From an uncultured Caryophanales bacterium (lineage in GTDB: Bacteria > Bacillota_I > Bacilli_A > RF39 > UBA660): 39,153 nucleotides of DNA. This document shows positions 1 through 39,153 of the stretch, piece by piece. The position numbers were made by a program, and so were the translations under genes. Below the pieces are notes generated by a model. It was not told where the DNA came from. It did not search any database and saw only the letters and a list, made by a program, of their open reading frames with translations. The stretch is taken from positions 1 through 39,153 of the forward strand of contig CANSPQ010000011.1 in assembly GCA_947648915.1 (NCBI GenBank), in the 5' to 3' direction. How positions within the stretch are numbered: the stretch's first letter is position 1; each line of letters starts with the position of its first letter.

Positions 1-59
1 TGACATTATTTATATATTAATATTAACTACTTACACACTTTTCTTGACATACCCTCTTA

Positions 60-163
60 GCGGATTTTTAAGCGTTCTTAAATAAATATACAATACAGAG
101 ACAACGCTTAACATACAGAAGTTATCGTATCTCTTTTTTTATGATATGAAGTTTCCCTCATCT
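60..163 (-). ncRNA. Partial fourth copy of the putative type I antitoxin sRNA family
   Basis: Minus strand reads GTATACAGATGAGGGAAACTTCAT...GAGATACGATAACTTC...GTTAAGCGTTGTCTC, homologous to the sRNAs at 6772, 7132 and 29978. ATGAGG-GAAA-CTTCAT hairpin at 146-161. The 3' end and partner gene are uncertain because of the window edge. Confidence 0.55.
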
Positions 164-169
164 GTATAC

Positions 170-198
170 ATTGTAACATAAATAAGTAGAATGTGCAA
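170..198 (-). promoter_or_regulatory. SigA-type promoter of partial sRNA copy 4
   Basis: Minus strand TTGCAC (193-198), 17-bp spacer, TACAAT (170-175); same layout as the other copies. Confidence 0.6.
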
Positions 199-259
199 AT
201 TATGTTTGATATTTGATAGAAATAATTTTTTTATAATAAAATGAAAAAAAGCTTTCAAA

Positions 260-517
260 TTAAGCTTCTTTATTTTGTAATTGGGTTAAAGTTTTATTGA
301 TTTCTGTATTTTGAATGTTTTGAACTTGATACCAACCATGCTCTACCATTTTATTATAAACCTCATATTGCATTTTCAATATCTCATCTAATCCATTATA
401 TAAAGTATCATGAACCTTTTGATTACTTGCTTCCTGTGTACCATGCACATAAACTTCACAAGTTCCTTTTAAAAGAAGTAATACATTTTCCATTATAAGT
501 TTATCCTTCATTTGCAA
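260..517 (-). CDS. CotF-like spore coat protein
   Basis: 85 aa. 'HGTQEASNQKVHDTLYNGLDEILKMQYEVYNKMVEHGWYQVQNIQ' resembles the Coat F domain pattern (EASN...Q..vy..M...GWY). Confidence 0.6.
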   Translation of the reverse strand: MQMKDKLIMENVLLLLKGTCEVYVHGTQEASNQKVHDTLYNGLDEILKMQYEVYNKMVEHGWYQVQNIQNTEINKTLTQLQNKEA

Positions 518-695
518 TATCCTCCATCACTTTTAATAATTCTTCCCCTTGCTTTTTTTGTCTAGCTGCAAGTTGATTTAAAAATTGCTGTAATTCAGAA
601 TTTTCTATCGCATTACTAAAATTTGTAAATGTTGTTTCTAAATTTTGGCAATGACCAATGGCGTCTTCCATATAGAGTAATTCTTTTTGTGTCAT
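501..695 (-). CDS. Small helical protein, possible spore coat partner
   Basis: 64 aa, overlaps the start of the downstream CotF-like gene; SD AGGAGG-like sequence upstream on the minus strand (ctttcctcctta). Confidence 0.5.
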   Translation of the reverse strand: MTQKELLYMEDAIGHCQNLETTFTNFSNAIENSELQQFLNQLAARQKKQGEELLKVMEDIANEG

Positions 696-825
696 TTTCT
701 TTCCTCCTTATCTTTAGTATTTCCAATAAGACAAGAATTAAACTATAAAAGTGAATTATCTGTGAGAGCATATTTTTTTCTAGACTTAAAAATAAAAAGG
801 AAAAAAGCATACTAAGGCGTGCTGT

Positions 826-852
826 ATGAAAGCAATTTTTGCTTTCTTTTTG
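826..852 (+). terminator. Intrinsic terminator candidate
   Basis: GAAAGCAA tt TTGCTTTC followed by TTTTTG. Confidence 0.5.
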
Positions 853-1013
853 TTCCATTTAGGAAAGCACACTTTTTCAAATTGGTGTATATTCATCTCA
901 TCTGTCATATGATATTAGAAAGGTGGGAATAATAATCATAGATAAATTTAACTAGTTAGTACATTATAATGTTAGATAAAAAAGCAGTAATAAGAAAGTA
1001 AGGAGGAATCATA

Positions 1014-1145
1014 GTGATAAGATTATTAGGAATTGGATTTATTTTTAGTATAATTGTAATCAATTATTGTGCTTGTAAAATATCTGGAGAAATATCGAAA
1101 GAGGAAGAAAGAAAAGATTTACATTCTAAAATGCAAAGATTGTAA
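1014..1145 (+). CDS. 43-aa single-TM small protein
   Basis: GTG start, strong SD AGGAGG at 1001-1006; VIRLLGIGFIFSIIVINYCACKISGEISKEEERKDLHSKMQRL. Below ORF-track length. Confidence 0.5.
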   Translation: MIRLLGIGFIFSIIVINYCACKISGEISKEEERKDLHSKMQRL

Positions 1146-1194
1146 CTTTGTGTTATAATGAACTCGTAGATAAGATGATTTATGAGGAGGCATT

Positions 1195-2484
1195 ATGAAA
1201 AAAATTATATTAGATGATATTACTTATAAAACAATTAAGAAAAAGAAAAAATGTATTTATGCATCTTATGAAAATATTACAGAAGGGATTCATTCTGAGG
1301 ATCAAGTGATAGTTGCTACAGATGCAAAGGAAAAAAAGGTAAAAGTTTTAAATATCTATCAAGCAGAGAATTTAGAAAAATTAAAAAGTAAATTAAAGAA
1401 AAAAGCAAAATATATTTATCCTAAAGATATAGAAGAAAAAAATGAAGATATTTATGCAGTGGAATTTAAAAGTAGTTTTAAGATTATCCGAAAATTATTA
1501 TTGATATTATTACTAGCCGTTCTATTATTTTTAGGAATTAATTGTATAAAAATTAAAATGAAAGAAGCCCAAACAAACCGTGCATTAAAAGAAATCAATC
1601 AAGTAAAAACAAATGAAATATCTTATGTATTTATTGAAATCAATCCTAAAATAGTAATTGAATTCAAAGGAAATAAAGCAGTCAATTATGCTTGTTTGAA
1701 TGAAGATTGTATAACTGTTTTTGACAATATGGAACTAGTAGATAAAGAATTAGAACAGGTGGTAGATACGTTATATCAAAAAGCGAAAGATAAAGGAATT
1801 GATGTAACAAAAGGTGTAAATGTATCTGCTATCAATGAAAAAATAAAAGAAAAGGTAAAGAATATAGAATATGTAACATATACCAAAATCGAAAGAGAAG
1901 AAGAACAAAAGCTGATAAATGAAGTCATAAATCATAAAGAAATTATCAATTCCAGTCATAAAAAAAGTTATAATGAAGAACTATTAGAAGCATATCAAAA
2001 AGATAAAGACTATGGGAAAACATACACATGTAACATCAATTATGATGAATTGTCTTGTTATATTACAGATCAATTTTATGATAAATTAGGAAAAGATTAT
2101 AATTCCCTTAGTGACGTATTATTGCAGATTGATGAGATAGTCAATTTGATGTCAGTTTTCGATAAATTTGGAATCAAATATACAACAACAGGCGTAGAGG
2201 GTGCTGAGTTAATTGGATTGGATAAACTTGTTTTAGATAAAATTTATTTGAATGGAGAGTATCGTTCATGGGGGAATGGTAGTATTAGTAGTAATACCAT
2301 CAGTATGGATGGTGGAAGTAGTAATGATTATGTGCGCTCTTATAAGGCATCTATTCGTTTAGATTCTTATGACTTAGGAGAAGCTGGTATGTATGGAACT
2401 GGCTATCATGTTCTTCCACTCAATAAATTAAACTTAGTAGATTCTAGTTACAGTGAATCAGATGTTATTATATTATATCCTTAA
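1195..2484 (+). CDS. RsgI-like anti-sigma factor family membrane protein
   Basis: N-terminal ~95 aa cytoplasmic domain, one TM (KLLLILLLAVLLFLGINCI), then 'SYVFIEINPKIVIEF...NEDCITVFDNMELVDKELEQVVDTLYQKAKDKGI', resembling the RsgI extracellular 'INPSIEL' domain. Confidence 0.65.
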   Translation: MKKIILDDITYKTIKKKKKCIYASYENITEGIHSEDQVIVATDAKEKKVKVLNIYQAENLEKLKSKLKKKAKYIYPKDIEEKNEDIYAVEFKSSFKIIRKLLLILLLAVLLFLGINCIKIKMKEAQTNRALKEINQVKTNEISYVFIEINPKIVIEFKGNKAVNYACLNEDCITVFDNMELVDKELEQVVDTLYQKAKDKGIDVTKGVNVSAINEKIKEKVKNIEYVTYTKIEREEEQKLINEVINHKEIINSSHKKSYNEELLEAYQKDKDYGKTYTCNINYDELSCYITDQFYDKLGKDYNSLSDVLLQIDEIVNLMSVFDKFGIKYTTTGVEGAELIGLDKLVLDKIYLNGEYRSWGNGSISSNTISMDGGSSNDYVRSYKASIRLDSYDLGEAGMYGTGYHVLPLNKLNLVDSSYSESDVIILYP

Positions 2485-2532
2485 GAGAATACAATATGTT
2501 ATAAAATAATTGAATTATTTCTATTTGAGAAA

Positions 2533-2563
2533 AGGATGAAACGAAAATCCTTTTTTTGTTTTA
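2533..2563 (+). terminator. Intrinsic terminator
   Basis: AAAGGAT gaaacgaa ATCCTTTTTTT. Confidence 0.7.
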
Positions 2564-2702
2564 CTGATATTCTATTTTTGTATCCATATTTACTGCAATA
2601 TATGAAATTTATTATTTGTATTCTTTCTCAAATTGGCGTATACTGAATACATGAACTGTAATCATTTACGAGTGCAAGTAATAGAGTTAAGAGGAGGTAA
2701 AA

Positions 2703-3410
2703 ATGAAAAATTTGTACAAATTAGACCATATTTATAAAACTTATAAAAATTATGATACGGATTATCATGCATTAGAAGATGTGAGTTTGGAACTATCAGA
2801 AGGAGAGATTATTGTTGTACTAGGTCCAAGTGGAAGTGGAAAATCTACTATGTTAAATTTACTTTCAGGTATTGATTCTCCAAGTAAAGGACATATTCTA
2901 TTTGAAGATATTCGTGTTGACCAAATGAAAGCAACAGAGTTGACGGAATATCGTGCAAATAACTTAGGATTTATTTTTCAAAGTTATAATTTAATTCCAA
3001 GTTTGACAGTCAAGGAAAATATAGAACTTGGCAAAGAACTTTCAACAGCTCCTTTATCTGTCAAGGACCTCATCCAACAAGTTGGGCTAGAAAGCCATGC
3101 AAGCAAATATCCATACCAGTTATCAGGTGGGCAAATGCAAAGAGTCGCAATTGCTAGAGCTTTGGTGAAAAATCCCAAAGTATTATTCTGTGATGAACCA
3201 ACAGGTGCACTCGATGAAGAAACCGGTAAAAAGGTACTAGAACTTTTACAAGATATGAATGATAAATACCATACCACGATGATTATTGTAACGCATAATC
3301 CGAGTATTGCCGATATGGCGCATACTGTCATTCGAATGAATAGTGGTAAAATAGTGGAGATAAAACACAATAAAACCATAAAAAAAGCCAGTGAATTGAG
3401 GTGGGCTTAA
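2703..3410 (+). CDS. ABC transporter ATP-binding protein (MacB/LolD-like)
   Basis: Walker A GPSGSGKST, signature LSGGQMQR, Walker B VLFCDEPTGALDE. Confidence 0.93.
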   Translation: MKNLYKLDHIYKTYKNYDTDYHALEDVSLELSEGEIIVVLGPSGSGKSTMLNLLSGIDSPSKGHILFEDIRVDQMKATELTEYRANNLGFIFQSYNLIPSLTVKENIELGKELSTAPLSVKDLIQQVGLESHASKYPYQLSGGQMQRVAIARALVKNPKVLFCDEPTGALDEETGKKVLELLQDMNDKYHTTMIIVTHNPSIADMAHTVIRMNSGKIVEIKHNKTIKKASELRWA

Positions 3411-5978
3411 ATGAAATTATTATTACTGAATGCTATCAAAGGACTTCGTAAAAAGAAAATCCAAATGGCAGGGATTATCTTTATGGTCATGCTTTCGATG
3501 GCAGTTTATGTGGGAATGAATTCTGCAATTGATCGTTTAGAAACACGATATTATTCTTATTTAGAAGAACAAAATGTCGAAGATTTGAGCATTGGTGTTG
3601 CGGTAGACTATAGCAAAGACGTGAGTCTATCCGATTTGGATTATTTTTTAGAGCACCAATTTCAAAACGTAACGGAAGAAGAACATGCTCTTTTAGAACA
3701 GTATCGTCTTTATTTAGAAAATCCCGTTTATGATGTTAAAATGCTTTATACCATACAAAGTTTGTTTGAAAAATATGAAGCAGACATTGATTTAAAGACA
3801 AGAATTTTGGATTCTTTAAAAGAAGAGTACCAATTTGTATACGAGTTTGAACGTTCGAAAACCGTTTCTGATGATAAGAAATTAATTAAGTTCTTACCTT
3901 ATGAAGAAAACAATCAAATCAATCAATTGTATTTAGTGGAAGGAGCGTTTCCAAAAGGTGAAAATGAAATTGCAATCTTATCAGGATATGCCAAAAAGAA
4001 CCATTTGAAAATAGGGGATACTTATACTGTTTTAGGTGAAAATTATACCATTGTTGGTTTTGCTTATGCACCGGATTATATCTATCCTTTAATTTCCTTC
4101 AGTATGCCTATATTTGATGAAACCAATAACAATATTGCGATTGTAAGTGAAACTGCTTATCAGAAAGTAGTAGGGGTAAAGGATAACAGTATTGCGCTTG
4201 ATTATCAATTTCCAACCAATCGTAAATTTGAAATCACAGTATCTGTAGGAACTGAGGAAACAGAAAATAACTCTCCTTTTGCAGATGATCCTGTTATGAG
4301 AATTTTAGATGAGGATAAAGTTGTAATGGATATCAATACCATTACTCGCTTGGGTAGAATTTCTGCATTACAAATGGAATTCGCATCCAATCGTTTATTT
4401 GCAGAATGTTTCTTATATTTATTACTTACCATATCTGTGTTAATTATTGTTATTATTACCAAAAAAAGAATTGATGATGAACGTTTACAAATTGGGGTAT
4501 TAAAATCACTTGGTTACAACCGTTTTAGTATTGCGGCTAGTTATTTGGTATATCCAATTGTGGGATCTCTTGTTGGAGGTATACTAGGATATATAATCGG
4601 TATTATCGCCCATTACCCAATTGCGAATGTCTTACTCAGTTTTTACACAGTTCCACTAGAAAACTATCAATTAGACTTGAGTTATCTTTCAAAAGCTATT
4701 TTTACACCAATGATTAGTTTGTCATTATTAAGCTATTTAATTGCCTTATTTATGCTACGGAAAAAACCACTTGCTTTATTAAAAGAGGGTAGTAATTTAA
4801 AGGTAAATTTATTCAGCCGTATCGTAAATAAAATCAATTCGCTCTTTCCATTTCATTATCGTTTCAAATATTCACTTGCTTTCCGTAGTTTGGGAAAACT
4901 ACTGATTGTTACCATTACTTCTTTCTGTACAGGATTACTGATTGTACTTGTACTAATTGGTTCTAATTTATTTAACCATATGATTGAAGAAAGTTTTGCG
5001 GGTATTGATTACCGATATTTGGTTATGTTAGGACAATTTGATTATAAAGATGCGAATGAATATGAAGAAGCAGACTATGTTTTATCAGTCAGTGTTCCTT
5101 TAAAAGAAATTAAGGATAAAAATGGAAATATAAAACCAATCGAAAAAGAGGATGAGGAAATTCAATTCGCGTTAACAGGATTAGATACAACCGCACAATA
5201 TGTTCGTATTTTGGATAAGGAAGAGCATAATTTAATTGACCGTTTAGATGATGATGAAGCAATTATTGTCAATGAAAATGCCAAAGAATTATACAACTTA
5301 GAAGTAGGAGACCAATTACATTTTGTTTACGAAACCATTGATATGACCTATACAGTTGTTGGATTTAGTTCGGAATTTATGGGTCGTAGCGGTTATATCA
5401 ATAGAGAAGCGATGAGTACGGATTTAGGATTAGGAAATAATGCTTATACAACCATTTATTCCAACCAAGAAAAGTATGAATCTTACAAAAATTTAGATGC
5501 GGAAGAGGCAACTAAAATTGCTTATATTCTCAATATGAATGATATGAGAGAAAATATTGAAAAACAAATGGATCGTTTCAATGGAAGTATCTATATTGTA
5601 ATTGCCTTTGCATCCATTATGGTACTTGTAATTATTTCTGTCATTGCCAATATTGTGGTAGAAGAAAATAAGAAGACGATATCTTTATTAAAAGTAATGG
5701 GATATAAAAATCGTAAAATTAGTAGTATGGTTTTAAATATATATACACCATTTATCATTGTTGCTTATTTATTATCGATTCCTGCAATGATTGGAATTTT
5801 AAAAGCAATTGTAAATGCAATTGTTGGAGATATTGAAATTACAATTCCAATTACCATTTCACCAATAATGGCAGGTATAGGACTTGTAGGATTACTCGTT
5901 GCCTACTATATTGCGATTGGATTATCGAAACGTGTTTTAAATAAAGTACCACTTGCGGTGGCACTCAAGAGGGAGTAG
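3411..5978 (+). CDS. ABC transporter permease, two FtsX-type domains
   Basis: 855 aa with N-terminal TM, large extracellular regions and FtsX-like TM triplets (near residues 335-460 and 745-850). Confidence 0.9.
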   Translation: MKLLLLNAIKGLRKKKIQMAGIIFMVMLSMAVYVGMNSAIDRLETRYYSYLEEQNVEDLSIGVAVDYSKDVSLSDLDYFLEHQFQNVTEEEHALLEQYRLYLENPVYDVKMLYTIQSLFEKYEADIDLKTRILDSLKEEYQFVYEFERSKTVSDDKKLIKFLPYEENNQINQLYLVEGAFPKGENEIAILSGYAKKNHLKIGDTYTVLGENYTIVGFAYAPDYIYPLISFSMPIFDETNNNIAIVSETAYQKVVGVKDNSIALDYQFPTNRKFEITVSVGTEETENNSPFADDPVMRILDEDKVVMDINTITRLGRISALQMEFASNRLFAECFLYLLLTISVLIIVIITKKRIDDERLQIGVLKSLGYNRFSIAASYLVYPIVGSLVGGILGYIIGIIAHYPIANVLLSFYTVPLENYQLDLSYLSKAIFTPMISLSLLSYLIALFMLRKKPLALLKEGSNLKVNLFSRIVNKINSLFPFHYRFKYSLAFRSLGKLLIVTITSFCTGLLIVLVLIGSNLFNHMIEESFAGIDYRYLVMLGQFDYKDANEYEEADYVLSVSVPLKEIKDKNGNIKPIEKEDEEIQFALTGLDTTAQYVRILDKEEHNLIDRLDDDEAIIVNENAKELYNLEVGDQLHFVYETIDMTYTVVGFSSEFMGRSGYINREAMSTDLGLGNNAYTTIYSNQEKYESYKNLDAEEATKIAYILNMNDMRENIEKQMDRFNGSIYIVIAFASIMVLVIISVIANIVVEENKKTISLLKVMGYKNRKISSMVLNIYTPFIIVAYLLSIPAMIGILKAIVNAIVGDIEITIPITISPIMAGIGLVGLLVAYYIAIGLSKRVLNKVPLAVALKRE

Positions 5979-5982
5979 GACT

Positions 5983-6690
5983 ATGGAAAATTTAATTGAA
6001 ATTCAAAATGTTTATAAAACGTATCAACTTGGAAAAGTAGGTAGTCAAGCATTAAATGATGTATCCTTATCCGTTCGTAAAGGAGAAATCGTTGTTATTT
6101 TAGGTCCAAGTGGAAGTGGAAAGACAACACTACTCAATGTCGTTTCTGGTTTGGATAAAATTAGTAAGGGAAAAATCCTTTATCAAGGAAAAAATATTGC
6201 CAAGTATCGAGATTACAAAATGACACGTTTTCGTAAGAAAAATTTAGGTTTTATTTTTCAAACATACAACTTATTGGAACATTTGAATGTATATGAAAAT
6301 GTATTGGTGGGTGCATCTTTAGGTAAAGCAAAAGTGGACATTGATTCTATTATTGATACCGTAGGACTTAAAAAACACAGGAAAAAATATATGTATCAGT
6401 TATCTGGTGGAGAACAACAACGTGTATCGATCGCAAGAGCGCTTGCCAAAAATCCAAGTGTGATGTTCTGTGATGAACCAACAGGAGCACTCGATGAAAA
6501 AACAGGTAAGGTGGTTTTGCAATCATTAGTAGAAGCAAATGAAAAATTAGGGACAACTATGATTATCGTAACCCATAATCCAGGTATTGCTTTGATTGGA
6601 GACCGTACAGTTCGTATGAATAGTGGGAAGATTATGGAAATCAAGGAAAATGAAAAGCGCATGAATCCGGTAGAGATTCCATGGGGATAA
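5983..6690 (+). CDS. Second ABC transporter ATP-binding protein (MacB/LolD-like)
   Basis: Walker A GPSGSGKTT, LSGGEQQR, VMFCDEPTGALDE. The track start (5953) overlaps the permease; ATGGAAAATTTAATT at 5983 is more likely. Confidence 0.92.
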   Translation: MENLIEIQNVYKTYQLGKVGSQALNDVSLSVRKGEIVVILGPSGSGKTTLLNVVSGLDKISKGKILYQGKNIAKYRDYKMTRFRKKNLGFIFQTYNLLEHLNVYENVLVGASLGKAKVDIDSIIDTVGLKKHRKKYMYQLSGGEQQRVSIARALAKNPSVMFCDEPTGALDEKTGKVVLQSLVEANEKLGTTMIIVTHNPGIALIGDRTVRMNSGKIMEIKENEKRMNPVEIPWG

Positions 6691-6736
6691 CTTAACCATT
6701 AGCAGGCGAAAACAAATTATTTTAAATGAAATAGTT

Positions 6737-6765
6737 TTGCTTTCATAAGATTGTTATGATACAAT
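6737..6765 (+). promoter_or_regulatory. Promoter of sRNA copy 1
   Basis: TTGCTT-17 bp-TACAAT. Confidence 0.7.
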
Positions 6766-6771
6766 GTATAC

Positions 6772-6893
6772 AGATGAAGGAAACTTCATAAAATAAAAAA
6801 GGAATATATTTGATTTTGGAGAGTCAAATGCATTCCTCATAGGGTTTGGCATCTAACGAATCACTGATGTGATAAGCAGATGCCTTTTGTTTA
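6772..6893 (+). ncRNA. Putative type I antitoxin sRNA, copy 1
   Basis: Promoter immediately upstream; 5' hairpin ATGAAG-GAAA-CTTCAT (6774-6789); second hairpin GGAATATATTTGA...TCAAATGCATTCC; terminator GGCATCT...AGATGCC-TTTT (6848-6888). Near-identical to copy 2. Confidence 0.75.
6848..6888. terminator. Apparently bidirectional terminator shared by sRNA copy 1 (+) and toxin mRNA 1 (-)
   Basis: GGCATCTaacgaATCACtgaTGTGATaagcAGATGCCTTTT. The minus strand reads through the same inverted repeat directly after the toxin stop codon; the minus-strand T-run is weak. Confidence 0.65.
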
Positions 6894-6968
6894 TTTAAAC
6901 AATAAAATGAATATTGTTAAAAATAACAGGGTGATTATAAAGTACAAACATTTTTCATTTTGTTTCAT
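6891..6968 (-). CDS. 25-aa hydrophobic peptide, putative type I toxin, copy 1 (MKQNEKCLYFIITLLFLTIFILLFK)
   Basis: SD GAAAGG upstream of ATG on the minus strand; one TM segment; N-terminal 17 residues identical to copy 2; convergent with the sRNA. Confidence 0.72.
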   Translation of the reverse strand: MKQNEKCLYFIITLLFLTIFILLFK

Positions 6969-7038
6969 AAACACCACCACCTTTCAACAACTGAAAGAGA
7001 AAAGCATCTGACATAAATCAAATATATCCTGTGTATAA

Positions 7039-7067
7039 TTGTACCACTCGTATATTAAATTGTAAAT
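7039..7067 (-). promoter_or_regulatory. Promoter of toxin mRNA copy 1
   Basis: Minus strand TTTACA (7062-7067)-17 bp-TACAAT (7039-7044). Confidence 0.65.
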
Positions 7068-7096
7068 ATAAAAATAGATTGTTTGTCTATAATCAT

Positions 7097-7125
7097 TTGA
7101 CAGGATTTCCATCTTATGTTATTAT
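7097..7125 (+). promoter_or_regulatory. Promoter of sRNA copy 2
   Basis: TTGACA-17 bp-TATTAT; exactly 360 bp downstream of the copy 1 promoter. Confidence 0.75.
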
Positions 7126-7131
7126 GTATAC

Positions 7132-7256
7132 AGATGAAGGAAACTTCATAAAATAAAAAAGGAATATATTTGATTGTTGCAAGTCAAATGCATTTCCTTA
7201 TTTGGAACTGGCATCTAACGAATCACTGATGTGATAAGCAGATGCCTTTTATTATT
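7132..7256 (+). ncRNA. Putative type I antitoxin sRNA, copy 2
   Basis: Same hairpin order as copy 1; the first ~48 nt (GTATACAGATGAAGGAAACTTCATAAAATAAAAAAGGAATATATTTGATT) are identical; terminator GGCATCT (7210)...AGATGCCTTTT. Confidence 0.75.
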
Positions 7257-7341
7257 TAAAGAAAATAATTGCTAGTAAAGCAAATATTACTAGAAATAAT
7301 AGCGTAATTATGAAATACAAACATTTTTCATTTTGTTTCAT
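7252..7341 (-). CDS. 29-aa hydrophobic peptide, putative type I toxin, copy 2 (MKQNEKCLYFIITLLFLVIFALLAIIFFK)
   Basis: SD GAAAGG; one TM segment; paralogue of copy 1; stop codon abuts the shared terminator. Confidence 0.72.
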   Translation of the reverse strand: MKQNEKCLYFIITLLFLVIFALLAIIFFK

Positions 7342-7410
7342 AAACACCACAACCTTTCAATTATTGAAAGGGAAAAGCATCTGACATAAATCAAATATAT
7401 CCTATATAAA

Positions 7411-7439
7411 ATTGTATTATTCGTATATAAAAATGTAAA
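7411..7439 (-). promoter_or_regulatory. Promoter of toxin mRNA copy 2
   Basis: Minus strand TTTACA (7434-7439)-17 bp-TACAAT (7411-7416). Confidence 0.65.
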
Positions 7440-7552
7440 TAATTTTCCGTCATATTCTATTATTTAAAATTTAAAACTAAAATGAATTTATTGTGAATAA
7501 GCTTGGTTTGGCTAAGATTACATGGTATAATAATGAAAATGAGGTATGTAGA

Positions 7553-10159
7553 ATGGAAAAAATAATATTAGTAGATGGAAATAACCTATTATTTCGTAGT
7601 TATTATGCAACAGCGTACAATGGAAACATGATGTCAAATAGTAAAGGATTTCCAACCAATGCCCTTTTTGGATTTGCGAACATGATGAATAAAATTGTTT
7701 TAGAGGAAAAACCAACCTATATGATTGTAGCGTTTGATAAAGGAAAAACATTTCGTCATGCAGAATATGGGGGTTATAAAGGTGGACGTAGTGAAACGCC
7801 TGATGAATTAAAAATGCAATTTCCAAAAGCCAAAGAGATGTTAACTTATATGGGAATTCGTTATTATGAAATTGATAATTATGAAGCAGATGATATTTTA
7901 GGAACCTTTGCTGCATACTGCGATAAAGATCCTAATTTTGTAGGAACAATTATTAGTAGTGACAAAGATTTATTACAACTTATTAGTGATGATGTCGATA
8001 TGAAATTGTTAAAACAGAAGGACTATATCCGTTATAATAAGAAGACATTCCATGAAGCTTATGGGATTGATCCAATTCATGTCATTGATTTAAAGGCTTT
8101 GATGGGAGATCCTTCTGATAATATCCCAGGTGTTCGTGGTGTTGGTGAAAAGACAGCCCTAAAAATGTTGCAAGATTATGGTACCTTAGATGGGGTTTAT
8201 GAACATTTGGATGCATTTACCCCTAAAATGAGAGAAAAATTAGAAACCAGTAAAGAAGATGCGTACATGAGTTATCATCTTGCGACCATTGTACGTGATG
8301 TTCCCATGGAAATTAGTATGGAAGACGTCAAATGTGGAGAAAAGGATCATGAACAATTAAATCATTTATATGAAGAACTTGAATTTTATTCTTTCTTAAG
8401 AAAAGAAGAAAAAGAAATGCCATCTACCATTCATGCCAATCATAATTTTAAAACCATTCACAATATGGATGAAGTGAATCTGAATAAACCAAGTGCCGGT
8501 TATTTAGAAATACTGGGTGTCAATTACCACACTGCACCTATTTTGGGACTTGCAATCTATAATGATGAAGATTCCTTCTATATTCCATTTGAGGTCCTAA
8601 AACAAAATCCAGATAAAATATCAAAATGGATACATTATACTTATGATTATAAAAAAATCTATACTGCACTCAAATGGCATCAGATTGATCTTGAAAATAT
8701 AGAATTTGATACCATGATTGCTGCTTACTTATTAGACTATAATATCAAAGATGATATCGCTTATTTAGCAAATCAATTTGATTATGAGATTCCTTTTTAT
8801 GAGAATGTATTTAAAAAATTAAAAACAAAGGAAATTTACGAAGAAGAAAATCCAGAGATTACAGCTTACCATGCGATTTTAAAGGCACAATTTATTTATG
8901 AAACAAGAGATTTATTCGAACAAAAATTGAAAGAAGAAGATTTATCGAATTTATTTCATGAAATTGAATTACCACTTGCACGTGTACTTGCAAATATGGA
9001 ATATAATGGAGTTCATATCGACCAAGAAGCACTTAAGAAGATGGGTGAAGAAATTCAAATTAAAATTGAACTGGTAGAGCAAGATATCTATAATGATGCA
9101 GGATGCAAGTTTAATATATCATCTCCAAAACAACTTGGTGAAATCTTATTTGAAAAATTGAATCTACCACATGGTAAAAAGAATAAAAGTGGATATTCTA
9201 CATCTGTTGATATTTTAAATAAGATTAAAAACGAACATCCAATTGTCGATAAAATTATCGAATACCGTATGTTAACAAAGTTATATACAACCTATGTAGA
9301 AGGACTGATGAATACCATTTTGTCTGATGGAAAAATCCATACCATTTTTACCCAGACTTTAACGAGGACAGGTCGTTTGTCTTCGATTGAACCAAATTTA
9401 CAGAATATTCCAATTCGTTATGAGTATGGAAGACTGATTCGTAAGGCTTTTGTTCCAAGTAAAGATTCCATTATTATAAGTGGAGATTATTCTCAAATTG
9501 AATTACGTATTTTAGCCCATATGGCTCATGTGGATTCTTTGATTGATACATTTAAAAGAGAAGTGGATGTTCATACCAAAACAGCTGCCGATATTTTTAA
9601 AGTAGAAGAAAATCAGGTTACGAAAGAAATGCGTCGTATTGCTAAGGCTGTAAATTTTGGAATTATTTATGGTATTAGTAGTTATGGACTATCTGAAAAT
9701 GTGGGTATTACGCCTTATGAAGCAAAGCAATTTATTGATAACTATTTTGAGAGTTACCCAGGAATTAAAGAGTATATGGATGAAACAATTAAAAATGCGT
9801 ATCAAGATGGATCTGTTCGTACTTTAATGCACCGTAAGCGCACCATCCCAGAGTTGAATAATAAGAACCGTTTGATTCGTTCCAGTGGAGAAAGAATTGC
9901 TTTAAATACACCAATTCAAGGAACGAGTGCCGATATCATCAAAAAAGCAATGGTGGATATTGATAGACGTTTTGAGGAAGAAAAAATCCAATCTAAGATG
10001 ATTTTACAGGTGCATGATGAACTTGTGTTTGATACGTTAGAAGAAGAAAAAGATCAAGTCATTGCCATTGTAACAGAGTGTATGGAACATGTGTTAGATT
10101 TAGAGGTACCATTAAAAGTAGACATCGAATATGGAAATGATTGGTATCAAGCCAAATAA
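7553..10159 (+). CDS. polA: DNA polymerase I
   Basis: 5'-3' exonuclease N-terminus (LVDGNNLLFRSYYA, SSDKDLLQL, GDPSDNIPGVRGVGEKTA) and family A polymerase motifs (SGDYSQIELRILAH, RRIAKAVNFGIIYG, LQVHDELVF). ATG at 7553 with SD GAGGT preferred over 7493. Confidence 0.97.
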   Translation: MEKIILVDGNNLLFRSYYATAYNGNMMSNSKGFPTNALFGFANMMNKIVLEEKPTYMIVAFDKGKTFRHAEYGGYKGGRSETPDELKMQFPKAKEMLTYMGIRYYEIDNYEADDILGTFAAYCDKDPNFVGTIISSDKDLLQLISDDVDMKLLKQKDYIRYNKKTFHEAYGIDPIHVIDLKALMGDPSDNIPGVRGVGEKTALKMLQDYGTLDGVYEHLDAFTPKMREKLETSKEDAYMSYHLATIVRDVPMEISMEDVKCGEKDHEQLNHLYEELEFYSFLRKEEKEMPSTIHANHNFKTIHNMDEVNLNKPSAGYLEILGVNYHTAPILGLAIYNDEDSFYIPFEVLKQNPDKISKWIHYTYDYKKIYTALKWHQIDLENIEFDTMIAAYLLDYNIKDDIAYLANQFDYEIPFYENVFKKLKTKEIYEEENPEITAYHAILKAQFIYETRDLFEQKLKEEDLSNLFHEIELPLARVLANMEYNGVHIDQEALKKMGEEIQIKIELVEQDIYNDAGCKFNISSPKQLGEILFEKLNLPHGKKNKSGYSTSVDILNKIKNEHPIVDKIIEYRMLTKLYTTYVEGLMNTILSDGKIHTIFTQTLTRTGRLSSIEPNLQNIPIRYEYGRLIRKAFVPSKDSIIISGDYSQIELRILAHMAHVDSLIDTFKREVDVHTKTAADIFKVEENQVTKEMRRIAKAVNFGIIYGISSYGLSENVGITPYEAKQFIDNYFESYPGIKEYMDETIKNAYQDGSVRTLMHRKRTIPELNNKNRLIRSSGERIALNTPIQGTSADIIKKAMVDIDRRFEEEKIQSKMILQVHDELVFDTLEEEKDQVIAIVTECMEHVLDLEVPLKVDIEYGNDWYQAK

Positions 10160-10188
10160 TGTTTGACAGATAAAAATAGAGTATGATA
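10154..10188. repeat. 35-bp exact direct repeat, left copy (promoter-bearing)
   Basis: AAATAATGTTTGACAGATAAAAATAGAGTATGATA, identical to 12063-12097. Confidence 0.95.
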
Positions 10189-10276
10189 GAATATACTCCA
10201 TTCACTATAATTATAAAGATTATTTGACATTATTTAAATTAAGTTGCTAGTTGGGAATAGAAAAGAGGTATTGTCT

Positions 10277-10432
10277 ATGAAGTATGCATTTGTCTCTATT
10301 AGTATTGTTGCAATATGGGTAGCAATAATTCTAATAATTTTAGCTCTAGAACAAGGTGGTATTACATTACCATTTGTTGCACTGATTATGACGGTTTTAT
10401 TGTTCTATATTGGATTTGGTGATCGAAAATGA
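10277..10432 (+). CDS. 51-aa two-TM small membrane protein
   Basis: ATG at 10277 after SD AGAGGT; MKYAFVSISIVAIWVAIILIILALEQGGITLPFVALIMTVLLFYIGFGDRK. Confidence 0.7.
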   Translation: MKYAFVSISIVAIWVAIILIILALEQGGITLPFVALIMTVLLFYIGFGDRK

Positions 10433-11877
10433 AAAAGCGTGCATTATTTTTGCCATTATTTTTTCAGTTGTCAAAGGTATATTTTAGTGATTCCTCTAAT
10501 AAAGAACAACAATATAAGAAAACTATATTTTATCAATTAAAAAATATGGGTGGAATCTATATTAAATTTTTACAAGTATTATGTATTTCTCAGAAATTTA
10601 CAGAGGGCTGGGGAGGACCAAAAGAGTTTGAAGTATTTAACCAAGTATCAAATGAACCTTTGGAAATATCTAACTATGTAAATATGGATTCATTTTTATA
10701 TTTAAAGAATACACCATTTGCTTGTGGTTCTTTTGCACAGTTATATAAAGGTCAATTGAAAACAGGAGAATTTGTTGCAGTAAAGATATTGCGTCCAAGT
10801 GTTGCTAAAAATCTACCAAGTGATTTAAAAAAATTAAAAAGAATAGTAAAAGTGATTCGTCATTTTTTGCCAAAAACATTTATAGATTATAGAGCTGCTT
10901 TTAATGAATTTAGCAATACGTGTATATTAGAAGTTGACTACGAAAGAGAAATTTCCAACATGGAATATTTTGCTCAATTGTATAAAAACCATCCATGCGT
11001 AGTAATCCCAAGAGTATATAAAGAACTATGTGGAAGAAATGTGATTGTACAACAGTTTATTGAGGGCCCCACATTAGCAGATTTAATTTCCAAAGTATCT
11101 GCCAATGAGTCTTTGGATTCTATTGTCTATCAATATACTGGTTCTGATGTTTGGAAACAGATTGCAATTGTAGGTGGGGAGGCTTTACGTACAGCGATGA
11201 CTGCAGACTATGTTTTTGGAGATCCCCATCCAGGCAATATAATTTTATTACGAGAGAATAGAGTTGCTTTGATTGATTTTGGAATTGTAGCACAGAGACC
11301 AACTTCTCAAGAGGCTTTCTATCTTTGGGTAAAGGCTTATTATGATGTTCTAACGGGAAATTTGAATTATGGAAGACTATTTGAAACGACTTGTATGTGT
11401 TTTTGCCCAGATTTAGTAAATGCCTTAAGAAGATGTCATACTGCAAATAGCTTTTTTGACAGTATGGCAGAAGCGATTAATCAAAAGATGAAAACAGTTT
11501 TTGGTCATAATGAAGCTGCGAAGAGTATTGCGGCAGATGGTCATTTATTTGTAGCGTTTAAAGATTTTATTGATAGTAAAAATACATTAAATATTAAAAT
11601 TGACACTTACAATTTTCAATTACTAAAGGCGATGCAGACATTTTTAAGTTCTGTTACAACAATAGACAATCGTTATGGAAATCATTATTTTTCTAAAGCT
11701 ATGATAGATGCTATGTATTATGCACTACAGTATTGTGAAAATAATGGTATTAGGCATGATATTGTGGATCATACAAAATATAGTATAAATGATAGTTATG
11801 AATTGTTGTTGGAAACGCTTTCCTCATTAGCGAATGATGAATTTTTGTTTCAAACGATTAGTGAAAGGGTGTTTTAA
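10429..11877 (+). CDS. ABC1/AarF/UbiB-family atypical kinase-like protein
   Basis: Ala-rich-loop-like 'FACGSFAQLYKGQLKTGEFVAVKILRP', 'DPHPGNIILL', 'VALIDFGIV'. No obvious C-terminal TM pair. Confidence 0.85.
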   Translation: MKKRALFLPLFFQLSKVYFSDSSNKEQQYKKTIFYQLKNMGGIYIKFLQVLCISQKFTEGWGGPKEFEVFNQVSNEPLEISNYVNMDSFLYLKNTPFACGSFAQLYKGQLKTGEFVAVKILRPSVAKNLPSDLKKLKRIVKVIRHFLPKTFIDYRAAFNEFSNTCILEVDYEREISNMEYFAQLYKNHPCVVIPRVYKELCGRNVIVQQFIEGPTLADLISKVSANESLDSIVYQYTGSDVWKQIAIVGGEALRTAMTADYVFGDPHPGNIILLRENRVALIDFGIVAQRPTSQEAFYLWVKAYYDVLTGNLNYGRLFETTCMCFCPDLVNALRRCHTANSFFDSMAEAINQKMKTVFGHNEAAKSIAADGHLFVAFKDFIDSKNTLNIKIDTYNFQLLKAMQTFLSSVTTIDNRYGNHYFSKAMIDAMYYALQYCENNGIRHDIVDHTKYSINDSYELLLETLSSLANDEFLFQTISERVF

Positions 11878-12068
11878 TGAATAATAAATTTTTAAAAAGT
11901 ATGATGTTACATATAAAGTATCCATATACGGCTTTAGTAATCTCCATTATGTGGATTGGTATGGCTATTATTATATCTAGACAACCAGAAAACCTTGAAA
12001 CTTTGGTAATCGCAACTTCTGTTTGTACTTTAATTGTTGCATTGATTGGATTTAAGTCACCAAAATAA
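11877..12068 (+). CDS. 63-aa small membrane protein, apparent paralogue of the protein at 10277
   Basis: Overlaps the UbiB-like stop; TALVISIMWIGMAIIISRQPENLETLVIATSVCTLIVALIGFKSPK aligns without gaps to the C-terminal 39 aa of the 10277 protein. Confidence 0.65.
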   Translation: MNNKFLKSMMLHIKYPYTALVISIMWIGMAIIISRQPENLETLVIATSVCTLIVALIGFKSPK

Positions 12069-12097
12069 TGTTTGACAGATAAAAATAGAGTATGATA
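12063..12097. repeat. 35-bp exact direct repeat, right copy (promoter of the T-box operon)
   Basis: Identical to 10154-10188; contains TTGACA ~18 bp upstream of TAAAAT. Confidence 0.95.
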
Positions 12098-12109
12098 AAA
12101 TGAATTTGT

Positions 12110-12300
12110 AAATCGTTGATAGAGAATAGTAATTTATTATTTATGTTCAGAAAGTTCATGGTTGATGCGAATGAACCATAAAGATAAATGAATCTACTCT
12201 TGAGAGAAATGTAAACATTTCCGGTGAAAGCCGTTAACTAAATTAAGTTATTCGTAGGATGGTACCGCATTATAATGCTCCTATATGAATAACTTTTTTT
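12110..12300 (+). promoter_or_regulatory. T-box leader, serine specifier
   Basis: T-box AGGATGGTACCGC; specifier loop GAA-TCT-ACTCTTGAG (UCU=Ser at 12193-12195); terminator AGTTATTCGTAGGA...TCCTATATGAATAACTTTTTTT; upstream of serS. Confidence 0.9.
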
Positions 12301-12318
12301 CTATTTCGGAGGTGATTT

Positions 12319-12762
12319 ATGGCACGTAATGTAATAGAAGGTGTAAATATTTATCTTGGAGAATCATTACGCATCGAGAATGATGAACGTAAAGAAGCAT
12401 ATTACATGATTTTTGAACGTAAAACAGATGAATTTGTTGGATATTGTGGTGTTCGATTACGTGAGGGAAAAGATATGCCTTATTTAGGTAACATTGAATA
12501 TGAAATTTTTGGACCATTTAGAGGACATGGTTATGCCAAAGAAGCGAGTGTAATGTTAGGTAATATCGCGTACGATTGGGGGGTACAATCGCTTACAATT
12601 ACCGCTAATGTGGAAAACCTGCCATCTTTAAATGTGATAAAAGGGTTGGGTGCTCAATTTGTTGAAGTGGTTAAGGTGCCTAAAAAATGTTGTTTATATA
12701 AGCAAGGAGATCGTTTATTAGCAGTTTATGACTGGAAAATAGAAAAGAGGAATGGGTTATGA
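12319..12762 (+). CDS. GNAT-family N-acetyltransferase (RimJ/RimL-like)
   Basis: 'EYEIFGPFRGHGYAKEASVMLGNIAYDWGVQSLTITANVENLPSLNVIKGLGA' is the acetyl-CoA binding/GNAT core. Confidence 0.8.
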   Translation: MARNVIEGVNIYLGESLRIENDERKEAYYMIFERKTDEFVGYCGVRLREGKDMPYLGNIEYEIFGPFRGHGYAKEASVMLGNIAYDWGVQSLTITANVENLPSLNVIKGLGAQFVEVVKVPKKCCLYKQGDRLLAVYDWKIEKRNGL

Positions 12763-14042
12763 TAGATATTAAGTTTTTAAAAGAAAATCCAGATAAAGTA
12801 AAGGAAAATATTAAGAAAAAATTTCAAGATGAAAAATTACCTTTGGTAGATGAAGTTATTACTCTTTATGATCAAAAACGTGAGAAATTAACGAAAATGG
12901 AAGGTATGAGAGCCGATCGTAACCGCAAAAGTGCGGAAATTGGTACTTTGATGCGGGAAGGTAAAAAAGAAGAAGCAGAAACTGTGAAAAATGAAATCGC
13001 ACACTATGGAGACGAAATTGATAGGCTTACCAAAGAGGTCGATACATTAGATACACAAATTACAGAAATTATGATGAAAATACCAAATATGATTGATGAC
13101 AGTGTTCCTATTGGAAAAGACGATAGTGAAAATGTTGAAATTGAGAAATTTGGAGAACCTGTTGTTCCAGATTATGAAATACCACATCATGCTGATATTT
13201 GTGAGGCTTTAAATGGTTTGGATAAAGAATCAGCTGGAAGAACTTCAGGGAACGGTTTTTATTATTTAATGGGTGATATTGCGAGACTGCATTCCGCAAT
13301 GCTTAGTTATGCCAGAGATTTTATGATTGACAAAGGATTTACATATTGTGTGCCTCCATTTATGATTCGTAGTGATGTGGTGAATGGGGTAATGTCATTT
13401 GCCGAAATGGATGCAATGATGTATAAAATTGAAAACGAAGATTTATATTTAATTGGTACTAGTGAACATTCTATGATTGGAAAATTCAAGGGACAATTAA
13501 TCAAAGAAAGTGAGTTACCAATTGCGATGACTTCTTATTCACCTTGTTTTCGAAAAGAAGTGGGTTCTCATGGTTTAGAAGAAAGAGGATTATACCGTGT
13601 GCATCAATTTGAAAAACAAGAAATGGTAGTCCTATGTAAACCGGAAGATGCCATGGATTGGTACAATAAAATGTGGTCTTATACCGTAGAATTCTTTAGA
13701 AGTTTGGATGTGCCAGTTCGGACATTGGAATGTTGTTCAGGTGATTTAGCAGATTTAAAGGTAAAATCTTGTGATGTAGAAGCATGGAGTCCAAGACAAC
13801 AGAAGTATTTTGAAGTGGGTTCTTGTTCTACTTTAGGGGATGCACAGGCAAGAAGATTAAGTATACGTGCTAAGGGTGAAGATGGCAATTATTTAGTTGC
13901 AACTTTAAATAATACCGTTTTAGCAACCCCACGAGGTTTAATTGCTGTTTTAGAAAATAATTATCAAAAAGATGGATCTATTAAGATTCCAAAAGCATTA
14001 CAAATTTATATGGGTGGAAAGACTGAGATAACTATAAAATAA
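12759..14042 (+). CDS. serS: Serine--tRNA ligase
   Basis: N-terminal coiled-coil arm; class II motifs 'SYSPCFRKEVGSHGLEERGLYRVHQFEKQEM' and 'NNTVLATPRGLIAVLENN'. Confidence 0.97.
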   Translation: MIDIKFLKENPDKVKENIKKKFQDEKLPLVDEVITLYDQKREKLTKMEGMRADRNRKSAEIGTLMREGKKEEAETVKNEIAHYGDEIDRLTKEVDTLDTQITEIMMKIPNMIDDSVPIGKDDSENVEIEKFGEPVVPDYEIPHHADICEALNGLDKESAGRTSGNGFYYLMGDIARLHSAMLSYARDFMIDKGFTYCVPPFMIRSDVVNGVMSFAEMDAMMYKIENEDLYLIGTSEHSMIGKFKGQLIKESELPIAMTSYSPCFRKEVGSHGLEERGLYRVHQFEKQEMVVLCKPEDAMDWYNKMWSYTVEFFRSLDVPVRTLECCSGDLADLKVKSCDVEAWSPRQQKYFEVGSCSTLGDAQARRLSIRAKGEDGNYLVATLNNTVLATPRGLIAVLENNYQKDGSIKIPKALQIYMGGKTEITIK

Positions 14043-14083
14043 AGATTTGAATATTCATTTATAGAATAATAGAAATCTTTTTT
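14041..14083 (+). terminator. Intrinsic terminator after serS
   Basis: AAAGATTT...AAATCTTTTTT. Confidence 0.65.
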
Positions 14084-14123
14084 CTTTTGTTGTGTGTAAT
14101 TTTAAAATGGAAATGGTGGTATT

Positions 14124-14768
14124 ATGACTAAATTACAATATTATGATTTATTACAATATATCAATGAAGATAATAAAATAGGTGCAGGTAAGGAAGTAAA
14201 CGTTTATAAATATCAAGATAAAGTAATAAAATTATTTCATGCAGACAGGAAAACTCCAATTCCTAGAATTTCTGATGAGGGACTAATCGCACTAACACAA
14301 CTTTCATTCCATTGTTTTCAGAATCCAATTGATATTATATATCAGGAAGGTAAAATTGTTGGATATACAGAATTATTTTTAGAGGAAAACGAAATTAATT
14401 TTGAACTGATTGATTTTGATGGTATCAAACAAGATTTAATGACCTTAAGTGAAAATGGTTTTTGTATAGAGGATTTATTTTATAATTACATTTTTACAGA
14501 TACAAAACTTTTATTTAATGATATGACAAGTTATCATTATTTAAAAACAGATGTTCCTTTTCTAAAAAGTCAAAATTTAAGAAAAAATACGATTGTTATG
14601 AATAATTTTTTAATAGGCTTTTTACAGTTTGGCGCTTTCCGAAAAGGTATGACCAATGAATATACAAAAATGTATTTAGCGAATGATTATAGAGAAAAAC
14701 ATTGTGGCAATTTATTTTATGGAGATTTTATTAAATTAGAGAAAAATGAATCTTCTTTTAAAAAATAA
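14124..14768 (+). CDS. Kinase-fold-like protein of unknown function
   Basis: 'NKIGAGKEVNVYKYQDKVIKLFH' resembles a protein-kinase N-lobe; no clear HRD/DFG motifs. Confidence 0.5.
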   Translation: MTKLQYYDLLQYINEDNKIGAGKEVNVYKYQDKVIKLFHADRKTPIPRISDEGLIALTQLSFHCFQNPIDIIYQEGKIVGYTELFLEENEINFELIDFDGIKQDLMTLSENGFCIEDLFYNYIFTDTKLLFNDMTSYHYLKTDVPFLKSQNLRKNTIVMNNFLIGFLQFGAFRKGMTNEYTKMYLANDYREKHCGNLFYGDFIKLEKNESSFKK

Positions 14769-14822
14769 CATTGTATATTTGATGGTAGGGCTGTCTAGAA
14801 CTAAGAATTGTAGAGGTGAAGC

Positions 14823-16037
14823 ATGAAAAAAATTTTATTCTCTATTTTTTTATTTGTTTTTACAATTGTAGATATTCATGCGTTAGAATTAAACAGTGAG
14901 CATGTAGTTTTATATAATTTAAACGATAATCAAATCGTTTATGAACTGAATAAAGATGAACAAACGAGCATTGCTAGTTTAACCAAAATTATGACTACAT
15001 TGGTTGCAATAGAGCATATAACGAACTACGATGAAAAAGTAGTCATTCAAAATGATATGTTTGTTGGACTTAAAGAAGCCAATGCTGCAGTCATTGGTTT
15101 AAGACACAATCAAATTGTAACTTATAATGATTTATTATATGGAATGTTTTTAGCAAGTGGTGCCGATGCGACAAGAGCAATTGCCATTTCACTTGCAGGA
15201 AGTGAAGAAAAGTTTGTAGATTGGATGAATGAGAAAGCGAAAGACTTGAGGTTAGAACACACGCATTTTGTCAATACAGTGGGACTGGATAATAACGATC
15301 ATTATTCTACTGTAAATGAGGTTGCTACTCTTTTAAAAGAGGCATTGGAAAATGAAAAGTTTAAGGAAATCTTTATGACAGAAACCTATACATTTTCTAA
15401 TCAATCTATCACAGTATCTAGCACCTTTAAAAAAACAGCGAAGAATATGAATCTCCCATACGATTTTATTTTAGGAGCGAAAACAGGATATACCAATCAG
15501 GCAGGAAGATGTCTTGCATCCATTGCTTATGATGAAACGAATCAAATTATGTATTTACTGGTTACGACAAATGCGGATAGTAGTCCCAAACATATTTTAG
15601 ATGCGATTAACCTATATCACTATTACTTTAACCATTATAAATATTATCCATTGGTGAAAACAGGAGACACTGTTATAACCTTACCAACTCAGTATTCTAA
15701 AATAAAAGAAGTAACTTTTTATGCTCCTAAAGATATTACAAAATATTTAGACCATGAAGTTTCCAAGAAAGAAGTTGTATTAGAATATATAGGAGAAACT
15801 ATAATTCATTCTAATACGAAAATAGGTACAAAGTTAGGTGTCGTAAATGTAAAATACAATAATGAACTTATCGAAACCATTGATATTATTCTAACTACTT
15901 CAGTTCCATTTTCCTTATTTGTTTTTATTCAAGTGAATAAAGTTTATTTCTTAATAGGCCTTGCGCTCTTATTGCTTTTCTGTTTTATCGTAATAAGAAC
16001 GATAAAAAGACAGAAGAATAAGAAAAAAAGATTGTAG
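14823..16037 (+). CDS. D-alanyl-D-alanine carboxypeptidase (S11, DacA/DacF-like)
   Basis: Signal peptide, SxxK 'SLTKIM', 'SGA', 'AKTGYTNQAGR', C-terminal TM. Confidence 0.93.
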   Translation: MKKILFSIFLFVFTIVDIHALELNSEHVVLYNLNDNQIVYELNKDEQTSIASLTKIMTTLVAIEHITNYDEKVVIQNDMFVGLKEANAAVIGLRHNQIVTYNDLLYGMFLASGADATRAIAISLAGSEEKFVDWMNEKAKDLRLEHTHFVNTVGLDNNDHYSTVNEVATLLKEALENEKFKEIFMTETYTFSNQSITVSSTFKKTAKNMNLPYDFILGAKTGYTNQAGRCLASIAYDETNQIMYLLVTTNADSSPKHILDAINLYHYYFNHYKYYPLVKTGDTVITLPTQYSKIKEVTFYAPKDITKYLDHEVSKKEVVLEYIGETIIHSNTKIGTKLGVVNVKYNNELIETIDIILTTSVPFSLFVFIQVNKVYFLIGLALLLLFCFIVIRTIKRQKNKKKRL

Positions 16038-16104
16038 TTCTTTTTTCTTTCTGTTATAATGCAATCAGCAAACATTAGCATATCATATATGAGGACGTGA
16101 TTTT

Positions 16105-16965
16105 ATGAACATAACTGGAAAAGCTTTATTCAAAAGTTTTTTTGTGAACCTATTTTTATCTATTTTTAAAGTGGTAATAGGTTTTTTTGGGAAATCTAGT
16201 GCATTAATTGCAGATGGAGTTCATTCTTTCAGTGATTTATCTACAGATGCAGTTGCGCTTTTTGGTGCAAAATATGCTTTAAAGCCAGCAGATAAAGAAC
16301 ATCCTTTTGGACATGGTAGGGTAGAATATCTTACTTGTCTCATTATTGGATTAGTTGTGTTATTACTAGGCCTAGAAATTATTGGAACTTCTTTTCAAGG
16401 CAAATTTATAATACCTGCTCGTATTGTCATTTGGATGAGTTTACTTACAATTATTATGAAATTTTTGTTATCTACTTATTTATTAAAAGTAGGTCGTAAA
16501 TATAATAATGCCATATTGATTGCGAGTGGAAAAGAAAGTAGTGCAGATGTCATTAGTTCACTTTTTGTTTTGCTTTCGAGCATATTAATGCAATTTTCTA
16601 ACCAATATCCTATTTTAAAATACTCTAATAGGATTGCAACGATTATTGTGGGTATTTTGGTTGTAAAAACGGGATTCGATATTATAAAGGACAATATGAG
16701 TTCTATTATTGGAGAACAGGTAAGTGATGTCGATGTGGATGAGATGCTTGCAATTCTACAAAATGAGGAAACCGTAGATACGGTGGATCAATTTGCAGTC
16801 ATTAAAAATGGTCCATATTTTCAAATTACTGGAGAAATTAGCATGAATGAAAAATTATCATTAAAAGAAGTACATGAAGTGGTTGAACAGTTAGAAGAAA
16901 AATTAAAGGTATTTGATGAACGTGCGAGATATATCAATATTCATGTCAATCCAAGTAAAAATTAA
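16105..16965 (+). CDS. Cation diffusion facilitator family transporter
   Basis: 'ALIADGVHSFSDLSTDAVAL', 'HPFGHGRVEYLT', C-terminal cytoplasmic domain. Confidence 0.93.
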   Translation: MNITGKALFKSFFVNLFLSIFKVVIGFFGKSSALIADGVHSFSDLSTDAVALFGAKYALKPADKEHPFGHGRVEYLTCLIIGLVVLLLGLEIIGTSFQGKFIIPARIVIWMSLLTIIMKFLLSTYLLKVGRKYNNAILIASGKESSADVISSLFVLLSSILMQFSNQYPILKYSNRIATIIVGILVVKTGFDIIKDNMSSIIGEQVSDVDVDEMLAILQNEETVDTVDQFAVIKNGPYFQITGEISMNEKLSLKEVHEVVEQLEEKLKVFDERARYINIHVNPSKN

Positions 16966-17019
16966 TTGAAAAAATTTGTTTTTATGTTATAATAAGTACC
17001 AATGTTTGGAGTGGAATTT

Positions 17020-18099
17020 ATGATAAAGGTATTACATATTGGCTTAGGCACATCATCTGGTGGAGTTGCAGTTTTTATACTCAATCATTATAAGGAATTA
17101 AATCCAGAACAAGTTCAATTTGATTTTATTAGTATGTCTGAACATATTCCCTACGAAGAAGAAATTAAATCACTAGGTGGAACTATAATTCCTGTTGTGA
17201 GAACGGTTAAAAATCCTCTTTTAACGCTTTATCAAATATACCATATAATTACAAAGAACCAATATGATGTGGTCCATATTCATATTTCTAATTTTGCGAA
17301 TATTATTCCTTTATTAGGAGCAAAATTGTCTGGCTGTAAACATATTATTTTACATTCTCATAATAATGGAATGAATGTTGGCATATTGAAAACTACACTA
17401 CATAATATCAATAGATGTGCAACTTCAAATATGAAATTAGAACGTCTTGCTTGTTCAAAAAATGCAGGTGAGTTTATGTTTGGAGTAGCTCCTTTTACCG
17501 TATTTGAAAATGCCATAGCAAAAGAAAAATTTTATTACAATGAAGAAATCAGAAAGCAAGTCCGTAATGATTATAGGATTCCCGAATCTTCTTTTGTCAT
17601 TGGAAATGTAGGAAGGTTAGTTTCACAAAAAAATCATTCATTTTTGCTTCAAATGTTTGCAAAATATTTAAAAATAAATCCAGATGCATATTTATTTATC
17701 GTAGGAGATGGTGTGTTATATAAACAACTTCATACATTGGCGCATCATCTAAATATAGATTCTAAAGTAATTTTTACTGGTTTTCAATTTAATGTGTCTC
17801 CCTATTATCAGGCAATGGATGTATTTTGCCTTCCAAGTGTTTATGAAGGGTTAGGCATTGTTGGAATAGAGGCCCAGATGAGTGGATTGCCTTGTATTTT
17901 TTCGGATAAATGTGTGGAAGAAGTGAATGTAAGTGGTAAATCTATTTATCTGCCATTAAATGATATAGACGAATGGGTACATAGGATACATATGCAATAT
18001 TTATCTAGAAACTTGAATGTGCGAGATATAAGTATAAGAGGATATGATATAAAAGAAAATGTAAAAAAATTAGAGAAGATATATACAAAGAAGATTTAA
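17020..18099 (+). CDS. Glycosyltransferase family 1 (GT4-like)
   Basis: 'GTSSGGVAVFILNHY', 'VIGNVGRLVSQKNHSFLLQ', 'PSVYEGLGIVGIEAQMSGLP'. ATG at 17020 preferred. Confidence 0.9.
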   Translation: MIKVLHIGLGTSSGGVAVFILNHYKELNPEQVQFDFISMSEHIPYEEEIKSLGGTIIPVVRTVKNPLLTLYQIYHIITKNQYDVVHIHISNFANIIPLLGAKLSGCKHIILHSHNNGMNVGILKTTLHNINRCATSNMKLERLACSKNAGEFMFGVAPFTVFENAIAKEKFYYNEEIRKQVRNDYRIPESSFVIGNVGRLVSQKNHSFLLQMFAKYLKINPDAYLFIVGDGVLYKQLHTLAHHLNIDSKVIFTGFQFNVSPYYQAMDVFCLPSVYEGLGIVGIEAQMSGLPCIFSDKCVEEVNVSGKSIYLPLNDIDEWVHRIHMQYLSRNLNVRDISIRGYDIKENVKKLEKIYTKKI

Positions 18100-18153
18100 A
18101 ATTCTTTTTTCTTTTTCCAAAAATTTATGATAAACTATGAATAGGGTGATGTT

Positions 18154-18975
18154 ATGCCGGAGTTACCAGAAGTAGAAACGATTAAGGAAACATTAAAACA
18201 AAAACTTGTGAACCATAAAATTGTGGGCATTTCTGTTCGTTATCCTAATTTAATTGAATATCCTAATAGTCATGATTTTGAAAAAGAAATTGTAGGGGAA
18301 ACCATTCATGATTTGAGTCGACGTGGAAAATGGATTTTGTTTGAACTAGATCACTATTATTTACTAAGTCATTTAAGGATGGAAGGCAGATATTTATTTC
18401 GTCGTTCCAATGACCCAATCCAAAAACATGAGCACATTTCTTTTTTATTAGAAAATGGCGAGGAATTACGTTATAAAGATACTCGTAAATTTGGTCGAAT
18501 GCATTTGATTGCAAAAGAAAATTTGTATCAACAAAAACCACTTTCAGAACTCGGTTTAGAACCTTGGGATAAGGAATTGAATGCGAAGTACTTGAAAACA
18601 AAATTAAAAACAAAATCGATTCCTATTAAAACGTCTTTATTAGACCAAAGTATTATCACAGGGATTGGGAATATTTATGCCAATGAGATTTTATTCTTAG
18701 GTAAAATCAACCCTATGAAGTCTAGTAATCAATTAACACTAAAACAATTAGATACCATTATTTGTAATACAAAGAAGGTATTAGAAAATGCGATTGCGCA
18801 AGGTGGAACGACGATTCGTAGTTATGAATCCAGTGAAGGTGTACATGGAAGATTTCAGCAAAACTTATATGTCCATGGAAAACAAGGAGAATTTTGTTCC
18901 ATTTGTGGTACTGAAATTATCAAAACTACTGTAGGTGGAAGAGGTACTTATTATTGTCCAAAATGTCAAAAATAG
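18154..18975 (+). CDS. mutM: Formamidopyrimidine-DNA glycosylase
   Basis: MPELPEVET start, 'GIGNIYANEILF', C-terminal zinc finger C..C...C..C. Confidence 0.96.
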   Translation: MPELPEVETIKETLKQKLVNHKIVGISVRYPNLIEYPNSHDFEKEIVGETIHDLSRRGKWILFELDHYYLLSHLRMEGRYLFRRSNDPIQKHEHISFLLENGEELRYKDTRKFGRMHLIAKENLYQQKPLSELGLEPWDKELNAKYLKTKLKTKSIPIKTSLLDQSIITGIGNIYANEILFLGKINPMKSSNQLTLKQLDTIICNTKKVLENAIAQGGTTIRSYESSEGVHGRFQQNLYVHGKQGEFCSICGTEIIKTTVGGRGTYYCPKCQK

Positions 18976-18987
18976 AAAGAGGAAATT

Positions 18988-21147
18988 ATGAATCAAGAAA
19001 TTATCAAAACAATGGGTGAAACACTAAATATAAAAGAAAAACAAGTAGAGGCAACATTACAATTATTAGAACAAGGAAATACGATTCCCTTTATTGCACG
19101 TTATCGAAAAGAAGTAACAGGAGCTTTAGATGAAGAGCAAATTAGAAAAATAGAAGAAGTTTACACCTACCAAGTCAATTTACAAAAACGAAAAGAAGAT
19201 GTCATACGTTTGATTGATGAAAAGGGAATGATGACAGATGAGCTAAGAACCAAAATACTAACAGCCGAAAAATTGGTAGAAGTGGAAGATTTATATCGAC
19301 CATACAAAGAAAAGAAGAAAACAAAAGCAACAGAAGCCATTGCATTAGGCTTAGAACCGCTTGCCAAAATGATACTTTCTTTTCCGACTAAGGGAAGTTT
19401 AGAAGAACTTGCTTCCCGTTTCGTGAATGATAAAGTGTTATCCATAGAATCTGCTTTGGAAGGAGCACGTTATATTATTGCTGAATGGGTAAGTGATAAT
19501 GCCTATTACCGGAAATGGATTCGGAACTATATGTATCGTAATGGGGTCATGGTATCCAAAAAGAAAAAAGATGCGGCAGATGAATTAAAAACCTATGAGA
19601 TGTATTACGACTATAGTGAACCCGTAAGGCAGATCAAATCGCATCGTGTACTTGCTGTTAACCGAGGGGAAAGAGAAAAGGTATTATCGGTATCTTTGGA
19701 TTTTGATATCAAACCGATTTTGGAATTTTTAGAATCTAAAATGATTAAAAATATAGATTCTTTTGTATGCACACTTGTGAAAGACGCCATAGAAGATGGT
19801 TACAAACGTTTGATAGAACCTTCCGTAGAACGAGAAATTAGAGCAGAATTAACGGAAAAAGCAGAAGAAGTAGCAATCCAAAACTTTGGTATTAATTTAG
19901 AAAAATTATTATTACAGCCACCAATGAAAGACAAAATGGTATTAGGATTTGACCCTGCTTATCGTACAGGTTGTAAACTTGCAGTAATTGATCCAACGGG
20001 AAAGAAACTTGCGATTCAAGTAATTTATCCACATGAACCTAAAAATGAATATGAAAAAAGCAAACAAATAGTTCTTCAATTAATTGATCAATATCAAATT
20101 GATATTGTTGCAATCGGGAATGGAACTGCTAGTAGAGAAAGTGAAGCATTTATTGTAGATGTCATTAAAGAAGCCAAAAGAAAAGTAGAATATATTATTG
20201 TGAGTGAAGCAGGGGCTAGTGTTTATTCTGCATCTAAATTGGCGATTCAAGAATTTCCAGATTTGCATGTAGAGGAAAGAAGTGCAATCAGTATTGGAAG
20301 AAGGTTACAAGATCCACTTGCAGAACTGGTTAAAATTGATCCTGAAAGCATAGGCGTTGGTTTATATCAACATGATGTATCAAATAAACGTCTTTCAGAA
20401 TCCTTGGATTTTGTTGTGAGTAAAGCCGTCAATCAAGTAGGTGTCAATATCAATACAGCAAGTCCTAGTTTACTCAAATATGTATCAGGAATTACCAAAA
20501 AACATATTGATAAGTTGATTGACTATAGAGATACCCATGGTAAATTTGAATCACGTGAAGAATTACAAAAGAAAAAATTGTTGACTGATAAAGTTTATGA
20601 ACAGGCAATCGGATTTTTAAGAATACCAGATGCAAAAAATGAATTAGATAGAACTGGAATCCATCCAGAAAGTTATCATATTGCCTCTGATTTACTAAAA
20701 TACCTAGGTCTATCTCTTTCTGATATTGGAACAAATCATTTCATTCAAACCTTGGATTCTACTAGTGCAAAAGAACTATCTGATATTTTAAAAACAGATA
20801 TTTATACCATAGAAGATATTATTGAGAATTTAAAGAAACCTGCTAGAGATCCACGTGATAATATGCCAGCACCTATTTTAAAAAGTGATATTTTACATAT
20901 TGAAGATTTAAAAGTCGGAATGAAGTTACAAGGTACAGTCCGTAATGTAGTTGATTTTGGAGTATTTATTGATATTGGACTTAAGAATGATGGACTTGCT
21001 CATATTTCAAAACTTACAGACCATTATATCAAACATCCGATGGAAGTTGTTGGTGTAGGAGATATTGTGGACTGTTATGTTGACCAAATTTTTCTTGATA
21101 AGAATAAGGTGGCCTTATCATTATTAGAACCAGAAAAGATTGTATAG
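18988..21147 (+). CDS. tex: Tex-family RNA-binding protein with S1 domain
   Basis: 'TIPFIARYRKEVTGALDEEQIR', 'GFDPAYRTGCKLAVID', C-terminal S1 domain 'GTVRNVVDFGVFIDIGLKNDGLAHIS'. Confidence 0.96.
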   Translation: MNQEIIKTMGETLNIKEKQVEATLQLLEQGNTIPFIARYRKEVTGALDEEQIRKIEEVYTYQVNLQKRKEDVIRLIDEKGMMTDELRTKILTAEKLVEVEDLYRPYKEKKKTKATEAIALGLEPLAKMILSFPTKGSLEELASRFVNDKVLSIESALEGARYIIAEWVSDNAYYRKWIRNYMYRNGVMVSKKKKDAADELKTYEMYYDYSEPVRQIKSHRVLAVNRGEREKVLSVSLDFDIKPILEFLESKMIKNIDSFVCTLVKDAIEDGYKRLIEPSVEREIRAELTEKAEEVAIQNFGINLEKLLLQPPMKDKMVLGFDPAYRTGCKLAVIDPTGKKLAIQVIYPHEPKNEYEKSKQIVLQLIDQYQIDIVAIGNGTASRESEAFIVDVIKEAKRKVEYIIVSEAGASVYSASKLAIQEFPDLHVEERSAISIGRRLQDPLAELVKIDPESIGVGLYQHDVSNKRLSESLDFVVSKAVNQVGVNINTASPSLLKYVSGITKKHIDKLIDYRDTHGKFESREELQKKKLLTDKVYEQAIGFLRIPDAKNELDRTGIHPESYHIASDLLKYLGLSLSDIGTNHFIQTLDSTSAKELSDILKTDIYTIEDIIENLKKPARDPRDNMPAPILKSDILHIEDLKVGMKLQGTVRNVVDFGVFIDIGLKNDGLAHISKLTDHYIKHPMEVVGVGDIVDCYVDQIFLDKNKVALSLLEPEKIV

Positions 21148-21185
21148 CAGTCTTTTTCTTTTCATATAATAGATTAGGTGATGTT

Positions 21186-21485
21186 ATGTTTGACAAAAGA
21201 AGAGCTCAAATGAATCATTGCAGTCTTGATTATGCCTATGAAATAAAAAACAACGAAGATGTGAATACCTATGCAATCCAAGAGCAAAATGGACAAATTA
21301 TTCGATTTTTTATGGAACATTATTATTTATTTGTATTAGGGGAAAAGACAATCGAAAAATTGCGGGGACGTGGATATTTATCGATGGATGAGATTTATCA
21401 AAAATATCAGGTTACAGAAATTCCCATTGTAGAAAGTGAAAAAAAAGAAGGATTTATGAAAACCTTCTTTCGAAAGGGGAATTAA
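21186..21485 (+). CDS. Hypothetical protein (99 aa)
   Basis: ORF with GGTGAT SD-like sequence; no recognised motif. Confidence 0.6.
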   Translation: MFDKRRAQMNHCSLDYAYEIKNNEDVNTYAIQEQNGQIIRFFMEHYYLFVLGEKTIEKLRGRGYLSMDEIYQKYQVTEIPIVESEKKEGFMKTFFRKGN

Positions 21486-22429
21486 TTTTCCTTCTTTTGA
21501 TAATAAGCACCTTGGTAGGTGTCTCTTCTTGTCAGCTCTTTGTCAATTTCATTTAACACACAAAGTTTCTTACAAAGCCATATAGGTTCAATTAGTTCAC
21601 TGGCATCTGGGTCTCCTGTAATACGATGAATGACAATATCAGGTCTTAATCGTTCCAATTGATTACATACAATATCAACATATTGTTCTCTTGTTAGGAT
21701 AGGAAAGGGATTTTGCTGATATAAAATGCCTAATTTCGTATGCTTTAAAATATGTAACATATGAATTTTAATTCCTTGGATGTCAAACTGATTTAGATAG
21801 TTGGTGGTTTCTAACATCATTTCTTTTGTTTCATAAGGAAGTCCATTGATGATATGAACAACTATATTGATGTTTCGTTTTCGTAACTCTTTGACACAAG
21901 TTTCAAAACATTCTAATGTATGACAACGATTAATGAATTTTGAGGTTTGTTCATGAATCGTTTGTAAACCAAGTTCTACTGTTAAATAGGTTTTTTTGGA
22001 TAATTCTTCTAAGTAATCCATACATTCTTCTGTAATCGCATCCGGCCTTGTAGCAATTGAAAGGCCAATTACATTATCCAATGCTAGAATGGACTCATAT
22101 TTTTCTTTTAAGATAGGAAGGGGCGCATACGTATTGGTATGGGCCTGAAAATATCCGATGTATTTTCCATTTGACCATTTTTGTTCCATTTTTTGTTTGA
22201 TTTCTTCAAATTGCTCTATTAAACTTAAATTCTGATTTCCTGCAAATTCCCCACTACCTAAATTGGAACAATAAATGCAGCCACCAGTTCCTACTGTTCC
22301 GTCAATATTTGGACAGGTAAAACCGGCATTTAAACTTATTTTAAATACTTTGGAATGAAACTTTTGTTTATAGAAATAATCTAATGTGTAATATCTTTTA
22401 TTGGTATTGGTATACTGAAATCTGTTCAT
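21482..22429 (-). CDS. TIGR01212/YtqA-type radical SAM protein
   Basis: 'GFTCPNIDGTVGTGGCIYCSN', 'GYFQAHTNTYAPLPILKEKYE', 'TVELGLQTIHEQTSKFINRCHT'. Confidence 0.88.
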   Translation of the reverse strand: MNRFQYTNTNKRYYTLDYFYKQKFHSKVFKISLNAGFTCPNIDGTVGTGGCIYCSNLGSGEFAGNQNLSLIEQFEEIKQKMEQKWSNGKYIGYFQAHTNTYAPLPILKEKYESILALDNVIGLSIATRPDAITEECMDYLEELSKKTYLTVELGLQTIHEQTSKFINRCHTLECFETCVKELRKRNINIVVHIINGLPYETKEMMLETTNYLNQFDIQGIKIHMLHILKHTKLGILYQQNPFPILTREQYVDIVCNQLERLRPDIVIHRITGDPDASELIEPIWLCKKLCVLNEIDKELTRRDTYQGAYYQKKEN

Positions 22430-22561
22430 AGAGTCACTTCCTATGCTTATTATAATAGAAATACAATTATTTTTGTGAAAAAATGGTGAATTTTAACAAA
22501 AATTGTCAAAAAACTTTTTATTCTTGCGGCAATTTGTTATAATGATACTGGAGGTAATAAG

Positions 22562-23986
22562 ATGAAAAAAAATAATTTGTGGAAAGCAATTGGAATATGT
22601 TTTATCGCTTTTGTGATTTTAAGCTGGATTATTCCAACAGGTACCTACAACTACGGAACATTTGTGAAGGGTGAAACTACACCACTTGGGTTCTTTGATA
22701 TCTTTAGATATCCAATGATTGTTGCATCGACATCATTATTTGTGTTAACTGCAATCGTAATGCTTTTAATCGGTGGATTTTATGGAGTACTCAATCAAAC
22801 TGGGGTATATGCGACTGTTGTAAGTAAAGTTGCAAATAAGTTTAAAGAAAAGGGACACATTTTCTTAACCATTTCTATTTTGGCATTTTCTCTACTAGCA
22901 TCACTAACAGGACTGACATTACCATTATTTGTGATAGTACCATTCTTTGTAGCCATTATTCTCCAATTGGGTTATAGTAAAATTGTAGCATTGTTATCTA
23001 CAGTTGGCGCTATCTTAGTAGGAAATATGGGATCTACGTATGGATTCAATATCAATGGATATCTTTCATTCTTCTTTGAAACAGGTATGAATGATACCAT
23101 TGCAACTCGAATTTTATTCTTCTTAGTGATTACAAGTGCATTAATTGGTTTTGTATTATTATTGAGTGAAAAAACAAAAACAGTTGCAAAAAAGAAGAGT
23201 TCAAAAAAAGAGGAGACAACAGTTTCTATTCCATTATATGAAAATCATGTAGATCATAAAAAAAGTGCAGTTCCAATGATTATTATTTCAATCCTTATGA
23301 TGGTAGTTGTATTGGTTGGAATGTATAATTGGGAGACTGGCTTACATGTAAAATTCTTTACCAATCTTCATGATTCTATTACTAATTTTGAAATATCAGG
23401 ATATCCAATTTTCAAAAATATCCTTGGTTCTATTGATCCAATTGGATATTGGACGAATTATGAATTTGCAATTATTCTATTTTTGGCTACTTTATTAATT
23501 GCGTGGGTTTACAATGTAAAAGGTAGCGAAAAATGGCAAGCATTCTTAAATGGTGTGAAGCAAATGGTTCCAGTTGCGATTTATACAGTAATTGCAAGTA
23601 TTTTATTCTTACTCATGAATACAGGTACGACTTTCTTTGGTTCCATTGCAAATTACTTTATTACATTGACTAAAGGATTTAATGTATTCTCATTTGGTAT
23701 ATTATCAGCAATTGGTGGTGTATTCTATAATGACTTTCCATACTTAGTAAATGCTTTATATGATCCAATTACATCTTTATATACAAACTATGGATTTATT
23801 GGAATGTTAATGCAAATGGTTCATGGTTTTGTCATGTTAATTGCACCAACAAGTGTTATCTTAGTAGCAGGACTTAGATATTTAGATATTTCTTATACAG
23901 AATGGTTTAAGAACATTTGGAAATATTTATTACTTGCTCTTGCTATTATAGTCATTTTCGTAATTATCTTATTATTACTAGGATAA
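22562..23986 (+). CDS. YfcC/DcuC-like (C4-dicarboxylate anaerobic carrier family) membrane protein
   Basis: ~12 TM segments; 'ILSWIIPTGTYNYG', 'GGFYGVLNQTGVY'. Confidence 0.7.
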   Translation: MKKNNLWKAIGICFIAFVILSWIIPTGTYNYGTFVKGETTPLGFFDIFRYPMIVASTSLFVLTAIVMLLIGGFYGVLNQTGVYATVVSKVANKFKEKGHIFLTISILAFSLLASLTGLTLPLFVIVPFFVAIILQLGYSKIVALLSTVGAILVGNMGSTYGFNINGYLSFFFETGMNDTIATRILFFLVITSALIGFVLLLSEKTKTVAKKKSSKKEETTVSIPLYENHVDHKKSAVPMIIISILMMVVVLVGMYNWETGLHVKFFTNLHDSITNFEISGYPIFKNILGSIDPIGYWTNYEFAIILFLATLLIAWVYNVKGSEKWQAFLNGVKQMVPVAIYTVIASILFLLMNTGTTFFGSIANYFITLTKGFNVFSFGILSAIGGVFYNDFPYLVNALYDPITSLYTNYGFIGMLMQMVHGFVMLIAPTSVILVAGLRYLDISYTEWFKNIWKYLLLALAIIVIFVIILLLLG

Positions 23987-23996
23987 TTTGATGAAT

Positions 23997-24021
23997 GGAA
24001 CCAAAAAAGGTTCCTTTTTTT
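23997..24021 (+). terminator. Intrinsic terminator
   Basis: GGAACC aaaaaa GGTTCC TTTTTTT. Confidence 0.85.
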
Positions 24022-24083
24022 AACATTTATTACCATATATGTATTTTTTTAGATATATGTTATAATGAATAAGAGGATGATAT

Positions 24084-24713
24084 ATGAAGTATAAAATAGA
24101 CGAAATTGAATATCCTGTTGAAGTTATTCGGAAAAACAATAAAAACACATACATTCGAATTAAGAATGGTATGATAGAAGTATCCACACACTATTTTGTA
24201 ACAAAGAAACAAATTTTAGACCTTTTAGGTAAAAATGAGTCCTCTATTCGTAGAATGATTACCAAATGTCAACAAAAACAGGAGAAACAGGAAAAGTTTA
24301 TTTATTTAGGGCAATGTTATGATATAATTATGATGCCTACTGATGAAGTAGAGATCGTTGGTCATCACATTTATACATCAAGTGTAGAACAATTCAATCA
24401 GTGGTATCAAAAACAGATGAAAGTGATATTTGAAACCTATTATCAAATGTGTTATCAGAAATTCGAAGAAAACATACCATTTTATAGATTAAGAATTCGT
24501 AAAATGAAAACAAGATGGGGTGTTTGTAATCGAAAAAGTAAAACGATTACCTTAAATTCTGAGTTATTGCATTATGAAACAGGTGCGATTATTTATGTAA
24601 TTATCCATGAATTATCACATTTAATTCATTTCAATCATTCTCGTGAATTTTGGAATACGGTTGAAACCTATTGCCCCAATTATAAAGAAATGCGAAAGAT
24701 TTTAAAAGAGTAG
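24084..24713 (+). CDS. YgjP-like zinc metallopeptidase (DUF45)
   Basis: 'TRWGVCNRKSKTITLNSELLHY', 'HELSHLIHFNHSREFW'. Confidence 0.88.
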   Translation: MKYKIDEIEYPVEVIRKNNKNTYIRIKNGMIEVSTHYFVTKKQILDLLGKNESSIRRMITKCQQKQEKQEKFIYLGQCYDIIMMPTDEVEIVGHHIYTSSVEQFNQWYQKQMKVIFETYYQMCYQKFEENIPFYRLRIRKMKTRWGVCNRKSKTITLNSELLHYETGAIIYVIIHELSHLIHFNHSREFWNTVETYCPNYKEMRKILKE

Positions 24714-24724
24714 TGAGGTGTTGT

Positions 24725-25921
24725 ATGAAAAAGTTTTTTCAAATAATGTGTGTATTTGTTATGCTTATGACTACTTTTTGCGTTCCAGAAATTGCGAAAG
24801 GAAAAACGTTAGGCCAATGGAAAAAGGAATTAGAAGAACAACAAAAAGCACTAGAAGAAAATAAAAATAAAAGAGCAGAGACCGAACAAGAAATTAGAGA
24901 GACAGAGGCAGAGATTGCTCGAATTGAAAAATTGATTGATCAAATTTATGTCGATATGGCAAATTTACAAACGGAAATTGACTTGCTAAATGAAGATATT
25001 GCGAAAAAAGATCAAGAAATGAAAGATATCATTAATTTTGTTCAGGTTTCCAATGGGGAATCTGCTTATTTAGAGTATGCGTTCGGTGCAAAAGACTTTA
25101 CTGATTTTATCTACCGTATGGCAGTGTCAGAACAGCTAACATCTTATAATGATCGTTTGATTGAACAATACCATGAAATGATAAGACAGAATCAACAAAA
25201 ACAACAAGAATTGACGCAAAAACAAAGTGAAATGGCAGTACAAGGACAAAAACTTCAAGAAAAAAAGAAATTATTAGATCAAGAAATTGTCAATACAGAC
25301 GCAGTTGCGGTCGATATTGAGGATTTAATTGATTATCAAAAAGAAGTAATTGCAATGTACGAAGCAAAGGGATGTCAACCTCATGAAGATGTAGAAACCT
25401 GCGGTCGTAAAATTGTACCACCAGGGACAGCATTTTATCGTCCAACACAAGCAGGTTATATTACCAGTGAGTGGGGACCAAGAGATTTATTGGGTCGAAA
25501 TTGGCATGAAGGAATTGATATCGGTGTTGGCGTAGGGACTCCAGTATATTCCATTGGAAATGGTGTTGTTGCAGCTGTTGTTAGATATAAATGTGGAGGG
25601 AACATGGTTATTGTATGGCATAATATTAAAGGTCAGTTTTATACATCCGTTTATGCCCATTTATCTTCTGTGAATGTTCAATCGCAGCAAAATGTCGATC
25701 GTAATACAATTGTTGGATATTCTGGTGGAACTGCAGGTGGGTATGATCAATGTACAACAGGACCACACTTACATGTTACAGTCGCAACAGGGAGATTTTT
25801 AGAAGATTATAAGGATTGGACCTATGAGTTGAATCAAAAATATTCCATTAATCCAAGAAGTGTCATTAATTTTCCAGCAGGTCTTTATAATCGCTGGACA
25901 GATCGTTTGACCGCTTATTAA
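24725..25921 (+). CDS. Secreted coiled-coil M23 peptidase
   Basis: Signal peptide, long coiled coil, 'WHEGIDIGVGVGTPVYSIGNGVV', 'GPHLHVTV'. Confidence 0.92.
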   Translation: MKKFFQIMCVFVMLMTTFCVPEIAKGKTLGQWKKELEEQQKALEENKNKRAETEQEIRETEAEIARIEKLIDQIYVDMANLQTEIDLLNEDIAKKDQEMKDIINFVQVSNGESAYLEYAFGAKDFTDFIYRMAVSEQLTSYNDRLIEQYHEMIRQNQQKQQELTQKQSEMAVQGQKLQEKKKLLDQEIVNTDAVAVDIEDLIDYQKEVIAMYEAKGCQPHEDVETCGRKIVPPGTAFYRPTQAGYITSEWGPRDLLGRNWHEGIDIGVGVGTPVYSIGNGVVAAVVRYKCGGNMVIVWHNIKGQFYTSVYAHLSSVNVQSQQNVDRNTIVGYSGGTAGGYDQCTTGPHLHVTVATGRFLEDYKDWTYELNQKYSINPRSVINFPAGLYNRWTDRLTAY

Positions 25922-25970
25922 AAGTAGTATGCAGTATGTTTTTCGATTTACATGAGTAGGGGGAAATGTC

Positions 25971-26213
25971 ATGAGAAAAGATATTGTAGATCACTATAGC
26001 AATCACATTCTTTTACCAATTGAAACATTTATCAAGCAAGAGGAAAGAGAGTTAAATCAACTGGGCGATTCAGTTACCAATGAACAGGAACAAATTCTAC
26101 AACAAGCCAATGATTTATTTTTAGAAAAATTAGATACATTTTGTTCTTTGTGTGATGAAACTTATCAATTGGAAGATATGTTAAATAGGATAAATGTCGA
26201 GAAAAAGAACTAA
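25971..26213 (+). CDS. Small helical hypothetical protein
   Basis: 80 aa ORF, SD AGGGGG, terminator directly after the stop. Confidence 0.6.
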   Translation: MRKDIVDHYSNHILLPIETFIKQEERELNQLGDSVTNEQEQILQQANDLFLEKLDTFCSLCDETYQLEDMLNRINVEKKN

Positions 26214-26237
26214 TTTACAAGTGTTCTTTTTTTTTGT
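26204..26237 (+). terminator. Intrinsic terminator overlapping the stop codon
   Basis: AAAAAGAACTaatttacAAGTGTTCTTTTTTTT. Confidence 0.75.
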
Positions 26238-26268
26238 ATAATAAAAATAGTAAAGGATACGTGATGAC

Positions 26269-27813
26269 ATGAGGGATTCCAGAACAAAAAATTCAATTCG
26301 TAATTCAACAGTATCTATCATAACGCAAATTTTAACTGTTGTGATTAATTTTATTGTAAAAACAGTTTTTATTCAAACGTTGGGTTCTGAATATTTAGGA
26401 GTCAATGGTCTTTTTTCCAATATCATTACGATGCTGTCTTTAGCGGATTTGGGAATTGGAGTAGCGATTCCTTATAGTTTGTATAAACCATTAGCGGAAA
26501 GAGATGGAAAAAAGATTAATACACTCATGAAATTTTATGCGAAAGTTTATAATGTCATTGGTGTAATTGTCTTAACAATTGGTCTTTCGTTGATTCCCTT
26601 TTTAGGACTGATGATTAAGGATATGCCTGATATTCCTAATTTGACACTGATTTATGCTTTGTTTGTCATTCATTCGGCATCTAGTTATTTCTTTGTTTAC
26701 AAACGTTTCTTAATTGAATCAGATCAAAAAGGCTATATTACTTCCAAAATAATTTTTGTTTTTTCAACGATTCTTTCCGTTTTACAAATTATTATATTGT
26801 TACTTACGAAAAACTATATTTTATTTTTATTATCTAGTATTATTATTGTTGTTACTCAAAATATATATATATCTTATAGAGCAGTACAACTATATCCCTT
26901 TTTAAAATACAAAAATACAGCTAAAATGGCCAAAGAAGATATACAGGACATTACAAAAAATGTATCTGCTTTACTTATTTATCGCATTGGAAATGTCGTA
27001 ACAAGTGGAACTGATAATATTGTAATTTCTAAGTTTATTGGACTTGTTGCGGTAGGAATTTATTCTAATTATTTACTCATTATCAATTCTTTGAATTTAG
27101 TACTTAATCAGGTATTCAATGCGATTACTTCAAGCATTGGAAATTTAGTGGTAACAACAAGTGGAAAAAGAAGTGCCGCTGTTTATGATAAATTAAATTT
27201 GGTGAATTTCTGGTTATATGCATTTTGTGGAACTTGCCTGATTGTGCTCTTTAATCCTTTTATTGAAATTTGGATTGGAAAAGAATATCTATTGCCATTC
27301 TCTGTTGTATGTTTATTATCTTTCAACTTCTATATTACGGGAATGCAATCGGTAACAACTTCATTCAGGAATGCCTATGGTCTTTTTTGGAAAGCCAAAT
27401 ATAGACCGCTTGTTATGATCGTGATTAACATTGTGGTATCTGTTATATTGGTACAGTTTATGGGAGTTGCAGGAGTTGTTTTAGGGACTATTATCAGTCG
27501 TCTTCTTACGGTTACTTGGTTGGATCCTTATATCGTATATCGCTATGGTTTTGGAAGAAATCCTAAACGTTATTTTATCAAGTATGCATTATTTATGGCT
27601 TTATTTTTAACGATTGCCTTTTTGACCAACTTTATTGTGGGATGGATTCCAAACGGGAATCTATTCTGGTTCTTATTAAAAGCAATTGTAAGTTTCACAA
27701 TTGTAAATGGTATTTTCTATTTGTTATTTAAAGATACAGATGATTTTCAGTATTTTTATCAAAAAATTAAGAATATTCTTTTTTCTAAATTGGACAGATT
27801 TAGACATGTGTAA
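26269..27813 (+). CDS. Oligosaccharide flippase (Wzx-like, MOP superfamily)
   Basis: ~12-14 TM; 'NFIVKTVFIQTLGSEYLGVNGLFSNIITMLSLADLGIG'. Confidence 0.88.
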   Translation: MRDSRTKNSIRNSTVSIITQILTVVINFIVKTVFIQTLGSEYLGVNGLFSNIITMLSLADLGIGVAIPYSLYKPLAERDGKKINTLMKFYAKVYNVIGVIVLTIGLSLIPFLGLMIKDMPDIPNLTLIYALFVIHSASSYFFVYKRFLIESDQKGYITSKIIFVFSTILSVLQIIILLLTKNYILFLLSSIIIVVTQNIYISYRAVQLYPFLKYKNTAKMAKEDIQDITKNVSALLIYRIGNVVTSGTDNIVISKFIGLVAVGIYSNYLLIINSLNLVLNQVFNAITSSIGNLVVTTSGKRSAAVYDKLNLVNFWLYAFCGTCLIVLFNPFIEIWIGKEYLLPFSVVCLLSFNFYITGMQSVTTSFRNAYGLFWKAKYRPLVMIVINIVVSVILVQFMGVAGVVLGTIISRLLTVTWLDPYIVYRYGFGRNPKRYFIKYALFMALFLTIAFLTNFIVGWIPNGNLFWFLLKAIVSFTIVNGIFYLLFKDTDDFQYFYQKIKNILFSKLDRFRHV

Positions 27814-27835
27814 TTGATATCATGGTTTTGGTGAT

Positions 27836-28012
27836 ATGATGAAAGTGAAACTATTTGATGAAGGACATGAAAAAGATCTAGAAGCTGCAATTAACGAATT
27901 TTTAAGTGAAGAAGAAGTAGAAGTAATTGATATTAAGTATCAAGTAGCAGTCAGCGTTTTTTCGGAAGAGCAAATATTTTGTTTTTCTGCAATGATTGTA
28001 TATCAGAAATAG
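27836..28012 (+). CDS. Cse60-like sporulation protein (58 aa)
   Basis: MMKVKLFDEGHEKDLEAAINEFLSEEEVEVIDIKYQVAVSVFSEEQIFCFSAMIVYQK; below ORF-track size. Confidence 0.7.
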   Translation: MMKVKLFDEGHEKDLEAAINEFLSEEEVEVIDIKYQVAVSVFSEEQIFCFSAMIVYQK

Positions 28013-28026
28013 TGAGGTTATGATGT

Positions 28027-29652
28027 ATGAAGAAAAGTAGTTTTTTGAGAAATGCTTTTATTGCAACTGCAGGAATTATTGTCTGTAAAATCATAGGACT
28101 TTTATATGTAATTCCTTTTTATTCCATCATAGGAAGTCAAGGTGGTGCATTATATAGTTATGCCTATTCCATTTATGCCATTTTCTTGAGTTTATCAACG
28201 AGTGGAATTCCAATTGCTATTTCGAAATTGGTCAGTGAATATCAGACAATGGAATACTATAATAGTAAAGAAAGGGTTTATAAAATTGGACTTGCGTTAA
28301 TTATGACACTTGGGATTGTTCTTTTTGTACTCATGATGTTATCCGCACCTTTCTTAGCGAAGATTATTTTGGGTGACTTAACAGGTGGAAATAGTGTAGA
28401 AAGTGTTACAATGGTTATTCGTGTGATTTCTTTATCACTTTTGATTGTTCCTGTTTTAAGTGTTACCAAGGGATATATACAAGGCCATCAAATGATGGAT
28501 AGTCCAAGTAAGGCAAATGTGATTGAACAATTGGTTCGTGTTGGTGTGATAATACTCGGAAGTTTATTTGCTGTAAGGGTATTTCATACAAAGATAGATA
28601 CCGCTGTTGGAATTTCCGTTTTTGGTGCGACGGCTGGTGCGATTGTCGCTTATTTCTATTTGGCAATGAAACTCTATAAGCATAAAGAAATTCTCCATTC
28701 TAATGCAATCCGTACGAGAAAAGAAGCAAAGATTACCAATCATGTAATTCTTAAAAAAATTGTTTTTTATGCACTTCCTTTTCTTGCAATTGATTTATTA
28801 AAATCGGCTTTTTCTTTGGTAGATACGTTTACCGTTGTAAATACACTCACAAATTTAGGATATGAAGCGAGTATTACAGAAAGCGTCATTGGTGTTTTGA
28901 CCACTTGGGGAACGAAACTGAATATGATTGTGGTCTCTATTTCTCTTGGAATTAGTATGAGTTTAGTACCAAGTGTCGCAAGTAGTTATGTTGAAAAAGA
29001 TATGGTAGGGGTAAATACAAAAGTAAGAGATGCAGTTCAATTGTTGCTATTCTTCTCTTTGCCGATGGTGTTTGGTCTTAGTTTTCTATCAGGATCTGTT
29101 TGGACCATTTTTTATGGAGAACAGACAATGTGTGCTTCTATTTTTGCGTTGTTTATTTTTCAAGCTATTACCTTTGTGTTATTAACGATATTACTGAATA
29201 TTGCACAGACAATTAATGATACTCGTCTTGCAGTTGGAACTTTATTATTTAGTTTTATCTTGAAAGCAGTACTCAATATTCCAGTAATGCATATATGCCA
29301 CGCACTTAAAATAGAAGCTTATTATGGACCAAGTATCGCAACAATCGGTGCACAAGTAATCGCCATTTGCATTTTACTTTATATACTTGCGAAGAAACAT
29401 CAGATTTCACTTTCCAAAAGTAAGGTTGTAATTGGTAAAATCATTCTTTCGACACTCATTATGTTTATGAGTCTAAAAATTGTGGAACTTTTTATTCCTG
29501 TCGCAGAATCCAGTAGGTTAGTTGCCATTGTAAAGGTTGTTTTCTACACGATATTAGGTTCTATTATCTATTTTGTTACAGTTGGGCGTAGTGGTGGTAT
29601 GAAGGGCATATTCCGTAATTTAAAAAAAGATATCTTTTTCCGTAAAGATTAG
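28027..29652 (+). CDS. SpoVB/MurJ-like polysaccharide biosynthesis membrane protein
   Basis: 'AFIATAGIIVCKIIGLLYVIPFYSIIGSQGGALYSYAYSIYAIFLSLSTSGIPIAISKLVSEY'. Confidence 0.9.
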   Translation: MKKSSFLRNAFIATAGIIVCKIIGLLYVIPFYSIIGSQGGALYSYAYSIYAIFLSLSTSGIPIAISKLVSEYQTMEYYNSKERVYKIGLALIMTLGIVLFVLMMLSAPFLAKIILGDLTGGNSVESVTMVIRVISLSLLIVPVLSVTKGYIQGHQMMDSPSKANVIEQLVRVGVIILGSLFAVRVFHTKIDTAVGISVFGATAGAIVAYFYLAMKLYKHKEILHSNAIRTRKEAKITNHVILKKIVFYALPFLAIDLLKSAFSLVDTFTVVNTLTNLGYEASITESVIGVLTTWGTKLNMIVVSISLGISMSLVPSVASSYVEKDMVGVNTKVRDAVQLLLFFSLPMVFGLSFLSGSVWTIFYGEQTMCASIFALFIFQAITFVLLTILLNIAQTINDTRLAVGTLLFSFILKAVLNIPVMHICHALKIEAYYGPSIATIGAQVIAICILLYILAKKHQISLSKSKVVIGKIILSTLIMFMSLKIVELFIPVAESSRLVAIVKVVFYTILGSIIYFVTVGRSGGMKGIFRNLKKDIFFRKD

Positions 29653-29660
29653 GTGATGTT

Positions 29661-29918
29661 ATGGAGATTTTATTTGAAGTAATAGGAGAGTTGTTATCAG
29701 GAGTTGTAGAATATATTGAAGATAACAAAAAAATCAGTAAATGGATTCGTTATCCGATTTTGATTTTCTCTATGTTGTTTGTTATAGTTGTTTTACTCGG
29801 GTTATTATTGCTTGGAATTCTAATTCTTCAAAAAGACATTATTGCAGGAGTTTTTATCATTGGAATCGGATTATTGCTTACTTTTTTGCTTATTTATCAG
29901 ATTTATAAAAAATCCTAG
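29661..29918 (+). CDS. Small two-TM membrane protein
   Basis: 85 aa, two hydrophobic segments, SD GGTGAT. Confidence 0.6.
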   Translation: MEILFEVIGELLSGVVEYIEDNKKISKWIRYPILIFSMLFVIVVLLGLLLLGILILQKDIIAGVFIIGIGLLLTFLLIYQIYKKS

Positions 29919-29942
29919 AAGCCCAAAGATTTAAAATAAAAC

Positions 29943-29971
29943 TTGCACTTCTCATCTATTTATGCTATTAT
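29943..29971 (+). promoter_or_regulatory. Promoter of sRNA copy 3
   Basis: TTGCAC-17 bp-TATTAT. Confidence 0.7.
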
Positions 29972-29977
29972 GTATAT

Positions 29978-30107
29978 AGATGAGAGAAATCTCATACAAT
30001 AAAAGAGATACATCTTACTTTGTTCTGTTAGGTGTGTCTCTACTAATTATGGCTATTGCTAGCCAAATGTGTTGATAACACCATCTAGTTGCTAGGTGTT
30101 ATTTTTT
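29978..30107 (+). ncRNA. Putative type I antitoxin sRNA, copy 3 (diverged)
   Basis: 5' hairpin ATGAGA-GAAA-TCTCAT (29980-29995) covaries with copies 1/2; hairpin GAGATACATCTT...TTAGGTGTGTCTC; terminator AACACC...GGTGTTATTTTTT. Confidence 0.7.
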
Positions 30108-30161
30108 GTCCTGATTTTTTAGTAAGTATATTATAATTAACACAAGCGCTAATTCTAACAT
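30099..30161 (-). CDS. 20-aa hydrophobic peptide, putative type I toxin, copy 3 (MLELALVLIIIYLLKNQDKK)
   Basis: Strong SD GGAAAGG 5 nt upstream of ATG; hydrophobic core with charged C-terminus; convergent with sRNA copy 3; stop at the edge of the shared terminator. Confidence 0.6.
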   Translation of the reverse strand: MLELALVLIIIYLLKNQDKK

Positions 30162-30247
30162 AATTGCCTTTCCACATCATAAGACATCACCCCACTTTCA
30201 TGAGGACACCTAACAATAAAATATATCTCTACTAAAAAAATACGATA

Positions 30248-30283
30248 GAAAAATCTATTTTCCTTTTTGAAATGGATTTTTTT
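30248..30283 (+). terminator. Intrinsic terminator candidate
   Basis: AAAAATCTATTTtcctttttgAAATGGATTTTTTT. Confidence 0.5.
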
Positions 30284-30421
30284 CTTTTCTATAAATAAGC
30301 GACATAATCCTCACAATTGTTATGGTATTTTAAAAATATCCAAAAAAGAAAGAAATTGTTGTTTAAAATGTAGGCTAATGCAACATGATATACATAGAAT
30401 AAATAGAGGAGATGGTATCTT

Positions 30422-32740
30422 ATGTATGGAAACTTTACAGAAGAAGCAAGAAAAGTATTGGTGAAAGCAAAAAAAGAAATGTATGACTTAAAACATCCTT
30501 ATGTAGGAAGCGAACATTTACTTTTGGCTATTTTAAAACAAGATAACAGTGTTTCTCAAAAACTAAAAGAATATGGACTCGATTATGAGAAATTCAAAGA
30601 AGAGATTATTGCCATTGTAGGAATTGGTAGTGAAGCCAATAATTATTTTTTGCGGACACCCCTTTTAAAGCGGATTATAGAAAATGCCATTATTGATAGT
30701 AAAGAAAACAACAATGGAGAAGTTACCATTGAGCACTTGTTTTCAAGTATGTTAGAAGAGGGAGAAGGGGTCGCAATCCGTATTATGCTGGGTATGCAAA
30801 TGGATTTGGATCAACTATATTCTGAATTTGTATATCGTTTTACCAGTCCAAAGAAACATAAAAAAAATAAAAAACTATTGTTAGAAGAATTAGGCATTGA
30901 TTTAACAGCAAAGGCCCAAAATGGTGAATTAGATCCTGTCATTGGAAGAGATGACGAGATTAAAAGGGTATTAGAAGTATTATCTCGTAGAACCAAAAAC
31001 AATCCTATCTTAATTGGAGAAGCAGGGGTTGGGAAAACTGCTATTGTAGAAGAATTGTCGCGGTTAATCGCAGCAGGAGAAGTACCAATGCAACTGAAAA
31101 ACAAACGAATTATTAGTCTAGATATGGCAAGTGCGGTTGCTGGAACCAAATATCGTGGTGAATTTGAAGAACGCATGCGTAAAATCTTGAAAGAGATAGA
31201 AGAAAATGATGATATTATTCTATTTATTGATGAAATTCATACATTAGTAGGGGCAGGAGGAGCAGAAGGTGCGATTGATGCTTCTAATATTTTTAAGCCA
31301 GCGCTTGCGCGTAATAAACTAAGATGTATTGGTGCAACCACAACATCAGAATATAAGAAATATATTGAAAAAGATGGAGCGTTAGAACGACGTTTTCAAA
31401 AAATCATAGTCGACACACCATCTAGAGAAGTGGTAAAGGATATTTTAATGAAATTAAAAGACATTTATGAAAAATATCATTTCGTACAGATTGGTGAAGA
31501 TATGATTGATCTGATAATTGATTTATCGGGTAAATATATTTATGATCGTAATGAACCAGATCGTTCTATTGACATTCTAGATGAAGTATGTGCGAAAGTG
31601 AGTTTAAAAGAGAACAAAGATATTAAAAAATATAATCAGCTCAAAAAGAAAGTAGAAGAATTAATCTTAGAAAAAAACAATGCGGTCATTCATCACGATT
31701 TTGAAACTGCTTCAGAGTTAAAAGAAGAAGAAAATCAATATTTAGATGAGATGAATCATTTGGAATTAAAACTATATCAAAAAAATAGTAAACCTGTTAC
31801 CAAAGAAGATATCGCTGAAGTTGTGCATTTGAAAACAAAAATACCTGTTTATGAAATATTAGAAGATAATGAAAAGGTAATTATGGAATTAGAAAGTCAG
31901 TTAAGAAGTAAAATTGTAGGGCAAGATCATGCACTTCAAGATGTGATTGCCATTGCCAAAAAAATAAAACTAGGATTTTATGAACATGAATGCTATTCTA
32001 TGATGTTTATGGGTCCAAGTGGCGTTGGAAAAACAGAATTAGCTACTTTATTTGGAGAATGTATGGTTGGTAAACAAAACGTAATAAGGCTTGATATGAG
32101 TGAATATACAGAAGCACACTCTGTTAGTAAGATTATAGGAGCTCCCCCTGGGTATGTTGGTTATGATGACAATCGTAATGTGTTAGAAGAAATTCGTAAT
32201 AAGCCATATTCCGTTTTAATTCTAGATGAAATTGAAAAAGCGCATCCTAATATTGTGAATTTATTCTTCCAAATTTTAGAAGAAGGAAAAATCAAAGATG
32301 CGAGTGGAAAAGTAGTACGTTTTGATCATGTAATTATTTTAATGACTTCTAACATTGGCTTTACAGATATTCATGTAGGATTTCATGAAGCAACCAATGA
32401 TACAGTCCTCAGTAAGTTAAAAGAAAACTTTAGTGTTGCTTTTGTAAATCGAATTGATAATGTGATTGTATTTAACACCTTAACAAAAGAAAATATTATG
32501 GAGGTCATTCATAGTAAGATGAAAAATCTGAAAGAAAAATACAACAAGCGTAAGATTCATATTCAAGTCAAATCATCTGTATTGGAAGAAATTTGCAATT
32601 TATCCAATTATTCTGAATATGGCGCACGTAAAATAGATAAAATTATAAAGGATAAACTAGAAAATCAGGTAATAGACGCTGTAATTGCAGGTCATCAGAC
32701 AGTCGAAATTACATCACTTAAAAAAGAGAAAGTAAGGTGA
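30422..32740 (+). CDS. clpC: ClpC-type AAA+ ATPase
   Basis: Clp N-domain; Walker [10 protein letters not shown] and [12 protein letters not shown]-like middle segment; '[10 protein letters not shown]'. Confidence 0.94.
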
Positions 32741-32751
32741 CTTTCTTTTTT
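32726..32751 (+). terminator. Intrinsic terminator overlapping the clpC stop codon
   Basis: GAAAGT aaggtg ACTTTC TTTTTT. Confidence 0.75.
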
Positions 32752-32792
32752 CTTTTATACGTGATATCATATATGATATATTGGAAAGGAAG

Positions 32793-33281
32793 ATGGAAAT
32801 GAATAAAAAATTATTAATGATTGTGCTAGTTTTATGTTTATTTGCTGGTTGTGGAAAAAAGGAGGAGGGGAAAAATTTAGAAAATACGAATCCTGTAATA
32901 GATCAAAGTGGAAAAGAATTATCTAATGATAGTTTATCCAATAACGAAGATAAAGATGTACTGAATCTTAGTGATACATTAGAGCAAATAGAACAAGCAA
33001 AAATGGCTGTAGCTAAAAATACACTTGTTGCGATGGAAAATGTTGCCCAAAACTTTTATGTGATGGAATTAATGACAAATACCGATTTTAAAACTACCAC
33101 TTTTGTATGTAATGGTATAGAGTGCTCAAATGGTATAAAAGTATTGGATGTAAATGGTAAAGTTCCATCTTCTGGAGAAATAACAGTAAATGGAGATGGA
33201 ACAGTGGTATTTTCCAATATTGTGATAGATGGATATAAATGCAATGTATTAGATAGTGGAGAAGTTACTTGTGTAAAATAG
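32793..33281 (+). CDS. Lipoprotein with pilin-like C-terminal region
   Basis: Lipobox LFAGC; C-terminal 'FVCNGIECSNG...VNGKVPSSGEITVNGDGTVVFSNIVIDGYKCNV'. Confidence 0.6.
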   Translation: MEMNKKLLMIVLVLCLFAGCGKKEEGKNLENTNPVIDQSGKELSNDSLSNNEDKDVLNLSDTLEQIEQAKMAVAKNTLVAMENVAQNFYVMELMTNTDFKTTTFVCNGIECSNGIKVLDVNGKVPSSGEITVNGDGTVVFSNIVIDGYKCNVLDSGEVTCVK

Positions 33282-33313
33282 AAAGTAAGGTGTGAGATAT
33301 ACTTTACTTTTTT
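33281..33313 (+). terminator. Intrinsic terminator
   Basis: AAAGTAAggtgtgagatatacTTTACTTTTTT. Confidence 0.65.
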
Positions 33314-33380
33314 AGGAAATCTAAATTAAGAATTATTCATAAATATTTAAAATATTTCCATATTAATATTGGTGATACTT

Positions 33381-34679
33381 ATGCTAGAATCCTTTGTAAT
33401 TAAAGAAGTAAATGGAGAAGAAATATTATATTGTTATATGAACTATGATTATGAATTCAGCAAAGAATTCTTTTCCAATTTAAAGGAAGTTGGATTTGTA
33501 AAGCAAGTTCAAAATTGGATTCAAAAAAATAAAATTGCTTTTCATGGAAAAAAGGTAGTGGTAGTCGCAAGTGGGATTGTGATTGCTTCTCTTTTGCTAA
33601 ATGAAGTTCCGATACAACAAAAATCCGATGTATTTTCTTTTACTTCGCCTGCTATTGTGGAGCAGGTAGGTGATATTTCCTCTCTTGATTCTATCAAGGA
33701 AATTTCCTCTAATGATCCAATTGTATCAGAGGAAACATCTACCATAGAAGAAAGTATACCAGTAAATGATACTACAAATGTCTCATCCTCTTTTGAAAGT
33801 TCGCAAGTTCCTTCTATACCAACTCAGGAAATCATTACAAATGAAATTCCATCTTCCGTAGAAACAGAACCGGTGATTCAAACGCCTATTTTTTCAAATC
33901 CTATTACAATTTACCGAAGTGGAACTCCTGTTGTACTTGAATTTGAGGAATATATCGCTGGTGTAGTTGCAGCTGAAATGCCTGCTTCTTTTTCATCTTC
34001 TGCTTTACAAGCGCAAGCTATTTTAGCGCGTACATATGCACTGAAAAGGTTAGAAGAAGGGAAATATCTTACAGATACTGTAGATACACAGGTCTATTAT
34101 GATGAAAGTCGTTTACGAGCAGAATGGGGAAATTCTTTTGATTTTTACTGGAATAAGGTAAAAGAAGCCTGTCAAAGTACGGAAGGAAAAACATTACAAT
34201 ATCAAGGGCGTTATATAGATGCAGTATATCATTCTACAAGTAATGGGAAAACCGAAGCAGCACGCAATGTTTGGGGCTATGAGGTTCCCTATCTACAGAG
34301 TGTGGATTCTCATTGGGACTATAATACAACATTTTATAACAATACCGTATCGAAGGATATGAATCAATTGTTAAATCTATTAGGTGTTACGAATTTACAA
34401 GATGGCGATATTGAGATTTTGAGCCGAAATGAAAGTGGAAGAGTATCGGAAGTTAGAATACAAAACCAAATATATCAGGGAGTTGATTTACGTTCTATTT
34501 TAGGACTTCGTTCTTCTGATTTTGATATTTCTATGGAAAATGGGAATCTTGTTATTACAACACGCGGTTGGGGACATGGAGTGGGATTAAGCCAATATGG
34601 TGCTGAAGGTATGGCAAAAGAAGGTTACTCCTATCAACAAATTTTGTCTCATTATTATCCAGAGACAACAATATCATAA
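33381..34679 (+). CDS. SpoIID/LytB-domain protein
   Basis: TM, Ser/Thr-rich linker, then 'EEYIAGVVAAEMPASFSSSALQAQAILARTYAL' and 'TRGWGHGVGLSQYGAEGMAKEGYSYQQILSHYYP'. Confidence 0.92.
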   Translation: MLESFVIKEVNGEEILYCYMNYDYEFSKEFFSNLKEVGFVKQVQNWIQKNKIAFHGKKVVVVASGIVIASLLLNEVPIQQKSDVFSFTSPAIVEQVGDISSLDSIKEISSNDPIVSEETSTIEESIPVNDTTNVSSSFESSQVPSIPTQEIITNEIPSSVETEPVIQTPIFSNPITIYRSGTPVVLEFEEYIAGVVAAEMPASFSSSALQAQAILARTYALKRLEEGKYLTDTVDTQVYYDESRLRAEWGNSFDFYWNKVKEACQSTEGKTLQYQGRYIDAVYHSTSNGKTEAARNVWGYEVPYLQSVDSHWDYNTTFYNNTVSKDMNQLLNLLGVTNLQDGDIEILSRNESGRVSEVRIQNQIYQGVDLRSILGLRSSDFDISMENGNLVITTRGWGHGVGLSQYGAEGMAKEGYSYQQILSHYYPETTIS

Positions 34680-34729
34680 ATATTTGACAAATAGAAAATT
34701 TATGAATATAATGATATCAAAGCTTAGAA

Positions 34730-34938
34730 CAAGAGGAGTATAATTGTGCTACTTCAAGAGAGTCTGTGATTGGTGAAAACAGATAGTGAAACAATTAGAA
34801 GGTAGCTTGGGAGCTGAATATTTGAACCTTTAGTAGAGTATTCCGTAGATATGCGTTAAATAAATGAGATAACTTATGTTATAAATTAAGGTGGTACCAC
34901 GCGAGATCACGTCCTTAGCTTTGGATGTGATTTTTTTG
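34730..34938 (+). promoter_or_regulatory. T-box leader
   Basis: Core AGGTGGTACCACGCGAGATCACGTCC; terminator-like ATCACGTCC...GGATGTGATTTTTTT; stem I apical-like AAGAGAGTCTGTGATTGGTGAAAACAG. Specifier not assignable by eye. Confidence 0.88.
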
Positions 34939-34953
34939 TTAGGAGGTCTTAAC

Positions 34954-35379
34954 ATGATTCATAGAGGTAAGTTGTTTATTATTCCAGATGAAGAACAAAT
35001 ACTACAAGGTTTGTTTGAATATTCTGTAGCGCAAGGAAAAAGTCATACAAAAGGAATTCAAGTGTTTTCTGATATGTACCAACTGGGCTGTCAATTTTCA
35101 GAAGAGGATTATCAAGAAGCGCCTTACCTGATTGCAAGTATGGGCCATATGGTTATGAAAACGGATGATGATACTTCTTTGGCTATTTTTTATCTCCCAG
35201 AAAGGATAACAAATCGGCAAAATAATTGGATTTATGAAAATCAACCTATGTTGAGTACATATGTCCATGTAAATGCGTATTCTAAAAGAGGAAAAGAATG
35301 GAAATCCCTTCATGGAATATATGAAATCAAATTGGAAGCCAATCAGAAAAATTGTGAAATGAAAGCAATAAAAAATTAA
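34954..35379 (+). CDS. Hypothetical protein in the T-box/valS operon
   Basis: ATG at 34954 with SD AGGAGGT; the track start at 34891 lies inside the T-box. Confidence 0.7.
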   Translation: MIHRGKLFIIPDEEQILQGLFEYSVAQGKSHTKGIQVFSDMYQLGCQFSEEDYQEAPYLIASMGHMVMKTDDDTSLAIFYLPERITNRQNNWIYENQPMLSTYVHVNAYSKRGKEWKSLHGIYEIKLEANQKNCEMKAIKN

Positions 35380-35406
35380 ATCCATATCAAAGTGAGGAAT
35401 CTGTGT

Positions 35407-36156
35407 ATGAAAGAACAAATAAAACAGTTTAATCAATATGTAAAGCAATTTGATTTGAAAGACAAAGCATTGATGGATAAATTTCACCATACCTTTAGGG
35501 TTATGGAATATAGTACTGCCATTGCACAGTCACTCTATTTGAATGAAGAAGATGTTAAAATTGCAAGACTCGTTGGACTTTTACATGATATTGGCAGATT
35601 TGAGCAGTGGAAAATAGAAACATCTTATGATAACAATACAATTGATCATGCGGAATTAGGCGTTACCATTTTAAAGAAAGATAATTTAATTTCCAAGTTT
35701 GTATCCGATATAGAAGTACAAGAGCTGGTATTAAAAGCAGTGTGTAATCATAATAAATTAGAACTAGAACCCATGTCTGAAAGAGAACGCTTGTTTACAA
35801 AAATCATTAGAGATGCGGATAAGTTGGATATTATGATAGAACAAAATAATCAAATCCATAGTGGTAAACCCATATTGAATGACCAATTGATACAATCTAT
35901 TCGACACCATGAACTTTGTAAAGATATAGATATGCATGTTCAAAATGGGTATTTTACAGATGAAGATTCTATTTTACGCTCCTTGGCATTTGTCTTTGAT
36001 ATCTATTTTGATTATACATTGAAGTATTTAAAAGAAAAACAAGTTATCCAAAATAAAATCAACTTATTAGAAATTTATTTTCCAGATAATCCAAAAGTTC
36101 AAGAAGTGAAACATATTATAATAGAATATATAGAAGAGAGGTTAAAATCATGTTAG
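35407..36156 (+). CDS. HD-domain phosphohydrolase-like protein
   Basis: '[15 protein letters not shown]', '[10 protein letters not shown]', 'NHNKLE', 'RDADKLDIM'. ATG at 35407 preferred. Confidence 0.88.
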
Positions 36157-38699
36157 AAACAAAATACAATCACAAAGAGGTAGAAAAAGATAAGTATAAA
36201 TTATGGAAAGAAAAAGGTTACTTTGCATCCGGTAACACAAATAAACCACCTTACTGTATTGTGATACCCCCTCCCAATGTAACAGGCAAACTACATTTGG
36301 GACACGCTTGGGATACTACCTTGCAAGATATTATCATACGGTATAAACGAATGGATGGTTATGATACATTATGGTTGCCAGGAATGGATCATGCTGGAAT
36401 TGCAACACAAGCAAAAGTAGATAAAAAGTTAAAAGAACAAGGAATTAATCCAAGGACAATGGACCGTGAAGAGTGGTTAAAGGTGGCTTGGGATTGGAAA
36501 AGAGAATATGCTGAAAATATTCATACCCAATGGGAAAAATTAGGTTTATCATTGGATTACTCCAAAGAACGTTTTACTTTGGATGATGGATTAAGCAAAT
36601 CTGTACGTAAAGTATTTGTAGATTTATATAATGAAGGTTTGATCTATCGTGGGGAACGTATCATCAACTGGGATCCAGAGGCGATGACCGCTTTATCCAA
36701 TGAGGAAGTCATTTATAAAGAAGTAGAAGGAGCCTTCTACCATTTAAAATATTTTCTTGAAGATAGTGATACGTATTTAGAAGTCGCAACCACACGTCCC
36801 GAAACTTTATTTGGAGATACGGCAGTTGCGGTGAATCCAAATGATGAAAGATACAAAGATTATATTGGTAAAAATGTAATTTTGCCAATTGTAGGAAAAA
36901 AGATTCCAATTGTTGGAGATATGCATGCTGATCCAGAATTTGGAACAGGAGTTGTTAAGATAACACCTGCACATGATCCCAATGACTTTGAAGTAGGGCA
37001 ACGTCATAATTTAGAGAGAATTGTTGTCATGAATCCAAATGGAACAATGAATGAATTTGCAGGTATCTATAAGGGTATGGACCGCTTTGAATGTCGTAAG
37101 AAAGTGGTAGAAGATTTAAAAGAACAGGGTATTTTGATTGACATCAAACCAATGGTCCATAGTGTAGGGCATAGTGAACGAACGGATGTCATGGTAGAAC
37201 CTTATCTATCGAAACAATGGTTTGTGAAAATGAGACCTTTGGCGGATAGAGTACTAGAAAACCAAAAAAATAGGGATACAAAAGTTAATTTTGTCCCAGA
37301 ACGTTTTGAAAAGGTAATGAATCACTGGATGGAAATTACATATGACTGGTGTATTTCAAGACAATTATGGTGGGGACATAGAATTCCTGCTTGGTATAAA
37401 GATGATGCAGTTTATGTTGGAATGGAAGCGCCAAAAGAAGAGGGATGGGTACAAGATACCGATGTATTAGACACTTGGTTTAGTAGTGCTTTATGGCCAT
37501 TTAGTACATTAGGCTGGCCTGAGGCTACGAGTGATTTCAAAAGGTATTATCCAAATAATTGTTTGGTAACAGGTTATGATATCATACCTTTCTGGGTTAA
37601 CCGTATGACATTTCAGGGGTTACATTTTACAAACTATAGACCTTTTCAAGACTGTTTGATTCATGGTTTAATCCGTGATAAACAAGGAAGAAAAATGTCT
37701 AAATCTTTAGGAAACGGTGTTGATCCTATGGATGTTATTGATACGTATGGATGTGATGCACTTCGTTTCTTTTTAGCAACCTCTTCAGCCCCAGGAATGG
37801 ATTTAAGATATGATGAAGAAAAGGTAAAATCTACTTGGAATTTTATCAATAAGTTATGGAATGCAAGTCGTTTTGTACTTATGAATTTAGAAGACTTTAC
37901 AAAAGAACAAGAGACGATGGAAGGATTAGACTTAAGTGAAAAATGGATTTTAACCAAAATGAATCATTTAATCCAAGTGGTTCGTAAACATATGGATCAA
38001 TATGAGTTTCATGTAGTGGGAACTGAAATTTATAATTTTGTATGGAATGATTTTTGTGATTGGTATATTGAACTTGCCAAAATGAAAATGAATGACAGGA
38101 CGAAAACAGTTTTAATGACAGTGTTAGAAACCATTTTGAAATTGTTACATCCGTTTATGCCATATGTAACAGAAGAAATTTATCAAATGTTACCTACTCA
38201 TGAAGAATCCATTATGATAAGTAGCTATCCAACTGTTCAAGAAGAACATATTTATGAAAGAGAAAAATCTGACTTGGATGAAATGATTGCCTTTGTGGTA
38301 AAGGTAAGAACTTATAAATTAGAAAACCAAATTCCAAAAGATGTCAAGGTTTATTTTGAAGGAAATTCACTTATCTTAGATATGTTAAAAATTACACAAG
38401 AACAATTGGTGTCAAAAGAAACAATCGAAAATCAAAATTGTGGTAGTGTAAAAAGTAATTGTGCATCTATTTATTTCTTATTTGATTCATCTAAAAATTT
38501 AGAAAAAGAAAAAGAAATACTTTTAAAAGAAAAGGAAAAATTGGAAGCAAATATTACAAGAAGAGAGAATTTACTTGCGAATGAGAATTATGTAAGTAAA
38601 GCACCTTCTGCATTAGTAGAACAGGAACGTGCTACTTTAGAGAATGAAAAACAATCTTTGGAGATTGTACTACAAAAATGGAATCAATTATCTAAATAA
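36150..38699 (+). CDS. valS: Valine--tRNA ligase
   Basis: '[16 protein letters not shown]', '[13 protein letters not shown]', '[14 protein letters not shown]', C-terminal coiled coil. Confidence 0.97.
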
Positions 38700-38728
38700 A
38701 AGAGAATTTTGTATATTCTTTTTTATTT
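38696..38728 (+). terminator. Intrinsic terminator after valS
   Basis: AAAAGAGAATtttgtatATTCTTTTTT. Confidence 0.7.
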
Positions 38729-38846
38729 TGGGCAATAGTTCAAAGATTCTTCTTAAACAACAAATATAATTTTATTAATGATTTATATAGTGAAAGTTTA
38801 ATCGAAAGAATTACGTATGAATTCTAATAAAAAATTTATTTTTCAT

Positions 38847-38882
38847 TTTATAGTGACATTTATAGTGACATTTATAGTGACA
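38847..38882 (+). repeat. Three tandem exact copies of the 12-mer TTTATAGTGACA
   Basis: Read directly; overlaps the -35 region of a promoter with -10 TATGAT at 38889-38894. Confidence 0.95.
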
Positions 38883-38914
38883 TTGTGCTATGATTATGTT
38901 GGAGGTAACATTTG

Positions 38915-39153
38915 ATGATAGGATTATTGGAAGATAAGAGAACAGAGTTTAAGATAAAACTTACTGATACGTTAGAGAAAGAAGTTATTGCCTTTTTAAA
39001 CACTGATGGTGGGAATATATTTATTGGTGTTGATGATAAAGGAAATATAAGTGAAAATCTAGGTAATTTAGATTTATTACAAAGAACGATAAAAGATAGA
39101 ATAAAAGATAATATTATGCCATCTACTTTAGGTTTGTTTGATGTTGTTATAAA
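38915..39153 (+). CDS. AlbA_2/Schlafen-like putative DNA-binding protein, truncated by window end
   Basis: MIGLLEDKRTEFKIKLTDTLEKEVIAFLNTDGGNIFIGVDDKGNI: the EFK...FLNT.GG.i.iGVDD.G pattern; SD GGAGGT. Confidence 0.85.
   Translation, partial: MIGLLEDKRTEFKIKLTDTLEKEVIAFLNTDGGNIFIGVDDKGNISENLGNLDLLQRTIKDRIKDNIMPSTLGLFDVVI

Follow-up and report, generated by a model that had tools for sequence, protein, structure and literature searches.

A probable type I toxin-antitoxin module belonging to a large chromosomal family in uncultured gut bacteria

The locus at 29943-30247 of the window (the whole stretch of 39,153 nucleotides of DNA that was analysed) is, as we conclude with good confidence from sequence comparisons, a type I toxin-antitoxin module and belongs to a large family of such modules on the chromosome; with no match to a known RNA or protein family, this looks like a new and undescribed family. 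Direct reading of the sequence gives an sRNA promoter, an sRNA of about 130 nt and a convergent open reading frame (ORF) for a hydrophobic peptide of 20 amino acids (aa), preceded by a Shine-Dalgarno (SD) sequence (Table 1). The initial annotation had described this locus as the third, diverged copy of an arrangement of promoter, GNRA hairpin, second hairpin, terminator, micro-ORF and SD, and all of these elements were found where it had placed them; its impression that the minus-strand promoter is weak was borne out as well (the candidate hexamers are given in Table 1).

In the mechanism that we propose, a strong promoter would drive the antitoxin sRNA, in which the GNRA hairpin and an A-rich linker would form a constant 5' domain, and hairpin 2 and the terminator a 3' domain specific to each locus; a convergent promoter would give the mRNA for a single-helix membrane peptide of 20-35 aa. 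This mRNA would fold back from its 5' leader onto its own 3' end, limiting translation, and the sRNA, the hairpin 2 of which would carry the leader sequence and the 3' end of which would overlap the 3' end of the mRNA, would pair with both mRNA ends and so keep the toxin message silent or degraded; once the sRNA was exhausted, the peptide would enter the membrane. In this model, toxicity, silencing, action at the membrane and the order of the pairing events are inferred.

Table 1. Features of the copy 3 locus and positions of the other copies in the window
Feature	Position	Strand	Basis or remark
sRNA promoter of copy 3, TTGCAC-17-TATTAT, extended -10	29943..29971	+	TTGCAC 29943-29948, TATTAT 29966-29971; sequence
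5' GNRA hairpin, ATGAGA-GAAA-TCTCAT (6 bp stem, GAAA loop)	29980..29995	+	Fold
A-rich linker, ACAATAAAA	29996..30004	+	Family alignment (one base varies, the rest invariant)
sRNA hairpin 2, locus-specific in sequence	30004..30041	+	Fold; inverted-copy test; cognate pairing test
Small extra hairpin, GGCTA-TTGC-TAGCC	30051..30064	+	Fold of copy 3 alone; generality beyond copy 3 not implied
sRNA intrinsic terminator	30074..30107	+	Stem 30074-30103 plus T-run; fold and terminator scan
Toxin-like micro-ORF, 20 aa, MLELALVLIIIYLLKNQDKK	30099..30161	-	Sequence; peptide-group profile match in own genome (the copy 3 peptide is itself a member of that profile)
Shine-Dalgarno, GGAAAGG	30167..30173	-	5 nt before ATG; sequence
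Toxin mRNA leader (predicted)	30162..30236	-	Transcription start assumed from promoter-like sequence
Weak toxin -10	30237..30247	-	TATCGT 30242-30247, or TATTTT 30237-30242 where relatives carry TATAAT (L132/L138 leaders compared)
Copy 1; toxin ORF complement(6891..6968), MKQNEKCLYFIITLLFLTIFILLFK	6773..6968	sRNA +, ORF -	
Copy 2; toxin ORF complement(7252..7341), MKQNEKCLYFIITLLFLVIFALLAIIFFK	7133..7341	sRNA +, ORF -	
Fourth sRNA copy, truncated at the contig edge, with the toxin region outside the assembly	92..168	-	Covariance model E 1.2e-8; sequence

The sRNA of copy 3 folds with a z-score of -5.4 relative to shuffled sequences (-5.6 for its first 67 nt). The two promoters converge, a terminator T-run is present on the sRNA side only, the toxin ORF ends within the sRNA terminator and, by geometry, the 3' end of the sRNA overlaps that of the toxin mRNA. 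An inverted copy of hairpin 2 recurs in the toxin leader, the 5' part of which (30203-30233) is similar to hairpin 2 and is predicted to pair both with hairpin 2 and with the mRNA 3' end. The sRNA promoter is missing from the listing of a generic consensus promoter scan because it scores below the scan's 9-of-12 threshold. We also considered an ORF on the same strand inside the sRNA (MREISYNKRDTSYFVLLGVSLLIMAIASQMC, then a stop, in copy 3) and rejected it, because 60/146 copies stop within 8 codons and no SD lies upstream.

The structure of the sRNA is preserved across the family by covariation. Over 71 sequences, the two helices contain 95.6% standard pairs (compared with 86.8% in shuffled data and 23-43% when pairing partners are slid), and double changes occupy 130 cells compared with 36 after shuffling. 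The 5' GNRA hairpin is paired in 99.5% of the cells of these 71 sequences, with three pairs changed on both sides, and all eight consensus pairs of hairpin 2 have changed on both sides in the family alignment; the search pattern behind most of the sequences allowed, without requiring, pairing in the variable part of hairpin 1 and left hairpin 2 unconstrained. The linker (CATA-N-AATAAAA) varies at one base and is otherwise invariant. Over 160 aligned copies the sRNA promoter retains TTG (96/96/88%) and an extended -10, with TATG upstream of TANNAT, and the toxin promoter reads TATAAT in 46% of the family, compared with 20% after shuffling. Among the Rfam 15 covariance models there was no match for the sRNA; T-box leaders alone reached meaningful scores, and those at 12107-12285 and 34716-34919 account for every Rfam match in the window. 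As a separate observation, a palindrome with a T-run commonly lies over the -35 of class-2 sRNA promoters (for example, ACGACTTGTCAAAAAGTCGTTTTT), and its arms vary together (own genome C42, C39, C29, C35 and C19:9417/9762, that is, L158, L159, L161 and L164-L167; also L202-L208); it looks like a terminator inside the promoter, or an operator.

The initial annotation had raised the possibility that the sRNA motif is frequent without any convergent hydrophobic micro-ORF, and we found the opposite. Among copies selected by the RNA motif alone, 108 of 144 in class 1 (2.4% in shuffled sequence) and 21 of 28 in class 2 (3.6% shuffled) have a convergent ORF that is intact, encodes a hydrophobic peptide and has an SD, with the ORF start mostly about 165-235 nt downstream. 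The 43 remaining copies include 26 in which toxin-like sequence lies where the ORF would be expected, often lacking the start codon or interrupted by an internal stop. When the search starts from the peptide, the own genome yields 26 profile matches at E below 0.02, 23 of them opposite an sRNA and the other three at contig ends (that is, 23/23 of the assessable matches face an sRNA). In five relatives, 47 of 51 peptide matches face a model-found sRNA across a gap of 27-68 nt; three of the four exceptions proved on inspection to have a diverged or damaged sRNA (for a total of 50/51), and the last resembles a false hit. A small hydrophobic peptide encoded opposite the RNA gene, as in type I systems generally, is therefore what is seen both in the motif-chosen copies and at the peptide matches of the own genome and the five relatives. 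Of the 29 sRNAs in the own genome, three face a broken peptide gene, four have had it lost or replaced, and one is cut by a contig end. The peptide is never found without the RNA and the RNA is sometimes found without the peptide, which is the pattern predicted for a toxin-antitoxin pair. At four loci of the own genome (L144, L145, L150 and L162, on C43, C1, C9:35725 and C13), two of them at contig ends, the toxin and terminator have given way to a hairpin built around AACCCCATTTCTTGGACATAAGAAATGGGGTT or similar sequences, which is possibly the end or footprint of an insertion sequence.

That the peptide is missing at some copies would also be explained if the sRNAs formed a family that regulated other genes in trans and the peptide only hitchhiked, in which case the constant 5' domain, with its invariant linker, could seed a shared target. 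We consider this very improbable, because hairpin 2 is locus-specific and matches the adjoining leader, and because every assessable peptide gene comes with an sRNA.

The micro-ORFs, as judged from their substitution patterns, evolve under purifying selection: for closely related pairs the in-frame pN/pS is 0.33, compared with 0.77 and 1.54 in the shifted frames, and third codon positions vary most. Peptides across the family are 20-38 aa long; that of copy 3 groups with MEYLVILVVLILLLDRNSKNKD and MELVVAFVTIVFYTILVLRNKD, and those of copies 1 and 2 belong to a group with a charged N-terminus. A scan of 25 aligned peptides against Pfam gave no significant match, nor did the NCBIfam and PADLOC profiles; none of the solved structures matched the peptides, and PHROGs returned one hit, weak and to a single peptide only. 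Antisense-controlled membrane micropeptides that are not toxic, but modulate membrane enzymes or stress responses at a level tuned by the sRNA, would share several of these properties: the peptides are small and hydrophobic and show purifying selection, single-helix regulatory peptides exist, and toxicity is something that we infer. This alternative appears unlikely, because as many as 29 diverged copies in one genome and the frequent loss of start codons fit toxins better than useful regulators, and because the sRNA is kept beside broken peptides, yet no peptide without an sRNA was seen.

The family is widespread in the order and nearly absent from the rest of the class. A search at the DNA level revealed further copies in the own genome, and a covariance model trained on 71 copies finds 29 clear sRNA copies there at E below 2e-5, after which scores fall from 43 to 26 bits; this amounts to 29 recognisable copies in 1.3 Mb, and in the window the pattern for the 5' element has four matches, compared with 0.00 expected. 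The sRNA model matches 209/288 genomes and 80/102 genera of the order, with as many as 16 copies counted per genome; the genomes are draft metagenome-assembled genomes (MAGs), and these copy counts are to be read as 'at least'. In a class-wide sample, 31/395 genomes match, 30 of them from the same family and one (G454) from another family of the class, where a single copy has RNA and peptide together. A second 5' variant, in which GTCAAGGAAACTTGCAT replaces GATGAAGGAAACTTCAT, occurs in 69/146 order genomes, and the reversed control pattern had 0 matches among the genomes listed; the first variant was found in public MAGs titled uncultured Bacilli or Mollicutes, Ca. Coprosoma, Faecisoma and Ventrenecus. 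A third type of 5' hairpin (GCAAG...CTTGC or TTTGC) precedes the linker, with the same toxin group, at L232 (G172:C10) and L233 (G126:C4). An origin from phages, plasmids or viral contigs was rejected, there being no match in such collections.

At the corresponding site in a sister species (G114, in which the ClpC fragment is 98% identical), we found an orthologue of copy 3 together with a second, tandem copy; in three other congeners a clear copy is absent at the site, although the upstream neighbourhood differs there too. Hairpin 1 of the orthologue shows a compensatory change (G-C in copy 3, A-U in G114), and the codon changes in its ORF (MLELAFVLIIIYLLKIQDKK) are mostly synonymous; GGGCGTG stands where copy 3 has the SD. 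Together with the degenerate -10 of copy 3, the lost SD in the sister species suggests that expression of the toxin half of this module may be declining. In the same sister-species region (L198, G114:C41), the small membrane-protein gene upstream of copy 3 (window 29661-29919) carries a one-base insertion, and its frame is apparently broken.

The initial annotation had argued that conserved architecture with diverged sequence reflects selection on the system rather than a recent duplication artefact. This interpretation is supported because five independent tests hold, namely the covariation of the stems, the in-frame constraint on the ORF, the obligate pairing of peptide and RNA in the own genome and five others, the presence across the order, and the orthologue of copy 3 at the same site. 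Alternatively, the family could be a scattered repeat or a very small mobile element with a conserved end that carries a promoter and with an incidental ORF, as its many copies, tandem arrays, inverted similarity between ends and variable copy number at one site might suggest; purifying selection in frame, covarying RNA stems and an ORF distance that is fixed in most copies make this exceedingly improbable.

The two RNAs of a module are complementary beyond what is seen between modules. An inverted copy of hairpin 2 in the toxin leader gives a similarity of 33.4 for cognate and 23.5 for non-cognate combinations, and direct similarity between leader and sRNA is barely raised (23.5 compared with 22.3), so that direct repeats like those of par are unsupported as a feature of the family. 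Copy 3 is low on the inverted test (24), yet its leader is predicted to form a duplex of -36.3 kcal/mol with its own hairpin 2, and one of -20.7 kcal/mol with the mRNA tail. With duplex energies for 92 loci centred for row and column effects, cognate combinations are enriched for the leader with hairpin 2, with the sRNA terminator and with the mRNA 3' tail (permutation p below 0.0005 for each), part of this enrichment being common descent because related loci share both ends. Over the same 92 loci, cognate enrichment is absent for the ribosome-binding site (RBS) region with the sRNA (p about 0.8), and sRNA pairing at the RBS or start codon was rejected on that account. The cognate sRNA-leader pair is the best in its row for 4/92 loci, and specificity could be loose, given that cognate pairing is so rarely the best of all pairs. 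The SD is paired at a fraction of 0.74, compared with 0.49 in ordinary genes of the window, an excess that is partly compositional because leaders shuffled upstream give 0.62; in copy 3 the fold of the leader is no more stable than expected by chance (z 0.42), with the SD paired at only 0.39.

Knowledge of type I modules is thought to be patchy, since annotation misses short peptides and antisense RNAs. The present loci would add, in a single family of uncultured gut bacteria with reduced genomes, a previously unlisted family that is found in most genomes and has peptides skipped by standard annotation. With a 5' domain that stays constant and a specificity domain that varies, the sRNAs provide hundreds of paralogous pairs as a natural data set for the evolution of sRNA-target specificity, and why so small a genome retains so many pairs is now testable. 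The constant 5' domain, kept across interchangeable hairpin types, might be a shared handle for one host factor (an RNase or an RNA-binding protein), a suggestion that we regard as speculative and rather doubtful; if it were true, a single factor would set some 29 antitoxins at once, and the chromosomal toxin set would be one coordinated stress or phage-response circuit.

These lineages go unmentioned in the main text of a large human-microbiome survey of structured RNAs, the supplementary tables of which may include the family (PMC8040213). Several characterized type I systems share parts of the arrangement. Three modules of Clostridioides difficile (CD2517.1-RCd8, CD2907.1-RCd9 and CD0956.2-RCd10; PMC6563280) likewise have convergent, overlapping genes and small hydrophobic peptides without homology to other type I toxins; compared by description only, their toxins are 34-59 aa long with a lysine-rich C-terminus and several lie in prophages, whereas the peptides here are 20-38 aa and match nothing in phage or viral collections. 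In Bacillus subtilis yonT/SR6 (PMC5848175), also from a Gram-positive organism, the antitoxin RNA overlaps the 3' end of the toxin mRNA; that toxin has 58 aa and is prophage-borne, and the peptides here have no Pfam link to any named toxin family. The aapA/IsoA systems of Helicobacter pylori (PMC6733600) also comprise several paralogous modules per chromosome, and their toxin mRNA is inactive through a long-distance 5'-3' interaction that is here predicted only. By analogy, the leader would fold back onto the tail and the sRNA would compete for both ends as in aapA/IsoA; the constant 5' domain of the sRNA is a difference, and the likeness described here is one of architecture.

The Fst/Ldr systems, with the par locus of pAD1 (RNA I and RNA II; PMC7472228), have convergent promoters, a single-helix membrane peptide and RNAs that overlap at an intrinsic terminator, and this shared geometry raises the question of direct membership. 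That is hardly credible, because both the peptide family match and the direct repeats fail: the 25 aligned peptides have no Fst/Ldr Pfam match, the PXXXG motif of the Fst/Ldr peptides is not a feature of this family, and the sequence shared by leader and sRNA is an inverted copy, unlike the direct repeats DRa and DRb at the toxin translation start of par, with no cognate pairing seen here at the RBS. RNA II is short, whereas the sRNA here has about 130 nt, and the constant GNRA hairpin with its A-rich linker sets the present family apart from Fst/Ldr par. In architecture, the locus nevertheless resembles Fst/par most among known systems.

Follow-up and report, generated by a model that had tools for sequence, protein, structure and literature searches.

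The par locus of pAD1 combines convergent promoters, direct repeats and a shared terminator with a toxin that carries a PXXXG motif, and its toxin RNA bears a 5' upstream helix (PMC7472228). In the Bacillus subtilis pairs txpA/RatA, bsrG/SR4 and bsrE/SR5, a convergent cis RNA antitoxin overlaps the 3' end of the toxin mRNA (PMC6562991). Stabilising stem-loops at the 5' end of a transcript have been described on mRNA, as in papA of Escherichia coli (PMC3997798).

Here we analysed a 39,153-nucleotide contig of an uncultured Caryophanales bacterium (GCA_947648915.1, CANSPQ010000011.1, positions 1 to 39,153 of the forward strand; hereafter the window), in which a 16-nt hairpin, hp1, recurs. hp1 forms the 5' hairpin of an RNA that very probably is a type I antitoxin; its family is widespread and apparently has not been described before. 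Its loci share with par and par-like systems (Fst with RNA I and RNA II) convergent promoters, a short single-TM peptide and a small putative antisense antitoxin, together with repeats near both 5' ends as a possible second interaction site and structure around the toxin Shine-Dalgarno (SD) sequence. With the Bacillus pairs they share a small hydrophobic peptide and a predicted convergent 3' overlap, and the source genome encodes RNase III.

Results

A hairpin-blind search recovers a large family

The original prediction described four copies of a GAAA-capped hairpin, and we found all four exactly as described:

6774-6789, plus strand: hp1 of copy 1, ATGAAG GAAA CTTCAT
7134-7149, plus strand: hp1 of copy 2, ATGAAG GAAA CTTCAT
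29980-29995, plus strand: hp1 of copy 3, ATGAGA GAAA TCTCAT, supported by covariation, with the predicted start at A29978 or G29979
146-161, minus strand: hp1 of copy 4, ATGAGG GAAA CTTCAT, with one G-U pair; the contig edge cuts off its toxin side

Six hp1-like matches with up to two mismatches were present in the window, compared with 1.34 +/- 1.10 in shuffled sequence, and no shuffle reached six. Taken alone, the four copies are weak evidence of covariation, as they differ at two pairs and perhaps through one event. Homologues were therefore gathered with a pattern that fixes the flanks only, ATGTATANAG-N16-ANNATAAAA, and leaves the 16 hairpin bases free. In GTDB contigs this pattern gave at least 119 matches; among the matches listed, 62 formed all six pairs and one formed five, sharply split from the remainder, which formed the one to four pairs expected by chance. 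The 62 came from records named uncultured Bacilli, Tenericutes, Bacillales and similar gut MAGs, and nearly all had a -35 TTG at the expected distance. The same pattern matched IMG/VR viral contigs 69 times, never with six of six pairs, a result that served as the null and led us to reject a phage-borne module.

Within the source genome the spacing between the flanks was exactly 16 nt in 17 of 17 matches although 10-26 nt was permitted. Allowing up to one mismatch, the element occurs 21 times in this genome and 23 times in a sister genome. At least one exact pattern match was found in 52 of 291 sampled genomes, from the same large family of uncultured Bacilli, and in 70 of 385 genomes of a second draw, a few of these matches being due to chance.

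hp1 covaries as a transcribed RNA structure

Among members gathered without regard to the hairpin, all six pairs form in 103 of 117 genus-by-sequence combinations from 46 genera. A set of 59 distinct hairpins was compiled without a small number of degenerate or register-shifted sequences; in it, 97.7% of pair cells form, and sliding one partner against the other lowers pairing to 30-65%. Two-sided changes occupy 47 cells of this set, compared with 14.3 +/- 3.4 in shuffles, and none of 500 shuffles reached 47. A tree-based covariation test along the lines of R-scape (a G-test with APC, in which substitutions are placed anew on the tree; 134 members) gave E ~0 for pair 6-11, E ~0.01 for pair 5-12 and E ~0.24 for pair 4-13; the outer pairs vary too little for this test. 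Across all members the outer three pairs (ATG/CAT; positions 29980-29982 with 29993-29995 in the window) are nearly invariant and the inner three vary freely, pairs 4 and 6 appearing in all four Watson-Crick types (A-U, G-C, U-A and C-G). The stem can be weak, the least stable member folding at -0.8 kcal/mol.

As an inverted repeat of 6+6 bases that sits at the start site and keeps a fixed spacing, hp1 could also be a DNA operator, bound at +1 by a repressor of the antitoxin promoter. Against this speak the free use of all four pair types at pairs 4 and 6, the variability of the centre and register shifts in divergent members. Single-sided departures from pairing were also overwhelmingly G-U (23 versus 3 A-C among distinct sequences, p = 9e-5); these two mismatches are equivalent in a DNA palindrome, so their asymmetry places selection on the transcribed RNA strand and makes an operator very improbable. 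The same asymmetry led us to reject hp1 as a terminator on the opposite, toxin strand, where its G-U pairs would be A-C.

Another candidate was a tiny leader ORF starting with the ATG at the 5' end of hp1. The 5' arm does begin with ATG or GTG, and in copy 3 this ATG opens a 31-codon frame (MREISYNKRDTSYFVLLGVSLLIMAIASQMC, 29980-30075, plus strand). These frames lack a Shine-Dalgarno sequence, the commonest reading stops after five codons, and the A-run behind the hairpin is 4 to 7 long, so that the frame is not kept across copies. We therefore rejected a coding origin of the covariation and give a leader ORF almost no credence.

The tree-based covariation, the two-sided changes and the G-U excess strongly support the claim of the original prediction that hp1 is a selected RNA structure, and by this comparative evidence it is almost certainly real. 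Stem changes lacking compensation, which would have counted against that claim, are rare among homologues: most members that break the canonical register still fold, several as a shifted hairpin. The loop, which had been called invariant, is not. GAAA occurs in only 60 of 103 cases, the others being AAAA, GGAA, TTTT, TTAT, AATT and more, and a GNRA loop is present in 66 of 103 rather than in all. Stem and loop size are conserved; loop sequence is variable. Short hairpins of this kind can be proved simply by combining a blind pattern with the strand test of G-U versus A-C.

hp1 is predicted to open a small RNA with its own promoter and terminator

All copies have the order -10 hexamer, GTATAYAG, hp1. 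Promoter spacing puts the predicted start at the A or G just before the hairpin, so that hp1 would lie 0-2 nt from the 5' end; behind it come an A-tract, a second, palindromic hairpin, R, and an intrinsic terminator. The elements of this RNA, the putative antitoxin, are as follows:

29943-29971, plus strand: promoter of antitoxin copy 3, TTGCAC, 17 nt, TATTAT, then GTATATAG up to hp1; conserved in all copies
29996-30004, plus strand: A-tract of copy 3, ACAATAAAA, partly required by the search pattern; its minus strand is the U-tract of a terminator-like element of the toxin mRNA
30005-30041, plus strand: R hairpin of antitoxin copy 3, with a homologue near the 5' end of the toxin mRNA
30075-30107, plus strand: intrinsic terminator of antitoxin copy 3, ATAACACC...GGTGTTAT plus T-run
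6737-6765, plus strand: promoter of antitoxin copy 1, TTGCTT, 17 nt, TACAAT
6800-6836, plus strand: R hairpin of antitoxin copy 1, GGAATATATTTGA...TCAAATGCATTCC
6848-6889, plus strand: terminator of antitoxin copy 1, GGCATCT...AGATGCC plus T-run, below the consensus-scan threshold
7097-7125, plus strand: promoter of antitoxin copy 2, TTGACA, 17 nt, TATTAT (11 of 12)

Rfam covariance models run on the window and seven loci gave nothing relevant to this RNA. Elsewhere in the window lie two T-box leaders (RF00230; 12107-12285 and 34716-34919). A 39-nt promoter-like stretch (TTGACA, TATGATA) is present at 10154-10192 and again, 97% identical and immediately upstream of a T-box leader, at 12063-12101.

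A convergent ORF encodes a putative membrane-peptide toxin

A short ORF with a Shine-Dalgarno sequence and one hydrophobic segment faces the RNA in 99 of 126 testable copies, starting mostly at +160 to +240 and encoding 20-33 residues in the clean set. Its promoter was identified for 83 of 92. The peptides fall into subfamilies beginning MSKKDFL, MTKREIS, MELVVAF and MKKRVFILKVL, with a few more. The toxin-side features in the window are:

30099-30161, minus strand: putative toxin ORF of copy 3, MLELALVLIIIYLLKNQDKK, weak SD GGAAAGG, MELxx subfamily
30204-30233, minus strand: R element in the leader of toxin mRNA copy 3, whose toxin promoter is weak (TATCGT)
6891-6968, minus strand: putative toxin ORF of copy 1, MKQNEKCLYFIITLLFLTIFILLFK, SD AGGTGG
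7038-7066, minus strand: toxin promoter of copy 1, TTTACA, 17 nt, TACAAT, clear
7252-7341, minus strand: putative toxin ORF of copy 2, MKQNEKCLYFIITLLFLVIFALLAIIFFK
7411-7439, minus strand: toxin promoter of copy 2, TTTACA, 17 nt, TACAAT, clear

Related ORFs differ preferentially at third positions and by synonymous changes (pN/pS ~0.19), indicating that the peptides are real. Searches of Pfam, NCBIfam and PHROGs gave no meaningful match for them, with none above cut-off in Pfam or NCBIfam, and the TxpA/BsrG/SprG holin-like toxin models of Pfam and NCBIfam gave none at E up to 10.

If the RNA were a trans-acting regulatory sRNA, the facing ORFs would be incidental. The filter did detect no ORF in 27 of 126 copies, and some toxins look decayed: in one copy (L011, G000:C41:3302) the antitoxin hairpin is intact and the facing toxin ORF looks frame-shifted near its start, as if the antitoxin were kept while the toxin decays. 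Set against this are the ORFs of the other 99 copies with their placement mostly at +160 to +240, SD and hydrophobic segment, the low pN/pS and the similarity of R between partners described below, and we regard a trans-acting role as improbable.

Copy 4 (window 1-60, minus strand) departs from its relative L042 after AATCCGCTAAGA and enters GGGTATGTCAAGAAAAGTGTGTAAG, a stretch similar to an insertion-sequence end. Downstream of R in L014, L001, L012 and L015, a palindromic element occupies the expected toxin site (TGATATGAACCCCATTTCTTGGACATAAGAAATGGGGTTCATATCA in L014, degenerate in the others). It also occurs at two contig ends and is probably a small mobile element inserting in these loci.

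Element R is shared by the two RNAs

The predicted start of the toxin mRNA coincides with, or slightly precedes, a further copy of R that has the orientation of the antitoxin R. Cognate R elements are more alike than non-cognate ones (same-sense similarity 12.4 versus 8.2 +/- 0.2; 0 of 5000 permutations), suggesting that both RNAs derive from comparable promoters, with hp1 and the A-tract inserted before R in the antitoxin. On the toxin strand, R and the complement of the A-tract look like an intrinsic terminator, the hairpin folding at -7.4 compared with -3.4 kcal/mol when shuffled; the U-tract part is not independent evidence for a terminator because the search pattern partly required it. 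A toxin mRNA ending there would cover the antitoxin from R up to the antitoxin 3' terminus and leave hp1 as the antitoxin's private segment.

The antitoxin R also pairs with the cognate toxin leader more strongly than with shuffled leaders (-19.9 versus -15.2 kcal/mol; stronger in 38 of 45), so that complementarity of RNA antitoxin to toxin mRNA, which defines type I systems, is present both by position in the 3' overlap and in the R duplex. This antisense complementarity is only slightly higher for cognate than for non-cognate leaders. In another comparison of duplex energies, the cognate value was -22.2 compared with -19.8, and the cognate was the best in 4 of 90. We rejected fully specific cognate pairing as judged by duplex energy; discrimination between paralogues is modest, probably owing to the relatedness of R between copies. 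Pairing of the toxin SD is somewhat higher in the native leader than in shuffled ones (0.69 versus 0.58).

Naming this RNA an antitoxin, as the original prediction did, is well supported by the convergent toxin ORFs, the shared R element and the R-to-leader complementarity, and from these features it is very probably what the RNA is. R and the 3' overlap would be its contacts with the toxin mRNA, and pairing there would block translation or trigger RNase III.

A probable role for hp1 at the antitoxin 5' end

The first 20 nt fold below -2 kcal/mol in 83 of 83 antitoxins and in 7 of 83 toxin mRNAs, with means of -5.6 versus -0.4 kcal/mol. Between hp1 and the toxin leader or initiation region we detected no excess of cognate pairing, and hp1 as a toxin recognition arm was accordingly rejected. 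For B. subtilis RppH, two unpaired nucleotides at the 5' end are the minimum, three or more are preferred, and the second nucleotide has to be G (PMC3997798); the source genome encodes two RNase J proteins. Together with a 5' hairpin found on the antitoxin only, this makes protection of the 5' end the likeliest role. hp1 would keep the antitoxin 5' end from RppH and RNase J and so maintain an antitoxin excess. The '5' stabilising cap' of the original prediction is plausible on this showing, for a hairpin predicted 0-2 nt from the start, absent from the toxin mRNA and lacking cognate pairing.

Two observations count against this role. At the predicted 5' terminus, A-G followed by hp1, as many as two nucleotides are unpaired and the second is G, a configuration that RppH could still accept, and end protection by itself does not explain the near-invariance of the outer ATG/CAT pairs, which leaves room for a sequence-specific contact. 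In that case hp1, though a genuine RNA element of the 5' end, might mainly serve as a sequence-specific binding site or an initial-transcription element, the inner stem acting as a spacer. Free variation of the inner three pairs between fixed outer ones is compatible with that, as is the prevalence of GAAA, the commonest loop. The freedom of loop and inner stem to vary is harder to reconcile with it, and members with a shifted hairpin lose the outer sequence but retain the hairpin; we consider this reading possible though rather unlikely. Decay protection of the antitoxin 5' end is the role that we favour, by a modest degree, from the position and distribution of the hairpin.

Discussion

Our reading of these loci as a whole, which we hold to be reasonably probable, is that hp1 is a decay-protecting, 5'-terminal stem-loop of the antisense antitoxin in a multicopy type I toxin-antitoxin family. 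The features compared place it outside the Fst family; in its workings it appears to resemble par and the Bacillus systems. A PXXXG motif with a charged C-terminal tail was not found, and 89 of 90 putative toxins lack P...G. Whereas par sequesters the extreme 5' end of its toxin RNA I, the 5' structure here is on the antitoxin, and the first 20 nt are unstructured in 76 of 83 toxin mRNAs. The shared repeat is a same-sense palindromic element and not a plain direct repeat. In par one bidirectional terminator is shared; here an intrinsic terminator was found for the antitoxin and another is predicted on the toxin strand at R and the U-tract, a site partly selected by the search pattern, where the toxin mRNA appears to end. 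Unlike txpA/RatA, bsrG/SR4 and bsrE/SR5, these loci encode shorter peptides (20-33 residues) and have an extra R at the toxin 5' end and an antitoxin-specific 5' hairpin.

The ompA mRNA of E. coli also carries a 5' stabilising stem-loop. Like the E. coli stem-loops, which block single-strand-dependent 5' decay, hp1 is short and lies at the extreme 5' end; it differs in belonging to an antitoxin sRNA and in being conserved by covariation over at least 46 genera, its stabilising role being a prediction.

Identity with a known RNA or protein family was rejected, as none matched in Rfam, Pfam, NCBIfam or PHROGs, and we found no description of this family in the open-access papers searched. We tentatively raise the possibility, which we rate below the preceding conclusions, that uncultured gut Bacilli harbour a large type I superfamily not described before, whose single antitoxin chassis (promoter, 5' cap and A-tract) serves several membrane peptides that look unrelated, and in which the usual asymmetry of stability is reversed, the protective 5' end being on the antitoxin. 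If true, an antitoxin-borne protective 5' end argues against post-segregational killing as the main role of these loci. About twenty paralogous loci in a 1.3 Mb uncultured gut genome, unseen by Rfam and Pfam, are a large natural set for studying how antitoxin specificity diverges, and a covarying 5' cap present only on the antitoxin makes the textbook rule of a stable toxin mRNA and an unstable antitoxin directly testable.
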